Source: Anaerolineae bacterium (lineage in GTDB: Bacteria; Chloroflexota; Anaerolineae; Caldilineales; Caldilineaceae). Taken from it: a stretch of DNA of 64,000 nt. Where the stretch lies: assembly GCA_030432295.1 (NCBI GenBank), contig JAUIHI010000036.1:1-64000 (forward strand), read 5' to 3'. This document shows positions 1-64,000 of the stretch, in pieces; position 1 is the stretch's first letter, and each line of letters starts with the position of its first letter. The translations under genes were made by a program, and so were the position numbers. The notes below the pieces were generated by a model. That model was not told the origin of the DNA and ran no database searches. It saw nothing but the letters and a program-made list of their open reading frames with translations.

Positions 1-135
1 AGTCTCGTACTCTCTTACAACATGCTGCTTGAAGGCCACACTATATCGCTTGAGTACCGATTTTGTCATCTTTCCAGAGTCTCCTTCTTGGTTTTGACTC
101 TGTCAATATATATCAGGACGGTACAGAGGGACTGA

Positions 136-1572
136 TTACTGAATGCTGGTCACTATTGACTGCGCCGCGGGCATCCAGACCACAAATCGGCTGCCTGTCC
201 CTTTGCCTTTGCTGAAAACCTCAACCCGCCCGTCGTGGGCTTCCACCAGCGCCCGCACAATCGCCAGCCCCAGCCCTGTGCCGCCGGTGTCCCGGTCCCG
301 GGCCATGCCGGAACGGTAGAAGCGCTCGAAGATGTGGGGCAAATCTTCGGCTGTGATTCCCTCACCCGTATCCTCAATCCCAATTTCTACCCCGTCCACC
401 TGAGCCGTCACCGCCACTTCAATCTCTCCCCCTTCCGGGGTATGACGCAGGGCATTGTTGAGCAGATTCTGCAACACCTGCATCAGTCTGGCCTGGTCGC
501 CCTGGATGGCTGCTGCATTTGTATCGGCTGTCAGGTGCAGGGCAATGCTCTTCTCCTCGGCCACCGGCCCAAAGAGTTCGACTGCCTGCCGTGCCAATGC
601 GGCTGGGTCCAGGGGCAGCCTTTGCAGAGGGAGCTGGTGGGCTTCGGCCTGAGCCAACTCATGCAGATCGTTGACCAGCCGGTGCAGATGCTGGGTCTGG
701 TCGTACAGGCGGGCGATCTCACCCTTCTCTAACGGATAGACCCCCTCCAGAATCGCCTGCAAATTGCCCTGCAGGACAGTCAGAGGGGTGCGCAGTTCGT
801 GGGCCACATCGGCCAGCAGATTACGGCGCAGATTCTCTCCGCTCTGCAAATCAGCCGCCATTTTGTTGAAGGATTCGGCCACTTCCCGCATCTCTGTGCT
901 GCCCTGCATGGGAACCCGATAGTCCAGATTGCGCGCACCGATGGCCTGCGCGGCCACGGCCAGCCGGTTGAGCGGTGCAGTCAGGCCACGGCTGGCCATC
1001 ACACCAAAGATCAGCCCCAGAATGCCGACTGCCAGTGCAATCTGAAGCAGAAAAATCGAGACTTCCTGGATGAAATCCGAGGATGCCGACCGCTCCCAGG
1101 GCAGAGGAGCGTCGGCATTGTCGCTGGGAGCAACGATAAAATCGACAAAACCGACTACCTGCCCGTCAATGATAACGGGCCGTCCTGGGCGGGGATCGGC
1201 AAGTGGCAGAGACTCCGGGAGCGGCTCGGAGGGTGTTTCAGATTGGGTTGCAGATTGCGACGAATCAAAAGAGGAGTAGACGATCTTTCCATCTTTGTCC
1301 TGCAGAAGCAATACGCCCCGACCACCGCTGCCGGGGAAGAGGGTGGAGCGCGCGCCGTCCATCAGCGTCTCTACCCCATCCCAACTGCCGTGTTCTTTGT
1401 AATATTCCGCGGCCGAATCGACCAGCCCGTGGGGGCGCTCGAACTGATTGAGCAGAAGGGTCTGCATCCGCTGGTTGCTGCTCAGGCTGAATGTGGCAAA
1501 GACGACCGCGCCAAAGCCCAGCAACACCACAGCCGTAAAGGCCAGGCTCAGCCGCACCCACAGACGGTTCAT
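136..1572 (-). CDS. sensor histidine kinase (HAMP, HisKA, HATPase)
   Basis: Membrane sensor kinase of a two-component pair; its response regulator lies just upstream on the same strand. Read from the ATG at 1572 (478 residues): membrane segment about 8-28, extracytoplasmic sensor region that includes YYKEHGSWDGV, second membrane segment about 171-192, HAMP linker about 193-245, phosphoacceptor helix with H258 in VAHELRTPL, then an ATPase domain with N-box NLLNNALRHTPEGG, DTGEGI and GGTGLGLAI. The frame stays open to 1623, but the extra 17 residues are read from part of a hairpin repeat (1586-1654), so 1572, preceded by a G-rich ribosome site, is preferred. The stimulus is unknown. BaeS/PhoR-like by family. 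Confidence 0.93.
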   Translation of the reverse strand: MNRLWVRLSLAFTAVVLLGFGAVVFATFSLSSNQRMQTLLLNQFERPHGLVDSAAEYYKEHGSWDGVETLMDGARSTLFPGSGGRGVLLLQDKDGKIVYSSFDSSQSATQSETPSEPLPESLPLADPRPGRPVIIDGQVVGFVDFIVAPSDNADAPLPWERSASSDFIQEVSIFLLQIALAVGILGLIFGVMASRGLTAPLNRLAVAAQAIGARNLDYRVPMQGSTEMREVAESFNKMAADLQSGENLRRNLLADVAHELRTPLTVLQGNLQAILEGVYPLEKGEIARLYDQTQHLHRLVNDLHELAQAEAHQLPLQRLPLDPAALARQAVELFGPVAEEKSIALHLTADTNAAAIQGDQARLMQVLQNLLNNALRHTPEGGEIEVAVTAQVDGVEIGIEDTGEGITAEDLPHIFERFYRSGMARDRDTGGTGLGLAIVRALVEAHDGRVEVFSKGKGTGSRFVVWMPAAQSIVTSIQ

Positions 1573-1585
1573 TGCTGCCCCCGGC

Positions 1586-1654
1586 AAAAACCGAGTTTTT
1601 GAGGCCAATATACGCCTGCGCATTCTGAATGTCGTCGCAAAAAACTCGGTTTTT
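1586..1654. repeat. inverted repeat between kinase and regulator
   Basis: Arms AAAAACCGAGTTTTT (1586-1600) and AAAAACTCGGTTTTT (1640-1654) are exact 15-bp complements separated by 39 bases. The hairpin fills the gap between the response regulator stop and the kinase start. It may attenuate the downstream kinase gene; that is inference. Confidence 0.85.
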
Positions 1655-1663
1655 TATGTGAAT

Positions 1664-2431
1664 TCATTGCCCGTTCTCCGTCAGCCGATAGCCGATGCCG
1701 TAGACAGTCTGGATATAACGGGGAGTGCGGGGATCGTCTTCGACTTTGCGGCGCAGGTTTTTGACGTGGCTGTCCAGAGTGCGGTCCATACCGTCGTAGC
1801 TATAGCCCAATGCACGCTCCATCAGCTCGCTGCGGGTGAAGACGTAGCCGGGGCTGTCCATCAGCGTTTGCAGCAGACTGAATTCGGTGGGGGTCAGTTC
1901 CACTGGCTCGTCGGCCACTGTCACCTGTCGCCGGTCTGCATCCAGCCGCAGATCGCCGACGCTGAGGGTGCGGGCTGGGGCTGCGCCCTTGCGGGTACGC
2001 CGCAGCAGCGCGCGCACTCTGGCGATCACTTCCCGGGGGTTGAAAGGCTTTGTGATGTAATCGTCCGCGCCCAGTTCCAGCCCCAGAATTTTGTCCGTAT
2101 CTTCAATCCGCGCCGTAATCATAATAATCAGCGTGTCGGCCAACTGCTGGTCCGAGCGGATGGTGCGGGTGACAGTCCAGCCGTCTTTGTCGGGGAGCAT
2201 CAGGTCGAGCAGGAGCAGGTCCGGGTGATCCCGGCGCAGGGCGTGGAGAGCTGTACCGCCGTCGTTGGCCACCAGCACAGAATAGCCCGCCTGCTCCAGA
2301 TAGCTGCGCAGCAATCGGGTGATCTCTCTGTCGTCGTCTACTACCAATATGCGTTCGTTCATAGGATAGGAATTATCGCCGTCTTCGTCTGGAACGGCAA
2401 ACCCGGCGCTGCTGTGGGGCTGTGCTATCAT
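1664..2431 (-). CDS. OmpR-family response regulator
   Basis: DNA-binding response regulator paired with the kinase downstream. An N-terminal receiver domain (acidic pocket VVDDDRE, phosphoacceptor D76 in LLLLDLMLPDKDGW, ADDYITKPF) is followed by a C-terminal winged-helix domain (LTPTEFSLLQTLM, DSHVKNLRRKVEDD). The ATG at 2431 follows a GGAAGGA ribosome site and gives 255 residues. A second ATG at 2362 would start directly at the receiver domain (232 residues) but lacks a clear ribosome site. The start is therefore uncertain, the function is not. Confidence 0.93.
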   Translation of the reverse strand: MIAQPHSSAGFAVPDEDGDNSYPMNERILVVDDDREITRLLRSYLEQAGYSVLVANDGGTALHALRRDHPDLLLLDLMLPDKDGWTVTRTIRSDQQLADTLIIMITARIEDTDKILGLELGADDYITKPFNPREVIARVRALLRRTRKGAAPARTLSVGDLRLDADRRQVTVADEPVELTPTEFSLLQTLMDSPGYVFTRSELMERALGYSYDGMDRTLDSHVKNLRRKVEDDPRTPRYIQTVYGIGYRLTENGQ

Positions 2432-2545
2432 TTTCTTCTTTCCTTCCAATCTATACAGATTGTGCCTTTTCTTTCTACAGTCTAAAAGGTAGCTCTGAAA
2501 GAATTGTGCAGAAATTGTGGAGGCTTTGTGGAGAGGGAAGAAGCG

Positions 2546-2609
2546 CGACTTTTTCCGAAAAGTCGAACTCCGAAACGAAGGGGGACGACCCTTTGCTGGA
2601 TCGTCCCCC
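2546..2609. repeat. two adjacent hairpins downstream of the secreted-protein gene
   Basis: CGACTTTTTCCGAAAAGTCG (2546-2565) is a short near-perfect palindrome. It shares its core with the larger hairpin at 4355-4388. A second stem, GGGGGACGA (2580-2588) with TCGTCCCCC (2601-2609), lies between it and the leftward gene at 2656-3507. It could end that transcript but has no T-run. Confidence 0.6.
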
Positions 2610-2655
2610 CCCTTCCGTCACTATTCAGTTTTTTGCCGTTGCTATCGACCTGCAA

Positions 2656-3507
2656 TTACTGGCTGACCCCATCGCCGCTGATGGCGAGGGTGTAGGTGGC
2701 GTTCTGGCTGCTGCCGTTCGTCAGGATGAGATAGTATGTCCCGCTCTCGACGAAATTGCCGCTCCAGCTCAGATCACCGGCCACGTAGTCGTTGGCAGAA
2801 CCCCGACCAATCGGGTCCACATCCTGGCCCTGGCTGCGCAGTTGCCACTGACTCGGCGTCCAGACGCTGAAGGTGATGGCGCTGTCCGGGTCGCTGTCCA
2901 GGCTGACCAGAATCTGACCGGCCTTGCCGTCGTAGTCAAAGCTGACAACGGCTTCTGCACTGGGCAGCAGTGAGTTCGGGTCTGTGCTGGCGGCTGTGCT
3001 GGAGCTATCGGCGACCGACTCCGACTCCATCGCCGGTGTGTTGGCTGTCATTTCTGCCGCTGGCACAGGAAACCAGACATCCGCACCGCTGATACGCAGT
3101 TGATAGTCGCTGCTGCCACTGCTGCCCTGGCTGACCACCACATAGTAATCGCCGGACTGGTTGAAGTTGCCTGCCCAAAACAGGTCAGCGGATAGGCTGT
3201 CGTTGCTGGTTCCGATGCCGATGGAATCCAACTCACCGCCATTTTGCCAGACAGCCACTTCGGCCGGGGTATAGACGGCAAAACCTGCGCTGCCCACCAC
3301 ATCCATCTCTACGTTGATCTGGTTGTTGTCGCCCTCATCCCGGAAGGTGTACCAGTGGCTCTCGCCTGCCTCAATCGACATCCACCCGTCGTCCGGTGCG
3401 GTGGCGCTCTCCGGACCAGTGGCCGCAAAAGCCGACACCACGCTCGTCATCACAATCAGTGCGCTCAGCACCACTGCTACTGCTTTTCGTCCAGTCTTGC
3501 CATTCAT
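2656..3507 (-). CDS. secreted protein with duplicated beta-rich domain
   Basis: 283 residues with a Sec signal peptide (basic MNGKTGRK, hydrophobic about 9-25, AFA near 28). The mature part is two copies of one domain, about 40-140 and 165-281. The copies align over DSIGIGTSNDSLSADLFWAG and DPIGRGSANDYVAGDLSWSG, then SGDYYVVVSQGSS and SGTYYLILTNGSS. The pattern resembles bacterial pre-peptidase C-terminal type domains, which are extracellular beta-sandwiches, but this was not confirmed. A Ser/Thr-rich linker joins the copies. AGGAG precedes the ATG. No anchor is visible, so it is probably released. Specific function unknown. Confidence 0.8.
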   Translation of the reverse strand: MNGKTGRKAVAVVLSALIVMTSVVSAFAATGPESATAPDDGWMSIEAGESHWYTFRDEGDNNQINVEMDVVGSAGFAVYTPAEVAVWQNGGELDSIGIGTSNDSLSADLFWAGNFNQSGDYYVVVSQGSSGSSDYQLRISGADVWFPVPAAEMTANTPAMESESVADSSSTAASTDPNSLLPSAEAVVSFDYDGKAGQILVSLDSDPDSAITFSVWTPSQWQLRSQGQDVDPIGRGSANDYVAGDLSWSGNFVESGTYYLILTNGSSQNATYTLAISGDGVSQ

Positions 3508-3689
3508 TTTACTTCTCCTGTTGACTGACTTTTACTGTTATCCGTCGAGTAGTACGTTTGCTCGACATCTACAGTATAGAAAGCCCGTCTGGAGAAGCTG
3601 TGCATTCAAAATGGAGGAATTGTGGAGGAGAGGGAGGCGTGGGGAAGAGGGGCAAGTGACCAGTCGAGATACCGATAACCTTTCACTGC

Positions 3690-4325
3690 TCACTTCCTCC
3701 CCAGCATCTCCTCGTCCAACTGGGCAAAGAAGGCGCACATAAAATCGTGGCGTTGCTGACCGATGGCCTGGGCAGTGGGCGTGTAGAGCGTGGGGAGCAG
3801 TCGCTGCAATTTGTAGACAAATTCGTGGACGGGGGTGTAGTCCGCTCCGGTCGGTTTGGCGTCGTCCGCCGGGGCTTCGGCTGCGGGCTGATGCCAGAGG
3901 CGGCTGTCGTAAGTGCCCGCGTGGGCAAAGGCCCGGCCCACCCCAATCGCGCCGATGCTGTCCAGTTTGTCCGCGTCGTAGAGACACTTGGCTTCCAGCG
4001 TCTCCGGCTGGATCGACTGATCCCGAAAGCGGTGGGAGCGGATGCTGTGGACCACATTCTCCACCTGCTCCCGCGGCCAGCCCAGCCCTGTCAGATACTC
4101 CCCCGCAAAGTCCGCCGCGGCCAGGTGATGGGCCTTGCGGCTGGCTCCCGACACCGGCACGTCGTGGAGCAGCGCCGCCGCGGTCACCACCGCCACATCC
4201 GCACCCTCCGCGGCCGCGATGCGCTCCCCCAACCGGGTCACCCGCAGGATGTGGTCGAAGTCGTGGGCCGCGTCCCCCTCGGCGTAGAGGGTGCGGATTT
4301 GGGGTTCGTTCAGAGAAAAGGGCAT
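3690..4325 (-). CDS. HD-domain phosphohydrolase
   Basis: 211 residues from the ATG at 4325, which follows GGAAGG. HD-superfamily metal-dependent hydrolase: HDFDHILRVTRLGERI near the N-terminus supplies the first histidine, LLHDVPV is the HD pair, and LYDADKLDSIGAIGVGRAF supplies the later aspartate typical of the YedJ-like subgroup. These enzymes act on phosphorylated small molecules or nucleotides; the substrate cannot be read here. The frame is open further upstream to 4691, but that stretch crosses two intergenic repeats and is not coding. Confidence 0.85.
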   Translation of the reverse strand: MPFSLNEPQIRTLYAEGDAAHDFDHILRVTRLGERIAAAEGADVAVVTAAALLHDVPVSGASRKAHHLAAADFAGEYLTGLGWPREQVENVVHSIRSHRFRDQSIQPETLEAKCLYDADKLDSIGAIGVGRAFAHAGTYDSRLWHQPAAEAPADDAKPTGADYTPVHEFVYKLQRLLPTLYTPTAQAIGQQRHDFMCAFFAQLDEEMLGRK

Positions 4326-4354
4326 TGGGAACCTTCCGGGAAGTGGTGCGGCTG

Positions 4355-4388
4355 AGAAGTTCGACTTTTCAGAAAAAGTCGAACTTCT
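4355..4388. repeat. short hairpin repeat
   Basis: Exact 15-bp inverted repeat: AGAAGTTCGACTTTT (4355-4369) and AAAAGTCGAACTTCT (4374-4388), loop of four bases. The same core (CGACTTTT with AAAAGTCG) occurs at 2546-2565, so this is a repeat family and not a chance palindrome. Confidence 0.85.
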
Positions 4389-4460
4389 GATAGCAATTTC
4401 CAGCGTTGACGTTCGGACAAGAACAGGTATTATAGAAGCAGCCCCGGCGAGGGACAAACA

Positions 4461-4509
4461 CTCGTCCCCACCGCTCCGCGTGGGAACGGCGATGGTCCGC
4501 TCCTGCGGC
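4461..4509. repeat. 49-bp dispersed repeat, copy 1
   Basis: Matches 5845-5893 at about 42 of 49 positions, including CGCTCCGCGTGGGAAC and CCGCTCCTGCGGC. Contains the small palindrome CCGCTCCTGCGG. It lies in the intergenic region before the epimerase gene. Confidence 0.8.
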
Positions 4510-4564
4510 AGGTGTAGAAAGACTCTTCGACACTCGACTTGTCCACCACTGAAAGGAACCCCCA

Positions 4565-5785
4565 ATGCCCAACCACAACGCCGCCACCACCGAACCCCCG
4601 CTGCTCTCGGCGGCAGGACGAAACCAGTTGCTCGCCACCTACCGGGACGGGCTGCTCCAGGACACCCTCCCCTTCTGGCTGCCCCGCTCAATTGACGAGG
4701 AGTTCGGCGGCTACCTGCTCTTCCGGGACCGGGACGGCTCGCTGCTGGACACGGACAAAGGGGTCTGGCAGCACGGGCGCTTCGCCTGGCTGCTGGCGAC
4801 TCTCTACGATCAGGTGGAGCCGCGGCCCGAATGGCTGCAACTCTCCCGCCACGGCATCGACTTTCTGCGTGCCCACGGCTACGACGACGACGGGCGGATG
4901 TTCTTTCACCTGACCCGGGAAGGCGCGCCCGTGCGCAAGCGGCGCTATATCTTCTCCGAGACTTTTATGGTGGCAGCCCTGGCCGCCTATGGCAAAGCCG
5001 CCGGTGACAGCCAGGCCGTGCAGGAGGCGGTCGATCTCTTCGCACTGATCAATCGCTATCTGACCACACCCGGTCTGATCCCCCCCAAAGTCAACCTCGC
5101 GGTGCGTCCCGGCAAAGGGCTGGCGATCCCGATGATTCTGACCGTCACTGCCCAGATTCTGCGCGAGGCCGTAACTGATCCCACGCCCTACACCGCACAG
5201 ATCGACCGCTGCATCGCCGAAATCGAGCGGGACTTTATGAAAGCCGAATTCCAGGCGGTGCTGGAATCGGTCGGGCCAAACGGGGAGTTTTCCGACCACT
5301 TCGACGGGCGGATGCTCAACCCCGGCCACGCCATCGAGGCCGCCTGGTTCATTCTGCACGAGGCCAAACTGCGCGGCAAAGATGCCCGGCTAATCCGCTT
5401 GGGCACGACGATTCTGGATTGGATGTGGCGCTGGGGCTGGGACGAGAAGTACGGCGGGATACTCTATTTTCGGGATGTGAAGGGGCTGCCTGTGCAGGAA
5501 TACTGGCACGATATGAAGTTCTGGTGGCCCCAGAACGAGGCGATTATCGCCACCCTCCTGGCCTATCAGCTCACCGGGGACGAGAAGTACGCCCGCTGGC
5601 ATCAGATGATCCACGACTGGACCTATCGCCACTTCCCCGACCCGGAGCACGGCGAGTGGTTCGGCTACCTGCACCGGGACGGGCGGCTCTCCACCACCCT
5701 CAAAGGCAACCTCTGGAAAGGGCCGTTCCACATGCCCCGTATGCAGTTGGTCTGCTGGCAGATTTTGGAGGAGATGGGGAAGTGA
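4565..5785 (+). CDS. N-acylglucosamine 2-epimerase family protein
   Basis: 406 residues; an alpha/alpha-barrel sugar epimerase/isomerase of the AGE family, cytosolic, with no signal peptide. Supporting motifs include DKGVWQHGRFAWLLATLYD, the conserved NPGHAIEAAW histidine, WWPQNEAIIATLLAY and the C-terminal KGPFHMPRM histidine. Family members interconvert GlcNAc/ManNAc, glucose/mannose or cellobiose-type sugars; the substrate cannot be assigned from sequence. The start at 4565 follows AAAGGAAC. The gene stands alone, diverging from the HD hydrolase gene. Confidence 0.9.
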   Translation: MPNHNAATTEPPLLSAAGRNQLLATYRDGLLQDTLPFWLPRSIDEEFGGYLLFRDRDGSLLDTDKGVWQHGRFAWLLATLYDQVEPRPEWLQLSRHGIDFLRAHGYDDDGRMFFHLTREGAPVRKRRYIFSETFMVAALAAYGKAAGDSQAVQEAVDLFALINRYLTTPGLIPPKVNLAVRPGKGLAIPMILTVTAQILREAVTDPTPYTAQIDRCIAEIERDFMKAEFQAVLESVGPNGEFSDHFDGRMLNPGHAIEAAWFILHEAKLRGKDARLIRLGTTILDWMWRWGWDEKYGGILYFRDVKGLPVQEYWHDMKFWWPQNEAIIATLLAYQLTGDEKYARWHQMIHDWTYRHFPDPEHGEWFGYLHRDGRLSTTLKGNLWKGPFHMPRMQLVCWQILEEMGK

Positions 5786-5826
5786 AAAGTAAAACGTGAG
5801 AGGAAGGAGTGCTCTCACGTTTCACG
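5782..5826. repeat. hairpin repeat after the epimerase gene
   Basis: AAACGTGAGAG (5792-5802) pairs with CTCTCACGTTT (5812-5822), extended by GTGAAA and TTTCAC. The same word family recurs at 19352-19397. It begins at the epimerase stop and may act as a terminator. Confidence 0.75.
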
Positions 5827-5844
5827 TTTCGATTGACCGGCTTT

Positions 5845-5893
5845 CTCGTTCCCATCGCTCCGCGTGGGAACATCTCTGGGCCGCTCCTGCGGC
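5845..5893. repeat. 49-bp dispersed repeat, copy 2
   Basis: Second copy of the element at 4461-4509 (about 42 of 49 identical). It is followed at about 5899 by ATTCCCGGAATCA, a word also found in the hairpin at 17010-17072. Confidence 0.8.
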
Positions 5894-5923
5894 GGTGGGG
5901 CCACATTCCCGGAATCAGTACCC

Positions 5924-8900
5924 CTACGGCTGCCCCACCACCAACCCACTCACCAGCACCGCCACATCGGCCCGATTGTCGCTCTCATTGCCCTCAACGA
6001 TGGCGTTGTCCGGGTCCACCACCACCTGAAACGAAAGCTCGCCGGTGTTGGCCGCGGCGTTGTAGAGTACCCGCACGGGCGCACTCTCGCCGGGGGCCAG
6101 GCGGGCCAGGGTCACTGGTCCGCCCACGGCCACCGGGCTGCCGCTGCTCATATCCATCACATGCACACTGATGCCCTGGGCGGGGGATTGGCCCCGGTTC
6201 TGCACAGTGGCAGTCACCCGCACCAGTTGGCTGTTGGCGGACGACGCCAGCGTCACAGCCACATCTTCGGGCAGAATCGCCAGGTCCGGCCCATCGCTAC
6301 TGGCTGAATCGGTTGAACTGAGAGTCAGTGTCTTGCTGGCCTGGTTGTCCTCTTCATTGGACTCTTCGATGGCTCCGTCCGGGTCGGCGGTGACCCGAAT
6401 GGTCAGGGTTCCCTCCTTGCCTGTGGTGTCGAAGAAGACCACTGCGGAGCCGCTGCTTCCCGCAGCCAGAGTCCCGGTAATCGTCATATCGCCGATCAGT
6501 TCCGGATCGTCGCCCGTGGCATCCTCGAAGCGCACCAGCGGATCCGTGGCGTCGGCGGTGCCGTCGTTGCGCAGGTACAGGGTAATCGTCACTGTGTCCC
6601 CCGCAGTGGGGCTGGCCGGATCGAATTCGATATTGCTGGCCGTCACCACCAGATTGGGCTGGGCTGGCGGTGTTTCATCCGGGGTGCGCACCTTCAGCAC
6701 TTTTGCCGCTCGGTTGTTCTCTTCGTCGCTTTCGGCGACGGCGTTGTGCGGGTCAGCGCTGGCCTGGATGCGCCGGTCCCCCGCCTTGTCCGTCGTGTCA
6801 TAGGAGAAGCTGGCAGAGTCGCTCTCGCCCACAGGGATGCTGGCAATCGTCGCCGGCTGGCCGATGGCCCCGCCACCGCTCAGATCGGCGAGGGCGACCA
6901 CTATATCCGTGGCGTCGGCTGTGCCGTTGTTGGCGACGGTCACTGTCACCCGCACACTCTCGCCCACCACCGGGCTGCTGGGATCGAAGGCGATGTCGCT
7001 CTCTGTAATCACCAGATCGGCCAGGGCGGGCGGCTTGATGGCCAGACTCTTTGTGATGCGATTGTCCTGCTCGTTGCTCTCGCTGATGGCGTCGGTGGGA
7101 TCGGCGATGACCCGGATGATGCGGGTTCCCGCCACTTCTGTATTGTCGAAGACCACCCGCACAGTACCGCTCTCGCCTGCCCGGATCAGGTCGATAATCT
7201 GCTCAGTACCCACGGGTTGGGGTGTGCGGCTGTCGGTCACATCCTGCACCAACACAATGACGTCGTTGGCGTCGTCGTTGCCCGTGTTGAGAATCGTGGC
7301 GTAGATGGCGACTCTACCGCCGATCTCGGCTGTCTCCGGGTCGAACTTCACATTGCCCGCCAGCACGGCCAGATTGGGTGCCTGGGGTGCGGCTACGGTC
7401 AGATTGACGATGGCTTTGTTGTCGATCTTATCACTCTCCGGCACGAAATTGTTGGGGTCGGCAGTCACCTGCAAGCGCCGGGTTCCGGCCTTGCCCAGGG
7501 TGGCGTAGCTCACCTGTACCTCGGCACTGGCCCCCGGCGGGATGAGGCCGATGACTTGCGGCTGGCCGATGGGCAGGGCGTCGGCGTCGCTGATGTCCAG
7601 GAACTGGACGGCCACATCCCGGGCCTCCTCGCCCCCGTCGTTGAGGACGACAGCGCTGATCGTCACCCGATCCCCCTCCTGGGGCGCAGCCGGGTTGAAG
7701 CCGATATTGCGCTGCTGCACCACCAGATTGGCCGCGCTGCCCGCGCCCAGAGTCAGACTCTTGGTGGCTTTGTTGTCGCTCTCGCTGCGTTCCTGTATGA
7801 AGTTGTTGGGATCGGCGATTACCTGAATCGTGCGCCTGCACCCCTCTCCATCTCCCCCCGCTGCAGGGGGCGGACAGATGCCCGCGGTTTCGTAGCGCAT
7901 CTGCACACCCGCGCTGCCACCGGCGGGGATGCGGTCGATCGTCACCGGTTGGCCGATGGTCAGGGGCGACGACGAGGCGGTGGCGTCGATGAACTGGACC
8001 ACCACAGCGGTCGCCACAGCCGTCCCGTCGTTGAGGATCAGGCTGTGGATCGTCACCCCGTCGCCCAACTGGGGGTTGGCCGGGATAATCGTCACATTCG
8101 ACGAACTGACATTCAGATTCGGGATCGGTTCGGTCTGCATCTTCAGAGTCTTGGATGTACTGTTGTCGCTCTCCTTCGTTTCGGTCACAAAGTTGTTGGG
8201 GTCCACCACAACCGTCACCCGCTGGTCGCCCGTGCGCCCGCTGGTGTCGAAAGTCACCTGAACAGTCGCACTGCTCCCCGCGGGGATGCTGTCGATAGTC
8301 TGGGGCTGGCCGATAGGCGAGCCGCCTGTGCCGCCCTCCACAAACTGCACAATCACTTCGCCCGCATCCGCGCCGCCGTCGTTGAGGATCGTAGCGACGA
8401 TTGTCACCTGATCACCGCTGGCGGGCACGTCCGGGTTGAAGCCGATATTGTCCGATTTGATGATCAGATTGGGCAGGGCCGCTTCGCCGACGGTGAATGT
8501 GGCCTGGGCGCTATTGTCCTTTTCGTTGCTCTCGGCGATCAGATTGTTGCGATCCGCCACCACCTCAATCTTGCGTTCGCCGGTCTTGCCCGCGCTCTCG
8601 TAGACCACCTGGGCCGTGCCGCTGCCCCCGGCGGGGATGCTCTCAATCGTCTGGTTGGAGCCAATCGGCTGGGCGTCTTCGTCAGTCACATCCAGGAATT
8701 GGACGACGACCCCTTCTGCTGGGGCCGTGCCGTCGTTGCGCACAGTGACCCGGATGGTCACGCTGCCGCCGTCGATGACTGTGGCCGGGGCAAAGCCGAT
8801 ATTGTCTGTCGGAATCGTCAGATTGGGCGCGGCTGTGGCCGTCACCAACAGGGCGCGGGTGGCGGTGTTGTCCGTCTCGTCGCTCTCCCGCACCACCGCG

Positions 8901-11900
8901 TAGGGATCGACAGTCACTTTAATCTTGCGTTCGCACGACCCCCCTCCAACTCCCCCCACATTGGGGGGAGAGCAGATGTCGGCGGTCTCGTAGGCTACCT
9001 GCGCTGTGCCGCTGCCTCCGGCGGGGATGCGTTCGATTGTCTGCACCGGGCCGATGGGCTGCTGGCCGCTGTCGGTCACGTCGCTGAACTGGACCAGCAC
9101 ATTCTCGGCGTCGGCGTCGCCGGTGTTGAGGACCGTCACCAGCAGGTTGACCGGTGTGCCCTCTACTGGCGTCGGCGGATCGAAGCCGATGTTGGCGACC
9201 AGCACGGCCAGATTGGGCGTGGGAGCCGGGGCTACCAGCAGAATGCGGGTGGCTTTGTTGTCGATCTCCTCGCTCTCGGCGATGAAGTTGCTGGGGTCGG
9301 CCACCACCCGAATCTTCACCTCACCGGCAGGGCCAGTGGGGGTGAATTCGGCGTGGACGGTTCCGCTGCCGCCGGCGGGGATGCTGGCAATCGTCTGGGG
9401 TTGGCCGATGGGCACAGGCCGCCCCGCGGTCACATCCTCGAATTGGACGATTACATCTGCCGCGTCAGCGTCGCCGTTGTTCAGAATCACAGCGCTGATG
9501 GCGACCGGATCGTCCACGTGGGGTGCGGCCGGGTTGAAGCCGATAGCAGCGTCCAGCACAGCCAGATTGGGCATCGACCCGGCATTGACTTCGATCAATT
9601 TCGTGGCCGTGTTGTCGTTCTCTGTAATCTCCCGAATCTGGTTGTTGGCGTCCACCATCACCTGAATTTTGCGGTTGCGCGCGCCGTCGGGCAGTTGATA
9701 GCTGACCTGGGCCTGGGCGCTGCCACCCACAGGGACAAGCGGGATAATCTGCTCCGTACCGATGGGTGTGGCCTCGCCGCCGGTCACATCCATAAAGAGG
9801 ACCTGGACATTGCGGGCCGCGGCCGTGCCGTTGTTCAGCACCACCGCGCTGATGCTCACTTCCCCGCCACCCGCGGGAACCGGCGGCTGGAGCGCGATAT
9901 TGCCCGCCAGCATCACCAGATTGGGCGTGGGCGATGGCGCGACGGTCAGGGCGGACGAGGCCGCGTTGTCGGTCTCGTCGGTCTCGGCCACAAAGTTGCC
10001 CGGATCGACGACGACTTGGATGGTTCTCCGTCCGTCTTTGCCGGTTGTGTCGTAGGTCGTCTCGGCCAGAGCGCTGCTGCCCGCACGCACGCGGGGCAGG
10101 ATCAGCCGCTCGCCGATGGGTGTCGCGCCCCCGTCGGTGATGTCCACAAACTGGACTTCCACAGTTGTGGCGTCGGATTGGCCCCGGTTGAGGATTGTGG
10201 CACGCAGGGTCACGCTATCGCCTGCGGTCGGGCTGGCCGAATCAAAGCCGATGTTGGCGGCCAGTGCGGTCAGGTTGGGCGCGGAGAGGGGTGTCACCGC
10301 CACCGTCAGCCGGGAAGTGTTATCGCTCTCGCTCGTCTCAGCGATGAAATTGTGGGGGTCTACCACCACTTGCAGCTTGCGATCCCCCGGCTTGTCCGTT
10401 GTGTCGAAGAGTACTTCGGCCACGCCGCTGCTCCCTGCGGGGATGCTGGCGATTGTCTGCTGCTGGCCGATGGGGACCGCCGGGCTGCTGGTAGCGTCCA
10501 GGAACTGCACCAGCACATCCGTGGCGTCCACACTGCCCCGGTTGAGGACAGTGGCGGTCAGGCGCACCTCCTCCCCTTCGGTCGGGGCCAGGGGGCTGAC
10601 CCCCACATTGCCTGTGGACAGGGTCAGATTGGGCGCGGCGGGCGGTTCGATGTCCAGAGTTTTGGTGGTGCTGTTGTCGCTCTCTTTGGACTCGGCGATG
10701 AAGTTGTTGGGGTCGGCATCCACTTTGATGCGCCGGTCCGCGGTGAAGCCGCTGGTGTCAAATGTAACCTGCACCCGTCCACTGCCTCCGGCGGGGATCA
10801 GATCGATGCTTTGGGGCTGGCCGATGGGTGTGGTCTGGCTGCTGGTGGTGGCGTCGAAGAACTGGACCACCACATCCGCCGCGTCGGCGTCGCCGGTGTT
10901 GAGAATCGTGGCGTAGACCGTCACCTGCGCGCCGGAGTTGGCCGGGCTGGGGTCAAAGCCGATGTTGCTGGAACTGACGTACAGGTTCGGCGCGGGCGCG
11001 GGGGTGACGGTCAGGGCGCGGGTGGCCCGGTTGTCCGCTTCGTTGCTTTCCGGGATGAAATTGTTTGGATCGATAATCACCTGAATTTTCTTCTCACAGC
11101 CGCTGGAACTGCTGCTGGAGGAGGAAGATGTGGCCGGGCACGCGCCGCTGGTGTCGTAGCTGATGCGGGCGATGCCGCTGCTGCCCGCGGCCACTTCTGC
11201 TACGGTCTGGGGCGGGCCGATGGGCACTGGTGTCTCGCCGCTGGCATCCACAAACTGGACCATCACACTCCGGGCGTCGGCTGTGCCGTTGTTCAGAATC
11301 GTAGCGTTGACGGTCACGCTGTCGCCGTCCACCGGACTGGGTGGATTGAAGCCGATGTTGAGGGGCTGGATGACCAGATTGGGCGCGCTGCGATCCCGAC
11401 CGGGCAGGGCCAGTTTGGCCGTGCGCACCTGCACGTCGTCGATGTACCAGCCCTCATATTCGTTGAAACTGCTGGTGATCGTATCGAACCAGAAGCGCAC
11501 CTGCACCGAACCGGAGCCGTCCAGGAAATCGGTCAGGCTGACCTCCCGCCGCCGCCACTCGTCGTCGGTTCCGTGGGATTCGTAGACCGTCTCCCAACTC
11601 TTGCCGTCGGTGCTGACCTGGACACGGGTGCGGTCAAAACGAACGTTGACCTGCAACTGACTCCATTCGTAGAAGGAGAGCAGAGCCTCGTCCGCGCCGG
11701 TGATTTCGATGGGTTTGGAAGTGAGCGTGCCGCTGTTGGCATCGCCGGTGTCGTAGTCCCGCTCTTTGTCGCGCCCGTAATACCAGGCCGTGGCCGGGCT
11801 GTTGAAGCGCAGGGAGGAGAGATGCCAGAGGCTCGTTTTGTCGTCGGTGGTCCAGTTGGCGTCGCCGCTCTCCATGTCGTCCTCAAAGACGATTGTGCCG

Positions 11901-13591
11901 CTGGCTGTGCGCCCCAGCACTACATTCGAGAGATCGGAGAGGTTGCCCACATTGTCCGCCACCTTCACGGCAAAATAGTAGGTGGTGTTGGGGGCCAGAC
12001 CGCTCACCATCACCGATTCCTGGAAGCCCGCGGCCTGGGGTTCGGGCACGTCGGGAACCCGATTGGCCAGTTCAAAGTTGGCGTCGGAAATGGGGGCCTG
12101 GGAGTAGCGAACGTCGTAGGCCGTGGCTCTGCCCTCCATCCCGTCGTCGCCGCTGGCCGTCCAGTTGAGCAGAATTTTGGTGAGCAGCACGCCGCCGGGG
12201 GTCAGGTCGGCCACCGCAGCCGGGGGGGTGCTGTCCCGTTCCAGCACATTCAGAATGTTGAGACGTCCATTCGTAATCGTCTGCTTGGAGCGGTCGCGCA
12301 GGGAATCCACGCCAGAGATAATGCGCTGTTTGACCTGCTCGTTGCTCAAGCTGCTGCCAAACTCGGACCAGATCAGCGCGGCTGCGCCGGCGACGTGAGG
12401 CGCCGCCATCGACGTGCCGTTGGCCGCCCGGTAGCCGCTGGCATCACACATCGCGCAGCGGCCTGTGGGCACAGTGGAGAGGATGTCTACGCCGGGCGCG
12501 GCCAGGTCCACCCAGTCCGCGCCGTAGTTGGAGAAGCTGGCGTACTTATCCTCGTGGTCTGTGGCCGCCACGGAAATGATATTGGGCAGTTCATACGCGC
12601 CGGGATAGGAGCGGGCGTCCGTGTTGGAGTTGCCCGAGGAGCAGACGTGCAGAGGCGAGTCGGGCGCGCCCATCGCATCCATCAACGCCTGGGAGAAGCC
12701 GCCGCCGCCCCAACTGTTGTTGGTGACAAGTATATTCTGCTTCTGTTTTGTCTTCAGGTCGTGGATGTAATTGAAGCAGCGCACCGCGTTGGCCGTCGTC
12801 CCGCTGCCAAAGGCGCTGAGGAATTTGCAGGCCACAAAGCGCACGTTCCAGTTGATGCCGACGACGCCCACGCTGTTGTTGGCCGCGCCGATTGTCCCGG
12901 CCACGTGGCTGCCGTGGCCGAAGTCGTCCATCGGGTCGCCGCTGTCGTCTATCATATTGACGCCGTAGAAGTCGTCCACAAAGCCGTTGTTGTCGTCGTC
13001 TTTGCCGTCGGCCTCACACTTCCCCGCGCCCTGGGGACACTCTTTTGCGTTCACCCACATCTGCGGAGCTAAATCCTCGTGGGTGTAGTCGATGCCCGTG
13101 TCGATGATGGCGACGATTATCTCTCTGGAGCCGGTGTTGATATCCCAGGCTTCCAGCGCATCCGTGTCCGCGTCGGCGGTGCCGCCAGTCTGCCCGGTGT
13201 TGTTGAGCGCCCAGAGTTTGTCAAAGAGGGGATCGCTGGGCGGTGTCTGGCTAATTTGTAGCAGATAGTTCGGTTCGGCATAGACCACCCGTGGATCGTT
13301 TTCCAGCAGTTCGATGAGCTGGTCGTCGATGTCCACCGGGGAGGCGGCCAGGCGCATCTCCTCGTCCGTATCCTGGGGGTCGCTGTCCAAATTGTCCTTC
13401 TCCGACAGCCCGTACTGGGCATAGAAGTCGGAAATCTGCTCGCGGGTGATGCCGGGCTGGAAGCGCACAATCACCTGGCCGGGGACAAAGGCCGGGCGTT
13501 CATCGCTCTGCGCGGTCGAGCGTCCGCTGGTCACAAAGAAGCCGAGGAGTAGGGTAGTCAAAGCCAGAACGAGAATCGCAGGCCGTTTCAT
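5924..13591 (-). CDS. giant secreted subtilase with 15 CARDB repeats
   Basis: 2555 residues. A signal peptide (about 1-28) and an inhibitor-type prodomain (about 35-110) are followed by an S8 peptidase domain with catalytic D164 (IIDTGIDYTHED), H226 (DFGHGSHVAG) and S394 (NGTSMAAPHVAG), plus the NNSWGGG oxyanion region. Next come an FnIII-like domain (about 455-565) and a jelly-roll domain (about 570-725, from EDDMESGDANWTTDD). The rest is 15 tandem CARDB domains of about 118 residues, each opening near PNL and ending near ESNExDN. CARDB domains are adhesion or spacer modules of surface proteins. No LPxTG or membrane anchor is visible. Repeats 1, 7 and 10 carry a Cys-bracketed loop at the same place. 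GGAG precedes the ATG. Confidence 0.95.
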   Translation of the reverse strand: MKRPAILVLALTTLLLGFFVTSGRSTAQSDERPAFVPGQVIVRFQPGITREQISDFYAQYGLSEKDNLDSDPQDTDEEMRLAASPVDIDDQLIELLENDPRVVYAEPNYLLQISQTPPSDPLFDKLWALNNTGQTGGTADADTDALEAWDINTGSREIIVAIIDTGIDYTHEDLAPQMWVNAKECPQGAGKCEADGKDDDNNGFVDDFYGVNMIDDSGDPMDDFGHGSHVAGTIGAANNSVGVVGINWNVRFVACKFLSAFGSGTTANAVRCFNYIHDLKTKQKQNILVTNNSWGGGGFSQALMDAMGAPDSPLHVCSSGNSNTDARSYPGAYELPNIISVAATDHEDKYASFSNYGADWVDLAAPGVDILSTVPTGRCAMCDASGYRAANGTSMAAPHVAGAAALIWSEFGSSLSNEQVKQRIISGVDSLRDRSKQTITNGRLNILNVLERDSTPPAAVADLTPGGVLLTKILLNWTASGDDGMEGRATAYDVRYSQAPISDANFELANRVPDVPEPQAAGFQESVMVSGLAPNTTYYFAVKVADNVGNLSDLSNVVLGRTASGTIVFEDDMESGDANWTTDDKTSLWHLSSLRFNSPATAWYYGRDKERDYDTGDANSGTLTSKPIEITGADEALLSFYEWSQLQVNVRFDRTRVQVSTDGKSWETVYESHGTDDEWRRREVSLTDFLDGSGSVQVRFWFDTITSSFNEYEGWYIDDVQVRTAKLALPGRDRSAPNLVIQPLNIGFNPPSPVDGDSVTVNATILNNGTADARSVMVQFVDASGETPVPIGPPQTVAEVAAGSSGIARISYDTSGACPATSSSSSSSSSGCEKKIQVIIDPNNFIPESNEADNRATRALTVTPAPAPNLYVSSSNIGFDPSPANSGAQVTVYATILNTGDADAADVVVQFFDATTSSQTTPIGQPQSIDLIPAGGSGRVQVTFDTSGFTADRRIKVDADPNNFIAESKESDNSTTKTLDIEPPAAPNLTLSTGNVGVSPLAPTEGEEVRLTATVLNRGSVDATDVLVQFLDATSSPAVPIGQQQTIASIPAGSSGVAEVLFDTTDKPGDRKLQVVVDPHNFIAETSESDNTSRLTVAVTPLSAPNLTALAANIGFDSASPTAGDSVTLRATILNRGQSDATTVEVQFVDITDGGATPIGERLILPRVRAGSSALAETTYDTTGKDGRRTIQVVVDPGNFVAETDETDNAASSALTVAPSPTPNLVMLAGNIALQPPVPAGGGEVSISAVVLNNGTAAARNVQVLFMDVTGGEATPIGTEQIIPLVPVGGSAQAQVSYQLPDGARNRKIQVMVDANNQIREITENDNTATKLIEVNAGSMPNLAVLDAAIGFNPAAPHVDDPVAISAVILNNGDADAADVIVQFEDVTAGRPVPIGQPQTIASIPAGGSGTVHAEFTPTGPAGEVKIRVVADPSNFIAESEEIDNKATRILLVAPAPTPNLAVLVANIGFDPPTPVEGTPVNLLVTVLNTGDADAENVLVQFSDVTDSGQQPIGPVQTIERIPAGGSGTAQVAYETADICSPPNVGGVGGGSCERKIKVTVDPYAVVRESDETDNTATRALLVTATAAPNLTIPTDNIGFAPATVIDGGSVTIRVTVRNDGTAPAEGVVVQFLDVTDEDAQPIGSNQTIESIPAGGSGTAQVVYESAGKTGERKIEVVADRNNLIAESNEKDNSAQATFTVGEAALPNLIIKSDNIGFNPDVPASGDQVTIVATILNDGGADAGEVIVQFVEGGTGGSPIGQPQTIDSIPAGSSATVQVTFDTSGRTGDQRVTVVVDPNNFVTETKESDNSTSKTLKMQTEPIPNLNVSSSNVTIIPANPQLGDGVTIHSLILNDGTAVATAVVVQFIDATASSSPLTIGQPVTIDRIPAGGSAGVQMRYETAGICPPPAAGGDGEGCRRTIQVIADPNNFIQERSESDNKATKSLTLGAGSAANLVVQQRNIGFNPAAPQEGDRVTISAVVLNDGGEEARDVAVQFLDISDADALPIGQPQVIGLIPPGASAEVQVSYATLGKAGTRRLQVTADPNNFVPESDKIDNKAIVNLTVAAPQAPNLAVLAGNVKFDPETAEIGGRVAIYATILNTGNDDANDVIVLVQDVTDSRTPQPVGTEQIIDLIRAGESGTVRVVFDNTEVAGTRIIRVIADPTDAISESNEQDNRITKSLAIKPPALADLVITESDIAFDPSSPVVGESVRVTVTVANNGTADATDIVVALADLSGGGAIGQPATIASIPVGESDSASFSYDTTDKAGDRRIQASADPHNAVAESDEENNRAAKVLKVRTPDETPPAQPNLVVTASNIEFDPASPTAGDTVTITLYLRNDGTADATDPLVRFEDATGDDPELIGDMTITGTLAAGSSGSAVVFFDTTGKEGTLTIRVTADPDGAIEESNEEDNQASKTLTLSSTDSASSDGPDLAILPEDVAVTLASSANSQLVRVTATVQNRGQSPAQGISVHVMDMSSGSPVAVGGPVTLARLAPGESAPVRVLYNAAANTGELSFQVVVDPDNAIVEGNESDNRADVAVLVSGLVVGQP

Positions 13592-13749
13592 AGGGTTTTC
13601 TCCGCAGGAACGCCGGGCCGTTGCGGGGGGCAGGGCCGGGATCGGTGGGTCGGGTGCGTCGTGTGTGCTGTCAGGAGACGCGGGGAATGCGTTTGGTTTC
13701 CAATGTATACACTATTAGGGCGCGTTTGGGCAAGTGGGTGGAAAGGGGT

Positions 13750-13786
13750 CAAGACCTGCCCGGTTTTCAAAACCGGGCAGGTCTTG
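13750..13786. terminator. strong hairpin downstream of xylulokinase
   Basis: Perfect 18-bp inverted repeat with a one-base loop (13750-13767 and 13769-13786), 3 bases beyond the leftward xylulokinase stop. The word AAGACCTGCC is shared with the hairpin at 52669-52722, so it also belongs to a repeat family. Confidence 0.7.
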
Positions 13787-13788
13787 TG

Positions 13789-15279
13789 CTAGGCTAACCG
13801 CTCAAACATCCCCTTCAACGCCGGATACATTTCCCGATAGACCCCATACGCCTGCTCGTAGACCGCCACCGCGTCTGCATCGGGCGTCGTCGAACCCGTC
13901 ACCCGAACCGTCTCCCGACAGGCGCTCTCCCCGTCCGGCCAGAGACCCGCGCCCACACCGGCCAGGAGCGCTGCGCCATAGGCCGCGCCTTCGGTGGTGT
14001 TGACCGTCACCAATTCGCTGCCCAGCACATCGGCCAGAATCTGCCGCCAGAGGGGGCTGCGTGCGCCGCCGCCGCTCACCCGCACCTGGCGGATAGCCGA
14101 GAGACCCGCGTCTGCCATCAACTCAAAACTGTCGCGCAGGCCAAAAGCCACCCCTTCCAGCACGGCACGGGTCAGGTGGGGCTGGCTGTGGCGCACAGTC
14201 AGGCCGATGAATGCGCCGCGAGCCAACGGGTCCGGGTGGGGTGTGCGCTCGCCGGTGAGGTAGGGCAGAAAGAGCAGGCCGTCGCTGCCCGCTGGGATCG
14301 CCGCGGCGGGAGCCAGTAGGTCGTCGTAGGCCACGCCGGGCGCGAGGGTGTCCCGATACCAGCGCAGGCTGCCCGCTGCCGAGAGCATCACCCCCATCAG
14401 ATGCCACTTGCCGGGCAGGCTGTGGGGGAAGGCGTGGAGGCGACCTTCCGGCTCGTAGATAGGGCTGTCCGCGCTGGCAAAGACGACGCCGGATGTGCCC
14501 AGGGAAAGGGCCACAATTCCCTCCTCCACCGCGCCCACGCCGACGGCCCCGGCTGCCTGATCCCCGCCGCCGCCCACAACCGGCGTGCCTGCCCGCAGCC
14601 CCGTGGCTTCTGCGGCTGATTGGGAAATGACGCCGGTGATCTGCGTGCCCTCGTGGGTGGGGGGCAGCCATTCGGGGCGGATGCCCAGGGCTTCCACCAC
14701 CTGCGGTGACCAGTCGCGAGTCGCCAGTTCCACCAGCAGCGTGCCCCCTGCGCCGGCCCGGTCTGTGGCGAAGTCGCCGGTCAGTTTGTAGCGTATGTAA
14801 TCCTTGGGCAGGAGGATTTGGTGGATACGGGCGAAAATTTCCGGCTCGTTTTCCTGCACCCAGAGAATTTTCGGCGCGGTGAAGCCGGTGACCGCGTCAT
14901 TGCCGGTGATGCGCACCAGTTCCCGCTTGCCCAATCGGGCGCGGATTTCGTCGCACTGGCTGGCCGTGCGCTGGTCGTTCCAGAGAATCGACGGGCGCAG
15001 GACTTCCCCCGCCGCGTCCAACAGCACCAGCCCGTGCATCTGGCCGGTCAAGCCCACACCGACAATCGCCGCGGGGTCCACGCCCGAATCGGCCAACACC
15101 TGGCGGATGCTGGCGATTGTGCCTTCCCACCAGAGGGCCGGGTCCTGCTCGCTCCACAGGGGGTGGGGGGTCTGGTAGTCGTATTCGCTGGCCGCGGCCG
15201 CGACAATCGCGCCGGTTTCGTCGATGAGCAGGGCTTTGGTGGCGGTGGTGGATGAGTCGATACCGATGGTATAGGACAC
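13789..15279 (-). CDS. xylB: xylulokinase
   Basis: 496 residues, full length for a FGGY carbohydrate kinase that phosphorylates D-xylulose to xylulose 5-phosphate with ATP. Hallmarks: IGIDSSTTATKALLID phosphate-binding strand, TGQMHGLVLLD (the xylulokinase signature around the catalytic region), ILWNDQRTASQCDEI, GGGGDQAAGAVGVGAV, LPYLTGERTPHPDP and VSGGGARSPLWRQILADVLG. The GTG start at 15279 is chosen because AGGAGG lies 7 bases upstream. No xylose isomerase or transporter is adjacent. Confidence in the substrate is good but not absolute. Confidence 0.92.
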   Translation of the reverse strand: MSYTIGIDSSTTATKALLIDETGAIVAAAASEYDYQTPHPLWSEQDPALWWEGTIASIRQVLADSGVDPAAIVGVGLTGQMHGLVLLDAAGEVLRPSILWNDQRTASQCDEIRARLGKRELVRITGNDAVTGFTAPKILWVQENEPEIFARIHQILLPKDYIRYKLTGDFATDRAGAGGTLLVELATRDWSPQVVEALGIRPEWLPPTHEGTQITGVISQSAAEATGLRAGTPVVGGGGDQAAGAVGVGAVEEGIVALSLGTSGVVFASADSPIYEPEGRLHAFPHSLPGKWHLMGVMLSAAGSLRWYRDTLAPGVAYDDLLAPAAAIPAGSDGLLFLPYLTGERTPHPDPLARGAFIGLTVRHSQPHLTRAVLEGVAFGLRDSFELMADAGLSAIRQVRVSGGGARSPLWRQILADVLGSELVTVNTTEGAAYGAALLAGVGAGLWPDGESACRETVRVTGSTTPDADAVAVYEQAYGVYREMYPALKGMFERLA

Positions 15280-15301
15280 AAGAAACCTCCTGGGGAATAG
15301 A

Positions 15302-15421
15302 ACGCGGATGACGCGGATTGGGCGGATGGATGCGGATAAAAGAAGAAAAACCGGACGCTGATTTACGCAGATAAACGCTGATGCGAAAGAAGAAATCTGC
15401 GTTTTCAGCGTTTATCTGCGT
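15302..15421. repeat. intergenic repeat rich in GCGGAT with terminal hairpin
   Basis: A GCGGATGACGCGGATTGGGC-like stretch is followed by an exact 17-bp inverted repeat: ACGCAGATAAACGCTGA (15365-15381) and TCAGCGTTTATCTGCGT (15405-15421). Related words recur at 61000-61160. It ends 11 bases before the meaB stop. Confidence 0.8.
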
Positions 15422-15432
15422 CCAAAAGTGGG

Positions 15433-16452
15433 TTATCCCATCCGGTCAAGTATCTGCTCTGCTGCGGCGTAGGGGTCGAGGCTGCGGGCCGCGACCTCTT
15501 CGACCAGTTCAGCGAGACTATCAGCGGGGAGGGCGGCGCGCAGACGGCGCAGGAGTTCGGCCTGGACAATCTGCTCGACGCTACGGGCCATACGCAGACG
15601 CTCCCGTGCGGCCAGTCGCCCATTCTCGGCCAGCCATAGCCGATGCCGTTCGATTTCGGCCATCACTTCTGGGATACCCCCACCGGACGCGGCGACGGTC
15701 TTGAAGACCTGCACCTGCCAGCCGTCGCTCTCGTCTTCCAGCGGCGCAGCGGCTACTTCCAACAACTGGCCGTGATGGAATAGCTGTCGGGGCGTGCCGT
15801 CGGCCATGTGCAGCATCAATTCCAGCGCGCCGACAGTACGCTCCACACCAGGCCGGTCCGCTTTATTGACGACGAAAATGTCGGCGATCTCCAGCACACC
15901 GGCTTTGATGGCCTGCACCTCATCGCCCAGCCCCGGCGCTTCCACGACGACTGTGGTGTGGGCCGTGCCCGCAATCTCCACTTCCGCCTGGCCCACGCCT
16001 ACCGTTTCGATGAGGATGCGCTCGTAGCCCGCGGCGTCGAGCAGGAGCAGCGCGTCGGCGGTGGCCCCGGCCAGTCCGCCCAAGCTACCGCGAGTCGCCA
16101 TCGAACGCACGAAGACGCCAGCGTCCCCGCTCAGTTTGGACATCCGCACCCGGTCCCCCAGCAGCGCGCCGCCGGTGAAGGGGCTGGTGGGGTCCACGGC
16201 CAGCACAGCAACGGTCAACCCTGCGGCCCGGTATGCCTGAACCAGCCCGGTGACGAGCGTCGATTTACCCGTGCCCGGCGCGCCGGTGATGCCGATTAGA
16301 TGGCCGCGACCGGTGTGGGGGAAGACCCCCGCCAGCAATTCGCGAGCGTTGTCTCCCCCATCTTCCACCCGACTAATCGCCCGCGAAAGGGCCAGCCGGT
16401 CACCGGCAAGCAGGCGGGGGATGAGTTGGGAGGGGGGGAGTGATTTGGGCAT
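15433..16452 (-). CDS. meaB: MeaB/ArgK-type G3E GTPase
   Basis: 339 residues from the ATG at 16452. This GTPase chaperone protects and reloads B12-dependent methylmalonyl-CoA mutase. The sequence shows a P-loop GITGAPGTGKSTLVTGL, LAVDPTSPFTGGALLGDRVRM, IETVGVGQAEVEIAG and NKADRPGVERTVGALELML, in the order expected for the family. The frame runs 22 residues further upstream, but those residues are encoded by the hairpin at 16461-16524 and are rejected. The gene follows the B12-binding mutase subunit on the same strand. The catalytic mutase subunit is not in the window. Confidence 0.92.
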   Translation of the reverse strand: MPKSLPPSQLIPRLLAGDRLALSRAISRVEDGGDNARELLAGVFPHTGRGHLIGITGAPGTGKSTLVTGLVQAYRAAGLTVAVLAVDPTSPFTGGALLGDRVRMSKLSGDAGVFVRSMATRGSLGGLAGATADALLLLDAAGYERILIETVGVGQAEVEIAGTAHTTVVVEAPGLGDEVQAIKAGVLEIADIFVVNKADRPGVERTVGALELMLHMADGTPRQLFHHGQLLEVAAAPLEDESDGWQVQVFKTVAASGGGIPEVMAEIERHRLWLAENGRLAARERLRMARSVEQIVQAELLRRLRAALPADSLAELVEEVAARSLDPYAAAEQILDRMG

Positions 16453-16460
16453 TGTGGGTT

Positions 16461-16524
16461 GGTTGATTGGTTCACTGGTTGATTGGGCTGTGCACGTCCC
16501 AATCAACCAGTGAACCAATCAACC
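16461..16524. repeat. 27-bp perfect hairpin (TTGATTGGTT family)
   Basis: Arms 16461-16487 and 16498-16524 are perfect complements, loop CTGTGCACGT. It occupies the gap between the mutase subunit stop (16531) and the meaB start. The same words occur at 33978-34048, 39281-39333 and 51524-51567. Confidence 0.9.
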
Positions 16525-16530
16525 GCTTTC

Positions 16531-16926
16531 TCATATGACAGCAGTACGAATGAATTCAATAATATCCTGCGTCGACGTCCCCGGCCCGAAGACGCCCTGG
16601 ACACCCGCGGCCTGCAAGGGGGCCACGTCTTCGTCGGGGATAATGCCGCCGACGAGAACCGTCACGTCGTCCTGGCCCTGGCCGCGCAGGAGATCGACGA
16701 CTTTGGGGCAGAGGGTCATATGTGCGCCGCTGAGAATGGAGAGACCGACCACATCCACATCTTCCTGGAGCGCGGCTTCGGCAATCATCGCTGGTGTCTG
16801 ACGAATGCCCGTGTAGATGACTTCAAAGCCGGCGTCGCGCAGGGCACGGGCCACCACCTTTGCGCCCCGGTCGTGGCCGTCCAGACCGGGCTTGGCGACG
16901 AGGATTCGGATTTTGCGATCAGCCAT
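16531..16926 (-). CDS. stand-alone B12-binding subunit of methylmalonyl-CoA mutase
   Basis: 131 residues from the ATG at 16926, which has AAGGAG 7 bases upstream. The protein is only the Rossmann-like cobalamin-binding domain: [14 protein letters not shown] carries the DxHxxG motif (D16, H18, G21) whose His ligates cobalt, followed by [10 protein letters not shown] and VGGIIPDED. In the split form of the enzyme this subunit pairs with a separate catalytic TIM barrel to interconvert methylmalonyl-CoA and succinyl-CoA. The barrel gene is not here. Linked meaB supports the assignment. Confidence 0.92.
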
Positions 16927-17009
16927 CGGCGGCTCCTTTGGGCGGAGAAGGGCAGGAAGATTCTCTTCGCTATTGTAGCGGAATTGGGGGGTGTTGTACA
17001 CTTTGGACA

Positions 17010-17072
17010 GATTCCGGGAGTGGCCCAGGACCAGATCGCAAGCCGGAGATCGTCTGGGCCATTCCCGGAATC
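17010..17072. repeat. hairpin repeat in the divergent intergenic region
   Basis: Arms 17010-17028 and 17054-17072 match as inverted repeats at 18 of 19 positions. The word ATTCCCGGAATCA also occurs near 5899. Confidence 0.8.
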
Positions 17073-17074
17073 AA

Positions 17075-17084
17075 GTGACGTCAC
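17075..17084. promoter_or_regulatory. GTGACGTCAC palindrome, candidate operator
   Basis: A perfect 10-bp palindrome, about 100 bases before the acyl-CoA dehydrogenase start, with a -10-like TATGCTAAAAT at about 17107. The position suits a dimeric repressor of the dehydrogenase gene or of the divergent mutase-subunit gene. This is inference from symmetry and position only. Confidence 0.3.
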
Positions 17085-17184
17085 ATACTTCTAAACCGGT
17101 TGAAGGCTATGCTAAAATGGAGGAAATATCTGTTGTCCGGCAGAATGCCGGACCTACACAACTCGCAATTCGCAGGAGTACCCA

Positions 17185-18426
17185 ATGCTTTACCCTCGAA
17201 CCGACCGCCAGAAACGCTTTGTCCAGATCGCCCAAAAGCTCGCCCCCCGCTTTCAGGAACGGGCCGCCCAGCACGACGGGGACGGCTCCTTTCCCCACGA
17301 AAACTTTGCCGATATCCGGGCCGCGGGCCTGCCCTCGCTGATTATCCCGGAAGAGTTCGGCGGCTGGGGCGCGGATTTGCTGGAATCGGTGCTGACAATG
17401 GAAGCCCTGGGCGCTGGCGACGGCAGCACAGCCCTCAGCTTTGTGATGCACGTGCAAGTGCTGGGCGCGGTGGCCGAGAGCCGTAGCTGGCCGGATGCCC
17501 TCTTTGCCCAGGTCTGCCGGGAAGCGGTGGAGCGGGGCGCGCTCATCAACGCCGTGGCCACCGAGCCGCGTCTGGGCAGCCCCAGCCGGGGCGGTCTGCC
17601 CGATACCACCGCCGAACCCATCTACGCCAATGGGGCCAGCGGCGAGCCAGAAGCCTGGCTGATCAACGGGCGCAAGAGCTTTGCCAGCCTCAGCCCGGAA
17701 TTGGATTATTTTATTGTGCCCGCGGCCCTGCAGGACGGCAGCGGCCACGTGGCCCGTTTTGTCATTCCTGCGGGCGAACACATCCGTATTATTGAGACGT
17801 GGGACAGTTTGGGGATGCGTTCCACAGGCAGCCACGACATCGAAATTATCAATGCCCGTGTCGGCGGGGATCAGATGCTGGGCCGGGGTGGACCGGAGAA
17901 GGGCGATCCGGCCCGCTCCACCTACAACGCCTGGTTTGCGCTGACGGTCAGTGGCGTCTATCTGGGCGTGGCCCAGTCCGCGCTGGACTTCGCCGCGGCC
18001 TATGCAAACGAGCGTGTGCCCACCGCGCTGGGCAAGCCGATTGCCAGCCTGGACAACATCCAGCATCGGCTGGGACAGGCGGATCTGTTGCTGACCCAGG
18101 CCAGGGCGCTGGTCTACGGCGTGGCGCGAGAGTGGAGCGAACAGCCCGACAACCGGGCCGCGCTCTCCCCATATGTGGTGGCAACGAAAGTGACAGCCAC
18201 AAACAATGCGATTGCCGCAGTTGATGAGTGTCTGCGGGTGGTGGGCGGATCGGGGATGAGTCGTTCTTTGCCACTGGAACGCTACTTCCGGGATGTGCGT
18301 CCGGGCATCTTCCACCCCCTCAACGACGACCAGGCGTTGTCGATGTTTGGCCGGATTGCCCTGCAACGGGTGGCCGACCGCAAAGCTGAACCGGAGACAG
18401 CCAACAGCAATCCGGTCACGGCGTAG
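17185..18426 (+). CDS. acyl-CoA dehydrogenase family flavoprotein (DszC-like branch)
   Basis: 413 residues; AGGAG precedes the ATG. Helical N-terminal domain (LPSLIIPEEFGGWGADLLES), central beta domain (ATEPRLGSPSRGG, INGRKSFASLSPELDYFIV, LGMRSTGSHDIEI) and C-terminal helical domain. The C-terminus reads YFRDVRPGIFHPLNDDQAL and lacks the EGT motif that holds the catalytic glutamate in many acyl-CoA dehydrogenases. That places it nearer the monooxygenase-like (DszC) or other atypical branch. It diverges from the methylmalonyl-CoA genes, so a link to acyl-CoA breakdown is plausible. Substrate unknown. Confidence 0.87.
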   Translation: MLYPRTDRQKRFVQIAQKLAPRFQERAAQHDGDGSFPHENFADIRAAGLPSLIIPEEFGGWGADLLESVLTMEALGAGDGSTALSFVMHVQVLGAVAESRSWPDALFAQVCREAVERGALINAVATEPRLGSPSRGGLPDTTAEPIYANGASGEPEAWLINGRKSFASLSPELDYFIVPAALQDGSGHVARFVIPAGEHIRIIETWDSLGMRSTGSHDIEIINARVGGDQMLGRGGPEKGDPARSTYNAWFALTVSGVYLGVAQSALDFAAAYANERVPTALGKPIASLDNIQHRLGQADLLLTQARALVYGVAREWSEQPDNRAALSPYVVATKVTATNNAIAAVDECLRVVGGSGMSRSLPLERYFRDVRPGIFHPLNDDQALSMFGRIALQRVADRKAEPETANSNPVTA

Positions 18427-18590
18427 GCTCAGCCTGGGAGCGCGGCTATCCCTAGCGGCGTTCCCAGAGATTAATTTGGTGCTTGCGTAAGCAGTGTAGA
18501 AGGTGGTAGAATCGAGTGGTCGAATGGCTGACGGTTCATCCCCGGACCGCGGCCAGCCCAGACTCCACAGTTCCACAGGGAGAATCGGCT

Positions 18591-19316
18591 ATGCTATCAC
18601 CTTCACCTCACGCATCTGGCGCGCCCGCCGCGCCCGCTGCGCCCGCCACCGACCCAAAACCGGAGGGCGGAATTCTGCTGACACCGACGGTTGCCGCCCA
18701 GCTGGTCGGGCTGGGAATGCTGTTGGCCGCGGTCATCATCGGACTGCTACTCTTCTTTTTGGACAAGCCGGACCCCGCGCCGATTGTCCTGCACCCACCC
18801 CCCACACCCGCGCCCACAGCCACGCCTTTGCCCACGCCGACGCCCAGCCCATTGACAGTATTTGTCAGCGGCGGTGTGGCGCGGCCAGGAATGTATCAAT
18901 TGGGCTGGGACGCACGAGTGGGGGATGCGTTGACCGCTGCCGGAGGGCTGCAAGCGGGGGTTGATGGCGCGCTGGTCAACCAGGCCGAACGACTCTTTGA
19001 CGGCGCACAGGTCCACGTGCCGCTGGTGGAGGAAGAGGTCAACGCCAGCAGCGAGGCAGGGCCACCGCCGGGTCTGTCGGGTGCGTTGAACGTCTCCGCG
19101 CCGGCCGGTGGCGCGGCCGGTGGCGGCGCGGATGGTCTGGTCAATCTCAACACGGCCAGCGCGGACGGGCTGATGAGTCTGCCGGGGATCGGGCCGAGCA
19201 AAGCTGCGGCGATCATCGCCAACCGGCCCTACGATGGGGTGGACGATCTGGACCGGGTCCCCGGCTTTGGGGCCAAGACGATTGACCAGTTGCGGGAATT
19301 GGTGACGACGCGCTGA
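18591..19316 (+). CDS. ComEA-like SLBB/helix-hairpin-helix protein
   Basis: 241 residues from the ATG at 18591, after GGGAG. Layout: short cytoplasmic Ala/Pro-rich tail, one membrane helix (about 35-57, VAAQLVGLGMLLAAVIIGLL), a Pro/Thr linker, an SLBB domain (TVFVSGGVARPGMYQLGWDA), a Gly-rich linker, then a helix-hairpin-helix pair (VNLNTASADGLMSLPGIGPS, VPGFGAKTIDQL). This is the architecture of the competence DNA receptor ComEA, which binds incoming DNA outside the membrane. No ComEC or ComEB gene is adjacent. Confidence 0.88.
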   Translation: MLSPSPHASGAPAAPAAPATDPKPEGGILLTPTVAAQLVGLGMLLAAVIIGLLLFFLDKPDPAPIVLHPPPTPAPTATPLPTPTPSPLTVFVSGGVARPGMYQLGWDARVGDALTAAGGLQAGVDGALVNQAERLFDGAQVHVPLVEEEVNASSEAGPPPGLSGALNVSAPAGGAAGGGADGLVNLNTASADGLMSLPGIGPSKAAAIIANRPYDGVDDLDRVPGFGAKTIDQLRELVTTR

Positions 19317-19351
19317 AGGGGAGTGGGGATCGGAGACTGGAGATTTGGCCG

Positions 19352-19397
19352 AAGCGTGAAATGTGAGAGCGTGCGCACCCTCTCACATTTCACGCTT
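19352..19397. repeat. 18-bp perfect hairpin abutting a stop codon
   Basis: AAGCGTGAAATGTGAGAG (19352-19369) and its exact complement (19380-19397). The next base, 19398, begins the stop codon of the leftward Rieske/glutamate-synthase gene, so the hairpin also sits at a terminator position. Related to 5782-5826. Confidence 0.85.
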
Positions 19398-20978
19398 TTA
19401 CGCGCTGTACGCCTCTGCCGCGTGGCGGATGCCCGTATGTTTGGCCAGGTCATCGTTGTAGGTGACCAGATCGCGCCACGCCAGTTCGGCCAGGCTGCGC
19501 CGCCCACACATTCGGGCAAAGTCGATGAGTTGGTGGCGGGTCCCTTCCAGAAAATTGACCAGCCGTTTGCTGCTCTGGGCAATCTCAAAACGTTCGCGCA
19601 GATCGGCCCGCTGGGTGGCAATGCCCACAGGACAGTTGTTGCTGCTGCACGCCCGGTATTGCTGGCAGCCAATCGCCATCATTGCGCTGGTGGCAATGGC
19701 GACCGCGTCCGCGCCCAGGGCCAGGGCTTTGGCGATGTCCGGCGGAGTGCGGAAACCGCCGGTGACGCAGAGGGTGACGTGGCCCATCCCGTGGCTGTCC
19801 AGCCAACGGCGGGCACGGGGCAGGGCATAGACCGTCGGGATGCCGATGTGGTCCTTCACGTGGACCGGGGCCGCGCCGGTTCCGCCGGGCCTGCCGTCGA
19901 TGGTGATGAAATCCACGTCCAGCTCGCAGGCCGCGGCCAGGTCGGCCTCCAGCTTGGACGCAGCAAATTTGATGCCCACAGGAATGCCCGGATTAACGCT
20001 ACGAATCCAGTCGATGCGCTCCCGCATCTGGGCCGGGCTGGCGATATCGGGGAAGCGGCTGGGGCTGATGGCGTCCTGGCCCTGCTCCAACCCCCGTACT
20101 TGCGCAATCTCCGCCGTCACCTTTGCACCGGGCAGCACACCCCCCAGCCCGGTCTTGGCGCTCTGCCCCATTTTGATTTCGATGGCGTCGGCCTTGCGGA
20201 TGTTCTCTTCGTTCCAGCCGAAGTAGCCGGACGCCATTTCAAAGACGTAGTATTTGGCCGCGGCCTGCTCCTCCGGCAGCATTCCTCCTTCGCCGCTGCA
20301 ATTCATTGTGCCCACCTGGGCCGCGCCCTGGGCCAGGGCGATTTTGGCCTCTTTGGAGAGTGCGCCGAAGCTCATGTGGCTGATGTAGACGGGCAGGGAT
20401 AGGCGGATGGGTCGGGCCGCACGGGGGCCGATGACGACTTCGGTGGAGACGGTTTCGTCGTCGAGTAGGGGCGGGTCGGCCAGTTGACCGGGCAGAAAGT
20501 AGAGGTCGTCGAAGTCGGGCACGGCGCGGGTGGTGCGCAGGGGTTCGTTCTCTTTCCACGTGCCTTTGGCCAGTTTGTGAATGGTTTTGATGGCCGGTTC
20601 GATGTCGGCGTCGGCGTGGCGTTCCCAGCGTTTGAGATAGCCCTCGACTGTCGGGATGGGCTGCACCGCGTCGGCGTCGATCTCCACCTGGCCGTCCACC
20701 TGGCGCACGGGATAGGTCGTCACCCGGTCGCGAGGGTCGTAGCGGCTGATGCCTGTGCGCACGTCGAAGTCCCACTGGTGCAGGGGGCAGATGACATCCG
20801 GGCCGCTCAGTTTGCCGTCGCCCAGTTGACCGTCCCGGTGGGGGCAGCTATTGTCCAGGGCGTAGAAGTCGCCATCGTAGTTGGCCAGGCATATCTCCCG
20901 CCCGTTGACGGTGACGATTGTGACCTGGCCGGGGGAGAGGTCGGCGGTGGCGGCGAGGATTGTGACGAAATTGGGCAT
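19398..20978 (-). CDS. Rieske domain fused to glutamate-synthase-type FMN domain
   Basis: 526 residues; GGAG precedes the ATG. Residues 1-100 are a Rieske [2Fe-2S] ferredoxin domain with ligands C45/H47 (SCPHRDG) and C64/H67 (CPLHQWDF). Residues about 140-510 are the FMN-binding barrel of the glutamate synthase large subunit: SHMSFGALSKEAK, GEGGMLPEE, KMGQSAKTGLGGVLPG, ITIDGRPGGTGAAP, GGFRTPPDIAKALALGADAV. C438, C444 and C449 have the C-x5-C-x4-C spacing of its 3Fe-4S cluster. The glutaminase domain is absent, so any amination would need free ammonia, and the Rieske centre is a likely electron port. Substrate unknown. The gene is isolated. Confidence 0.88.
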   Translation of the reverse strand: MPNFVTILAATADLSPGQVTIVTVNGREICLANYDGDFYALDNSCPHRDGQLGDGKLSGPDVICPLHQWDFDVRTGISRYDPRDRVTTYPVRQVDGQVEIDADAVQPIPTVEGYLKRWERHADADIEPAIKTIHKLAKGTWKENEPLRTTRAVPDFDDLYFLPGQLADPPLLDDETVSTEVVIGPRAARPIRLSLPVYISHMSFGALSKEAKIALAQGAAQVGTMNCSGEGGMLPEEQAAAKYYVFEMASGYFGWNEENIRKADAIEIKMGQSAKTGLGGVLPGAKVTAEIAQVRGLEQGQDAISPSRFPDIASPAQMRERIDWIRSVNPGIPVGIKFAASKLEADLAAACELDVDFITIDGRPGGTGAAPVHVKDHIGIPTVYALPRARRWLDSHGMGHVTLCVTGGFRTPPDIAKALALGADAVAIATSAMMAIGCQQYRACSSNNCPVGIATQRADLRERFEIAQSSKRLVNFLEGTRHQLIDFARMCGRRSLAELAWRDLVTYNDDLAKHTGIRHAAEAYSA

Positions 20979-21047
20979 ACTTTTCTCCGGCGGTGAGTCT
21001 TCAAAGAGGAAGACGGTTGGCGGTCGGGTTCTGTTTGCTGGATAGAT

Positions 21048-21902
21048 TTAGTGGGTTTCTGTCTGCATTCTTTCTGCGCCTGCACGTTGCGCAGCGCGCA
21101 AAATTTTCAGCAATCGATCGGGGGCATCGCTGCGCTGTGCCAATTCGTTATAGGGTATTAGTGCGCCCTGCCAGCCTGATGTATGCCAGCGTGCAGGTTC
21201 GGGCAAGACCGCAGCGGTCAAGCCATCGGGAAAGGGATAGGCGGTGATGTAGATGTAAGGGTCCGAGATGTCCTCGTCGCCGGTGGAGAAGCCGAATGCC
21301 ATTTGCTCTTGGGCATTTTCCACGTCGTTGGGATCCACGCCCGGCACATTGCGCCCCGAGAACCAGACCAGCGAGAGATCGAAATGGTGGGGCCAAAGCT
21401 GCACAGGACTGGTCTTGCCGGACAGTTCGGTTTGGAACCCGCGCCAGATACCCGCCAGGGTTTGCAAAACCTGGTTGTATTGTTGGGCGTGGTCTGGATT
21501 GTAACTGCGCGGCGTCTCATCGGTGAAGAGGCTCCTGTCGATGGCTGGTTGGATCCCCCGTTTGTTGAGCGCTTGCAGGATGGCGTTGGTCAGGCTGTGG
21601 ATGGAGTGACTGGCCAGAGAGATTGTCTGGCTCGATTCCTGACCCGCAATGGTTACCGCGTGCTGGTTCAGATCGAGCGTCAGGCTACAGCTATCGCGGC
21701 TGTCATCATTTCTGCCAGAAACGGGCATCGGTCCTGTAGACAGTCCACCGTCGCTGGGGAGCAGGCTGGCGTGCCACCAATGCTCCTGGGGTGGGGAGAG
21801 GGCTTGGCGAATTTTGCCCAGGATTCGACTGTAGGCGTGCAGGGTGTCACGGGTTTTCTGCCACCGCGCAAGAGGCAAGGGGAGAAGTGTCGAATAATTC
21901 AA
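21048..21902 (-). CDS. DUF5996 family protein
   Basis: 284 residues. Recognisable by PLPLARWQKTRDTLHAYSRI at the N-terminus, WWHASLLPSDGGLSTGP, VQLWPHHFDLSLVWF and the acidic stretch GFSTGDEDISDPYIYITAYP. Members are about 300-residue soluble proteins without an experimentally established role. The start is a TTG at 21902 with GGAG upstream; no better start exists before residue 59. No operon partner. Confidence 0.75.
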   Translation of the reverse strand: MNYSTLLPLPLARWQKTRDTLHAYSRILGKIRQALSPPQEHWWHASLLPSDGGLSTGPMPVSGRNDDSRDSCSLTLDLNQHAVTIAGQESSQTISLASHSIHSLTNAILQALNKRGIQPAIDRSLFTDETPRSYNPDHAQQYNQVLQTLAGIWRGFQTELSGKTSPVQLWPHHFDLSLVWFSGRNVPGVDPNDVENAQEQMAFGFSTGDEDISDPYIYITAYPFPDGLTAAVLPEPARWHTSGWQGALIPYNELAQRSDAPDRLLKILRAAQRAGAERMQTETH

Positions 21903-22038
21903 AAGGCAAACTCCGCTGTGGGTATGGTTTGGAATGTACGATCAACAACACTCACGGTATCCCGAATTTCCCTTTCTCTCTGTTGTGCCGGGTACAAAAG
22001 TTGATCGCGCTACCCATAATATTTTTTCTTGACGCATT

Positions 22039-23052
22039 CTAAAACAGATTCAAATTCCCCTGGGCCTCAATCCAGAAATGGTCATAGACCCCAGCGACCT
22101 CAGGAATCGGAATGGCAAAGGGCAGCGACGCTCCCGGCGCGAGGGTCTGCCCGCCCAGGAAGATGTCGGCCATATCCACCACTTCGCCGGCCGCGTCGTA
22201 AAAGGTGACTGCTACCACAATCGACGTCAGCGTACTCTCCTGCTCGTTGTGAATCTGTCCCGTCACTTCACCCTTGCCCCCCGTGCCCTGGCCGACCGCC
22301 CCTTCCACAACCGTCAGATAGCGAAATTCGATCAGACTCACATCTTCCCAGGTGACGGTCAGCTCATAGCGTTCCACCGCCGAGACCAGATTCTCCACTT
22401 TCAGTTTGAAGGGATTGCCCACCTCCGGCTCGGTCATGGGCAGACTGGTAAGGGCCTGGCCCGCGGCCACCAGTTTGCCCCCACTGTCGTAGAAGTTGGC
22501 GATGACCTTCGCCCCGTAGACGGCCACCCCGCTGGTGTTCAGCACCTCCCCCACCACCACATAATTCGAGCCGTCGGAGAATCCCCGATGGCTGGCGACG
22601 AAGATGCCCGTGGGATAGGGCGTCTTTGTGGGCGCGGGGGTGGGCGGCTCAGTGGGGGCCGTTGTCGGCGTTGTGGGGGGTACGGAAGTGGGCACGGAAG
22701 TGGGCACTGAAGTGGGCACTGAAGTGGGCACGGAAGTGGGCACGGAAGTGGGCACTGAAGTCGGCTCGGGGGTCGGACTGGCGGGCGGCGCTGGTGTATT
22801 AGTCGCAGGCGGAAGGGCGGTCGCCGTCTCGGCGGGGGGAATGGGTGTGCCGGTAGGCGTCTCCGCTGGCCCATCGACAATGCCCACAGAAACCGGCGTC
22901 GCTGTGGCCTCTATTGCCGCTGGATCCGTGGGCGCGGCTGTGGACCCTTGCACCACCGCCCGGCCCTGGGGCTGGACCGGTGTGGGCACGACACAGCCCG
23001 CAACCCCCAACAGAATTGCCAGCAGGACAGAAAAGGTAACGTATCGTCTCAT
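22039..23052 (-). CDS. FxLYD-domain lipoprotein with PTSV repeat linker
   Basis: 337 residues from the ATG at 23052 (GGGAGG upstream). The signal peptide ends in lipobox LLGVAGC, so the mature protein is lipid-anchored outside the membrane. A Thr/Pro-rich linker contains consecutive PTSV units encoded by a 12-bp tandem repeat (22684-22767). The C-terminal half holds two FxLYD-like beta domains (VVGEVLNTSGVAVYGAKVIA with YDSGGKLVAAG, and VTGQIHNEQESTLTSIVVAV with FYDAAGEVV). Such domains are extracellular beta-sandwiches, often of unknown ligand. Confidence 0.85.
   Translation of the reverse strand: MRRYVTFSVLLAILLGVAGCVVPTPVQPQGRAVVQGSTAAPTDPAAIEATATPVSVGIVDGPAETPTGTPIPPAETATALPPATNTPAPPASPTPEPTSVPTSVPTSVPTSVPTSVPTSVPTSVPPTTPTTAPTEPPTPAPTKTPYPTGIFVASHRGFSDGSNYVVVGEVLNTSGVAVYGAKVIANFYDSGGKLVAAGQALTSLPMTEPEVGNPFKLKVENLVSAVERYELTVTWEDVSLIEFRYLTVVEGAVGQGTGGKGEVTGQIHNEQESTLTSIVVAVTFYDAAGEVVDMADIFLGGQTLAPGASLPFAIPIPEVAGVYDHFWIEAQGNLNLF
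22684..22767. repeat. 12-bp tandem repeat within the lipoprotein gene
   Basis: Six near-identical units of (G/T)GAAGTGGGCAC and a seventh degenerate unit, in phase with codons, each encoding Pro-Thr-Ser-Val on the minus strand. Copy-number change would alter linker length without frameshift. Confidence 0.9.
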
Positions 23053-23244
23053 CACAACCTCCCTCAAAAAGGACACAGATGCCCAGGATTTTCATCCGTG
23101 TCGATCCGCGCACTCCGTCCGATGCCGCTTTTATGCTTCCAATCTTTGCCCGCAGCCGTATCTCGGCGCTTGTCCTGCGCCGTCCCTGCCTCTATAATAC
23201 CTGTTCCGGCCACTACGTCAACCACGCAAAGGACCCCGCCGCCA

Positions 23245-24459
23245 ATGAGAGCCGAAACCGTCCAGACCCCAGCCCAAACGCCCACCGTCGCTGAAGCCGA
23301 AAGTTTCCAGACCGGTGAAGTGATGACTGTCGCCGGGGGACACTTTGTCCACGATAGCTTCAGCGCCTTCCTCTCCCCGCTCCTGCCTCTCATCCAGGAC
23401 CGGCTGGGGACGAGCTATGCAGCCACCGGCGGACTCTCCATTTTTATCCAACTGCCCAGTCTGCTCAATCCCTTTCTCGGCTACGCTGCCGACCGCATCA
23501 GCCTGCGCTATTTCATTATTCTGGCCCCGGCCATCACCGCCACCCTCAGCAGCAGCCTGGGATTGGTCCACAGCTATTTTGCCCTGGCCCTGCTGCTGTT
23601 GACTGCGGGGGTCAGCGTCGCCGCTTTCCACGCACCCGCGCCGGCAATGATCGGGCGTATCTCCGGCAAACGGGTGGGCACGGGGATGAGTATCTTTATG
23701 GCCTCCGGGGAACTGGGGCGCACCCTTGGCCCCCTGCTCGTCTCCTCCGCGGTCATCTGGTGGGGGCTGGAAGGCATCTGGCGGCTGGCGATTTTGGGCT
23801 GGATCTGCTCGGCGGTCCTCTACTGGCGGCTGCGCAATCTCTCGGCTCGTCCACCCCAGCCCGACGGCGGACTGGCCGAACTCTGGCCCCGGGTGCGCCA
23901 GGTCTACCCGGCCCTGCTCTGGATTCTGGCCACCAAAGCCTTTATCGCCGTGGCCCTCACCACCTATCTGCCGATTTTTATGAGCGATACCAAAAATGCC
24001 TCTCTCTGGCTGGCCGCGGCCTCGCTGACTGTGCTGGAAGGCGCCGGGGTGGTGGGCGCGCTGGCCACGGGGACCTACAGCGACAAACTGGGGCGACGGC
24101 GGGTGCTGACGATTCTCTATGTGCTGGCTCCTTTTGTTCTCTTTGGCTTTCTGGCCGCGCCGGAGCCTCTGCTCTTTCCTCTGCTTCTGGCCCTGGGCTT
24201 GACCGCCATCTCCCCAACGCCGGTGATGATGGCTCTGGTGCAGGACTATTTTCCCCAACACCGGGCACTGGCCAATGGGATTTTTCTGACGGCCAACTTC
24301 CTCACACGGGCATTGGCGATTTGGGTGGTGGGCTGGCTGGCCGACAGCTTTGGGCTACAGACAGCCTTTCTGTGGAGTGGAGTTCTTGGCCTGGCGACGG
24401 TTGTGGGGGTGTGGATGTTGCCGAGCAACGCCGCGCTGGAGGGGGAAACGGCGGGCTAA
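23245..24459 (+). CDS. MFS transporter
   Basis: 404 residues from the ATG at 23245. Twelve-helix major facilitator of the fosmidomycin-resistance-like group: TVAGGHFVHDSFSAFLSPLL in helix 1, LGYAADRISLRYFI after helix 2, GSVGAAFH-type sequence SVAAFHAPAPAMIGR in helix 4, and YSDKLGRRRVLTILYVLAP between helices 8 and 9. Likely an efflux pump or sugar/organic-acid carrier; the substrate is not readable. It converges with the GNAT gene: the stops are 3 bases apart. It diverges from the lipoprotein gene. Confidence 0.88.
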   Translation: MRAETVQTPAQTPTVAEAESFQTGEVMTVAGGHFVHDSFSAFLSPLLPLIQDRLGTSYAATGGLSIFIQLPSLLNPFLGYAADRISLRYFIILAPAITATLSSSLGLVHSYFALALLLLTAGVSVAAFHAPAPAMIGRISGKRVGTGMSIFMASGELGRTLGPLLVSSAVIWWGLEGIWRLAILGWICSAVLYWRLRNLSARPPQPDGGLAELWPRVRQVYPALLWILATKAFIAVALTTYLPIFMSDTKNASLWLAAASLTVLEGAGVVGALATGTYSDKLGRRRVLTILYVLAPFVLFGFLAAPEPLLFPLLLALGLTAISPTPVMMALVQDYFPQHRALANGIFLTANFLTRALAIWVVGWLADSFGLQTAFLWSGVLGLATVVGVWMLPSNAALEGETAG

Positions 24460-24461
24460 AG

Positions 24462-25352
24462 TCAGTTTTCCCTCTCCCATCGATAGACAAAAACCGGCAT
24501 CCGTGCGCCGTGGCGACGGAAGTGGGCGGATTCGTAGAGGGCTTGGGCAGCCGGGTTGCTCTCCGGTGTGTTGAGCAGAATCCGGTAGCAGTCGTGGGCG
24601 TGGGCGTAGGCGATGCTCTCGACGAGGAGTTGCCGTCCGATCCCCTGGCCCCGCAACGACGGATGCACGGCCAGCCGAACCATCTGGGCCTGGTTGTCGT
24701 CGTGGCGGTCCTGGGCGGTGTGCAGGGAAATCGCCCCATAGCCAGCCAATTGCCCGCCCATTTCCGCAGCCTGCACTCGGCAGGTAAAGAGGATTTCCAG
24801 CAGTTCCGCGTCGGACATACGCCAGAGCGGGGGAAACGCGGCCCGATCCAATTCTTGCAGTCTGGGCAGATCGTCCGGGGTCAGGGGCCGTAAGAGAGCA
24901 GCGCCAGCGGAATCGGGCAGGTTGTGTCGGGTGCGCTGGTAGAAGTAGAGGTGATCGGCGATGGCGAATCCCTGGCTGACCAGCAGCCGTTCCAGCCACT
25001 TCTCACCAGTCAGCGCGGTAAGTTGGAAGGGCTGGCCCCCGGTTTGCCGCCCAGCGATGGCCTGACCAATCAACTGTTCGGCAGACGCACCCGGAGGCAA
25101 CTGGCGACCAATCAGCGCTGCCCGCAGTGCGCCGTCCGGCAAGGACCCCGGCACAGCCTTGCGGGCAGGTGCGTCAAAGGCGACAAATCCCCACACGCCC
25201 GCGTCATCATCCGGCAGAACACCCACCGCCGCGCCCGCCTTCCCCAGCAGATCGGGCAAATCTTCCAACCCACAATTGAGGAAGCTGTGCCGATTCTCCT
25301 GCCACAGACGGCGGATGGCGGGCAGATCGGCGGGGGTTGGGGGACGAATCAT
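24462..25352 (-). CDS. tandem GNAT N-acetyltransferase
   Basis: 296 residues holding two acetyltransferase folds. The C-terminal one (about 150-292) is intact, with VQAAEMGGQLAGYGAIS, MVRLAVHPSLRGQGIGRQLL (acetyl-CoA loop R-x-x-G-x-G) and ILLNTPESNPAAQALYESAHF. The N-terminal half (about 1-135) keeps the beginning of the fold (RPPTPADLPAIRRLWQENRH) but lacks a clear RxxGxG loop, so it is probably a degenerate partner domain. Substrate unknown. Confidence 0.85.
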   Translation of the reverse strand: MIRPPTPADLPAIRRLWQENRHSFLNCGLEDLPDLLGKAGAAVGVLPDDDAGVWGFVAFDAPARKAVPGSLPDGALRAALIGRQLPPGASAEQLIGQAIAGRQTGGQPFQLTALTGEKWLERLLVSQGFAIADHLYFYQRTRHNLPDSAGAALLRPLTPDDLPRLQELDRAAFPPLWRMSDAELLEILFTCRVQAAEMGGQLAGYGAISLHTAQDRHDDNQAQMVRLAVHPSLRGQGIGRQLLVESIAYAHAHDCYRILLNTPESNPAAQALYESAHFRRHGARMPVFVYRWEREN

Positions 25353-25401
25353 TGGTGGGTTTGTGTGAAGGAATAGGAGAAGTGAACAGTGACCAGCGAC
25401 G

Positions 25402-25504
25402 CCGGTTGAGCCTGTCGAAACCCAGGAGCGGGTCTACGAGAGATCGCCTTCTGAGCCGCTGGTTTCACTTCGACAAGCTCAGTACAAGCGACAAGCTCAA
25501 CCGA
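25402..25504. repeat. intergenic repeat with TTCGACAAGCTCA words
   Basis: GGTTGAGCCTGTCGAAAC near 25403 is answered by TTCGACAAGCTCAG and GACAAGCTCAACC at about 25468-25502 in inverted orientation. It lies between the GNAT start and the rfbB stop and encodes nothing visible. Confidence 0.7.
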
Positions 25505-25571
25505 CGCTCTCTGAGTGGGCTACCTCGATTTCTGCTTCTGCGTCACAAACTATTGCAGGAGTTGTCCAGAG

Positions 25572-26609
25572 CTACGCCGCGGTCGGCAACACAGCCCGCT
25601 GGCTGTAGACCCGGTCGTAGTAGGCCTGGAATTCTCCGGAGCGGATCGGCTCCCACCACCAGCGGTTGTCCACATACCAGCGCACAGTGGCCCGGATGGC
25701 CTCCTCCGGCGAATAGTCCGGCTCCCAGCCCAGGGACAGCATTTTGCGCACGTCCAGGCTATAGCGCCGGTCGTGGCCCTGGCGATCCTCCACGTGCTGG
25801 ATCAGCGAACGGGGCTTGCCCAGCTCGTCCAGCAGAATCTCCACCATTGCCAGATTCGTCATCTCGAAGCCCGTGCCGATGTTGTACGATTCGCCGATGA
25901 CGCCCTTGTGCAGCACCAGATCGATGCCCTGGCAGTGGTCCATCACATACTGATAATCCCGCATCTGTTGGCCGTCGCCGTAGACGGGCAGCCGCATATC
26001 CTGCAGCGCATTCGTCACGAAAAGGGGGATGACCTTCTCCGGGTATTGGAAAGGGCCGATGTTATTAGCTCCCCGGCTGATAGTGATGGGCAGGCCGTAG
26101 GTGATGTGGTAGGCGTTGACGAAGTGGTCGCCGCTGGCTTTGCTGGCCGCATAGGGGCTGCGGGGGGCCAGATTGTCGGTTTCCACGCTCTTGTGGTCGC
26201 CGTGGATGTGGCCGTAGACTTCATCTGTGCTGATCTGGTGATAGCGCAGGTTGCCCGCCTTGCGTGCCGCTTCCAGCAGGATATACGTGCCCATCACATC
26301 CGTGCGCAGGAAAGCCTCCGGGTCCAGAATACTGCGGTCCACGTGGCTCTCTGCCGCAAAGTTGACAACCGTATCCACGTCGTAGCGCTGGAACGTCTCA
26401 TTCACTTTGTCCGCGTCGCAGATGTCGCCCTGGACAAATGTGTAGCGATCCGGGTATTGGGCGGCCACATCCTGCAAATTTTCCAGCCGCCCCGCGTATG
26501 TCAGTTTGTCATAGACAATTACCCGATAGTCCGGGTATTTTGCCAGGAGCAGTCGCACAAAATTGCAGCCGATAAAGCCCGCGCCGCCGGTTACGAAAAT
26601 GTTCTGCAT
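25572..26609 (-). CDS. rfbB: dTDP-glucose 4,6-dehydratase
   Basis: 345 residues. Extended short-chain dehydrogenase converting dTDP-glucose to dTDP-4-keto-6-deoxyglucose with bound NAD. Seen: NAD-binding VTGGAGFIGCNFVRLLL, FAAESHVDRSILDPEAF, catalytic YAASKASGDHFV (Y-x3-K), TDEVYGHI with the Thr-Asp-Glu of dehydratases, and ISRGANNIGPFQYPEKVIP. GAGGAAA precedes the ATG. Last gene of the leftward polysaccharide operon. With RfbA it supplies the first two steps to dTDP-deoxysugars such as rhamnose; rfbC and rfbD are not here. Confidence 0.95.
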   Translation of the reverse strand: MQNIFVTGGAGFIGCNFVRLLLAKYPDYRVIVYDKLTYAGRLENLQDVAAQYPDRYTFVQGDICDADKVNETFQRYDVDTVVNFAAESHVDRSILDPEAFLRTDVMGTYILLEAARKAGNLRYHQISTDEVYGHIHGDHKSVETDNLAPRSPYAASKASGDHFVNAYHITYGLPITISRGANNIGPFQYPEKVIPLFVTNALQDMRLPVYGDGQQMRDYQYVMDHCQGIDLVLHKGVIGESYNIGTGFEMTNLAMVEILLDELGKPRSLIQHVEDRQGHDRRYSLDVRKMLSLGWEPDYSPEEAIRATVRWYVDNRWWWEPIRSGEFQAYYDRVYSQRAVLPTAA

Positions 26610-26641
26610 AGGATTTCCTCGTCTGATCTAATTCTTTTGAT

Positions 26642-27418
26642 CTAATTCTTTCGCTGTTGTCTGCGATCCCACATCCGCCGCAGACGACGCATCCGCCCGG
26701 ACTGGCGGTGGATGGGCATGGGAAAAATCATTGTCAGTGTCACTGTCGGAACGCTTTCCAGACTGGGCAGCAGTCGGCTGTCCAATCCCGCGGCGGGGTG
26801 GGCGGGCCAGGAAGCCTGCCAGCGGTTGCGCTCGTCGCTGCCCCCGGAGGAAGCCAGGAAGCCGATGTCATCGCTCAGAATCTGGCGCGCGCCCCGCACA
26901 ACCGCCCACAGCCGCTCCCAATAGGCGAGCAGTTTGGGCTGATCCATCTCGATAAAATGCTCCCGATAGACGGAAGGCCGCTTGCGGGCGTTGGTAAAGG
27001 GGCGGGCGGCCTGATAGGCGGGGAAGAACTCCTCGGCCCAAATGCGTTCGGCCCGGCGAAAGGTGGGCAGCAGCAGGTCTGCGTAGAAGGTCACGTGGAC
27101 AGTGCTGACCCGCTCGGAGATATGCAGCAACAGCGCGGTCTGCTCCGGGAAGAGATCGAAATAGGCGGGTGCGTCGAAGTGATGCCACTCGCCGTAGGCC
27201 CCGACCAGACGCCGCAATTTGTCCGCCACCACCCCAATCGTCTCCGCCGCCGCGCTGATCTCCCGCTCCACCGAGCCATCGGCCACCTGATAGACCGGCA
27301 CAAGCGGGCTTTTTTCCAGAAGCGAAGCCACGGAAACCGGCAGGGCGAAGCGATCTGTCTGGCGGATGCCCGCGGCCAGACCGGGCAGAGAGCGAATGGG
27401 CGCTGCGGTCAGTTCCAC
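26642..27418 (-). CDS. unknown protein between rfbA and rfbB
   Basis: 258 residues, no family recognised. Apparently soluble: no signal peptide or membrane helix. The middle is rich in aromatic and acidic residues (YGEWHHFDAPAYFDLFPEQT, ERIWAEEFFPAYQAARPF, VYREHFIEMDQPKLLAYWER), and a Gly/Ser turn FLASSGGSDERN follows. The C-terminus is strongly basic (RMRRLRRMWDRRQQRKN). The GTG start at 27418 lies 9 bases after the rfbA stop with GGGGG upstream, so it is translated as part of the operon. A role in nucleotide-sugar or polysaccharide metabolism is suggested by position alone. Confidence 0.75.
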   Translation of the reverse strand: MELTAAPIRSLPGLAAGIRQTDRFALPVSVASLLEKSPLVPVYQVADGSVEREISAAAETIGVVADKLRRLVGAYGEWHHFDAPAYFDLFPEQTALLLHISERVSTVHVTFYADLLLPTFRRAERIWAEEFFPAYQAARPFTNARKRPSVYREHFIEMDQPKLLAYWERLWAVVRGARQILSDDIGFLASSGGSDERNRWQASWPAHPAAGLDSRLLPSLESVPTVTLTMIFPMPIHRQSGRMRRLRRMWDRRQQRKN

Positions 27419-27427
27419 CAGCGCCCC

Positions 27428-28300
27428 CTATACTTTGCCGTCGGCAACCCGCAGCAGATAAGTGCCGTAGTGGTTGCCTGCCATCTGCTGGCCCAACGCC
27501 CGCAGTTCGTCCCGACTGATAAAGCCCCGGCGGAAGGCGATCTCCTCCGGGCAGGAAATCATCATTCCCTGGCGTTCCTGCAGGGCCTGGACAAAGTTGG
27601 CCGCTTGCAGCAGGGATTCGTGGGTTCCCGCGTCCAGCCAGGCAAAGCCCCGGCCCAGGATGTCCACCCGCAGTTCGCCTTTGGCCAGATAGGCCAGATT
27701 GACGTCTGTGATTTCCAATTCGCCCCGGGCTGACGGTTTCATATTGGCGGCAATCTCCACCACCTGATTGTCGTAGAAATAGACGCCGGGGACTGCGTAG
27801 TGGGAGCGGGGATTGGTCGGTTTTTCCTGAATGCCCAATGCCTTGCCGGTCTCGTCGAACTCCACGACGCCGTAGCGCTCCGGGTCGCTGACCGGGTGAG
27901 CGAAGACCAGCGCGCCTGTGCCCGTCTGCGCCGCGGCCATCAACTTTTCCGGCAGGCCGTGGCCGTAGAAGATATTGTCGCCCAGAAGCAAACAGACCGA
28001 ATCGTCGCCGATAAAGTCCTTGCCCAGAACAAAACATTCGGCGATGCCTTTGGGTTCGGGCTGCTCCACATAGCTGAAATTCATCCCCCACTGGCTGCCG
28101 TCCTTCAGCAACTGTTGAAAGAGAGGCAGCGCGGCGGGGGTGCTGATTACAAGCACATCCCGAATCCCCGCCAGCATCAGCATGGACAGAGGGTAATAAA
28201 TCATCGGTTTGTCGAAAACGGGCAGAATCTGCTTGCTCAGGCTGAATGTGAGCGGATAGAGCCGTGTGCCGTGTCCGCCTGCCAGGAGGATGCCTTTCAT
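27428..28300 (-). CDS. rfbA: glucose-1-phosphate thymidylyltransferase
   Basis: 290 residues from the ATG at 28300 (GAAGGG 7-8 bases upstream). Makes dTDP-glucose from dTTP and glucose 1-phosphate. Seen: nucleotide-binding [47 protein letters not shown] with the metal-binding Asp, [19 protein letters not shown], and [16 protein letters not shown]. An upstream extension of 12 codons runs into the hairpin at 28317-28377 and is not used. Confidence 0.95.
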
Positions 28301-28316
28301 GCGTTTTCCCTTCGTC

Positions 28317-28377
28317 GGTGCGGTTTGTAACCGCACATTTTGGGTTGTCCATTCACTGTGCGGTTACAAACCGCACC
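28317..28377. repeat. 21-bp hairpin between CpsD-like gene and rfbA
   Basis: Arms 28317-28337 and 28357-28377 (core GTGCGGTTTGTAACCGCAC) are inverted copies. Each arm is itself partly palindromic (TGCGGTT..AACCGCA). It lies inside the operon and could attenuate rfbA expression. Confidence 0.85.
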
Positions 28378-28385
28378 TACAAATT

Positions 28386-29036
28386 TCAAGCGCCGTACCG
28401 TTCCGCCGCGCCCGCTTCTTCTTCCGCGTCCAAAAGCACCGCGCCCACAATGCGTGCCTTTACCTTTTCCAGCACAGCCTTGGCTCGCTGGGCGTGCTCC
28501 CGGCTGGTGCGCCCGGCGTGGATAGCCAGCAACACCCCGTCTACCTTCCCCGCCCAGAGCGCGGCGTCGGTCACAGCCAGCACAGGCGGCGCATCCACCA
28601 GAATGTAGTCGGCGTCCGCGGACAATTGGGTGAGCAGTTCGGCCAGGCGGTTGCCACTGAGCAGGGCTACCGGATTGGGCGGCAGGGGGCCGGAAGGCAA
28701 CAGACGCAGATTGGGCACATCTGTCTCGACCAGCGCGGGTGTGCCGCTCTCTTTGAGCCAATCGGTCAAGCCCCGGCTGTTGGCTGCGCCGAAGATATCG
28801 TGCTGGCGGGGACGGCGCAGATCGCCATCTACCACCACCACCCGGTCACCGGCCTGGGCCATCACGACCGCCAGGTTCGCCAGCGCGCTGCTCTTGTCCG
28901 TCTCCGCGTCAGCACAGGTGACGAGGAGTGAGCGCAGGGTTGTCTCCAGCCGGGAAAATTCGATATTCGTGCGCAGACTCTGAAATGCCTCCGCGGCGGG
29001 GCTGCGGGGATCGGAGAGTGTGATGAGTGAGGACAT
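28386..29036 (-). CDS. CpsD/CapB-like polysaccharide ATPase with altered P-loop
   Basis: 216 residues. Related to bacterial tyrosine kinases that regulate polysaccharide export: EAFQSLRTNIEFS at the N-terminus, Walker A' VVVVDGDLRRP, Walker B YILVDAPPVLAVTDA. The Walker A is unusual: VTCADAETDKSSALANLA keeps Lys48 and Ser49 but has lost the glycines of the usual GEGKS. The C-terminus ends ERYGA with a single tyrosine instead of a tyrosine cluster. It follows two Wzz-type adaptors, as expected for a split Wzc-like pair. It may be a weak kinase or regulatory only. Confidence 0.82.
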   Translation of the reverse strand: MSSLITLSDPRSPAAEAFQSLRTNIEFSRLETTLRSLLVTCADAETDKSSALANLAVVMAQAGDRVVVVDGDLRRPRQHDIFGAANSRGLTDWLKESGTPALVETDVPNLRLLPSGPLPPNPVALLSGNRLAELLTQLSADADYILVDAPPVLAVTDAALWAGKVDGVLLAIHAGRTSREHAQRAKAVLEKVKARIVGAVLLDAEEEAGAAERYGA

Positions 29037-29039
29037 TCT

Positions 29040-29765
29040 TTACGCCTTTTCTGCTTGCAATTGTCGGCCCACCACTTGTCCGGCTGGCTGTGCCGCACCG
29101 CCCCGTTCGTTTGCCGTCACAGGAATCGTGCCCAGCACAGGCACGGCCAGACTGCGCTCCACCGATTCGGGCGTGCGCAGATAGCTGGATTCCATCCACG
29201 TGAGCAGGAGGACGACAGCGATGCCGAAGAGCAGGCCCAGCACAGTCCCGGCGATGGCGTTGAGCATGGGCTGGGGCTGGTACATATCAGCGCCGATGGC
29301 CCGGCTGACAATTTTAACTTCGATGCGGTTGTCTTTGTCCTGCTGGGCGTAGTAGGCCGTGCGCTCGTCCACAAACTCGTCGGCCAGGGTAATCGCCATC
29401 AATTTGGCAACCTCCGGGTCCCGGTCCCGTGCCTCGATTTTGATCATAAAAGTGCTGGAATCGGGCGTGACTTTGACCAGACTGAGAAAAGTATAGGGAT
29501 TCTGGTCTAGCTGCGCCCGCTCGATGACCTGCTGGGCCACTTCCGGCGTCTGGATGTTGATGGCGAAGTTGCGCATTAAATCTTTGGCCGTATTGCCCAG
29601 ACCCCAGTCCGGGCGGGCAGGCACAGTACTCACCTGGACTGTGGCCCGGTACATCTCCTCTTGCAGGCTGCTCACACCAAAAGCGGCTGCTCCGGCCAGC
29701 ACCACAGCCAGCACCACAATCCAGCCCCGGCGGCGCAAAATGCGCAGATAGTCTTGAATGCTCAT
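29040..29765 (-). CDS. Wzz/CapA-type chain-length protein
   Basis: 241 residues. N-terminal SIQDYLRILRRRGWIVVLAV begins a membrane helix at about 14-34, followed by a periplasmic/extracellular coiled region with the Wzz pattern (YRATVQVSTVPARPDWG) and a second helix about 183-205 (GTVLGLLFGIAVVLLL). A cytoplasmic tail follows (LAVPVLGTIPVTANERG). It controls polymerisation and export and is the membrane partner of the adjacent ATPase, whose ATG is 3 bases downstream. Confidence 0.85.
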   Translation of the reverse strand: MSIQDYLRILRRRGWIVVLAVVLAGAAAFGVSSLQEEMYRATVQVSTVPARPDWGLGNTAKDLMRNFAINIQTPEVAQQVIERAQLDQNPYTFLSLVKVTPDSSTFMIKIEARDRDPEVAKLMAITLADEFVDERTAYYAQQDKDNRIEVKIVSRAIGADMYQPQPMLNAIAGTVLGLLFGIAVVLLLTWMESSYLRTPESVERSLAVPVLGTIPVTANERGGAAQPAGQVVGRQLQAEKA

Positions 29766-29774
29766 ACGTTTTCC

Positions 29775-30464
29775 TCACTCACGAGGGATTGCAGCCACAA
29801 CGGGCAGTCCCATCTCTTCCAATTCGTCGCTACGACGCACGGACGTATCCAAATAGTCCAGCACAAAGAGCAGCCCAACACCCGCAATCAGCGCCAGGAT
29901 GACCCGCAGGGGCCATTCCAACTGCTGGCGGATGCCCACGCTCACTGGCGAAACGGACGGACTGTCCACCAGTGTCACCAGTGCATCCGGCATGCCCAGT
30001 TGCTGAAAATAGACCGGAGTATTTTCGCTCAATTCGGCCACCGCTGCCTGGGCAATCGCTTCCAATTGGGCCGGATCACCCCAGGAAAAGCTGAGACGAA
30101 TCAGCCGGTGCTGCTTGCCTGTGGCCGCGCTGCCCTGGATCAGCCCCGGATGGATCGCAATCCCCTGCACTGCCAGCCGCTGGTTGATTGCCTGGGCAAA
30201 GAGTTCGCTGCCCACTACTTCTGTGAAATCGTCCACCAGATACTCGCTGGTCAGCCAGGCGTAGTAGCGGGGATCGTAGAGGCTGCCATCGGCCTGGTTG
30301 GCGGGCAGCACACTCACCAGCAGGCGCAGAGATGCGGTGTAGCTGGGCGGCGGCGATTGCCAGGGGCGCAGTTGCACCGCACTGATCCCGGCGACCAGCA
30401 GCGTCAGCACGACGGGTATCCACCAGCGGCGGCGCACAATGCGCCAGTAGTCACGGAGTTCCAT
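29775..30464 (-). CDS. second Wzz-type chain-length protein
   Basis: 229 residues, same plan as the next gene: MELRDYWRIVRRRWWIPVVL enters a membrane helix (about 13-30), then a long external region with YTASLRLLVSVLP, and a second helix about 195-214 (VILALIAGVGLLFVLDYL) with a short tail VRRSDELEEMGLPVVAAIP. Two unequal Wzz proteins side by side suggest heteromeric assembly or division of labour. Ten bases separate the genes. Confidence 0.82.
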   Translation of the reverse strand: MELRDYWRIVRRRWWIPVVLTLLVAGISAVQLRPWQSPPPSYTASLRLLVSVLPANQADGSLYDPRYYAWLTSEYLVDDFTEVVGSELFAQAINQRLAVQGIAIHPGLIQGSAATGKQHRLIRLSFSWGDPAQLEAIAQAAVAELSENTPVYFQQLGMPDALVTLVDSPSVSPVSVGIRQQLEWPLRVILALIAGVGLLFVLDYLDTSVRRSDELEEMGLPVVAAIPRE

Positions 30465-30467
30465 TGG

Positions 30468-30848
30468 TCAAGGCCGGACCTGAATCTGTTGGCGAGGGCC
30501 GTCCAGAACGAGTCGCAATCGGTTGAGAACGTCCCGGCCAATTAGTGTTTCGTCTACTGTATCCCCCACAACCTCAATGCCCGGTAACGTAATGTCGTCA
30601 ACTACGACATCCACCAAATAGGAATGCACTTTTCTGACTTCGCCGAAATGGCTGCGCACCCGATGTTCCGTGACGTATCGAGCACCGATCTGGTCCAGCA
30701 AATAGAGGGGCACAATCGAAGCATCAGCGCCGGTGTCCACAAAGCCTGCCACAACGGCCGTACGCGTGCCCTCTGGTTGCGCCACAAAAACCACATCAAG
30801 CATTGGCGCTGGCGGAAAATAGGCGGAAGTGTATCCAGTGCGGCTCAT
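30468..30848 (-). CDS. retropepsin-like aspartic protease
   Basis: 126 residues, the size of a retroviral-type protease monomer. The catalytic motif is AGFVDTGADASIVP (Asp-Thr-Gly-Ala) and the second family motif is ETLIGRDVLNRLRLVLDG. A single DTG motif implies a homodimer with one Asp from each chain. No signal peptide, so cytosolic. It overlaps the upstream DUF5678-like gene by 4 bases (ATGA), implying coupled translation. Target unknown. Its place between polysaccharide genes is unusual. Confidence 0.85.
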   Translation of the reverse strand: MSRTGYTSAYFPPAPMLDVVFVAQPEGTRTAVVAGFVDTGADASIVPLYLLDQIGARYVTEHRVRSHFGEVRKVHSYLVDVVVDDITLPGIEVVGDTVDETLIGRDVLNRLRLVLDGPRQQIQVRP

Positions 30849-31213
30849 TCGATCCGCTCCAAACGTGGACTGCGTATGACAATCTCTCTTTTGGGTTCGG
30901 TAGTTACCCGCTCATAGAGGACAGGTGTTGAACCCATTTCGTAATAAATTCGATTGTGCAACGCTGAAAGATCGTCATCGGATCCAATGACTTTGCCCTG
31001 GTGAATCGCCACGTATTTGCCCTCATACTCTACGAGCAATTCGTCGAGCATTGCCTGGAAGGCTTTCATCTCTTGGGAGAGCTTTTCCCATTCGAGTTTC
31101 CGAATGTAATCGTCGAGCGCGTGCGTCAACAGATCAGTCGGTGGCTGCTCGTTCCATTTCGAAACTTCCGCTACTTTCTGGAGAAATGCAGAATCAACTG
31201 TAAGGACTGGCAT
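30845..31213 (-). CDS. DUF5678-like protein paired with the protease
   Basis: 122 residues. The N-terminal half is helical and acidic (VDSAFLQKVAEVSKWNEQ, LTHALDDYIRKLEWEKLSQE), resembling the N-terminus of some antitoxin-like proteins. The C-terminal half has the pattern VEYEGKYVAIHQGKVIGSDD followed by YYEMGSTPVLYERV, as in DUF5678. It overlaps the protease gene by 4 bases. Likely a partner or substrate of the protease; this is inferred from coupling only. Confidence 0.7.
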   Translation of the reverse strand: MPVLTVDSAFLQKVAEVSKWNEQPPTDLLTHALDDYIRKLEWEKLSQEMKAFQAMLDELLVEYEGKYVAIHQGKVIGSDDDLSALHNRIYYEMGSTPVLYERVTTEPKREIVIRSPRLERIE

Positions 31214-31215
31214 CT

Positions 31216-32352
31216 CTACTCTCCGATCTGCTGGCCTGTGATTTGAGACAGAAAATCCAGCAAGTTCTCCCGAAACACATCCCGCCCAAACTTCTCCGCC
31301 TGTTGACGACAGTCGGCCGGATCGTAGACTGCGGGATCAAATTTTTTTAGCACCCCCAGCAGACTCTCGACCGTCTGTTCGGAAAAATGCTCCCCCGTCA
31401 CGCCGGGGAGGACCGTATCCAACGCACCGCCGCCCGCGTAGGCGATGACCGGTCGGCCCGCACTCAACGCTTCCACCGGAGCGATGCCGAAATCTTCCAG
31501 GCCGGGAAAGAGAAACGCTTTGCAGCCCCGCATCAGTTCCAGCAACTTCGTCTGGGATTGGCGGCCCAGAAATGTCACATTCGGACTGGCTCCGGCTTGC
31601 AGTGCCGCTCTGTCCCGCCCGTCGCCCACAATCACCAGCTTTTCCTGGGGCAGGTGACGAAAGGCTTCCACGGCCAGATCGATGCGCTTATACGGGATCA
31701 GCCGACTGACGATCAGATAGTAATCGCCCACGGGCACAGACGGGTCCGGCGTGTAGCGCTCTGTGTCCACCGGTGGGTGGATGACGACGCTCTCTCGCCC
31801 GTAGATGGCCTGAATGCGCTCCTGCACCGCACTGCTGATGGCGACGAAGTGGTCCACCCGCTGGGCCGCGGCCCAATCCCAGCGGCGCAACAGGGCCAGG
31901 GCCGGTTGCAGCACTGCGTTGACCAGCCCGCCGATCTGCTCCCTCTCCCGGTATTGCTCGTAGAGCCAGAGAAAGCGGGTGGGCGTCAGACAGTAGCAGA
32001 CGTGAATGGCTTTGCGGCTGCCGTTTTGCGTGCGCACCCCGTGGCAGAAGCCACTTTTGTTGCTCAACACCAGATCGTAGCCGCTTAAATCTGTGCGGGC
32101 AAAGGCCAGCGGATAGACCGGCAGCCAGGCCTGGTGGTGGTCGCTGTAGCCGGGCAGCCGCTGCATAAAAGTCGTGCGGATGTCCCAGCCCCGGTAGGCA
32201 TCGGGCATTTTGGCCGGGTCGTACATACTGGTGTAGAGGGGCGCGGCCGGGAAGAGATCGACCAATTCCTCCAGCACATTCTCCGCGCCGCCCATCTGGT
32301 TCAGCCAGTCGTGGACCAGGGCCAGCCGCAGCCCCTGCAATGGGTCGCTCAT
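31216..32352 (-). CDS. GT4-family glycosyltransferase
   Basis: 378 residues, GT-B fold retaining glycosyltransferase acting at the cytoplasmic face in polysaccharide or glycolipid assembly. N-terminal LRLALVHDWLNQMGGAENVL, acceptor-domain CYCLTPTRFLWLYEQYR, hinge VVIHPPVDTERYTP, donor-domain YYLIVSRLIPYKRIDLAVEA and the E-x7-E region FPGLEDFGIAPVEALSAGRP. Resembles WbaZ/mannosyltransferase-type enzymes, but donor and acceptor are not assignable. It overlaps the upstream chorismate mutase-like gene by 4 bases. Confidence 0.9.
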   Translation of the reverse strand: MSDPLQGLRLALVHDWLNQMGGAENVLEELVDLFPAAPLYTSMYDPAKMPDAYRGWDIRTTFMQRLPGYSDHHQAWLPVYPLAFARTDLSGYDLVLSNKSGFCHGVRTQNGSRKAIHVCYCLTPTRFLWLYEQYREREQIGGLVNAVLQPALALLRRWDWAAAQRVDHFVAISSAVQERIQAIYGRESVVIHPPVDTERYTPDPSVPVGDYYLIVSRLIPYKRIDLAVEAFRHLPQEKLVIVGDGRDRAALQAGASPNVTFLGRQSQTKLLELMRGCKAFLFPGLEDFGIAPVEALSAGRPVIAYAGGGALDTVLPGVTGEHFSEQTVESLLGVLKKFDPAVYDPADCRQQAEKFGRDVFRENLLDFLSQITGQQIGE

Positions 32353-32654
32353 CCAGTCCCGTTCCGCACCTGTAAAAGAGCCAATTCTTCCGCAATGAAA
32401 TGATCTACCATTGACCGAAAGAGTTTCTCTACCAATTCGGGTGAGAGCGCGTGTTCCTCTGCCCAGGCCCGACGCACGGCCAGCATCTGGCGCTGGCGTT
32501 CGTGGGCGTGTATGTCATCCTCGTTGCGTTTGAACCGCATCACCGCGTGGACGTATGCTCGCCGCTGGGCGATGGTTTCGATAATAGCCCGATCGATGCG
32601 GTCGATTTCAGACCGCACTTCCTCGATTGTCCTACACTCGTCTGGCGTCTGCAT
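32349..32654 (-). CDS. small chorismate mutase-like (AroQ/PchB) protein
   Basis: 101 residues from the ATG at 32654, preceded by GAGG. An all-helical AroQ-type domain: VRSEIDRIDRAIIETIAQRR with the Arg that binds substrate, then VHAVMRFKRNEDDIHAHERQ (Lys and Arg of the active site) and a last helix with VEKLFRSMVDHFIAEE. Members are chorismate mutases or isochorismate pyruvate lyases. It overlaps the glycosyltransferase gene by 4 bases and is the first gene of the leftward operon. A shikimate-type enzyme translationally coupled to a glycosyltransferase is unexpected. Confidence 0.8.
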   Translation of the reverse strand: MQTPDECRTIEEVRSEIDRIDRAIIETIAQRRAYVHAVMRFKRNEDDIHAHERQRQMLAVRRAWAEEHALSPELVEKLFRSMVDHFIAEELALLQVRNGTG

Positions 32655-32897
32655 CGGCAATCCTCGAAAAAAGGAGACGGATTTGCACAGATAGTGCTGC
32701 TTCTAGCGCGCGGAGTATTGTACCGTAGCCGGGTAGCGCTACCAAATACAGGCAAATCGGGCGGGCAAACAGACCGACAACCGGCGGAAAACACACCTGC
32801 TCTATTGTACCCTACACCGCGTATCTGCACACGAACCGTTCACCCACTACTCGTTTATGAACCCGGCACTACGCACCCACAGGAGAGGCTACTTTCA

Positions 32898-33989
32898 ATG
32901 TATTCCTTCGATATGACATCCGAGCAGAAGATGCTTGTGGACACTGTTCATCGTTACGCCGAGAAGCAGTTGCGTAGCGTCTACCGCGAGGCGGAAGAGG
33001 CGGCTGCCGCGCCGGCCAACGTCATCCGCACAGGCTGGGAGCTGGGACTGCTGCCCGCGGCCATCGACGCCGAGTACGGCGGCTTTGGCGAATATTCCGC
33101 CCTGACCAGCGCGCTCTATTTGGAAGAACTGGGCTGGGGCGATGTGGGCATCGGCCTGCATCTGCTTGTGCCCAATCTCTTTGCCCTCCCCGTGACGCTC
33201 TTCGGCGACAGCAGCCAGAAGGCGGCCTGGCTGCCCCACTTCACCGAAGCTGACTTTCCCGCAGCCACCGCCGCGCTGGTCGAGCCAGTCTACCAGTTCG
33301 ATCCCAACGCCCTGGCGACCACCGCCGGGCGGGACGGGGATGACTACACAATTCAGGGCGTCAAAACGTATGTGCCTTTGGCGAAGGAGGCCGAAGTCTT
33401 CCTCGTCTATGCCCAGGAGAAGAACCGCACCCAGGCCTTTATCGTCCCCGCCGACACACCCGGCGTGCAGGTGGCCGAGCGGGTGGTGTTGATGGGCGCG
33501 CGTGCGGTGCCGATGTACACCGTCAACTTTACAAATGTCAGTGTGCCTGGGGCCAACCGGCTGGGCGGGCCACGGGGTATCCGTATGAACCGGCTGCTGA
33601 CCGTCAGCCGCATCAGCGCGGCCGCGTTGGCCGTGGGGCAGGCCAGGGCCGCCTACGAATATGCGCTCCAATACGCCAAAGAGCGGGAAGCCTTTGGCGA
33701 ACCCATTGCCCACCGCCAGAGCATCGCCTTTATGCTGGCCAATATGGCCATCGAAATCGAAGGCGTGCGTCTGCAAGTCTGGGAGGCTGCCTGGCGCTAC
33801 GACAGCCGGGAGGACGCCTCCAAACTGGCCGCGCTGACCAAACAGGCTGCGGACAAAATGGTGATGGAAGTGACCGACAATGCGGTCCAGGTTCTGGGCG
33901 GCCACGGCTACATCCGGGAGCATCCGGTGGAGTTGTGGTTCCGCAACGGGCGGGGATTTGCTATGTGGGATGGATTGGTTATTGGTTGA
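32898..33989 (+). CDS. acyl-CoA dehydrogenase family protein
   Basis: 363 residues from the ATG at 32898 (AGGAGAGG upstream). N-terminal helical domain (MTSEQKMLVDTVHRYAEKQL, LPAAIDAEYGGFGEYSALTS), middle domain (AALVEPVYQFDPNALATTAG, GARAVPMYTVNFTNVSVPG) and C-terminal helices (YAKEREAFGEPIAHRQSIAF, VLGGHGYIREHPVELWFRNG). The C-terminus ends GRGFAMWDGLVIG, with no EGT glutamate motif. Its stop codon lies within a hairpin repeat. Paired with the next dehydrogenase; together they may be unequal subunits of one enzyme. Confidence 0.88.
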   Translation: MYSFDMTSEQKMLVDTVHRYAEKQLRSVYREAEEAAAAPANVIRTGWELGLLPAAIDAEYGGFGEYSALTSALYLEELGWGDVGIGLHLLVPNLFALPVTLFGDSSQKAAWLPHFTEADFPAATAALVEPVYQFDPNALATTAGRDGDDYTIQGVKTYVPLAKEAEVFLVYAQEKNRTQAFIVPADTPGVQVAERVVLMGARAVPMYTVNFTNVSVPGANRLGGPRGIRMNRLLTVSRISAAALAVGQARAAYEYALQYAKEREAFGEPIAHRQSIAFMLANMAIEIEGVRLQVWEAAWRYDSREDASKLAALTKQAADKMVMEVTDNAVQVLGGHGYIREHPVELWFRNGRGFAMWDGLVIG

Positions 33990-34048
33990 TTGGCTCATTG
34001 GTTGATTTGTCGGCATCTCTACTCAATCAACTGCTCAACCAATCAACT
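33978..34048. repeat. imperfect hairpin (TTGATTGGTT family)
   Basis: ATTGGTTGATTGGCTCATTGG is answered by ATCAACTGCTCAACCAATCAA. It contains the upstream dehydrogenase stop (33987-33989) and fills the gap to the next dehydrogenase start. Related copies lie at 16461-16524, 39281-39333 and 51524-51567. Confidence 0.75.
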
Positions 34049-34067
34049 ATACAAAGGACATAATCTA

Positions 34068-35360
34068 ATGACAATTGAATTCAAGACACCCGACGAAATT
34101 GAGAAGCAATTGCGCCAGGTGCAGGTGGTGGCCGAGAATGTCATGCGCCCGGAGAGCCGGGTGCTGGACGATAGCGAGCACAGCCGTCCGCTCAACTTTG
34201 TGCATATGATGTGGCCCCAGATGCAGGAGATGGAGCGGGCCAATCTGGAGGCCTCCCTGCGCCGGGCGCGTAATGGGGGGAATGGGGAGAGTCCCAAAAG
34301 CGAGGGGCCCAAGAGCGACGAGCCGAAGAAGCCCCGCACAGGCAATCTGGCTCTGGTGCATATGATTGAGATGCTCAGTTGGGGCGATGCGGGGGTCTAT
34401 CTCTGCATCCCCGGCGGCGGGTTGGGCGGCGCGGCCATCCAGGCTGTGGGCACACCGGAGCAGAAGGAGCGTTTCCTGCGCCGCTTCACCGAAGGCGACC
34501 CCAAATGGGGCGCAATGGCGATGACCGAACCCCAGGCCGGTTCCGACACCAGCAACATCCAGACGACGGCTCTCTTCGACGATGCCACGAACGAGTGGGT
34601 TCTCAACGGCCAGAAGATTTTCTGCACCAGCGGTAAGCTGGCCTATGCCGAATCCGACGGACTGATCGTCGTTTGGGCCACAGTGGACAAGCACGCGGGC
34701 CGGGCCGGGATGAAACCCTTTGTGGTCGAGGCAGGCACGCCGGGATTAAAAATCGTCAAAGTGGAGGAGAAGCTGGGCATCCGGGCCAGCGACACCGTCT
34801 CTTTTGTGCTGGACAACTGCCGCATCCCCGCCGACAATCTGTTGGGCGAGAGCAGAGAGAAAAAGGATGGCGAGACCAAAGGCTTCAAAGGGGCTATGCG
34901 CACATTCGACGCCACCCGTCCGATTGTGGCGGCCAGCGCCATCGGCATTGGCCGGGCCGCCTTCGAGTTTGCCCGGGACACTCTGGCCAAGCAGGGCGTG
35001 CGTATGGACTACGAATCTCCCCGCTGGAAGCTGACCACAGCCCAGGCCGATCTGCTGGATATGGAAATCCAACTGCGCCAGGCCTGGCTGCTGACCCTCA
35101 AAGCCACTTCTCTGCTGGACAGTGGCGGCGACAACAAACTGCCCGCTTCGATGTGCAAAGTGAAGGCAGGTAAGGCCGTCACTGTCATCACCCAAAAGGC
35201 GGTCGAGCTTCTTGGCCCATTGGGCTACAGCACCCAGACTCTGGCCGAGAAGTGGATGCGGGACGCCAAAATCAACGACATCTACGAAGGCACGGGACAG
35301 ATCAATACACTGATTGTCGCACGAGAGATTCTGGGGTATACTCGGAAGGAACTGAAGTAG
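34068..35360 (+). CDS. acyl-CoA dehydrogenase
   Basis: 430 residues from the ATG at 34068 (AAAGGA upstream). Canonical flavoprotein: GGLGGAAIQAVGTPEQKERF, MAMTEPQAGSDTSNIQTTA (FAD/substrate loop), LNGQKIFCTSGKLAYAESDG, LGIRASDTVSFVLDNCRIP, and a C-terminal INDIYEGTGQINTLIVAREI whose Glu is the expected catalytic base. A hydrophilic insert about 65-85 (KSEGPKSDEPKK) is not typical. It oxidises an acyl-CoA to the enoyl-CoA; chain specificity is not readable. The stop codon lies in the arm of the next repeat. Confidence 0.93.
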   Translation: MTIEFKTPDEIEKQLRQVQVVAENVMRPESRVLDDSEHSRPLNFVHMMWPQMQEMERANLEASLRRARNGGNGESPKSEGPKSDEPKKPRTGNLALVHMIEMLSWGDAGVYLCIPGGGLGGAAIQAVGTPEQKERFLRRFTEGDPKWGAMAMTEPQAGSDTSNIQTTALFDDATNEWVLNGQKIFCTSGKLAYAESDGLIVVWATVDKHAGRAGMKPFVVEAGTPGLKIVKVEEKLGIRASDTVSFVLDNCRIPADNLLGESREKKDGETKGFKGAMRTFDATRPIVAASAIGIGRAAFEFARDTLAKQGVRMDYESPRWKLTTAQADLLDMEIQLRQAWLLTLKATSLLDSGGDNKLPASMCKVKAGKAVTVITQKAVELLGPLGYSTQTLAEKWMRDAKINDIYEGTGQINTLIVAREILGYTRKELK

Positions 35361-35502
35361 GTTGGGTTCTCCGGGCAAGAGCGCATTGCCGTCGAACCGT
35401 CGCCCGCCGGGAGAACCCAACGGTGGCGGCGAATCGTTGGGTTGTTTCGGCACAGCCTTTGCACCAGATTCAAACATCTCTTGCCGAAATAACCCAACCT
35501 AC
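35357..35502. repeat. compound nested inverted repeat
   Basis: Outer arms GTAGGTTGGGTT (35357-35368) and AACCCAACCTAC (35491-35502). Inside are TTGGGTTCTCC with GGAGAACCCAA, and TTGGGTTGTTTCGGCA with TGCCGAAATAACCCAA. The dehydrogenase TAG (35358-35360) is part of the first arm. No coding potential seen. Confidence 0.85.
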
Positions 35503-35519
35503 GGTGAATCGGGGATTTT

Positions 35520-36128
35520 GTGACTAAAACCGCCTACGGCTTCGAGACACTGGACGTCGATCCCGACTCGCTGGATGCCACTTTCACTACTCGCAACGGG
35601 TTGCTGATCTACTGCCGTCTGCTCCAGCCAGTGGACACACCTCTTCTCATCGATCTCTTTTCCCGTCTCTCGCCGGAAAGCCGACGACGCCGCTTCAACG
35701 TACCCCTGGAACACATCGACGCATCCCGTATTGAAGAGGAAGCCCAACGCCTGGCCGCCGTGGACAACAGCACAGTGGGCGGCGCAATCCTGGCCTTTGC
35801 CCAACAGCCGGATGGAAAAGAACTCATCGGCGTGGCTCGCTTGGGGCGATTTCCCAGCGAACCCGCCAGCCCGGAAGCAGAAGCTGCCCTGGTAGTGCGG
35901 GACGATTTTCAGGGCCAGGGGGTTGGCAGCGCGCTTTTGGCCTTGCTGGCCCTCCTGGCTCGCCGTATGAATGTACTCACTCTCGTAGCTTCTGTCCAAG
36001 CCGACAACGAAGCGCTTTTTGTCCTTCTGCGCAATCTGCATTTGCCCCTACAGCGCCACACAACCCACGGCGAAACCAGCATTTCTCTGACAGTTGCCGA
36101 CATCCCCACGCCCAAGAACCGGGCCTGA
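35520..36128 (+). CDS. GNAT-family N-acetyltransferase
   Basis: 202 residues starting with GTG at 35520 (GGGGA upstream). GNAT fold of the kind fused to acyl-CoA synthetases or protein acetyltransferases: FSRLSPESRRRRFNVPLEHI, ELIGVARLGRFP, EAALVVRDDFQGQGVGSALL (acetyl-CoA loop Q-x-x-G-x-G), VQADNEALFVLLRNLHLPL. It follows the acyl-CoA dehydrogenases, and a lysine-acetylating regulator of them is a reasonable guess, no more. Confidence 0.85.
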   Translation: MTKTAYGFETLDVDPDSLDATFTTRNGLLIYCRLLQPVDTPLLIDLFSRLSPESRRRRFNVPLEHIDASRIEEEAQRLAAVDNSTVGGAILAFAQQPDGKELIGVARLGRFPSEPASPEAEAALVVRDDFQGQGVGSALLALLALLARRMNVLTLVASVQADNEALFVLLRNLHLPLQRHTTHGETSISLTVADIPTPKNRA

Positions 36129-36244
36129 AATTGGCCGGGCAGCGGATTGGGTCTACAATTTGGATAGTCAATTATAGATATTTGGCAGATGCGGATCGTC
36201 ATCGCCGGAATATCTGACATCCAAAACCTGTCAACGGAGACTTT

Positions 36245-37159
36245 ATGACATCCAACCGTTTTGCCAACTACACGTGGGCCGTGCTGGGGCTGAATATTTT
36301 GGTGATTCTGTGGGGCGCATTTGTGCGGGCCACAGGGTCTGGCGCAGGCTGCGGCGCGCACTGGCCCACCTGCGACGGCCAGGTGATGCCCCGGCCGGAG
36401 ACGACAGAAATGTTGGTGGAGTTCACCCACCGGCTGACCAGCGGTGTGGCCCTGCTGGCTGTAGTGGGGATGCTGCTCTGGGCGTGGCGGGCCTGGCCTG
36501 CCGGCCATCGGGTGCGCAAAGGTGCAGTGGCCTCTCTTGTGCTGATAATTATAGAAGCGCTGGTGGGGGCAGGTCTGGTCATCTTTGAATGGGTGGCCCA
36601 CGACACCTCTCTGGCCCGGCCCTTTGTGGTTGCCATCCATCTGATCAACACATTTCTGCTCTTGGGCGCGATTACTTTCACTGGCTGGTGGGCATCTGGT
36701 GGGCCGCCTGTGCGCTGGCGAGGGCAAGGCCGGCTGGGCTGGGCGTTGGGCGCAACATCAGTCGGCCTGCTCATTCTGGGGGCCAGCGGCGCGGTGACAG
36801 CCCTGGGCGATACGCTCGTTTTGGCCGCGGGGCTGCGCCCGGAAGATTCCCCACTGGTGGCCCAACTGGTGGAACTGCGTATCTATCACCCCCTCATCGC
36901 CCTTGCTTCGGGTGGACTGATCTGGCTGGTCTGGCGGCTGGCCCAATCCCACAATCCATCGCCTCTGCTCAACCGCACCGGGCTGTTTCTGCTGGCCGCG
37001 TTCGTCGTGCAGCTTCTGCTGGGCGGGATGAATGTAGTTCTGAAAGCACCGGTCTGGCTGCAACTGGTCCACCTGCTTCTGGCCGATACAATTTGGATTC
37101 TCTTTGTGCTGCTGGCGGCCCAGGCCCTGGCCGTGTCAGAGGCAAAGAAAAGCTTGTAA
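36245..37159 (+). CDS. ctaA: heme A synthase (COX15/CtaA)
   Basis: 304 residues, about eight membrane helices. Oxidises heme O to heme A for terminal oxidases. Conserved features: WGAFVRATGSGAGCGAHWPTC in helix 1 and its loop, EFTHRLTSGVALLAVVGMLL (heme-ligand His), VAIHLINTFLLLGAITFTGW, and the C-terminal half repeat VELRIYHPLIALASGG and LVHLLLADTIWILFVLLA. It fits the ba3 oxidase genes about 4 kb downstream. The stop codon is inside a 15-bp direct repeat that brackets a hairpin. Confidence 0.92.
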   Translation: MTSNRFANYTWAVLGLNILVILWGAFVRATGSGAGCGAHWPTCDGQVMPRPETTEMLVEFTHRLTSGVALLAVVGMLLWAWRAWPAGHRVRKGAVASLVLIIIEALVGAGLVIFEWVAHDTSLARPFVVAIHLINTFLLLGAITFTGWWASGGPPVRWRGQGRLGWALGATSVGLLILGASGAVTALGDTLVLAAGLRPEDSPLVAQLVELRIYHPLIALASGGLIWLVWRLAQSHNPSPLLNRTGLFLLAAFVVQLLLGGMNVVLKAPVWLQLVHLLLADTIWILFVLLAAQALAVSEAKKSL

Positions 37160-37332
37160 ATACCGATAAAATGTACTGGTCAACGGGATGGTGGAATGGC
37201 TATTTCTTAACGCAAAGGTGCAAAGAGGCAAAGGCACAGAGAGAAAAGCGATTTCTTTGCGTCTCTGCACCTTTGCGTCATTGCGTTGAAAATTCCACCA
37301 TCTTCTTGACTACTACATAAATACCGATAAAA
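37157..37332. repeat. hairpin element bracketed by exact 15-bp direct repeats
   Basis: TAAATACCGATAAAA occurs at 37157-37171 and again at 37318-37332. Between them lies an inverted repeat with outer arms GATGGTGGAAT (37187-37197) and ATTCCACCATC (37292-37302) and inner AACGCAAAGGTGCAAAGAG against CTCTGCACCTTTGCGT. The first direct repeat contains the ctaA stop codon. The arrangement looks like an inserted element with a target duplication. Confidence 0.85.
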
Positions 37333-37388
37333 CCTATCCGTCTTTACAAGAAAATTTCCCGCCCTTTTGCGATTTGCGCGTTCTGATG

Positions 37389-37437
37389 AGCCATCCGCTC
37401 CTGGCCTGCCCCTGCCAGGAGCGGATGGCTTTTTTAT
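37389..37437 (+). terminator. intrinsic terminator
   Basis: AGCCATCCGCTCCTGGC (37389-37405) and its exact complement (37414-37430), 8-base loop, followed by a run of T. Textbook rho-independent terminator for rightward transcription from ctaA, though about 230 bases beyond the gene because of the repeat in between. Confidence 0.85.
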
Positions 37438-37569
37438 AGACAGAAACACATCTCTAATGAAATAGATATGCAGCACATACGCTTTTAGGGTAGACTAACA
37501 TCTGTATCTGGATAAATTATTCGGCCCGTTCTCATCAGAATTCGCCGATTCCGCCAGGAGGCGATAGAA
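37438..37569 (+). promoter_or_regulatory. leader region of grpE-dnaJ
   Basis: Gene-free stretch between the terminator and grpE. It is AT-richer than its surroundings and ends in CAGGAGGCGATAGAAATG, a good ribosome site. No CIRCE inverted repeat (TTAGCACTC/GAGTGCTAA) was found, so HrcA control is not supported. No confident -35/-10 pair was seen. Confidence 0.4.
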
Positions 37570-38334
37570 ATGACATATACAGACCCGTTTGGTCGCCGCT
37601 ATCGGCCCACCCAGGCCGAGCAGCAGGCCCGAGCCAACGCCCAATACCGCAATGGGAACAGCGACCAGCCCACGCTGGAAGACTATCACCGGCTCTCCGA
37701 GGCTTTTCAAACCCTGCAAAAGCGGTTGGAAGAGAGCCAGGCTCAAATCACTGCCACCCAGGAAGCCCTGCGCCAGCAGACCAAAAGCGCAATGGATTTT
37801 CAGGACCAATTGAAGGGGACCTATCAACAGATCGAGCAGCTCACCCAGGAACGGGACGACGCGCTGTCGCTGGCAGACGAGCGCCAGGAAGAACTGAACC
37901 AGCTACGGGTAGAGACTGCCAGCTATCGCACCCGGCTGGAACAGCGCATGGGCCGGGAAGCAGACGAGAAGCGGCTGGATGTTCTGCGGGATATGCTTTC
38001 CCTGGCCGATCATCTGGAACTGGCGATCACCTACTGGGATCAGCAGGCGGGAGCCAAGCCGGATGCCGACGCGGACACCAGTTTCCGGGGCAATCTGGTC
38101 GCCACCCGGGACGCGTTTTTGGACACATTGCGTCGCCACGGGGTGCTGCCCCAACAGCCTGTGGGCCAGACGTTCAATCCCGAACTGCACGAAGCATTGG
38201 GGCAGATGCCAAGCGAAGAGATACCCGCCGACCGCGTGGCGGTGGTGGTGCGTACGGGCTACACCGCAGACGATCAGCTATTGCGGCCAGCGCGGGTGAT
38301 GGTGAGCAGCGGTCCTGCTGCCGAAGGAGTGTAA
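37570..38334 (+). CDS. grpE: GrpE nucleotide exchange factor
   Basis: 254 residues. Long N-terminal coiled coil (about 45-130, LEESQAQITATQEALRQQ, IEQLTQERDDALSLADERQE) and a C-terminal GrpE beta-domain: LRDMLSLADHLELAI, FLDTLRRHGVLPQQPVGQTF, NPELHEALGQMP, and the terminal TGYTADDQLLRPARVMVS, which is close to the family consensus. It releases ADP from DnaK. Followed directly by a dnaJ-like gene (stop and ATG adjacent); dnaK itself is not in the window. Confidence 0.9.
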   Translation: MTYTDPFGRRYRPTQAEQQARANAQYRNGNSDQPTLEDYHRLSEAFQTLQKRLEESQAQITATQEALRQQTKSAMDFQDQLKGTYQQIEQLTQERDDALSLADERQEELNQLRVETASYRTRLEQRMGREADEKRLDVLRDMLSLADHLELAITYWDQQAGAKPDADADTSFRGNLVATRDAFLDTLRRHGVLPQQPVGQTFNPELHEALGQMPSEEIPADRVAVVVRTGYTADDQLLRPARVMVSSGPAAEGV

Positions 38335-39279
38335 ATGATGGAAGTAAAAGATTATTATCGTACGTTGGGTGTTGCACGCAACGCCGACGAAAAAGAGATT
38401 AAAAAGGCCTTTCGCAAGCTGGCGAGAGAGAATCATCCGGACCTGAACCCGGACAACGCAGAGGCCGAGCAGAAATTTAAGGAAGTCAACGAGGCCTACG
38501 AGGTTTTGTCCGATCCGGATAAGCGAGGAAAGTACGATCGCTTTGGCGCGCAGTGGGAGCAGTACGAGCGGGCCGGGGTAGATCCCAACGATTTTGCCCG
38601 AGGCTTTGGCGGCGGCGGTGGTTCCCGCAACATTTCGCCCGAGGAATTCGAGCGCATGTTTGGCGGTTTTGGTAGGGCTGGCGGCGCTGGCAATGCTGGC
38701 GGATTTTCCAGCTTCTTTGACACGCTCTTTGGCGGGCAGGCGGCTGGCAGAGCAGGCCAGGAGACACCTTTTGGCGGCTTCAATCAGCGCCAGCCCCGCC
38801 CCCGCCAGGCCGAAGCCGAAGCGGAGATTTCGTTGGAAGAGGCTTTCCACGGCACAAGCCGTATGCTGCAACTTTCCGACGGCCAGCGTATCGAAGTTAC
38901 TATCCCTGCGGGGATTCAGAGCGGAACCCGTATCCGGGCGGGGGATGTGCTGCTGCGGGTGAAGGTGCAGCCCCACGGACGCTTCCGCCAGGAGAAGGCG
39001 GACATCTATGTGACCGTGCCGGTCGATCTCTACACTGCGCTGCTGGGCGGCGAAGTGGAAGTCCCGACCCTGGAACGGCCTGTGGTGTTAACTATTCCCA
39101 GCGGAACCCAGAGCGGCAAGCGTTTCCGGCTGCGGGGGATGGGTATGCCGGGGATGAAAAAGAGCGATGCCCGTGGCGATCTCTACGCAGAGGTCAGCGT
39201 AACTCTGCCCACCTCCCTTTCGGCCAAGGAGCGTCAACTGGTCGAGGAGTTGCGGGGTTTGCAGCAGAAGGCTGGATGA
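38335..39279 (+). CDS. DnaJ/CbpA-type co-chaperone
   Basis: 314 residues. N-terminal J-domain ([29 protein letters not shown] with the essential HPD) and a Gly/Phe-rich linker ([29 protein letters not shown]), followed directly by the two C-terminal substrate-binding domains ([33 protein letters not shown]). There is no zinc-finger domain, so this is a type II (CbpA-like) Hsp40. AAGGAG lies across the grpE end. Two ATGs in tandem (38335 and 38338) are both possible starts. Confidence 0.93.
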
Positions 39280-39280
39280 T

Positions 39281-39333
39281 TGTTTGACTGGTTGATTCGT
39301 TCTCAACTGATGAGCGAATCAACCAGTCAAACA
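39281..39333. repeat. 19-bp perfect hairpin (TTGATT family)
   Basis: TGTTTGACTGGTTGATTCG (39281-39299) and CGAATCAACCAGTCAAACA (39315-39333) begin just after the dnaJ-like stop. A further partial copy follows (CAACGAATCAATCAG). It probably ends the grpE-dnaJ transcript. Confidence 0.85.
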
Positions 39334-39482
39334 GCCAACGAATCAATCAGTTCATTTCCGCTTGTCATGTAGACCAGACTAGGCTATACTTTCGGTGACG
39401 TTTCCCAAGCATTTGGGCGAATCCCCTCGCCTTCTGCACCCACAGTCTTCTGTGCCCATACTCCGGGGAAGGAATGTGACCG

Positions 39483-40238
39483 ATGCACATCAATCTGGAA
39501 TTTCGTGGCCGCTGGGTCGATATTTTTCTCAATCTGCTGTTGATTGGGATTCTCTCGACGATTACATTGGGTCTGTACGCGCCCTGGGGATATGCCCGTT
39601 GGAAACGGCTGATCGCCGCCAATACCTTTTTTGACGATCGTCCTCTGCAATTCGACGGTTCCGGTGGTCAGGCATTCGTCGAATTCCTCATTATCGGTGC
39701 GCTCTCGCTCATCACCCTGGGACTCTACTGGATTTTGGGCTTTGCCGGTGTGCGTCTCCTGCGCTGGGAGACGGCCCACACGATTCTGCCCACAGGCCAG
39801 CGCCTGGAGTATCGGGGCGGGGCCATCGATCTCTTTTTTGAGAATTTCATGCTGGTGCTGTTGTCCTCTCTGACCCTGGGCATCTATTTCTTCTGGGGCT
39901 ATCCACGTCTGCGCCGACACATTATCACCAACACAGCGTTGGACGGCGAACCCCTACAGTTTACCGGAACGGGTGTGCAATATCTGGTGGTGGCTCTGCT
40001 CAACGCCGTCCTCACTGCGATAACCCTGGGCTTCTATGCCATTCTCGGTTTTGCGGCTGTGCGCCAACTGCGCTGGGATATCGGCAGCACCCTTGTGCCT
40101 ATGCCCATGCGCTCCCGTGCGCCTATGCCGGTCATCTCTCCACCCCTCAGCGCCCTTTCCGGCGGCATTCCCGATATGGAACAGCGGGTGCGCCCGGCTG
40201 GCCAAACATATTCCGCGGCTGAACCGTCGAATGATTGA
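39483..40238 (+). CDS. DUF898/YjgN-like membrane protein with fourfold repeat
   Basis: 251 residues. Four successive units, each a soluble strand followed by two membrane segments: LEFRGRWVDIFLNLLLIGI, LQFDGSGGQAFVEFLIIGA, LEYRGGAIDLFFENFMLVL, LQFTGTGVQYLVVALLNAV. Each passes through a TLG(L/I/F)Y turn. Units 1 and 3 continue with WGY, units 2 and 4 with LGF, so the gene looks like a duplicated pair. The C-terminal 40 residues are Pro-rich and polar. Family function is unknown. Confidence 0.82.
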   Translation: MHINLEFRGRWVDIFLNLLLIGILSTITLGLYAPWGYARWKRLIAANTFFDDRPLQFDGSGGQAFVEFLIIGALSLITLGLYWILGFAGVRLLRWETAHTILPTGQRLEYRGGAIDLFFENFMLVLLSSLTLGIYFFWGYPRLRRHIITNTALDGEPLQFTGTGVQYLVVALLNAVLTAITLGFYAILGFAAVRQLRWDIGSTLVPMPMRSRAPMPVISPPLSALSGGIPDMEQRVRPAGQTYSAAEPSND

Positions 40239-40248
40239 TAGTTGCGGC

Positions 40249-40292
40249 CACAAAAAATGGGGCATCGCCACCACGACGCCCCATTTTTTTGT
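40249..40292 (+). terminator. intrinsic terminator after the DUF898 gene
   Basis: CACAAAAAATGGGGC (40249-40263) pairs with GCCCCATTTTTTTGTG (40277-40292). A GC stem with T-run on the plus strand, 10 bases beyond the stop. Confidence 0.8.
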
Positions 40293-40584
40293 GTGCGGAT
40301 GAATCGGTCCTGTCAAAAAGTCTCTACATACATTTGCTAATTTATGTGCCATCTGTATAATGATGCAAACTTGCAGGCCGTCTGTGGCTGTTTCGGCCAT
40401 TTTGTTGGGCAGAGCGAAAGAGCATTTGTTATACAATTCCACTTGATTGACCTGACGACTCGGCTTTTTCTGGACGTCTGTTCTTCCACCCCGCGTGTGA
40501 AGCCTTCTCATCGTTCGTCTGCCTTCACAAATCAGATGTCCGTCTGGAAATGTTCTTGTGCTTGCACCGGATGGGTATTGAATC
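40293..40584 (+). promoter_or_regulatory. long leader with candidate promoter for the SCO/oxidase genes
   Basis: Nearly 300 bases without a gene. A -35-like TTGCTA (40334-40339) and TATAAT (40356-40361), 16 bases apart, make a good sigma-70-type promoter. A start near 40368 would leave a leader of about 215 bases before the GTG at 40585. No recognised riboswitch fold was identified in it. Confidence 0.45.
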
Positions 40585-41232
40585 GTGGGTAATTACCGTA
40601 TATTTTATGGATTGGCGTTGTTGCCGCTTGTGGCGGTGATTCTTTTTGCTGCCCTGCGCCCGCTGAAGGTGTTGCCACGCATCCGAATTTCGCCCGGCTA
40701 TCTGCTTGTGGACCAAAATGGCAACCGGGTTTCCAGCGAGGAGATGCGGGGACAGATCACCCTGTATGGCTTCACATCCACCGATTGTGGTCTGCCCTGT
40801 GTTGGAAGCGAAGAATTGATGGCGGACGTGGCAGCCCAGATCGATTCCCAGTCCGATGTGCCTGTCGAACTGGTGATGATTGCACTGGATGAGCAAGAGC
40901 TACTGCCCGACGCCCTGCGTGCCTATGCGCTGGACAGGGGGATCGAACCCTCCCGACGGCTGCTGACTGGCGAGGCCCAGCAGGTGAAAGTGGTGGTCGG
41001 CGGCGGTTTCAATACCTTTTACGAAAGAGACAGCAGCGGCCAACTCCAGTTGGATAAGGCGCTGATGCTGGTGGATGGTCTGGGCATTCTGCGCGCCGAA
41101 TATCGGGGTCGTTTGCCATCGACCAGCGCCATCCTACGCGATATTGACCTGTTGACCCAGGAAGCCCGTAACAGTACGGGGCTGACCCGCTACGCCTATG
41201 AAGCTGCCCATCTATTTTTGTGTTATCCGTGA
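40585..41232 (+). CDS. SCO1/SenC-like oxidase assembly protein, His ligand not conserved
   Basis: 215 residues from GTG at 40585. N-terminal membrane anchor (about 8-24), then a thioredoxin-like domain with YGFTSTDCGLPCVGSEE; C68 and C72 form the CxxxC copper site of SCO proteins, which load Cu into the CuA site of oxidase subunit II. The distal copper-ligand His is usually in a VDHTA-like motif before a hydrophobic strand; here the aligned sequence reads QLDKALMLVDGLG, with Lys in its place. It may therefore act as a thiol reductase instead of a Cu carrier. Directly upstream of the oxidase genes. Confidence 0.8.
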   Translation: MGNYRIFYGLALLPLVAVILFAALRPLKVLPRIRISPGYLLVDQNGNRVSSEEMRGQITLYGFTSTDCGLPCVGSEELMADVAAQIDSQSDVPVELVMIALDEQELLPDALRAYALDRGIEPSRRLLTGEAQQVKVVVGGGFNTFYERDSSGQLQLDKALMLVDGLGILRAEYRGRLPSTSAILRDIDLLTQEARNSTGLTRYAYEAAHLFLCYP

Positions 41233-41290
41233 GCAGCCACCTTTTTTCTCTTAATTTTTACTCATTCACCCAAACCCAGGAGGCCGACCC

Positions 41291-41410
41291 ATGCGTGATC
41301 CCGATACCCCTAAGGGGGCCATTGCGTTGATGCTGTTGTATATGCTGCTGTTGATTGCGTTGTGGGCGAATGTCTACTTCACTGTTCTGGCGAGAGGAGC
41401 GACCCTATAA
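41291..41410 (+). CDS. cbaD: ba3-type cytochrome c oxidase subunit IIa
   Basis: 39 residues (MRDPDTPKGAIALMLLYMLL and onward), a single membrane helix with a short charged start and an ARG-containing end. The pattern PKGA(I/L)A, hydrophobic helix, W-x-x-VY, ARG is that of the 34-residue subunit IIa of Thermus ba3 oxidase, as remembered from that family. AGGAGG lies 9 bases upstream. Its TAA overlaps the ATG of the subunit II gene by one base (TAATG), so translation is coupled. Very short, but context and pattern agree. Confidence 0.85.
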   Translation: MRDPDTPKGAIALMLLYMLLLIALWANVYFTVLARGATL

Positions 41411-41910
41411 TGCACGTCGATAAGTACGAACAGGTCTGGATACGCATCTCCATTTTTGTGCTGGTCGTCTTTACGCTGGCGGTGTTGACAGCGACTGTTT
41501 CGGCGGGTATTCAGGTTCCTGGGGTGGAAGGCCGGGTGGACCCGAATCTGATCACCACACCGGGGGCCAGCCCCTGGGCCGCGCCAAGCGTGCGCGAATT
41601 GGCTCCGGGCAAGTACGAAGCCTATGTACTGGCCCAAATCTGGCGCTTTGATCCCGGCGAAATCCGCATCCCGGCTGGCTCCGAGATCACCTTCTATGTC
41701 ACCAGCAAAGATGTCCAGCACGGCCTCAAAATTATGGACACAAACATCAATATGATGATCTTGCCGGGCCAGGTTTCCAAGCTGAAAACCACCTTCAACA
41801 ATCCGGGAACCTACGATGTCGTCTGCCATGAGTATTGTGGCATCGGCCATCACACGATGTACGGCCAGATTATTGTGGAAGCGACTGCGGACACAACCAC
41901 CACCGAATAG
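41410..41910 (+). CDS. cbaB: ba3-type cytochrome c oxidase subunit II (CuA)
   Basis: 166 residues. One membrane helix (about 10-32) followed by an extracytoplasmic cupredoxin domain that takes electrons from cytochrome c or a blue copper protein. CuA ligands are visible: H104 (SKDVQHGLKIMD) and C139, E141, C143, H147, M150 in VVCHEYCGIGHHTMYGQ. The single membrane helix and short length are typical of B-family (ba3) oxidases. The coding start is taken at 41410, overlapping the IIa stop. Confidence 0.95.
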   Translation: MHVDKYEQVWIRISIFVLVVFTLAVLTATVSAGIQVPGVEGRVDPNLITTPGASPWAAPSVRELAPGKYEAYVLAQIWRFDPGEIRIPAGSEITFYVTSKDVQHGLKIMDTNINMMILPGQVSKLKTTFNNPGTYDVVCHEYCGIGHHTMYGQIIVEATADTTTTE

Positions 41911-41948
41911 CCGCCACGCACGACGCTCAGCGCGCACAGGAGAACTCT

Positions 41949-43649
<1,701 letters not shown>

Positions 43650-43656
43650 TCGCAAA

Positions 43657-43706
43657 GCCAACAAAAAAAGTCCCGCCCATTGATCGGGCGGGACTTTTTT
43701 GTTGGC
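43657..43706. terminator. bidirectional terminator between convergent genes
   Basis: A stem of GCCAACAAAAAAAGTCCCGCC against GGCGGGACTTTTTTGTTGGC, loop around CATTGATC. A GC-rich stem flanked by A and T runs serves both the rightward oxidase operon and the leftward SHOCT/ABC operon. Confidence 0.88.
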
Positions 43707-43718
43707 AACCGACGACAT

Positions 43719-44114
43719 CTACTCCACAAAAATCTCCACCAATTCCCCGTCCTCATCCATCACTTCCAGAATCTTGCCGGGGACACCGGAGCGCAGCGCG
43801 TCCCGGATTTGGGTCACGTCCAGATTGTTCACCTCTGGCACAAAGCGCGCACCCACCTGTAGCCCCATACTCACCAGCCCCAAAGGCAAAGTCATATTGA
43901 CTTTTGTGCGCCCGGAATCTGTATCCGAGACCCGCAGCCGCATCCAGCGCCCGCTGCTCTCGCCGGAGGCAGACGGCTGGGGACCAGATGGGCGGCGGCC
44001 CGGCTTCTTACTGCTCTTTTCAATCGCCTTCAGCAGACGCGTGCCCTCCTCCGCCGAAATTTTGCCCTCTTCGATCATCCGTAACACCCGCATTCGTTCT
44101 TCGCTTGTTGGCAT
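43719..44114 (-). CDS. SHOCT-like domain protein (small)
   Basis: 131 residues; AAGGAG precedes the ATG. The N-terminus is a short helical SHOCT/YvlB-N-like module (EERMRVLRMIEEGKISAEEG TRLL in two pieces), then a Ser/Pro-rich linker, then a domain beginning RWMRLRVSDTDSGRTKVNMT, LPLGLVSMGLQVGARFVPEV with an acidic end (EVMDEDGELVEIFVE). This second part is common after such modules and looks like an intracellular domain. Last gene of the leftward cluster 48133 to 43719. It shares the module with the DUF4097-like and DUF2089 proteins of the same cluster. Confidence 0.8.
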   Translation of the reverse strand: MPTSEERMRVLRMIEEGKISAEEGTRLLKAIEKSSKKPGRRPSGPQPSASGESSGRWMRLRVSDTDSGRTKVNMTLPLGLVSMGLQVGARFVPEVNNLDVTQIRDALRSGVPGKILEVMDEDGELVEIFVE

Positions 44115-44321
44115 AGAAATACTCCTTGAAAGGGATCCGATTCCCTGAAACTGTGTCGTCGCTGTGCTTTTCGTATTGCGTGCTGTGTCGATAGTGGCAA
44201 TTGCTCGGCTTCTGCTGAACAGCGTTAGGTGAAAGGCGAGAAATCCCTTCGCTTTCCAACTTCACTTCAGATGGTTCTGCCGCCGATGCCGTCATCTCCC
44301 CTACTTACGCAGCACGCAATA

Positions 44322-45110
44322 TCAGTACTGTCCCAGCGCGCCCAGCCGCCGCGCCCGGTTCTCGCACCAGCGGAAGAAGAACCAGCCCACCACAAAATAG
44401 ATCGCCGAGTTGATCACCAGTCCCACCAGCGAGCCGTCCTGCCAGACTTGGGCCAGAGATTGGCCGTCCAAAATAACCCGGCGCAGGACGATAATCCCCT
44501 GCGTCGTGGGAAGTGTCTTGGCGAAGGCTTCCATCCAGCCGGGCAGCCGGTCCACGGGCAGGAGCGCGCCGTTGAGAAAGAGCAGCACATTCTGCATCAT
44601 ATTGGCCAGGGCTTCCACCTGTTTGAAGACGAGCGTCGCGCCGCCCAGAATGAAGGCGAAGCCATACAGCCCGGCCATTGTGAGCAAGAAGACGGGTAGG
44701 GCAGTCCAAGTGATGGGCAGAGAGACGCCCAGGGCCAGCACCAGCACCACCGCCGACATCCCCACCATCAGAATGCTGATAAAGAGCGACGCAATCGAGC
44801 GGCCCAGCATCAACACACCCGTGGGCAGCGGAGACATATACATCTGTTCCAGGGTTCCGGTCTGGGTCTCTTCGCGGATGCCCCAACTCATATCCGAGAT
44901 GGCGGCCAGGGCGAAGAACCAGACCAGATAGCCCACCAGCCCAGAGGCCAGCATTTCCGGGTTCGGTTGGCCCCCGGCCATAAAGAAACTGATACCGACA
45001 AAAATGAAGCCGATCATAAACATCTGGGTAAAGAAGTTGAATTTATAGGCCCAGAGCAGAATGAACCGCTTCTGAATTTCGTTGACCACAACTGTGCCAG
45101 CCAGCGCCAT
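44322..45110 (-). CDS. ABC-2 type transporter permease
   Basis: 262 residues, six predicted membrane helices: NFFTQMFMIGFIFVGISFFM, LVGYLVWFFALAAISD, the EETQTGTLEQMYMSPLPTGV cytoplasmic coupling segment typical of ABC-2 permeases, then SIASLFISILMVGMSAVVLV and further helices to the C-terminus. It pairs with the ATPase immediately upstream; the ATPase stop and this start share one base (45110). Likely exports a lipid, peptide or drug. Half-size permease, so a dimer. Confidence 0.9.
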   Translation of the reverse strand: MALAGTVVVNEIQKRFILLWAYKFNFFTQMFMIGFIFVGISFFMAGGQPNPEMLASGLVGYLVWFFALAAISDMSWGIREETQTGTLEQMYMSPLPTGVLMLGRSIASLFISILMVGMSAVVLVLALGVSLPITWTALPVFLLTMAGLYGFAFILGGATLVFKQVEALANMMQNVLLFLNGALLPVDRLPGWMEAFAKTLPTTQGIIVLRRVILDGQSLAQVWQDGSLVGLVINSAIYFVVGWFFFRWCENRARRLGALGQY

Positions 45111-46123
45111 CAGATCACCTCCCGGATTGTGGCGTGGGGGAGACGCCCGTTCATCGGATGGGCCGGGCTGTGCTCACCCTTGCCCGCCCGATCCAGCAGT
45201 TCCACAAAAATCTCTTCCAGATTGGGGTCCGCCTGGGCCACGCCGAGGAGTTCCAACCCCTGGATTTCGGCTATTTCCAGCAGTCGGTAGAGCCGTCCGT
45301 GTTCGCTGATTGTGCCGGAAAGGATCGTATGTCCGTTCTCTTCCCGGGGGGAAAAGCCCTCGAAACGGGCCGCAACCGATTCCTCAATCTTGCCCCGGAA
45401 GCGCAGTTCGTAGCCCTCCTGGCGGAAGAGACCGAGCAGCTCGCCCGTGGGCCGGTTGGCTATCAATTTGCCCTGGCTCATAATCGCCACCTGATCGCAC
45501 AGGCTCTCGGCCAGGTCCATCTGGTGGGTGGTGAGGACGACGGTCTTGCCTTCGTTGCGGGCCAGTTGCTCCACCCAGCGTTTGACTGTGCGCCCGGCCT
45601 TCACATCCAGGCCAAGCGTCGGCTCGTCCAGCAGGACAATCGGCGGATCGGCCACCAGCGCACAGGCGATAGCGACCTTCTGCTGCATCCCTCGCGAGAA
45701 GTCCCGCACGGGATCGTTGCGCCGTTCCCAAAGCTCCAACTCCCGCAGCAGCCGCTCGGCCCGCTCTTTCAGCGGTTGGCCTGTCACCCCTTTGATGCGG
45801 CCAAAGTAGAGCAGATTCTGCCAGGCTGTCAGCCGCCAGTAGACGTTGCGGGTTCCTTCCAGCACCGCGCCGATCTGGCGCATGGCCTGGCCCCGCTGGC
45901 GTTGCACATCGAAGCCGTGGAGTCGCACGCTCCCGCCGGTGGGCAGGACCAGCCCGCAGGCCATTTTGATCGTCGTCGTCTTGCCCGCACCGTTGGAGCC
46001 GAGAAAGCCGAATATCTGTCCGGCGGGAATGGAGAGGCTGAGATCGTCCACCGCGATGACAGGCGGGCTTTTGCGTTTGGTATACACTTTGCTCAGCCCG
46101 TCAATCTCAATCGCAGCCGTCAT
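45110..46123 (-). CDS. ABC transporter ATP-binding protein
   Basis: 337 residues. Walker A GSNGAGKTTTIKMACGL, Q-loop IGAVLEGTRNVYWRLTAW, signature DFSRGMQQKVAIACALVADP, Walker B IVLLDEPTLGLD and switch His in TTHQMDLAESL. A C-terminal extension (about 225-337, LFRQEGYELRFRGKIEESVA) is the DUF4162-type tail of ABC-2 exporters. It drives the permease encoded next in the operon, between the DUF4097-like and SHOCT proteins. Confidence 0.93.
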   Translation of the reverse strand: MTAAIEIDGLSKVYTKRKSPPVIAVDDLSLSIPAGQIFGFLGSNGAGKTTTIKMACGLVLPTGGSVRLHGFDVQRQRGQAMRQIGAVLEGTRNVYWRLTAWQNLLYFGRIKGVTGQPLKERAERLLRELELWERRNDPVRDFSRGMQQKVAIACALVADPPIVLLDEPTLGLDVKAGRTVKRWVEQLARNEGKTVVLTTHQMDLAESLCDQVAIMSQGKLIANRPTGELLGLFRQEGYELRFRGKIEESVAARFEGFSPREENGHTILSGTISEHGRLYRLLEIAEIQGLELLGVAQADPNLEEIFVELLDRAGKGEHSPAHPMNGRLPHATIREVI

Positions 46124-46156
46124 CGCACCCTCCCCATTCCGAATTCATCATTCAGA

Positions 46157-47440
46157 TCATTCGGCATCGCCCAGTGCCTCCAGGAGTGTGGCCGCTTCTG
46201 CCGCCGAGATTTTGCCCTCTTCCAGCATCCGCAACACCAGCCCCCGCTCCTCGTCCGAAACCGGCTCGCCTGGGACCGCTTCTTCCACCGGGTCGAATGG
46301 CGCACTCCAGGCAGGGGGTGTGGGCGGTGTAGGCGGTGTGGGGGGCGTAGCCACATCGGCAAAATTGAAGTTCCAATTTTTGCCTTCGCCCCATTCCATT
46401 TTGGCCGTGTGCTTGCTTATCTCCTTCATCTTGCGCGCCACTTTGTCCTGCACCTGGCGGGCAATGTCCCTGCCCAGATTGCCGAACTCCCGGCTCATCT
46501 CCGCGCCCATTGCGCCAAGTTCAGCCCCCATCGCGCCAAGCTCGGCTCCCAATTCATCGCCCATCTTCCCCATATCTTCACTGACACCGCGCAGTGAGCC
46601 ATCGGCCAGGTCTAGCCCTTCCAGAAGGGTGTCGCCTTTGGAAATAAAGGAGAGCACCGCATCGCCCTCTCCAAAACGGAAGGTGTAGACACCCCTGCCC
46701 TTGCGCATACTCTTGCCCTGACTGCGCACGAGCAGATCGCCGCTGGTGACGATCTTGGCCTGGCCGCCGACCTTTTCGGAGAAATGGGCCCGCACATCGC
46801 CCTTGGCCACAGCCCGCACCCGCTGGCTGACAATCTCGTTCAGATGCACATCCCCAGCGGTGTTGATAGAGATTTCTGCCTGGCAGCGCAATAGATGGGT
46901 GTCGCCTTTGGCATTGACCTGGATTTTCTCGCCGGTCACTTCGGCCAGATGCACATCGCCTTTGGCATTGGCGGAGACAGAGCCAGCCACCTGGTGGGCG
47001 TGGATGTCGCCTTTGGCGCCGACGGAAACTGGGCCACGCACATCGCTGAGATGGGCATCCCCGTGTATTTCCCTGGCTTCTATAGAGTCAATTTGTGACG
47101 CCTGAAAATCACCGCCAACTTCTTTGATCTCTACCTTGCCCCCACCGGACACAGTGGCATCACCGCCGCAAAAGACGATAGTTACCCTGTTGTGCAGGCC
47201 GTCAACCAGCAGATCGCCGTGGGTTTCAATCTCTACTACCGCCCAAATCGGCAGGTAGACGTCACAATCTCCCCGGCATTCCACTTGCAGTGTGCCCTCC
47301 GCCTGTTGGATGGAAGGCGTCTCGTCCAATCCTTCCGCACGGACGATCGCGCCCTCCTGGCCGTGGACTTTCAGATCGCCGTCTGTTTTGATCTGGACGG
47401 TAACACCTTCCGTCACTTCGATTTGCTGTTGATTTGTCAT
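46157..47440 (-). CDS. DUF4097-like beta-solenoid protein with C-terminal SHOCT module
   Basis: 427 residues. The first 270 are repetitive beta-strand turns of about 20-22 residues with a KGD(I/V/T)H step (AKGDIHAHQVAG, AKGDVHLAEVTG, AKGDTHLLRCQA, TAGDVHLNEIVS, AKGDVRAHFSEK), as in the YvlB/DUF4097 adhesin-like family. A helical low-complexity segment follows (ELGAMGAELGAMGAEMSREF), then a PTPPTPPTPP linker and a C-terminal SHOCT-like helix pair (GLVLRMLEEGKISAAEAATL). No signal peptide, so probably cytoplasmic or membrane-peripheral. Its DUF2089 neighbour upstream is the likely regulator. Confidence 0.85.
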   Translation of the reverse strand: MTNQQQIEVTEGVTVQIKTDGDLKVHGQEGAIVRAEGLDETPSIQQAEGTLQVECRGDCDVYLPIWAVVEIETHGDLLVDGLHNRVTIVFCGGDATVSGGGKVEIKEVGGDFQASQIDSIEAREIHGDAHLSDVRGPVSVGAKGDIHAHQVAGSVSANAKGDVHLAEVTGEKIQVNAKGDTHLLRCQAEISINTAGDVHLNEIVSQRVRAVAKGDVRAHFSEKVGGQAKIVTSGDLLVRSQGKSMRKGRGVYTFRFGEGDAVLSFISKGDTLLEGLDLADGSLRGVSEDMGKMGDELGAELGAMGAELGAMGAEMSREFGNLGRDIARQVQDKVARKMKEISKHTAKMEWGEGKNWNFNFADVATPPTPPTPPTPPAWSAPFDPVEEAVPGEPVSDEERGLVLRMLEEGKISAAEAATLLEALGDAE

Positions 47441-47495
47441 TTTACTTTCCTTCTCTCTGAAATAATCTGCGGTTAGGATAACAGGGGATTCCGCC

Positions 47496-47882
47496 CTACG
47501 CTTCCCCTTCCAGGCGGCGCATGGCCTCGGCGTAGCTCAGTTCCCCGGATTCCAGGGCTTCGAGGATTTTGCGCCGCTCCTTCTCGGAAACAGAGACAGC
47601 CTCCTCCTTGCCCGGCTCGTAGCCCAGGGCACGGATGACTTCGTGCAGCCGTCCCCGGATGGTGGGGTAGGAGATGCCCAGTTCCTCTTCCATCCGGTTC
47701 AGTTTGCCTTCGCAGCGCACAAATGTCAGCGCGAAGTGCATCTGTTCCGGCGACAGCCCGGCGAAGGGGGATTCAGCGACGAAACGCCCCTCCACCCGGC
47801 TGTCACAGTTGCGGCAATAGAAGCCGGTGACGGTCAGATCACCGGCTTCGCAGATGGGGCACTGCTTGGGTAGCTTGTTCAT
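47496..47882 (-). CDS. DUF2089 zinc-ribbon/HTH regulator
   Basis: 128 residues. An N-terminal zinc ribbon (CPICEAGDLTVTGFYCRNC, two CxxC pairs) is followed by PFAGLSPEQMHFALTFVRCE and a helix-turn-helix with GKLNRMEEELGISYPTIRGR. The C-terminus has a SHOCT-like module (EKERRKILEALESGELSYAE). DUF2089 proteins are presumed DNA-binding regulators of adjacent envelope genes. It overlaps the 84-residue gene by 4 bases (ATGA). Confidence 0.85.
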   Translation of the reverse strand: MNKLPKQCPICEAGDLTVTGFYCRNCDSRVEGRFVAESPFAGLSPEQMHFALTFVRCEGKLNRMEEELGISYPTIRGRLHEVIRALGYEPGKEEAVSVSEKERRKILEALESGELSYAEAMRRLEGEA

Positions 47883-48133
47883 AAGGCACGTCCCAGTCGC
47901 CGGTTCTTGGCATAGTCGGTCATATTCACGCCCTGCTCCATATGCCGGTAGCGCCGTTGCAATCCCACCCCGGCGGCCACCAGAAGGTCACCCGTGCGGG
48001 CCAATGCCTCACTGACCACAGAAGAACCCTTCGATCCCTGTGTCATTTCTCGTTCGGCCTGGTTCTGTGTGGCCTCGCGCAGCAGTTCCTGATAGCGTGC
48101 CTGGTTGTGGCGAATCAATTGTTCCGTAAACAT
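47879..48133 (-). CDS. small hypothetical protein, first gene of the SHOCT/ABC cluster
   Basis: 84 residues, no family recognised. GGAGGAAG precedes the ATG at 48133. The N-terminus is helical and amphipathic (MFTEQLIRHNQARYQELLRE, ATQNQAEREM), the middle small-residue rich (VSEALARTGDLLVAAGVGLQ), the C-terminus basic (YAKNRRLGRAL). No membrane segment or metal site. Translationally coupled to the DUF2089 regulator, so it may be its partner or sensor. Confidence 0.7.
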   Translation of the reverse strand: MFTEQLIRHNQARYQELLREATQNQAEREMTQGSKGSSVVSEALARTGDLLVAAGVGLQRRYRHMEQGVNMTDYAKNRRLGRAL

Positions 48134-48488
48134 TTTCTCTTCCTCCGTTCAAGAATCAGCCCAGAATTTCCTGGCGCATGAATATCATATCACAAATTTT
48201 GAGGTTGTCAATAGGTAAAATCAATCTTATTGATATTTTTATTGAAATTATTGATATTTCCTATGAAATTCATCAATTCTAATGAAAAATCAACAAGAAA
48301 CTGGTGAATTGTGTGCCGAACCAGGCAATTTCCACAGAATCTGCCCTCCATCTAAATACTTTCCTAACATCTTTGGCGTACAATTGCCCAGAGCGGGTTT
48401 CTCCTTTACAATCCCCATTGCGTTCGGGAGTGAATTTTGCCCGCATTTATCAGAGTTCATCAGTGGCTATTTTGAATCAGGCGAATCA
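48134..48488. promoter_or_regulatory. AT-rich divergent regulatory region with ATTGAT repeats
   Basis: 355 bases without a gene between the leftward SHOCT/ABC cluster and the rightward two-component system. From 48180 to 48295 it is very AT-rich. TTATTGATATTT occurs exactly twice, at 48227-48238 and 48248-48259, 21 bp apart (two helix turns). ATCAAT-CTT-ATTGAT (48220-48234) is a palindrome, and ATTGAT at 48250-48255 is inverted to ATCAAT at 48272-48277. This is a plausible operator array for the DUF2089 protein or the adjacent response regulator. Confidence 0.6.
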
Positions 48489-49166
48489 ATGACAACAATC
48501 CTTGTAGTAGACGACAAAGCCAGCCTGCGCACAATGGTGGAAGCCTATCTCACCCAAGAGGGCTACCGGGTAGTAACAGCGGGCGACGGACGCAGTGCTC
48601 TCTTCGTAGCCCGCCAGGAGAAGCCCGACCTGATTCTGCTCGATGTGATGATGCCGGAGCTGGACGGCTTTGGTTTTATCAAAGCCCACAAGCAGGAGCG
48701 GGACACGCCGATTGTCCTCCTCACCGCCCGGCTGGACGAGGTGGACAAAGTGGTGGGGCTGGAACTGGGCGCGGATGACTACATCACCAAACCCTTTTCC
48801 ATGCGCGAACTGGTGGCACGCATCCGGGCGGTGTTGCGCCGGGCCGAGAAACAGGCCGCGCCCGCGGATGTGCTGGAAATTGACGCTCTGCGCCTGGACC
48901 GCACCAGCCGTCTGGTCTGGAGAGATGGGGAAGCTGTCACCCTCACCCCCTCCGAATTCGATATTCTGGCTCTGCTGATGGAAAGTCCAGGCCGGGTCTA
49001 CTCCCGGGAGTCGATTTTGGACAATTTGCAGGGCATCTTTGTGGCGGGCAGCGAACGCTCGGTGGATGTCCACATCCGCAACCTGCGCCGCAAGATCGAG
49101 CCAGACCCGGCCAACCCCCACTATGTGGAGACGGTATTTGGAGTCGGTTATCGGATGAGAGGGTAA
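48489..49166 (+). CDS. OmpR-family response regulator
   Basis: 225 residues from the ATG at 48489, where the receiver domain begins (TTILVVDDKASLRTMVEAYL). Phosphoacceptor D52 in LILLDVMMPELDG, then ADDYITKPFSMRELVARIRA, and a C-terminal winged helix (TLTPSEFDILALLMESPGRV, SVDVHIRNLRRKIEPD). Upstream in-frame codons to 48282 run through the AT-rich operator region and are not coding. One base separates its stop from the kinase start. Confidence 0.94.
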   Translation: MTTILVVDDKASLRTMVEAYLTQEGYRVVTAGDGRSALFVARQEKPDLILLDVMMPELDGFGFIKAHKQERDTPIVLLTARLDEVDKVVGLELGADDYITKPFSMRELVARIRAVLRRAEKQAAPADVLEIDALRLDRTSRLVWRDGEAVTLTPSEFDILALLMESPGRVYSRESILDNLQGIFVAGSERSVDVHIRNLRRKIEPDPANPHYVETVFGVGYRMRG

Positions 49167-49167
49167 T

Positions 49168-50517
49168 ATGCGTTCTCTGACCCTCAAACTCACCCTGGCT
49201 TTTTTGATTGTCGGACTCTCCGGCGCGGCGCTGGTCGCGCTCTTTTCTGTCAGCAATACATCCAACGCCTTCGACCGTTTCCGCTCTGAGCAGGCATTAC
49301 AGGGCTTTGCCACCGAAATGCAGAGCTACTACGAGCGCACCGGTTCCTGGGAGGGCGTGGACAATCTCTCCCGACGACCACCGCCGAACAACAACGGACC
49401 CTTGCCCGATCTCGTCCCGCAGATTCTGGTTGACAAAAAGGGTTCTGTTCTGATCGCCTTCCCCCCCTATCGTCCCGGCCAGACTCTGCCGGTAAATGTG
49501 TTGGGTCAGGGCATTGCGGTCGAAGTTAACGGAGAGCAGGTGGGGACGGTTCTCAATGTGGGCAATACGAGCCGTACAGCCCAGGATCGTCTTTTTCTGG
49601 CCCAGCTCTCCCAGGCCCTCATCTGGGCCGCGCTGGGCGCAACACTTTTTGCCCTGCTGCTGGGATTGGGACTGGCCCGCACCCTCACCCGGCCACTCGT
49701 CGCGCTGACCCAGGCTGTGCGCCGTATCGCCGGTGGGGATTTCGGCCAGACTGTAGCCGTCGAGTCCAAAGATGAGATCGGCCAGTTGGCTGGGGCTTTC
49801 AACCAGATGAGCAGCGAGCTGGCCCACTCGGCCCACCTGCGCCGCCAGATGACCGCGGACATCGCCCACGAACTGCGCACACCCCTCAGTGTGCTGATGG
49901 GCTACACCGAATCTCTCTCCGATGGGGTGCTGCAACCCACCCCCGCCATCCTGCGCGCCATGCACGAAGAGAGCCGCCTGCTCAGCCATCTGGTGGACGA
50001 TTTGCGCACCCTCTCCCTGGCCGATGCCGGGGAACTGACCCTCAACCGGCAGCTCATTGCCCCGGCTGAATTGCTGGAACGGGTGGCGGCCTCCTTTGCG
50101 TCCAGAGCCCGGGCCAAAGGCGTCGATCTGCGGCTGGAAATCGGCCCGCTATTGCCCCCGGTATCTCTGGACCCGGAACGCATTGTACAGGTGTTGGGCA
50201 ATCTGGTGGGCAACGCCATCCGCTACACGCCCACCGGGGGCACAGTCACATTGCGGGGGCTGGCTGCGAATGGAGGGGTGCTGCTTCAGGTGGCAGACAC
50301 GGGGGCTGGCATCGCGCCGGAGCAGTTGCCCTATATTTTTGAGCGTTTTTATAAAGAAGACACAGCGCGTACGGTTGACGAAACAGAGTCCGGGCTGGGA
50401 CTGAGCATCGCCAAATCCCTGGTGGAATTGCACGGGGGAAAGCTGAGCGCGGAGAGTGAGGTGGGGCGGGGGACGGTGATGGGTGTGTGGCTACCCGGCG
50501 GCGGAAGTGAACAGTGA
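49168..50517 (+). CDS. sensor histidine kinase
   Basis: 449 residues. Membrane helix about 8-28, external sensor region with YYERTGSWEGVDNL (closely similar to the other kinase in this window), second membrane helix about 148-170, HAMP about 171-223, phosphoacceptor H234 in DIAHELRTPL, N-box NLVGNAIRYTPTGG, DTGAGI, and SGLGLSIAKSLVELHGG. Its partner is the regulator directly upstream. The stop codon (50515-50517) lies inside the following hairpin repeat. Confidence 0.94.
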   Translation: MRSLTLKLTLAFLIVGLSGAALVALFSVSNTSNAFDRFRSEQALQGFATEMQSYYERTGSWEGVDNLSRRPPPNNNGPLPDLVPQILVDKKGSVLIAFPPYRPGQTLPVNVLGQGIAVEVNGEQVGTVLNVGNTSRTAQDRLFLAQLSQALIWAALGATLFALLLGLGLARTLTRPLVALTQAVRRIAGGDFGQTVAVESKDEIGQLAGAFNQMSSELAHSAHLRRQMTADIAHELRTPLSVLMGYTESLSDGVLQPTPAILRAMHEESRLLSHLVDDLRTLSLADAGELTLNRQLIAPAELLERVAASFASRARAKGVDLRLEIGPLLPPVSLDPERIVQVLGNLVGNAIRYTPTGGTVTLRGLAANGGVLLQVADTGAGIAPEQLPYIFERFYKEDTARTVDETESGLGLSIAKSLVELHGGKLSAESEVGRGTVMGVWLPGGGSEQ

Positions 50518-50560
50518 ACAGTACTCAGTGGGTATAACCCCGACTGAGTACTGTTCACTG
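50512..50560. repeat. 18-bp perfect hairpin over the kinase stop
   Basis: CAGTGAACAGTACTCAGT (50512-50529) and ACTGAGTACTGTTCACTG (50543-50560). It contains the stop codon of the rightward kinase and lies between it and the leftward SPFH gene, where it could terminate both. Confidence 0.88.
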
Positions 50561-50576
50561 GTTTACCGGTTACTGA

Positions 50577-51491
50577 TTACTCGCCCTCTTTGAAAATCTC
50601 TTTAATCCCTCCCAGCGCGCCCAGCACACCGGACGCCTCGTAGGGCAGGAAGACTTTTGTGCTTGTCCCGTTCGCCATCTCTTTCAGCGCTTCCAGATAT
50701 TGGATAGCGATGAGTTTGTCGTCCGGGTTGGATGCGGTGATGGCGTTGTAGACAGTTGTGATGGCGCTGCCCCGGCCCGCGGCTTCCACTTCCAGCTTAT
50801 AGCGTTCGGCGTCGGCCACCCGGCGCACAGCCTCGGCCTGACCTTCCGCAGCCAGGATTGCGGCCTGTCGGCTGCCCTCCGCGGCCAAAATCGCGGACTG
50901 GCGTGCGCCCTCGGCTTCCAGAATCGAGGCCCGCTTCTCCCGCTCGGCTTTCATCTGCCGGTGCATAGCCTGGGTCACGTCCGCGGGCGGGTCGATCCGT
51001 TTGATCTCCACACGCACCACACGCACACCCCATTTGTCTGTGGCGTCGTCCAACACCTCTCGCAGTTTGGTGTTGATGTGCTCCCGGGAGGTCAGCGCGC
51101 TGTCCAGTTCCATCTCACCGATGACATTACGCAGATTGGTCTGGGCCAGTTTGGTGGCGGCCTGGTAGAAATCCGCCACATTGTAGACCAGCTTCACCGG
51201 GTCGGTGGCCTCAAAGTAGACAATCGCGTCCACTGTCACCACCACATTGTCTTTGGTGATCACCTCCTGGGGCGGCACGTCCACCACTTGCTCCCGCATA
51301 TCCACCTTTTGGATGGAATCCAGAAAGGGAATAATGAGGGTCAGCCCCGGCTGGGCGATGCGCTGGTAGCGTCCCAACCGCTCGATCACACCCTTCTGAT
51401 AGGGCGAAACAATGCGGATACCGGCGACGGCGACGATAATCACAAAGAGGGCAATCAGCCCAAGCAACAGAATTGCGCCTACTCCATCCAT
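50577..51491 (-). CDS. SPFH/stomatin-like membrane protein (QmcA/paraslipin type)
   Basis: 304 residues from the ATG at 51491 (AAAGGAG upstream). N-terminal membrane helix (about 5-25), then an SPFH/band-7 domain ([79 protein letters not shown]), and a heptad-rich region with repeated AEGxRQxAILAAEG for oligomerisation. SPFH proteins form membrane ring scaffolds. The nfeD gene upstream is its usual partner. Confidence 0.92.
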
Positions 51492-51523
51492 AAGAGTTCT
51501 CCTTTGAAATAGACTTACACTTT

Positions 51524-51567
51524 CCAATCAACCAATGAACCAGTTGATTAGTTCATCGGTTGATTGG
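51524..51567. repeat. hairpin (TTGATTGGTT family) over the nfeD stop
   Basis: CCAATCAACCAATGAAC (51524-51540) and GTTCATCGGTTGATTGG (51551-51567) match as inverted repeats at 16 of 17 positions. The nfeD stop codon (from 51548) and last codons lie within it. Confidence 0.85.
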
Positions 51568-52027
51568 TTGTACTATCCGTGATGCGCCGCACCTGCAAGC
51601 GTACCCCTTCCACGGCCACCACTTCCACCACACTGTCTTTGGCGATCGGGCTGTGATCCACACTTTCGGCGCGCCATTCCTCTGTGTCCACCCGCACCAT
51701 TCCGGTGTTGGCGATGGGATCGATGGCTTGCAGCACCACCGCCCGTTTGCCCAACACCCGATCCCCAGCCACATCTTGTGGACCTTTGGAGGTGACCCGC
51801 TCGGCGAAGGGACGGGATAGCAACACAGCCGCGCTGGAAACGACGATAAATGCAAGCAATTGCCAGGTCAACCCCAGGCCAAAGAAGGCAAGACCCGCCG
51901 CGGCCAGTGCGCCGAAGCCGAAACAGAGCAACACAAAGCCAGCGGTGAAAATCTCGGCGGCGAAAAATATCAGTGCCAGCACAATCCAGCCCCATAGCAG
52001 CAGGGCACTGTTGGAAACATCGAACAT
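51548..52027 (-). CDS. NfeD-family protein
   Basis: 159 residues from the ATG at 52027 (AGGAGG upstream). Membrane helices at about 9-27, 30-50 and 54-72 (LLLWGWIVLALIFFAAEIFT, LLCFGFGALAAAGLAFFGLG), then a C-terminal OB-fold with VAGDRVLGKRAVVLQAIDPI and a GMVRVDTEEWRAES strand, the NfeD hallmark. It works with SPFH proteins at the membrane. Short form, lacking the serine-protease domain of long NfeD proteins. The final residues TNQPMN are encoded by the hairpin repeat. Confidence 0.9.
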   Translation of the reverse strand: MFDVSNSALLLWGWIVLALIFFAAEIFTAGFVLLCFGFGALAAAGLAFFGLGLTWQLLAFIVVSSAAVLLSRPFAERVTSKGPQDVAGDRVLGKRAVVLQAIDPIANTGMVRVDTEEWRAESVDHSPIAKDSVVEVVAVEGVRLQVRRITDSTTNQPMN

Positions 52028-52251
52028 TGGACACCTCCTGGATGATATGACCAGATTGGCCGCGCAGGGAACAGCCAACAGTCACCAGTCTACCAATCGA
52101 TTGAACTGCATGCCCGACACTTGACTGACACCCGGCAGACGCTGCATGAAACTCTATGTGGTTCATTTTCCCTTGGCAGAGTTTGGCGTTTGGGTCTTTC
52201 TTCTGTAGTATACACCCGTCGCGACTAAACAGAGGGAAGGATCGCATACAA

Positions 52252-52656
52252 ATGGCAGCAATCATCAGTGTAGAGGTTTCTCAGGCTGGTCCCACCACAA
52301 CCGAAGGGCGAGTCCGCGGCCACTCGGTTTTGATCGACCGGCCTGTGGCCAAAGAGGGCGAAGATCGGGGCGCGATGGGTGGGGAACTGCTCCTTATCTC
52401 GCTGGGCGGCTGCTTTATGAGCAATCTCCTGGCCGCCATCAGGGCCAGAAGCGCGGATGTGTCTGATGTGCAGATCGCCATCGACGGAACTCTGGAAAGC
52501 GCGCCCGCCCGTTTCAGCGCCGTGCAGATGACTATCCACGCCCAATATGCGGATCGGGAGTTGATGGAGAAACTCGTCCTTATTTCTGAGCGGGCCTGTA
52601 TCGTCGCTAATACACTCAAAGCAGCGGTTGATCTGACCATTCAGATCGCCGAATAG
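52252..52656 (+). CDS. OsmC/Ohr-family protein
   Basis: 134 residues from the ATG at 52252. Central motif GGELLLISLGGCFMSNLLAA carries the first redox Cys, and ISERACIVANTLKAAVDLTI has the second Cys near the expected position. OsmC-family thiol peroxidases reduce organic hydroperoxides. Cytosolic, stand-alone gene, ending in a strong hairpin. The first in-frame ATG at 52156 would add 32 residues not seen in the family. Confidence 0.88.
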   Translation: MAAIISVEVSQAGPTTTEGRVRGHSVLIDRPVAKEGEDRGAMGGELLLISLGGCFMSNLLAAIRARSADVSDVQIAIDGTLESAPARFSAVQMTIHAQYADRELMEKLVLISERACIVANTLKAAVDLTIQIAE

Positions 52657-52668
52657 AAATCAGTTCGC

Positions 52669-52722
52669 CGGGAAGAAAAGACCTGCCAGATTTTCCTACA
52701 TCTGGCAGGTCTTTTCTTCCCG
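52669..52722 (+). terminator. 22-bp perfect hairpin after the OsmC gene
   Basis: Arms 52669-52690 and 52701-52722 are exact complements, loop TTTTCCTACA. The word AAGACCTGCC is shared with 13750-13786. A TCTTTTCTTCC arm gives the T-rich side. Likely terminator and also a repeat-family member. Confidence 0.8.
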
Positions 52723-52772
52723 CGTTTGATATTTCTCAGTTTTCAATCCGGTACTTTTATGGAGTTGATGTA

Positions 52773-53744
52773 ATGTCCCATTCACGAACTTTCGTACTCT
52801 ATCTGTTTCTTCTGATTCTTATCAGTGGTTGTGTCCCGCCTCCGCCCACGACGACATCGGGCAAACTGCGGGTGGTAACGACCGTTTCGCCCATCACAAA
52901 TATCATCCAGAATGTGGGCGGCGACCGCATCGAAGTGACGGGTATTGTGCCCGAAGGGGTCAACTCCCACACCTTCGAGCCAGCCCCGTCCGACGCTCGT
53001 CTGCTGGCCCAGGCGGATATTATCTTTGTCAACGGCCTCTTTTTGGAAGAGCCGACGATCAAACTGGCCGAAGCCAACAAAGGGGAGGGGGTGGAGATTG
53101 TCTCCCTGGGCGAGCAGACGGTGACGCCGGAGGAGTACGTCTTCGACTTCTCCTTCCCCGCAGAGGCGGGCAACCCCAACCCCCACCTCTGGATGAATCC
53201 CCTCTACGCGGCCCGTTACGCTGAACTGGTGGCGGAGAGTCTGGCCGCCGCAGACCCGGCCAACGCCGATTTCTACAGGGCCAACGCCGCGGCCTTTGGC
53301 GAACGCATCGACGCGCTGGACAGTGCCATCGCGGCCACCGCTGAAACGATTCCTGCCGAGAACCGCCGCCTGCTCACCTATCACGACTCCTTCGCCTACT
53401 TTGCGCCCCGCTATGGCTTTACGGTACTGGGCGCGGTCCAGCCCGCCGACTTCTCCGAGCCGTCTGCCCAGGAAGTGGCCGGACTGATCACCCAACTGCG
53501 GGAAGAGGAAATCCCGGCCATCTTCGGCTCGGAAGTCTTCCCCTCGCCCATTTTGGAGCAGATCGCCAAAGAATCCGGCGCTGTCTTCATCGACCAACTG
53601 CGGGACGACGACCTGCCCGGCGAACCCGGCGACGCCAACCACTCCTATTTCGGGCTGATGGTGGAGGATATGCGGGTGATGGCGGATGCCCTGGGTGGCG
53701 ACGCCAGTGGGCTGGACGGGATCGATACGGCGAATCTGCGCTGA
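52773..53744 (+). CDS. zinc/manganese-type substrate-binding lipoprotein (ZnuA/TroA fold)
   Basis: 323 residues. Signal peptide with lipobox LILISGC (lipidated C20), then a cluster A-I metal-binding fold: VVTTVSPITNIIQNVGGDRI, GVNSHTFEP with H66, NPNPHLWMNP with H138 and LTYHDSFAYFAPRYGFTVLG with H204, plus a C-terminal EVFPSPILEQIAKESGAVF. These are the usual three His and an acidic ligand. It hands metal to an ABC importer, but no permease or ATPase is adjacent. Metal identity is uncertain. Confidence 0.88.
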   Translation: MSHSRTFVLYLFLLILISGCVPPPPTTTSGKLRVVTTVSPITNIIQNVGGDRIEVTGIVPEGVNSHTFEPAPSDARLLAQADIIFVNGLFLEEPTIKLAEANKGEGVEIVSLGEQTVTPEEYVFDFSFPAEAGNPNPHLWMNPLYAARYAELVAESLAAADPANADFYRANAAAFGERIDALDSAIAATAETIPAENRRLLTYHDSFAYFAPRYGFTVLGAVQPADFSEPSAQEVAGLITQLREEEIPAIFGSEVFPSPILEQIAKESGAVFIDQLRDDDLPGEPGDANHSYFGLMVEDMRVMADALGGDASGLDGIDTANLR

Positions 53745-53754
53745 GAGAATAGCT

Positions 53755-53837
53755 ACCACTGAGTCACAGAGCGCACTGAGGTTCACAGAGAAGGAAGAAA
53801 TCTCACTGGTTCTCAGTGTCCTCTGTGACTCAGTGGT
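53755..53837. repeat. 17-bp perfect hairpin repeat (CACTGAGTCACAGAG)
   Basis: ACCACTGAGTCACAGAG (53755-53771) and CTCTGTGACTCAGTGGT (53821-53837), with GCACTGAGG and TTCTCAGTG nested inside. It lies between convergent genes. Confidence 0.88.
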
Positions 53838-53857
53838 GAAAAATCGGTTTTCTCCGC

Positions 53858-56635
53858 TTACTCCCGCCGAAAAATGACTTCGCCGTTCGACGTGGCACGA
53901 GGCGTTGGGGCCACTTTCCCCTTCCGCAACACCTCCAACAGCGCCAGCGCCAGTGCCTTCGTCTCCAGCAGCGGACGATCCCCCCCGTCGTTGAGCAGTA
54001 CCGGCCCCACACAGGCCGGGCAGCCGAAACGACAGCCGCAGCCCCGGATCATCTCCTGCGCGCTGGCCAGCATCTCCCCGTGTCGCTCGAACAACTGCTG
54101 GCTGAATCCCAGCCCGGCCGCGACGTGCTCGAAGATGTAAATACGGGGCGAGTTCTGAGGGGCGAGTTGCGAGTTGCGAGTTGCGATCTCGTCTGTTTTG
54201 GGACCGCCGACCGCTGACTGCTGACCGCCATTTGCCGTCTGCCGTCCGCCGTTCGCCGCCCTCACCACAGCCATCCCCAGATCATTCCTGTCGCACATCA
54301 GATAGAGCGAGGCCAGATTGCCCAGTGCGTAGCCCAGCCCGTCCAGCCCGCTGCGGGTACGCACGCCCGCTTCCAGCCGCCGGTGACAGCGCTGGCAGAG
54401 CAGCCTGAGATTGCTCTGCCGGTTGGCAAGCTGGTAGTTTTCGTTGTGGCCGGGGATGTAGCCAAAAGTGCGAAAGGGCGTCAGGTGATGGACGTCGTGC
54501 TGGCGACCTTCCGGTTCGGGCGTGCCGCATTGGGTACAGGCGTAGCCATCCCGCGCCCGCACTTTGGCCCGCTGCTCCTGCCAGTTGGGGCCGTAGTCGT
54601 TGGGCGAATCCCGCCACTGGTCCGCCAGCATCAGAATTCCCTGGGCCGCGGGTGTCACTTCCAGCCAATAGCCGGTGGTTTCCAGAATGTGGGGCGGATA
54701 GTCCAGAGGATAGACGCCCAGATTTTCGTGGGTGTAGCGGCGCACCCGCCGATAGTCTCTGACGGTTGTCGTCACCCGCAGCTCCCCATGACCCACCGCC
54801 GCGCTGCCGTCCGTGCGCTCCCCGTGGACGGCCAGCACGACTGTCTCGCTCTCGCTGTTGGCCTGCGTGTAGAAGTCCACCTCCACTGCCCGCACACTGG
54901 CAACCCGCGCTTCCCAGTCCAACTTTTCCACCAGATAGTTCTGCCCCTCGTGGATGTAGACCGCGCCGTCGTGGACGAGGAGCGGCGCGCTCTCCCCGTC
55001 GATCTCCCCCACCAGCCGGGTAACACCGTCGGCGTCCACTGCCTGAATCACAAACGGGTCGTTGCCAGCACTGCGCAGACTGATCTGCCGGGCGGGGTAG
55101 GCGTCGCCTTGCCAGAGAAAACGCCCCGCGTAGTCGCCCACATCGCCGCTTTCTGCCAGCAGGGCCAGCACATCGGCGGTGATGGGTGAGCGGCCAAAGC
55201 TCTCTCCGGCCACAAAGGGCAGTTCAAAGGCGGCGCAGCGCAACTGGTCCACCAGCAGCATCAGATTGTCCGGGTTGATGACCGCCTGCTCCGGCGAGCG
55301 CTCGAAGAAGAATTCCGGCTGGCTGACCAGATACTGGTCCAGCGCGCCGGCAGTGGCGACCAGAATCGCCAGGGACGCCTCCGCCGTGCGCCCGGCCCGA
55401 CCCATCTGCTGCCAGGCGCTGGCGATTGTGCCAGGATAGCCGCACAGAATTGCGGCCTCCAACTGGCCGATGTCGATGCCCAACTCCAGCGCGTTTGTCG
55501 TCACCACCCCCCGCACTTCCCCGGAACGCAGACCCGCCTCAATCGCCCGCCGCTCCTCCGGCAGATAGCCGCCCCGGTAGCCGTGGACAGGTTGGGGATT
55601 GGGGATTGGGGATTGGGGATTGGGAGCGGATCCGTCGCCCAGTCTCCAATCCCCAGTCCCCAGTCTCCGCATTCTATCCCGAATGTACGTCAACAGAACT
55701 TCGACGGTCATCCGAGCGCGAGCGAAGACGATTGTTTGCAGACCGCCCTGAAGGGTGCGCACGGCCAGTTCCTGGCTTTCCAGCACACTGCTGCGGCGCA
55801 GGCCCTGCACCGGATCGAAGAGGGGCGGGTTGTAGAGAAGGATGTGCTTCTCGCCCTGGGGCGCGCCGTTGCGGTCGATGACTGTCACCGGCTGCTCGAT
55901 GAGCTTCTCGGCCAGTTGTTGTGGATTGGCAATCGTCGCGCTGGTGAGGACGAAGCGGGGCTGGCTGCCGTAGAAGGCGGCGATCCGTTGCAGGCGGCGC
56001 AGGACATTGGCCACGTGGCTGCCGAAGACGCCCCGGTAGGTGTGCATTTCGTCGATGACGACCATTTGCAGCCCCGCGAAGAAGCGTTCCCAGCCCGCGT
56101 GGTAGGGCAGGATGCCCATATGCAGCATATCCGGGTTGGTGATGAGCAGGCGGCTCTCCCGGCGGATGGCGGCCCGCTGTCCGGTGGGCGTGTCGCCGTC
56201 GTAGGTGGAAGATTTAAGATTGAAGATTGGCGATTGATGATTGCTTGAATCTGCAATCATCAATCGCCAATCTTCAATATCTTCTAATTGGTCGTGGGCC
56301 AGGGCTTTGGTGGGGAAGAGATAGAGCGCAGTAGCGGTGGGATCGCTGAGTAGCTGGTGCAGGACGGGCAGGGTGTAGCAGAGGGTTTTCCCGCTGGCCG
56401 TGGGCGTGACGACGGCGATGTTCTCCCCGGCCAGAGCGCGGGTGACGGCTTCCTGCTGGTGGCTGTAGAGATGGGCAATGCCCCGCCGGGCCAACGCGTC
56501 CCGCAGGGCCGGGTGCAGATTGTCGGGAATCGGCGCTGTCTGGGCCGTCCGGGCTGGGAGGGTTTGCCAGGCGGTCACATTCGCCATAAAGCCGGTGTCC
56601 CGGCGCAGGTCGGCGAGGAGAGGGGTAAGGGACAT
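53858..56635 (-). CDS. YprA/MrfA-like DEAD-box helicase with inserted HNH domain
   Basis: 925 residues. Superfamily 2 motifs: VVTPTASGKTLCYTLPVLHQ, VIDEMHTYRGVFGSHVANVL (Walker B as DEMH), LTSATIANPQ, TNALELGIDIGQLEAAILCG and QMGRAGRTAEASLAILV. The C-terminus is a DUF1998 zinc domain with C866/C868/C872/C875 in CGCRFGCPACVGP. Between them, about residues 695-755, is an HNH nuclease-type domain: CTQCGTPEPE, HDVHHLTPF, NLRLLCQRCHRRLE. MrfA acts in DNA-damage repair in Bacillus; the HNH could make this a nuclease-helicase. Three in-frame stretches (about 54150-54256, 55591-55668, 56211-56285) are hairpin or low-complexity repeats of intergenic type. Confidence 0.9.
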   Translation of the reverse strand: MSLTPLLADLRRDTGFMANVTAWQTLPARTAQTAPIPDNLHPALRDALARRGIAHLYSHQQEAVTRALAGENIAVVTPTASGKTLCYTLPVLHQLLSDPTATALYLFPTKALAHDQLEDIEDWRLMIADSSNHQSPIFNLKSSTYDGDTPTGQRAAIRRESRLLITNPDMLHMGILPYHAGWERFFAGLQMVVIDEMHTYRGVFGSHVANVLRRLQRIAAFYGSQPRFVLTSATIANPQQLAEKLIEQPVTVIDRNGAPQGEKHILLYNPPLFDPVQGLRRSSVLESQELAVRTLQGGLQTIVFARARMTVEVLLTYIRDRMRRLGTGDWRLGDGSAPNPQSPIPNPQPVHGYRGGYLPEERRAIEAGLRSGEVRGVVTTNALELGIDIGQLEAAILCGYPGTIASAWQQMGRAGRTAEASLAILVATAGALDQYLVSQPEFFFERSPEQAVINPDNLMLLVDQLRCAAFELPFVAGESFGRSPITADVLALLAESGDVGDYAGRFLWQGDAYPARQISLRSAGNDPFVIQAVDADGVTRLVGEIDGESAPLLVHDGAVYIHEGQNYLVEKLDWEARVASVRAVEVDFYTQANSESETVVLAVHGERTDGSAAVGHGELRVTTTVRDYRRVRRYTHENLGVYPLDYPPHILETTGYWLEVTPAAQGILMLADQWRDSPNDYGPNWQEQRAKVRARDGYACTQCGTPEPEGRQHDVHHLTPFRTFGYIPGHNENYQLANRQSNLRLLCQRCHRRLEAGVRTRSGLDGLGYALGNLASLYLMCDRNDLGMAVVRAANGGRQTANGGQQSAVGGPKTDEIATRNSQLAPQNSPRIYIFEHVAAGLGFSQQLFERHGEMLASAQEMIRGCGCRFGCPACVGPVLLNDGGDRPLLETKALALALLEVLRKGKVAPTPRATSNGEVIFRRE
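54150..54256. repeat. in-frame low-complexity repeat in the helicase, element C
   Basis: Tandem GCGAGTT units and a run of GCCG-type units (GACCGCTGACTGCTGACCGC). Read as GGRQTANGGQQSAVGG and TRNSQLAPQNS within the DUF1998 domain. Confidence 0.75.
55591..55668. repeat. in-frame hairpin repeat in the helicase, element A
   Basis: Tandem GGGGATT units followed by the inverted ATCCCCAGTCCCCAGTCTCC. On the minus strand it reads in frame as GTGDWRLGDGSAPNPQSPIP, inserted just before the conserved VHGYRGGYLPEERR motif. Confidence 0.85.
56219..56278. repeat. in-frame 25-bp perfect hairpin in the helicase, element B
   Basis: Arms 56219-56243 and 56254-56278 are exact complements, loop CTTGAATCTG. 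Read in frame as part of DWRLMIADSSNHQSPIFNLK, between the motif around ALAHDQLED and the conserved TYDGDTPTGQR. Confidence 0.9.
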
Positions 56636-56728
56636 AAATGGGATCGATTATTGGATATTTGGTTGAACAGCAGGGCCGCACGTTTCACGTTTGGACGAGC
56701 CGACAGGATTCTGTCTGCCGATTCTGGT

Positions 56729-58441
56729 TTACTGTGGGTGCAGCAGCCGGTGTACCTCCTGGGCACGATCGGCCTGCAACGCCTGTTCGGCCAACTGCCG
56801 CGCCGCGTCGCCATCGGTCAGGCGCACGGCCTCTTTGACCAGCGCCACCGCCGGGGCGACGACACTCACTTCTGTCACGCCCAGGCCGAAAAGAAGGGGG
56901 AAAATCGACGGGTCCCCCGCCATCTCCCCGCAGATGGCAACGGGAATGTCGGCCATCTGCCCGGCCTGACAGGCCATCCCAATCAGCCGCAGGACCGCGG
57001 GGTCCAGGGGGGAGGCCAGGCTGGCAACCGCACTGTTCACCCGATCTGCGGCCATTGTATATTGGGCCAGATCGTTTGTGCCGATGCTGAAAAAGTCTAC
57101 CAGCGGGGCCAGCCGGTCCGCCAGCAGCGCGGCCGCGGGCACTTCGATCATCACGCCGATCTGCAAAGGTCCACCGGGCTGGTGCTGCTCGGCATAGCCA
57201 GGAATGGCTTCCAGCACTTCCAGCACCCGATGAACTTCCACAACTTTGCTCACCATCGGCACGAGGATGCGCACGACACCGGTGAAGCCACTCTCCTGGG
57301 AGAGGGCGATGAGGGCCTGCAACTGATCCCGCAATAGCTCTGGGTGTTGGAGCAACAACCGGATGCCCCGGACACCCAGAAAAGGATTGCTCTCGGCGAT
57401 CCGGGGCAGATAGCGCACGGGTTTGTCGCCGCCGATGTCGAGCAGACGGACGGTGAGAATTTCCCCGGCTGCCTGTCTGTGGATCAGCCGGTAGGCATCG
57501 ATCTGCTCGGCAACAGTCGGCGGATTGGTGCGCTCCTGGAAAAGATATTCCGTGCGCAGCAGCCCGATGCCGTCGGCTCCGCTGCCCGCCACTTGCAGCA
57601 TATCCTCCTGGCTGTTGACGTTGGCGTGGACCAGCACCCGCTGTCCGTCCAGCGTCACCGCTGGCTCGTGGCTGTGAGATTCGGCGGTGACGCGAAAGGT
57701 CAGCAGCCGCTGCCGGGTTTGGGTGTAGCTATCGAGTAGTTCCGGGTCCGGTTCGACAACCAACCGCCCCTGCAAACCGTCCACCACCGCATTCTGGCCG
57801 GGCGGCAATTGCAGAACTGCCGTACCGACACTGCAAATCAGCGGAATGCCCAAACTGCGGGCCAGGATGGCCGTGTGGGCCGTGGGCGCGCTGCCAGCCA
57901 GGGCAATTCCCACCACACTTTCCGGCGAGAGATGGGTGGCGTCGTAAGGGGTCAAATCCTCGGCCAGGAGGATTGTGCCGGTGGGGAGGGCGGCCAGTTG
58001 ACCGGTCAGGGAGACGCCGCTCAGATGGGCCAGCAGCCGCTGCCCCACATCCCGGATGTCCACCGAGCGGCTGGCAAAGTAGTCGTCGCTCAGGTTTTGA
58101 AAAAGTTGGACCAGTTCGGATGTGACCTGCTGGGTGGCGGTGGCCGCGCTGGTTCCCCGATCAATCGCGGCACGCACGCCATCGGTCAGCAACTTGTCGT
58201 GCAAAATTTCCTGGTGGACAAGGAAGATGTCGGCCACCAGTGGATTCTCCATCCCGGCCAGTTGGGCCAGTTCGGCGTCTACTTTTTTGCGGGCATCCAG
58301 ATAACGCTGCCACTCATCTGCCGGGGATGTGGACTGTTCCACGGCTGCGCTGTAGGTGACATTGGGGAGAGATGTATAGGTGTAGAGTTTGCCGATACCC
58401 ACGCCGGGGGCCGCAGGCAGGCCGGAGAATATCTGTTGCAG
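56729..58441 (-). CDS. ptsI: PEP-protein phosphotransferase (enzyme I)
   Basis: 570 residues if read from CTG at 58441. EI transfers phosphate from PEP to HPr. Seen: N-terminal FSGLPAAPGVGIGKLYTY, active-site His in AGSAPTAHTAILARSLG, PEP-binding domain with GIGLLRTEYLFQERTNPPT, VRLLDIGGDKPVRYL, NPFLGVRGIRL, SIGTNDLAQYTMAADRVN and VAICGEMAGDPS. The first standard start is GTG at 58402, which would cut into the conserved FSGLPAAPG segment. CTG at 58441 has AGAGAGG 7 bases upstream and makes the active His residue 189, the number known for E. coli EI. An upstream in-frame TAG excludes longer starts. Confidence 0.92.
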   Translation of the reverse strand: MQQIFSGLPAAPGVGIGKLYTYTSLPNVTYSAAVEQSTSPADEWQRYLDARKKVDAELAQLAGMENPLVADIFLVHQEILHDKLLTDGVRAAIDRGTSAATATQQVTSELVQLFQNLSDDYFASRSVDIRDVGQRLLAHLSGVSLTGQLAALPTGTILLAEDLTPYDATHLSPESVVGIALAGSAPTAHTAILARSLGIPLICSVGTAVLQLPPGQNAVVDGLQGRLVVEPDPELLDSYTQTRQRLLTFRVTAESHSHEPAVTLDGQRVLVHANVNSQEDMLQVAGSGADGIGLLRTEYLFQERTNPPTVAEQIDAYRLIHRQAAGEILTVRLLDIGGDKPVRYLPRIAESNPFLGVRGIRLLLQHPELLRDQLQALIALSQESGFTGVVRILVPMVSKVVEVHRVLEVLEAIPGYAEQHQPGGPLQIGVMIEVPAAALLADRLAPLVDFFSIGTNDLAQYTMAADRVNSAVASLASPLDPAVLRLIGMACQAGQMADIPVAICGEMAGDPSIFPLLFGLGVTEVSVVAPAVALVKEAVRLTDGDAARQLAEQALQADRAQEVHRLLHPQ

Positions 58442-58603
58442 TGGGTCGCCTCTCTACACAAGAATTTGTTTGGAAAATAGGGTTGTATTCACGGATAAAA
58501 GGGAATACAGATTCCGTCTGCCTAATCTACGCCGCTTGCGTCGCTTCCGCCTTCTGCGTTCGGATTTTGTTGTGATCGGTGTCAGCCGGTCCTGTGGCCT
58601 ATC

Positions 58604-58906
58604 CTAAAAAAGCACGCACAACGCGTTCAGCGCGTCTGCGGCGTCGGGACCGGCAGCCTGCAAGAGGAGGACGTGCCCTTGCCGCGCTTGTAGTTGCATC
58701 AATTGCAGAATGCTCTTCACATCCACCTGAATGGAGCTGCGGCTCAAATTTTGCGCGGTGATCTCCGCCTGGTATTGGCTGGCCACCCGCACCACATCTT
58801 TGCTTGTGCGCAGGTGCAAACCCTGTGGGTCTTTCACCGTCACAGTGGCCGAATGTTCATTTCCTTCAGTCGGGGTGGGGGAAACACCCGTGTTGGCTCT
58901 GTCCAT
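58604..58906 (-). CDS. HPr-family phosphocarrier
   Basis: 100 residues. HPr fold with phosphoacceptor H31 in DPQGLHLRTSKDVV, regulatory-serine region SSIQVDVKSILQLMQLQARQ and C-terminal GPDAADALNALCVLF. The N-terminus has about 16 extra residues (MDRANTGVSPTPTEGN) compared with the usual HPr start. Carries phosphate from enzyme I to DhaM. The usual Arg-Pro after the His is Leu-Arg here. Intergenic gaps of about 110-160 bases on either side hold no recognised gene. Confidence 0.88.
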   Translation of the reverse strand: MDRANTGVSPTPTEGNEHSATVTVKDPQGLHLRTSKDVVRVASQYQAEITAQNLSRSSIQVDVKSILQLMQLQARQGHVLLLQAAGPDAADALNALCVLF

Positions 58907-59015
58907 TCCTTGTCCAATGAAACGTAAGGCGTGATGCGTGAAGCAGGTCGATTCTCATTTGTCTTTTGATTCGAACGGTGGGCGAAAATAGTTGCCTCCG
59001 ATACGCCGTTGGTGG

Positions 59016-59453
59016 CTACCCGCACGTTTTATCTTTCACGTTTTCGGGCACTCTTTCCACTTTGCGTGCATTCAACGCATCTTCCGCCGCGGCATTTACA
59101 TCGTGCAGTCTATTGCCCATTCCCGCGTGCAAGGCCGCCACAATCGCCCCTTCCACCAGCGGCGCGTTGCTGATCAGGCAGCGGTTGCGCTGCTCGTCGG
59201 GCAGAAACTCCAGGGCCATCTCCGCGCTCATCACTGCGCTGCCCATATCCACCAGCAGCAGCACCCCGTCCTCGCTCCAAACGCTTTCGATAGCTTCCAA
59301 AATCAGCGCAGCGTCCGTGCCCAGTGTGTAGGGATCGTCGGTCAGCCCGCCAGCCGGGGCGATCTTCACCCCGCCGCCCGCCATCTGATCCGCCAACTGG
59401 CAGAGACCGTCGGCGATCAACCGGCTGTGGGAAACCAAGACCAGCCCGATCAC
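59016..59453 (-). CDS. dhaM: DhaM, EIIA-type phosphotransfer subunit
   Basis: 145 residues starting at GTG 59453, overlapping the glpK stop as GTGA. A mannose-type EIIA domain: [16 protein letters not shown] with phosphoacceptor H9, [40 protein letters not shown] and [15 protein letters not shown]. Only the EIIA part is present; HPr and EI, fused to DhaM in some bacteria, are separate genes here. Transfers phosphate from HPr to ADP bound on DhaL. Confidence 0.92.
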
Positions 59454-60964
59454 GGCTCGACCCAATCCAGCGTGCGGGCTACAGCTTTCTTCCAGCCCGC
59501 AAAGCCGCTCTCCCGCTGGCTCTCGTCGATGCGGGATTGCCAGCGCCGGTCCACCTGCCAGTTGGCCCGCAGGCTCTCCAGATTTTCCCAATAGCCCACG
59601 GCCAGCCCCGCTGCATAGGCCGCGCCCAGGCTGGTCGTTTCGGCCACCACCGGGCGGATGACTTCCGTGCCCAGAATATCGGCCTGCAACTGCATCAGGA
59701 AGTTGTTGGCTGTCGCGCCACCGTCCACCTTCAGCGCCTTCAGGGGCACGCCGCTGTCCGCGTTCATCGCTTCCAGCACTTCGCGGGTCTGATAACAGAT
59801 GGATTCCAGGGCGGCCCGCACAATATGCGCCCGGTTGATATAGCGGGTCAGGCCGACGAGAACACCCCGCGCGTCGCTGCGCCAGTAGGGGGCGTAGAGT
59901 CCGCTGAAAGCGGGGACCAGATAGCAGCCCCCTGCGTCGTCTACACTCTGGGCAATTGTCTCGCTCTCGGCTGCGTTGCTGATCAGTTGCAGATTGTCCC
60001 GCAGCCACTGGATCGTCGCGCCCGCCATCGCGATGGAGCCTTCCAGGGCGTAGACCGGGCGACTCTCCCCGAACTGGTAGCAGACAGTCGTGAGTAGGCC
60101 ATTCTGGCTGTGCACAATCTCCTCGCCGGTGTTGAGGAGCATAAAGCAGCCCGTGCCGTAGGTGTTTTTGGCCTCGCCGGGCGCAAAGCAGTTCTGGCCG
60201 ACGGTCGCCGCCTGCTGGTCGCCCAAATCTCCACATACGGGAATCTCGCCGCCAAAGGGGCCGTCGCTGCGGGTTGTCCCATAGAAACGGGGATCGCTGC
60301 TGGGACGGATTTCGGGCAGAAGCGAGCGGGGAATCTCCAGAATGCCCAACAATTCGTCGTCCCAGTCCAGCGTCTCCAAATCCATCAGCATTGTGCGGCT
60401 GGCGTTGGTGGGGTCGGTGATGTGTTCACCGGTCGCCGGTCCGCCGGTCAGATGCCAGATGAGCCAGGAGTCGACTGTACCAAAGAGCAGATCGCCTGCC
60501 TCGGCCCGGGCTTGCAGCCCTTCCACATTGTCCAGCAGCCAGCGGATTTTCGGGCCAGAAAAATAGGTCGCCAGGGGCAGCCCAGCTTTGCGATAGATCG
60601 TTTCGGCGTGGCCCGCGGCTTCCAGTTCCTTGCAGATGCGGTCCGTGCGGGTGTCCTGCCAGACAATCGCATTGTAGACCGGCTCGCCCGTATGCCGATC
60701 CCAGAGGAGGGCTGTCTCCCGCTGGTTGGTGATGCCGATAGCCGCGATGTCGGCGGCGGTGACGCCCGCTTTGTCGAGGGTGGCCCGGATCACCTGTTGG
60801 GTGCGCTGCCAGATCTCAGCGGGGTTGTGCTCCACCCAGCCGCTGCGGGGGAAAATCTGTTCGTGTTCCTGCTGGTCAGATGCCACCACCGAACCGGAGT
60901 GGTCGAAGAGCATACAGCGGGTGCTGGTTGTGCCGGAGTCGATGGCAGCGACGTACTTCGGCAT
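59450..60964 (-). CDS. glpK: glycerol kinase
   Basis: 504 residues from the ATG at 60964 (AAAGGA upstream). FGGY-family kinase making glycerol 3-phosphate. Conserved [137 protein letters not shown] and [20 protein letters not shown]. Inserted between dhaL and dhaM and translationally coupled to dhaM, so glycerol and dihydroxyacetone phosphorylation are co-expressed. Confidence 0.97.
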
Positions 60965-60999
60965 TGGGAATCCTTTCGCTGGACAAATGAAAGAATAGG

Positions 61000-61200
61000 G
61001 CGCGGATGACACTGATCGGGCAGACAGGCGCAGATTCAATTGGGGAAAGCAGCGACACGCTTATCTGCTTCGACACGCGTCGCCCGCGTTCTACTCCGGA
61101 GTCCTGTGCAAAAAGGTCTTTTAGCCACTGATGAACACTGATAAACGCGGATGCTTCTCCTGTATTTCTTTGTGCTCTTTGTGTTCTTTGTGGTTCAAAT
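61000..61200. repeat. intergenic dispersed repeats between dhaL and glpK
   Basis: GCGCGGATGACACTGATCGG and CACTGATAAACGCGGATG are relatives of the repeat at 15302-15421. They are followed by TTTGTGCTCTTTGTGTTCTT tandem words at 61168-61195. No coding potential was seen in this 253-base gap, which separates dhaL from glpK in the same direction. Confidence 0.6.
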
Positions 61201-61217
61201 AGCTTTTTGCAGTAGAC

Positions 61218-61877
61218 TCATTCCTTTGGGACGGGCGTACTCAGCGCGACGACAGCCGTCTCAAACAGAAAATAGGCGCTGGTGGCGCCGGGGTCCTGGT
61301 GGCCAATGGAGCGGTCGCCCAGATAGCTGGCCCGGCCTTTGTTGGCCCGGATTTCGATGGTGTGTTCCATTCCCAGCCGAGCCGCCTGTTTGGCCGCGGC
61401 CAGGGCCACAGCCAAACTCTGGCCCGAAGCCAGGGCCGCTTCCATCGCTTCCACTGCGGGCTGAATAGTGTCCACCATTGTTTTGTCGTTGATGTGGGCC
61501 TTGCCCCGCTGCTGCAATCCATCCAGCCCGAAGCGCAACATCCGGGTAAATTGGGGCAGGTCCACCCGCTCGCCGTTGTGGGGGCTGGTGGCCGCACGCA
61601 GAAAGAATGTGCCGTAGAGTGGACCCGCGGCGCCCCCCACTGCGCTGATCAGCGTCATTGCTATGGAACGGAAAAACGCGCCCACATCTGCGTATTGGGT
61701 TTCCTCGTCCAGCAGCCGTTCCCGCACCTTTTCCAAACCCCGGCGCATATTAACGCCGTGATCCGCGTCGCCGATGGCCGCGTCCAGACGGGTCAACTGT
61801 TCTTCTTCGGCAATGATGCGGTCTGCATATAGAATCAGCCAGCGGCGAAGCTGGCCGAGGGTAATCTCTTGGGCCAT
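61218..61877 (-). CDS. dhaL: DhaL, ADP-binding subunit of dihydroxyacetone kinase
   Basis: 219 residues. Eight-helix barrel that holds ADP and Mg as a phosphate carrier. Conserved LTRLDAAIGDADHGVNMRRG (Asp ligands), SAVGGAAGPLYGTFFLRAA and YLGDRSIGHQDPGATSAYF. Its phosphate comes from DhaM and goes to dihydroxyacetone on DhaK. It starts 14 bases after the dhaK stop. Confidence 0.95.
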   Translation of the reverse strand: MAQEITLGQLRRWLILYADRIIAEEEQLTRLDAAIGDADHGVNMRRGLEKVRERLLDEETQYADVGAFFRSIAMTLISAVGGAAGPLYGTFFLRAATSPHNGERVDLPQFTRMLRFGLDGLQQRGKAHINDKTMVDTIQPAVEAMEAALASGQSLAVALAAAKQAARLGMEHTIEIRANKGRASYLGDRSIGHQDPGATSAYFLFETAVVALSTPVPKE

Positions 61878-61890
61878 CGGTCACTCCACT

Positions 61891-62871
61891 CTACCAGTGC
61901 AATGTCGGGGTGTGGATAGGGGCATCCCACAGACCGAGCAGTTCGTCGTCCAGGCGCAACAGCGTTACTGTGCATCCCCCCCGCCCCAGGCTGGTCAGAT
62001 AGTTGCCCACCAGACGGCGTTGAACCACAATGCCCCGGGACTCCAAAAATTCGTAGATGTGCTGGAAGAAGAGGAAAAGTTCCAGGGGCGGCGTGCCACC
62101 CAGGCCACTGACCAGCAGCAACACCCGATCCCCAGAGCGGTAGGGCAGATCGTCTACAATCGGCTGCATCAACCGCTCGACGATCTCTTCTGCGCCTTCC
62201 ACCTGCTGCTCTACGCCCGGCTCGCCGTGAATACCCACACCCAATTCGACGGTGTGATCTCCCAATGGCAGCGCGTGGATGGAGCGGGGCAAAGTCTCGA
62301 TGTTGGTGGCGAAACCCATACTGCGGGCATTCTCTGCGGCCCGAACCGAGACCGCCACCACCTCTTCCAGCGGACGTCCTGCCTCGGCAGCCGCACCGGC
62401 AATGCGAATCACAATCGGCGCTGCGCCCAATCCCCGGCGGTTGGAAATTTCCGGGATGGCTACGTCGTCGTTGACCAGCACTTTGCGGGCACGGATGCCT
62501 TCCCGGCTCAACTCCTCTGTACATATCTCCGAATTGAAGACCGCGCCCGCATAGTTCTTGACGATATAGACGACGCCTGCGCCCTGCTCCACCGCGTGGG
62601 TGGCGGCCAGCAGTTGGTCCGGCGTGGGGCTGGTAAAGATCGGCCCCGGGCAGGCCGCGTCCAGCATCCCCAATCCCACATAGCCTGTGGGCAGGGGTTC
62701 GTGTCCGCTGCCGCTGCCTGTGATGACCACCACTTTGCCCGCCCGTCCCGGCTGCGCCCGCTGCACAAAATCGGGATCAAAATGAACTCGCAGCAGATTG
62801 GGATAGCAGGCGGCCATCCCGGCCAGGCTACGGGCGATAGAATCTCCGGGTTTGTTGACAAAGCTGTGCAT
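61891..62871 (-). CDS. dhaK: DhaK, dihydroxyacetone-binding subunit
   Basis: 326 residues. Binds dihydroxyacetone as a hemiaminal to an active-site His: GVGIHGEPGVEQQ with H215. Also VVVITGSGSGHEPLPTGYVG, PDQLLAATHAVEQGAGVVYI, VNDDVAIPE and LVSGLGGTPPLELFLF. Full family length. First gene of the leftward Dha set; promoter not identified. Confidence 0.95.
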   Translation of the reverse strand: MHSFVNKPGDSIARSLAGMAACYPNLLRVHFDPDFVQRAQPGRAGKVVVITGSGSGHEPLPTGYVGLGMLDAACPGPIFTSPTPDQLLAATHAVEQGAGVVYIVKNYAGAVFNSEICTEELSREGIRARKVLVNDDVAIPEISNRRGLGAAPIVIRIAGAAAEAGRPLEEVVAVSVRAAENARSMGFATNIETLPRSIHALPLGDHTVELGVGIHGEPGVEQQVEGAEEIVERLMQPIVDDLPYRSGDRVLLLVSGLGGTPPLELFLFFQHIYEFLESRGIVVQRRLVGNYLTSLGRGGCTVTLLRLDDELLGLWDAPIHTPTLHW

Positions 62872-62980
62872 AAGGACTCAACGCGATCAGCGAGGGGGTG
62901 GGGTTCTCATCCTCGCGTGTCTCTATTGTAGCCGGTTTGGGCTTAATTTTCAATGGCGATAAATGGGCGAAGTGTGCGCC

Positions 62981-63616
62981 CTACCAGATGGTAATCACCC
63001 GTTCTTTGCCGTCTTTTAGCTGTTGACGGTTGCGCCGCAGAGCCATAAAAATGCCAATAAAGGCCATTGCACCAAAAATTACATAGGGCCAGGGAGCGAT
63101 GCCGTTGAGGGCAAAGAGCAGAAGCGTTGCCAGAGAGACCGCGCCCACTGAGAATGTCCCTATCGAAGCCATCCGGCTCCACCAGATCAGCAGCGCGCCG
63201 GTAATCCAGACGATGCCGCCGGCCAGGGGGAAGATGGCCATTGCGGTGGCCGCGGCGGTGATGCCCCCCGCGCCGCCATTGAAGCCAGCGAAGATGGGCC
63301 AATTGTGTCCCCAAATGGCCGCGCCGCCGGTCAACCCGGCAGCCAGGGCCAGGGCAGTGGCTGCCGCGCCGGGGAAGAAGCTGGCAGCCAGCCAGCGCAC
63401 CAGAATCACCGCGATCGCGCCTTTGAGCGCATCGCCCAGGATTGTGGGGATGGCCGCTTTCAGCCCGGCCGCGCGCCAGGCATTGGTTCCGCCTGTGCGC
63501 CCGCTTCCTACTGTGCGGATGTCCACGCCATAGAGTCTTGTCACCCACAGGCCAGTGGGGACAGATCCAAAAAGATAGCCGATCAGCGCACCGATGGGAA
63601 CCAGAATCCAGTCCAT
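62981..63616 (-). CDS. plsY: PlsY-like glycerol-3-phosphate acyltransferase with altered motif 2
   Basis: 211 residues from the ATG at 63616 (AGGAGG upstream). Polytopic membrane protein, about five to seven helices. First motif intact: GSVPTGLW, then VGSGRTGGTNAWRAAG (consensus SGNxGxTN), then GDALKGAIAV. The second motif normally reads GHxWPxFxxFKGGKG; here it is GHNWPIFAGFNGGAGG, so both lysines are gone. PlsY uses acyl-phosphate to acylate glycerol 3-phosphate. Loss of the lysines may alter phosphate binding. It lies upstream of the glycerol/dihydroxyacetone kinase genes. Confidence 0.8.
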   Translation of the reverse strand: MDWILVPIGALIGYLFGSVPTGLWVTRLYGVDIRTVGSGRTGGTNAWRAAGLKAAIPTILGDALKGAIAVILVRWLAASFFPGAAATALALAAGLTGGAAIWGHNWPIFAGFNGGAGGITAAATAMAIFPLAGGIVWITGALLIWWSRMASIGTFSVGAVSLATLLLFALNGIAPWPYVIFGAMAFIGIFMALRRNRQQLKDGKERVITIW

Positions 63617-63684
63617 TTCTCCTCCTAAGAGAATCGTAGGACGGAATATCATTCCGCCCAGAGCAGACGAAATACCTTTCTGTC

Positions 63685-63999
63685 CTACGCCTGATCGCTG
63701 CGCGCCGAAGTAAAGGGGATGGGTTGTCGGGGGTTCTCTGCCAGGGGAGGCGGTGGGGTTTCGCTGATCCCCTGCATGTGTAGTTCGCCGTCCAATTTCG
63801 CGCCGTCGTCCAGCAAAAAACTTTTGACGAAAAGTACGCCGCTCACGTGGCAACCGGCCAGCAGCTCGGCCCGGTCTGCCCGGATTATCCCGTCGAATTC
63901 TCCCCGGATGCTGACGGTGCGGGCGCGAATCTCGGCGTTGACCCGGGCATTCTCGGTCAGAATCACATTGGCCGGGGTTTCCAGCATACCCGATTCCAT
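63685..63999 (-). CDS. bactofilin-like polymer-forming protein (probably cut by window end)
   Basis: 104 residues visible from an ATG at 63999; the frame may continue beyond the window. A DUF583-type right-handed beta-helix: ANVILTENARVNAEIRARTV, GEFDGIIRADRAELLAGCHV, GVLFVKSFLLDDGAKLDGEL. A Pro-rich tail follows (ETPPPPLAENPRQPIP). Bactofilins form cytoplasmic filaments, often membrane-bound. Confidence 0.75.
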   Translation of the reverse strand: MESGMLETPANVILTENARVNAEIRARTVSIRGEFDGIIRADRAELLAGCHVSGVLFVKSFLLDDGAKLDGELHMQGISETPPPPLAENPRQPIPFTSARSDQA

Positions 64000-64000
64000 C

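Follow-up and report, generated by a model that had tools for sequence, protein, structure and literature searches.

The six leftward genes of an operon in a Caldilineaceae bacterium (Chloroflexota; genome of 6.7 Mb) raise the question of why three of their products, one of them a DUF2089-family protein, carry the same short SHOCT-like module, and to what kind of gene set an operon that also encodes an ABC exporter belongs. The window, by which we mean the whole 64,000-nucleotide stretch of DNA that was analysed, contains the operon in full. A six-gene leftward operon with three such modules had been described from the letters alone (henceforth the sequence-only reading), and this observation is correct: the positions and strand of the open reading frames were borne out and Pfam supports the families named (Table 1). 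The genes overlap or lie close together, with the exception of a 207-bp gap ahead of the small SHOCT gene, and simple hydropathy predicts membrane segments for the permease alone among the six operon proteins. To the elements described earlier must be added a response regulator and kinase encoded divergently (48489-50517), together with a near-consensus promoter and a terminator. The gap ahead of the small SHOCT gene holds a palindromic element with 24-nt arms (window 44174-44321), whose arm sequence has 21 near-copies in the genome, several as close inverted pairs (a reversed control pattern gave 0); it is a small dispersed MITE-like or REP-like repeat, which rules it out as an operon-specific feature.

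Table 1. Features of the operon and its surroundings, in window positions.
Feature	Position	Strand	Basis or remark
Operon, six genes	43719-48133	-	All six ORFs placed as in the sequence-only reading
Intrinsic terminator, 3' of small SHOCT gene	43664..43700	-	16 pairs, T tail
Small SHOCT protein: N-terminal SHOCT-like hairpin, disordered linker, beta-beta-alpha-alpha-beta-beta domain	43719..44114	-	
SHOCT-like module of small protein	44010..44102	-	PF22746
ABC-2 type permease	44322..45110	-	One base common to ATPase gene
ABC transporter ATPase, DrrA-like but under DrrA cut-off	45110..46123	-	Pfam, NCBIfam
Toastrack (DUF4097) beta-helix protein; helical/proline-rich linker, C-terminal SHOCT-like hairpin	46157..47440	-	Pfam, AlphaFold
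SHOCT-like module of Toastrack protein	46166..46252	-	PF22746
DUF2089 protein: Zn ribbon, HTH, C-terminal SHOCT-like module	47496..47882	-	Pfam
SHOCT-like module of DUF2089	47508..47579	-	PF22746
84-aa protein, first gene	47879..48133	-	Overlaps start of DUF2089 gene by 4 bp
Near-consensus sigma-70 promoter: TTGACA, 16 nt, TG-extended TATGAT	48184..48211	-	11 of 12; conserved in genus
Two tandem 21-nt repeats with many TCAAT/ATTGA boxes, immediately upstream of -35 (candidate operator)	48227..48268	-	Conserved in genus
Divergent OmpR-family response regulator	48489..49166	+	Start inferred at MTTILV; linked in genus only
Histidine kinase of divergent pair	49168..50517	+	

The 84-residue protein matched no Pfam family above cut-off and its function is unknown; homologues with the conserved segment LARxGDLLVAxGxGLQRRY stand directly upstream of DUF2089 in many Caldilineaceae, and in one same-genus genome the gene occurs twice in tandem ahead of DUF2089 (L038, 1500-2116). 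The DUF2089 protein, the only match of the genome to that family over cut-off, has the Zn ribbon (PF22747, 32.7 bits), the HTH (PF09862, 75.8 bits) and the C-terminal SHOCT-like part that define the family, and no clear solved relative was found for it by sequence. The sole DUF4097 match of the genome is the Toastrack protein of the operon, which scores just above cut-off (24.6 against 22.9 bits) and whose AlphaFold model, an all-beta solenoid, shows a beta-helix over residues 1-285, mostly with pLDDT above 90, followed by a linker of low confidence and the C-terminal hairpin. The best PDB match of the model is 4QRK, which Ravi et al. 2024 (PMC11237479) cite as a Toastrack reference structure, and profile and fold together place the protein in the Toastrack family. 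The model of the small SHOCT protein is of moderate confidence (pLDDT 70.7). Its C-terminal domain is strongly conserved, has no Pfam name and gave no Foldseek match to a solved structure at E<=0.001 with this moderate model; two sequence matches below 0.001 were set aside as de novo designed proteins.

All three modules belong to PF22746 (SHOCT-like_DUF2089-C; Pfam cut-off 27 bits), at residues 5-35 of the small protein (44 bits; 45.7 in a whole-genome search), residues 397-425 of the Toastrack protein (36.4 bits; 41) and residues 102-125 of DUF2089 (25.4 bits; 27.8), the last copy being borderline. The placement put forward earlier, at one N-terminus and two C-termini, thus holds, with the N-terminal copy in the small protein; neither the ATPase nor the permease has a Pfam match to the module. 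These three copies are the sole PF22746 matches in the genome at E<=0.001 and they fall within 3.6 kb. In a set of 41 related genomes, another match was no more than 6 kb away for 83 of 92 matches, and of the 32 genomes that have any match, 20 contain a group of at least three. Such grouping is not explained by chance. The modules also cluster in phylogeny, as had been asked of them, in that they sort into three subtypes according to the protein that carries them (the tree needs 6 label changes, compared with 39 in shuffles); the tree rests on 31 columns, with branching order beyond its resolution, and for none of the three subtypes did it reject a single clade. Among relatives the module is constant and its partner varies, being Toastrack, pentapeptide repeats, other repeats or, beside the core in many relatives, two TM segments together with the C-terminal domain of the small protein. 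In two relatives DUF2089 is followed by modules fused to pentapeptide repeats (L051, with three in a row, and L064), and in a third (L059) by a module fused to an MRIHGVTPEF-type repeat.

The core of DUF2089, Toastrack and small SHOCT genes is conserved across the Chloroflexota class. Of 150 genomes of the class, 109 encode the small SHOCT protein, and inspection of 60 further class loci placed DUF2089 beside it in 50 (48 on the same strand), Toastrack in 39 and either in 58, a co-occurrence far beyond chance that bears out the earlier expectation of linkage in relatives. Three genomes of the wider family (G008, G019 and G022) carry the core without the exporter, and there are genomes in which one or another of the three module proteins occurs without the other two. 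In two Bacillota species, Paraclostridium bifermentans and Niallia taxi, plasmids carry a DUF2089 gene directly followed by one for a full-length homologue of the small SHOCT protein with 27-32% identity; adjacency of the two genes there means that the pair spans phyla. The P. bifermentans plasmid also encodes, after this pair, a 99-residue protein (L215, 6839-7135) with weak likeness to the C-terminal domain of the small SHOCT protein and no module. On a plasmid of Legionella adelaidensis (L217), a DUF2089 gene has an SbmA/BacA-like transporter on one side and, on the other, a Yip1-like membrane protein with a module-like N-terminus.

The exporter has a much narrower distribution. All six same-genus genomes (Litorilinea aerophila and Caldilineaceae bacterium records) carry the operon with the exporter, and the same five genes stay together, in changed order, in Chloroflexi bacterium AL-N1 (L096). 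A scan of 84,980 species genomes with short patterns from the permease, which reaches close relatives only, returned 35 homologues, 31 of them in this operon; three others, in other Chloroflexota, are outside the operon and one, at a contig end, is cut inside the gene. The exporter is confined to Caldilineaceae-related genomes plus AL-N1, and most class members having the core are without it. Its presence needs 3 changes on the tree of small SHOCT and DUF2089 proteins, and heterologous ABC-2 genes entered the operon in two other families; an exporter ancestral to the core is ruled out by these results. In three other class members (L162, L169 and L199) the operon holds another ABC, one with two permeases, and clusters made by BLAST, with one representative of each scanned, gave MFS transporters, which belong to other families of the class, in 19 class loci, GNAT acetyltransferases in 34 and a YvlD/LiaZ-like PF04020 four-TM protein adjoining the core in 15. 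Since other ABC or MFS transporters occupy the operon elsewhere and the exporter is absent in most relatives, it is therefore a lineage-specific, swappable addition to a conserved core. The suggestion that an exporter is driven in parallel with the SHOCT proteins has to be qualified accordingly, the exporter being missing from most core-bearing relatives and, in some, replaced; the exporter lacks the module, so any coupling to the SHOCT proteins is by the operon only. As to its type, the ATPase best matches TIGR01188 (drrA) at 238.5 against a cut-off of 312.45 and the permease has a weak match to DrrB-type models (23.4 for the DrrB-family model, whose cut-off is 146.9), which, with the different operon context, separates the pair from the DrrAB/ABC-2 drug exporters that it resembles.

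A near-consensus promoter precedes the operon across the class: 58% of 103 loci have one scoring at least 10.5 of 12, compared with 0.4% of local shuffles and 3.6% of 366 other genes of the same loci. Relative to mononucleotide shuffles, the TCAAT/ATTGA boxes are enriched most in the genus (17-fold), less in other Caldilineaceae (5-fold) and least elsewhere (2.6-fold). The idea of a strict TTGA-N5-TCAA operator over the -35 was set aside: N5-N7 forms exceed expectation (20 of 80, with 1.15 expected), but variable spacing and related sequences weaken the case. The divergent two-component system is adjacent in the genus only, which rules it out as part of the unit. A Band-7/SPFH gene (50577-51527, minus strand) with an NfeD gene (51548-52078, minus strand) upstream of it lies at a distance of 2.4 kb from the operon. 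Of the Band-7 family there are seven matches in the genome; homologues of this Band-7 gene fall within the analysed stretch around the SHOCT operon in nine genomes of Caldilineaceae, with side and strand varying, but in 0 of 60 other class loci.

Where does such an operon stand among known systems? The portions of Ravi et al. 2024 (PMC11237479) available to us present DUF2089 as a three-part protein (ZnR, HTH, SHOCT-like) and report, for many lineages, a context of four genes with DUF2089 and Toastrack; they also describe Toastrack proteins with SHOCT-like domains and, separately, Toastrack-ABC operons. With DUF2089 and Toastrack in one conserved operon, the present locus belongs to that PSP-like context and shares with it the SHOCT-like domain on the Toastrack protein. 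The partners in those portions are LiaI-LiaF-TM, B-box, PspC or sigma-factor proteins, whereas here they are an ABC exporter and a small SHOCT protein. The Toastrack-ABC operons, as presented there, likewise combine Toastrack with an ABC ATPase and permease, but have a GntR or RHH regulator and a membrane-anchored Toastrack, in contrast to the DUF2089 regulator and the Toastrack protein without any TM segment predicted by simple hydropathy found here. The novelty claimed for the exporter-containing arrangement was accordingly overstated, in that both kinds of context are already on record in that source, although the combination was not found in those portions of it.

The relation drawn to yvl and LiaX envelope-stress sets is sound in kind, a SHOCT-like module plus Toastrack being common to this operon, to yvlABCD of Bacillus and to liaXYZ of Enterococcus. 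Two-hybrid tests show contacts of YvlB with PspA, LiaH and Yvl proteins (PMC9239133), and LiaX controls an enterococcal response (PMC11601895, PMC10269926). The module is N-terminal to Toastrack in those proteins and C-terminal in this 427-residue one, and this operon has no PspC, PF04020 or LiaF gene. Pfam gave no PspC-domain match among its genes, the PspC genes of the genome being on another contig, and without pspA in the operon (one PspA homologue is on contig C18) it is not a classical PSP operon; nor is it of LiaFSR type, given an OmpR-type (Trans_reg_C) neighbouring regulator and no LiaF-like gene among the operon genes. Overall, the operon represents a putative envelope-stress gene set of a type that is well conserved and in part already described, its dedicated exporter being a local variation.

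The gene content, shared module, co-conservation, promoter and exporter exchange observed here are the ground for a mechanism that we propose tentatively, at a little short of an even chance: a sub-membrane stress operon of the DUF2089-Toastrack kind, in which the module is a docking site and the exporter a swappable output. DUF2089, through its Zn ribbon and HTH, would act on the strong promoter ahead of the operon, and its C-terminal hairpin would dock, directly or via a surface in common, with two partners that bear such a hairpin on flexible linkers, the Toastrack scaffold and the small SHOCT protein. A change at the membrane, presumably a stress signal, would alter docking and hence operon expression, and the ABC-2 exporter would as output remove a membrane-active compound or lipid; in other lineages its slot would be filled by a different ABC or MFS transporter or be empty. 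That the modules act as an interaction code is a sound hypothesis, inferred only. The two-hybrid contacts of YvlB speak for the mechanism; against it, the near-consensus promoter could mean constitutive expression, the exporter bears no module, and most class members with the core lack this exporter. A broader version, possible but somewhat unlikely, makes the hairpin an exchangeable docking tag and DUF2089 a hub regulator that would read any tagged partner (Toastrack, pentapeptide-repeat solenoid, 2-TM protein or small domain protein), so that lineages could plug in different sensors and exporters.

Against docking speaks the canonical SHOCT domain (PF09851), which apparently does not behave as an oligomerisation domain (Eberhardt et al. 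2013, PMC3581485). The same finding speaks for a less likely alternative, that the modules do not bind one another, each instead anchoring its protein at the inner membrane face or to a common membrane partner, with co-occurrence reflecting co-localisation. Anchoring of SHOCT-like domains at the inner leaflet, with scaffolding, is proposed in the available part of Ravi et al. 2024 (PMC11237479), and the 2-TM fusion beside the core in many relatives agrees with it; but the DUF2089 module sits on a predicted DNA-binding protein without a membrane segment, and the maintenance of three distinct subtypes fits specific partners at least as well. Those separate subtypes, and the existence of each protein without the others in some genomes, would also suit relics of an ancient domain duplication with no present joint function, a most improbable reading in view of tight co-conservation over the class and into Bacillota.

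The remaining alternatives concern regulator and output. It is improbable that control of the operon comes from the divergent two-component system, acting at the ATTGA-type repeats, with DUF2089 not the main regulator. The tandem 21-nt repeats lie upstream of the -35, as is usual for an OmpR-family activator, and reach their greatest strength next to the pair, with 5.2 boxes per 70 bp (0.31 in shuffles), yet boxes remain enriched in other Caldilineaceae (1.26 against 0.25), which have DUF2089 and lack the adjacent pair. Because boxes occur in species without the adjacent regulator, the comparison favours DUF2089 over the OmpR-type protein as the candidate binder. More doubtful again is the idea that the ABC exporter and SHOCT genes serve in self-protection against a peptide or antibiotic, much as leaderless bacteriocin clusters do. 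In the bawcin and enterocin DD14 clusters (PMC10707071, PMC7332713), DUF2089-family proteins stand beside ABC exporters; DUF2089 also occurs beside an aureocin A53-type gene, and the ATPase is DrrA-like. Those clusters have HlyD/MacB-like exporters and a bacteriocin gene, however, and Toastrack is not reported in the available parts of their tables; no precursor or biosynthesis gene was recognised in our operon or conserved next to it, and the core is widespread without the exporter.

If the module of the docking mechanism is indeed a docking code, the minimal pair of DUF2089 and small SHOCT protein, found from Chloroflexota to Bacillota, would explain how membrane sensing is wired to transcription, and would do so for many poorly studied bacteria. 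Many PF22746 proteins of unknown function would then become testable partners, and the exchange of exporters provides a natural series for asking which output goes with which stress.

Follow-up and report, generated by a model that had tools for sequence, protein, structure and literature searches.

Scattered heptanucleotide repeat DNA appears to be written into working proteins of a Caldilineaceae bacterium

An intact helicase gene of an Anaerolineae bacterium carries three internal stretches of repeat DNA, all of which are arrays of a 7-bp (heptanucleotide) unit, with hairpins at two of them (sites 1 and 2). The gene lies in the window, the whole stretch of 64,000 nucleotides that was analysed. 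The three stretches probably represent a dispersed heptanucleotide class that has grown in variable loops of an otherwise normal helicase and is read through as protein. Scattered repeat DNA appears to be written into working proteins in this way.

The helicase gene contains DEAD, Helicase_C, weak WHD_HRQ1, HNH and MZB domains. The correct order of DEAD, Helicase_C and MZB and the match to YprA (6znp, the nearest solved structure, E 5.9e-200) place it in the MrfA/YprA group. MrfA of B. subtilis functions in the repair of mitomycin-type damage. The stretches are where a preliminary description of this DNA had put them, within one unbroken reading frame, and the neighbouring helicase motifs are intact as described there (Table 1). 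The MZB zinc domain spans residues 768-876 and encloses site 3. The AF2 model of the helicase has a mean pLDDT of 84.8; the values drop below 50 at residues 331-339, 342-345 and 796-825, and are 65 for residues 131-140.

Table 1. Helicase gene, its three repeat sites and intergenic comparators in the window
Feature	Coordinates	Strand	Location or basis
Helicase gene, MrfA/YprA-like, intact, 925 aa	53858..56635	minus	Uninterrupted ORF and domain matches
Site 1, degenerate heptad hairpin	56209..56278	minus	Loop region aa 117-144, between FPTKALAHDQ and TYDGDTP
Site 2, GGGGATT array facing CCAGTCT/CCAATCC array	55592..55668	minus	Loop region aa 322-351
Site 3, three successive heptamer arrays, inside MZB	54162..54258	minus	Loop region aa 793-830
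Intergenic hairpin adjoining helicase, other word family, ACCACTGAGTCACAGAG...CTCTGTGACTCAGTGGT	53755..53837	.	Comparator
Intergenic hairpin, ~8-bp units, 27-nt arms	16461..16524	.	Comparator
Intergenic hairpin, arms of ~7-bp units	50512..50560	.	Comparator

The arms of the site-1 hairpin (56219-56244 and 56253-56278) are paired at 26 of 26 positions around an 8-nt loop. The perfect pairing reported for it is confirmed; its length is 26 bp and not 25. Site 2 lies directly before VHGYRGGYLPEE and has the peptide LGTGDWRLG...PNPQSPIPNPQ. TRF resolved the first of its arrays (55592-55624) into 4.7 units of TTGGGGA with 100% match, and this array together with the second (55639-55668) forms an 84% inverted repeat. 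The template strand of site 2 has four GGGG tracts, which may form a G-quadruplex. The arrays of site 3 are at 54162-54186, 54202-54228 and 54227-54258, with the peptide AANGGRQTANGGQQSAVGG...IATRNSQLA, and no hairpin was found there. The stretches had been called the same kind of repeat as those between genes. This is true of site 2, where 30 nt are 100% identical to an intergenic array at L050 7593-7622, and of site 3, whose GCGAGTT array has a 25/25 match elsewhere in the genome; site 1 is alike in style only. A whole-genome search with the site-1 hairpin gave no second copy; apart from the query locus and the inverted arm of that locus it returned two weak, partial hits. The site-1 word (GATTGAA type) forms no three-unit array in the genome.

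Period-7 arrays are scattered through this genome. In 464 kb, 15 were detected at the strict and 30 at the laxer setting, and the same detector found none when this DNA was simulated with a first-order Markov model (1 and 3 runs); the 464 kb also held 73 hairpins, against none simulated (1 run). A sample of 1.264 Mb, consisting of 60 stretches of seven large contigs plus the window and thus not a random draw, held 78 arrays, again against none in one simulated run. By the calls of a home-made hexamer gene caller, 48 of the 78 fall in the 15% of the DNA outside predicted genes. In having 7-bp tandem units far above chance that are over-represented in non-coding DNA, the arrays are STRR-like; the older cyanobacterial STRR1 repeat is CCCCA(A/G)T. 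The other 30 arrays lie inside 17 predicted genes, so the phenomenon is not confined to the one helicase in which it had been described. Six of the 30 belong to the helicase, and three sit right at the end of their predicted gene (L042 14376, L159 13589, L164 9989). The intergenic habit ascribed to the hairpins is borne out in the window, where the gene calls place 12 of 14 between genes and the remaining two are those of the helicase.

Three insertions of discrete mobile palindromic elements, either Rickettsia-type or RAYT-moved REPINs, could have produced the in-frame hairpins at two of the sites, and Y1_Tnp (RAYT-type) matches occur at seven places in the genome (six above the cut-off), with heptamer arrays near two of them (L168, L170). 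Such insertions are nevertheless unlikely. The hairpins at four of the seven loci (L169, L171, L173, L174) have other sequence, site 3 has no hairpin, and no fixed consensus is seen, the words varying by species. A single mobile hairpin family was rejected on the genome search, in which the site-1 hairpin proved single-copy. The kinship with Rickettsia palindromic elements that had been suggested is likewise not supported, as the two have no element sequence in common and the site-1 hairpin occurs once in its genome. The host is by its named relatives a Caldilineaceae-type Chloroflexota, and such bacteria are not known to be intracellular.

The homologues do not all share the same residues in non-repetitive DNA, the outcome that, by the test set beforehand, would have marked the stretches as native sequence. 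The loops at the three sites are short in four of five class-level homologues and the solved YprA has no extra residues at any of them, while the loops of closer relatives hold different words; the stretches are repeat-derived additions, as first described. They look acquired, not native, and the alignments support a reading in which repeats would have been inserted, and tolerated, in frame between intact motifs. All seven same-genus genomes, which are not independent of one another, carry arrays at both site 1 and site 2, in many cases of other words. Compared with G006, the helicase shares 774 of 828 residues outside the loops, against 13 of 28 at site 1 and 15 of 38 at site 3 (site 3 of G002, on another contig, and site 1 of G009 and G016 were set aside in the loop comparison). 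At site 2, 28 of 30 residues are shared with G006; therefore not every loop has been rewritten. In a tree of 26 of 27 rows (L026, from G003, was too short) from which the loops were left out, the array label is clustered and needs five changes, two of them forced by well-supported branches. When the window was compared with the relatives' contigs, matches >150 bp were confined to the helicase and a single gene upstream of it.

If the loops were native, adaptive and fast-evolving disordered segments, their heptad look would be incidental. All homologues are variable at these positions, and long loops are also present in the array-free G024, G013, G011 and G035 (the last counted as array-free with a single weak lag-7 stretch at site 3). 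This origin is very improbable in view of the exact 7-bp periodicity and inverted repeats in the DNA, the DNA identity of sites 2 and 3 to copies elsewhere when the peptide is not conserved, and the same pattern in unrelated enzymes.

Perfect hairpins of differing sequence were found at site 1 of G000 (26) and G002 (27) and at site 2 of G003 (29). These unlike but perfect stems point to arm copying, although they are also expected under selection for pairing. Hairpins kept for an effect on the transcript (attenuation, pausing, stability or frameshifting) would fit the predicted folding of site 1, at -48 kcal/mol with z -12.9, and of site 2, with z -4.6. We consider such a role improbable, because site 3 is unstructured (z -0.34) and just six of 190 sampled hairpins are in predicted genes, one of the six overrunning the gene end. 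A conserved mRNA stem was rejected, as site 1 has no paired arms above threshold in G005, G020 and G017, and a known RNA family was rejected, as no Rfam match at gathering score was obtained in 53700-56800.

The words in the loops tend to resemble the dispersed repeat words of the same genome. The mean cosine between loop and genomic pool was 0.87 against 0.55 permuted (p 5e-5) in ten genomes, a test made without G003 and G016; adding both weakens the result to 0.73 against 0.47 (p 0.0018; 12 array-bearing genomes). The loop word of G003, GATTGGA, was not found in the G003 pool, from an assembly of 970 contigs. The search for pool words covered 19 genomes and left aside three array-free members of the family (G009, G013 and G024). 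Four words, picked after the loops had been seen, were looked for in seven array-free genomes of the family; six of these contain none of them, and the seventh, G019, has four copies of one. In the class-wide pattern search the reversed control pattern also matched in 9 of 120 genomes, with up to 22 in G138.

Other enzymes have similar arrays. They are present in PriA in all six same-genus genomes with sequence there and in none of 11 others; in TrpF they are present in five of six same-genus genomes and also in G018 and G015, and in none of eight others; a PurL-type gene has them as well. A genome may have a repeat pool and yet no arrays in other genes: none were found in PriA or TrpF of G020 and G017 (the latter with 246 GATTGGG matches), or in PriA of G015. 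The helicase is a single instance of something more widespread. Switching of genes on and off by gain or loss of non-triplet repeat units is well known as phase variation, and loss of one 7-bp unit would shift the frame here. That the arrays are such a switch is very unlikely: the same-genus helicase copies seen are all in frame, many arrays are imperfect, and off-states in PriA, TrpF and the PurL-type gene should be costly. A tblastn search of plasmids with the repeat peptides gave three records (Nostoc, Photobacterium, Burkholderia), the best match having no listed gene in an incomplete gene table.

A 7-bp unit is not divisible by three, and each of the three frames of an array therefore yields the same cyclic heptapeptide. 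We infer from the open frames that the arrays would be translated as part of the protein. The preliminary description had attributed tolerance to avoidance of stops in one frame. Stop avoidance as a filter was rejected: 24 of 30 in-gene arrays are stop-free in sense and 24 of 30 in antisense, close to the 75 of 96 intergenic strands and the 0.78 of random heptamers. The filter seems instead to be the polarity of the encoded peptide. One of the 30 in-gene arrays is a tie; among the 29 that are informative, 26 have a sense peptide less hydrophobic than the antisense one, and the same holds for 15 of 17 genes.

The preferred reading, heptanucleotide arrays growing in tolerant loops, can be given a mechanism. 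A stop-free heptamer word is open in any frame, so that only the total added length must be a multiple of three. Arrays may lengthen by replication slippage, and template switching within an inverted repeat would make paired arms or keep them identical. Short homology might allow words to be copied from one dispersed array to another, while point mutation would decay old arrays. Selection, judging from the strand bias, would favour orientations with polar peptides (NPQSPIP, RNSQLAT, TADGRRQ). Most likely the inserts do no special job in the helicase; the loops would be rewritten by repeat DNA that is tolerated there. A more speculative extension, which we hold only tentatively, is that each genome has a heptamer "dialect", in which still-active copying (array-to-array conversion and hairpin arm copying) rewrites intergenic arrays and core-enzyme loops alike. 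The period of 7 would make this work because any stop-free word gives one heptapeptide in every frame. If true, it would be a general route from non-coding satellite DNA to the disordered loops of conserved bacterial proteins. The related species, with one loop and different filler, could serve as natural replicates for what a helicase loop tolerates, and the system offers a testable case of non-coding repeats and protein sequence evolving together. It also carries a caution: what look like lineage-specific "insertions" in genomes of this kind may be repeat DNA and not adaptation.

Among the literature matches listed, none dealt with repeats of this kind in Caldilineaceae, which is weak evidence of absence. 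One close likeness is to the heptameric repeats described from Nostoc and Xanthomonas (GGGGA(T/C)T and GGGAATC), which also have a 7-bp unit and are dispersed, mostly intergenic (68% in Nostoc) and in a minority of cases within genes (PMC4692102). The word of site 2, GGGGATT, is identical to the Nostoc word; the words of sites 1 and 3 are different. Compared with that account, the present repeats are from another phylum, have several words per genome, vary in word among related species, recur in homologous enzyme loops, and pair as hairpins through forward and inverted arrays, of which few are described in Nostoc (PMC4692102). The TAACTGA arrays of Beggiatoaceae are also heptameric and in some cases inside ORFs; forward repeats have stops in all three frames and the reverse encodes LSVISYQ (PMC4679880). 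As described, these consist of a single word, lie in most cases immediately upstream of start codons and, within genes, are mainly at the protein periphery, whereas here many words occupy internal loops of core enzymes (PMC4679880). The heptanucleotide elements of Geobacter metallireducens have one consensus and are listed as predicted regulatory RNA, in an account that, in the part available, has no between-species loop comparison of the kind made here (PMC2700814).

Rickettsia palindromic elements, described as ~150-bp families with a conserved peptide (PMC10969869), resemble sites 1 and 2, and not site 3, in being palindromes in frame inside ORFs, and they are translated within metabolic genes that are unrelated to one another. 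Here no common element sequence is seen, the genome search for element copies that had been proposed found none of the site-1 hairpin, and the words differ between species. The amino-acid tandem repeats of Borgs are the best-studied parallel, being fast-evolving DNA repeats that give rise to disordered regions in proteins; their in-ORF units are all divisible by three, and the unit here is 7 (PMC9879509). Other known cases are insertions of fixed elements, while here a 7-bp repeat class is in core-enzyme loops of several genera, with words tending to follow the repeats of their own genome. Long perfect inverted repeats are also found in translated genes of Nematomorpha mitochondria, where both arms encode conserved protein regions (PMC6649704); in the present helicase they encode variable loops.

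The helicase gene encodes a MrfA/YprA-like protein with Pfam matches to DEAD, Helicase_C, HNH, the MrfA zinc-binding domain MZB and ResIII; a WHD_HRQ1 match falls slightly below the Pfam cut-off. The closest solved structure is YprA (6znp, E 5.9e-200); in B. subtilis, YprA also goes by the name MrfA and has a role in repair. The HNH domain lies between the helicase core and MZB, at a place where the solved YprA has only ~10 residues, and its Cys/His positions are almost invariant in a 37-row alignment, mostly of Chloroflexota. The genome itself (G000; 6.72 Mb, 61 contigs) belongs near records of the phylum Chloroflexota that are named as a MAG of Litorilinea aerophila and as Caldilineaceae bacteria.

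The preliminary description of three in-frame repeats holds for the arrays, tandem runs of a 7-bp word at three loop sites within a stop-free frame. Hairpin form was borne out at site 1 and an inverted repeat at site 2, but no hairpin was found at site 3. A 1.264-Mb sample of the genome (the window plus 60 stretches from seven large contigs) contains 78 period-7 arrays versus 0 in one simulation, which makes 7 conspicuous beside the other periods that are not multiples of three. Thirty of the 78 lie in 17 predicted genes, six of them in the helicase. The sample also has 190 hairpins, of which six are within predicted genes, two in the helicase. A second, intergenic hairpin family starting ~TGTATACACGGA (arms ~30 bp) has several similar copies in the sample. 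Two Y1/RAYT-like genes of this genome, one flanked on both sides by the palindrome GTAGGTGCGGTTTGTAACCGCAC (L171), the other with CCTTCCGGGAAG... two times on one side (L169), form an ordinary-looking REP/RAYT arrangement.

Coordinates of the helicase, its loop sites and other features
Feature	Location	Description
Helicase gene	window 53858-56635, minus	925 codons, stop-free
Site 1	window 56209-56278	period-7 arrays GAAGATT, CTTCAAT (TRF); hairpin, arms 26/26 bp paired, loop 8 nt
Site 2	window 55592-55668	period-7 arrays TTGGGGA, CCCAGTC (TRF); 84% inverted repeat
Site 3	window 54162-54258	period-7 arrays GCGAGTT, GACCGCC, GCCGTCC (TRF); inside MZB
HNH endonuclease domain (PF01844)	window 54371-54538	helicase aa 700-755
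Hairpin	window 37210-37278	resembles the G006/G003 site-3 words
12-bp tandem repeat	window 22678-22769	7.7 copies (GGGCACGGAAGT); covers a predicted gene's start and DNA upstream
TGTATACACGGA hairpin family	L049 4254-4323; L049 14881-14951; L050 17635-17704; L054 15300-15374; L045 8112-8184	
H1, Nostoc sp. TCL26-01 plasmid	NZ_CP040301.1 26088-26225	no gene listed

Helicases from 27 loci were aligned. Loops at sites 1, 2 and 3 measure 57, 36 and 24 nt in G038, G033, G037 and G025, four of the five relatives at class level, 87, 51 and 27 nt in the fifth (G035), and 84, 90 and 114 nt in the helicase studied; the solved YprA is also without extra loop residues. A lag-7 array occupies at least one site in 12 of the 27 genomes: all seven of the genus (in G003 at sites 1 and 2), G020, G018, G017, G015 and G016. 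The remaining 15 have none, among them G035 with one weak lag-7 stretch, and a few array-free genomes, including G024, G013 and G011, have long loops of ordinary sequence. Against its sister G006, the helicase agrees at 774/828 residues outside the loops and at 13/28, 28/30 and 15/38 within sites 1, 2 and 3; site 2 is thus common to these sisters, which diverge at sites 1 and 3. At site 3, G006 and G003 use a different class of words (AEAQRRKDAEG, encoded by units resembling GCAGAGG/GCAAAGG). Homologues do not all share these residues over non-repetitive DNA: class-level loops are mostly shorter and relatives' loops often carry other words. On a tree of 26 helicases (loops excluded) the array label takes five changes, two forced by well-supported branches, and is clustered (4/500 shuffles as low). 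In G005, a right-hand site-1 array of period 8 (L010; 96% at lag 8) faces a left arm of period 7, showing that unit length can vary within one site.

The words could be compared with each genome's pool, its dispersed heptamer arrays. Exact three-unit matches to GATTGAA/GATTGGA/GATTGGG/GATCGGG were counted on both strands in 19 genomes; these matches overlap, so that long arrays count more than once. The pool is 37/21/1/0 in G015, whose loops are mostly GATTGAA; 0/26/2/1 in G002, with GATTGGA loops; 0/1/41/16 in G001, with GATTGGG and GATCGGG; and 18/1/246/0 in G017, where site 1 reads GATTGAA and site 2 reads GGGGATT. Six of seven array-free family genomes searched have none of the four words, and G019 has four GATTGAA. 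After deduction of the helicase's own copies, the mean loop-pool cosine was 0.87 versus 0.55 permuted (p 5e-5, 10 genomes), or 0.73 versus 0.47 (p 0.0018) with the unfavourable G003 and G016 included. When genus members were entered singly alongside four other genera, the true pairing came top of the 120 possible in five runs and second in the sixth. Pool and array presence are associated by genus (Fisher p 0.005; 0.015 without G016). Loop words thus appear to follow the genome's own repeats, in tests weakened by relatedness and by words picked after the loops were seen. GATTGGN x3 occurs in 23/120 genomes drawn from the class (reversed control, 9/120), with no match in the class-level helicase rows G025, G033, G035, G037 and G038.

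The helicase is not the one gene with arrays in core-enzyme loops. PriA has them in the same loop in 6/6 genus members whose sequence reaches it (G002 and G004 partly covered) and in 0/11 outside the genus. TrpF has them in 5/6 same-genus genomes, G018 and G015, with none in eight others; G005 TrpF holds what looks like a degenerate remnant. The pool-bearing G017 and G020 are array-free in both genes and G015 in PriA, which counts against a simple rule. When 10 of the 17 array-bearing genes of the sample were scanned, further matches were to altronate dehydratase, a CoA ligase, an aminotransferase and a synthase of PurL type.

Tolerance had been ascribed to stop avoidance in one frame. It follows from the genetic code that tandem 7-bp units are translated into a single cyclic heptapeptide, the same in all three frames (six words written out). 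Arrays are stop-free in 24/30 sense, 24/30 antisense and 75/96 intergenic strands, and random heptamers at the genome's G+C at 0.777; stop-freedom is not enriched, and this explanation falls. The coding strand does carry the less hydrophobic peptide in 26/29 informative arrays (one tie) and 15/17 genes (Wilcoxon p 8e-5). Both C-rich (CCCAATC) and purine-rich (GACGGCA) strands are chosen, so plain strand-composition bias is probably a poor explanation. In the AlphaFold2 helicase model (mean pLDDT 84.8), the lowest values, all <50, fall at residues 331-339 and 342-345 (site 2), 796-825 (site 3) and the tail 913-925; site 1 (131-140) scores 65 and a non-insert block (381-390) 63.

Different words occupy fixed loops across genomes, and perfect hairpins over non-identical units, with differing sequences, occur in G000 site 1 (26), G002 site 1 (27) and G003 site 2 (29). 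Template switching within an inverted repeat may produce the perfect arms, slippage would change unit number, and copying through short homology could spread words between loci. Template switching is said to act at E. coli quasipalindromes. Excerpts of a yeast study report it for coding inverted repeats (PMC8604942). The site-1 word is absent from the genome's own pool (three-unit matches) and its hairpin is private, with no second copy in the genome, which argues against words having simply spread out of the pool.

The suggested likeness to Rickettsia palindromes, which excerpts of a review place in frame (PMC10969869), was not upheld, the site-1 hairpin being private; the helicase stretches are filed instead as a variant of bacterial heptameric repeats. 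Judging from excerpts of the respective papers, Nostoc repeats include a GGGGATT word identical to the helicase's (PMC4692102), and heptamers lie within ORFs in Beggiatoaceae (PMC4679880) and Geobacter (PMC2700814). In Borgs, repeats make disordered regions and, in the excerpt, every in-ORF unit is divisible by three (PMC9879509), whereas the helicase unit is 7 bp. The new part would be species-specific heptamer words in homologous core-enzyme loops, following each genome's repeats; this was not found in the literature among the matches listed. On a Nostoc sp. TCL26-01 plasmid, the stretch H1 would encode similar RLEIGDW/NLQSPIS peptides, with 53% identity to a made-up query.
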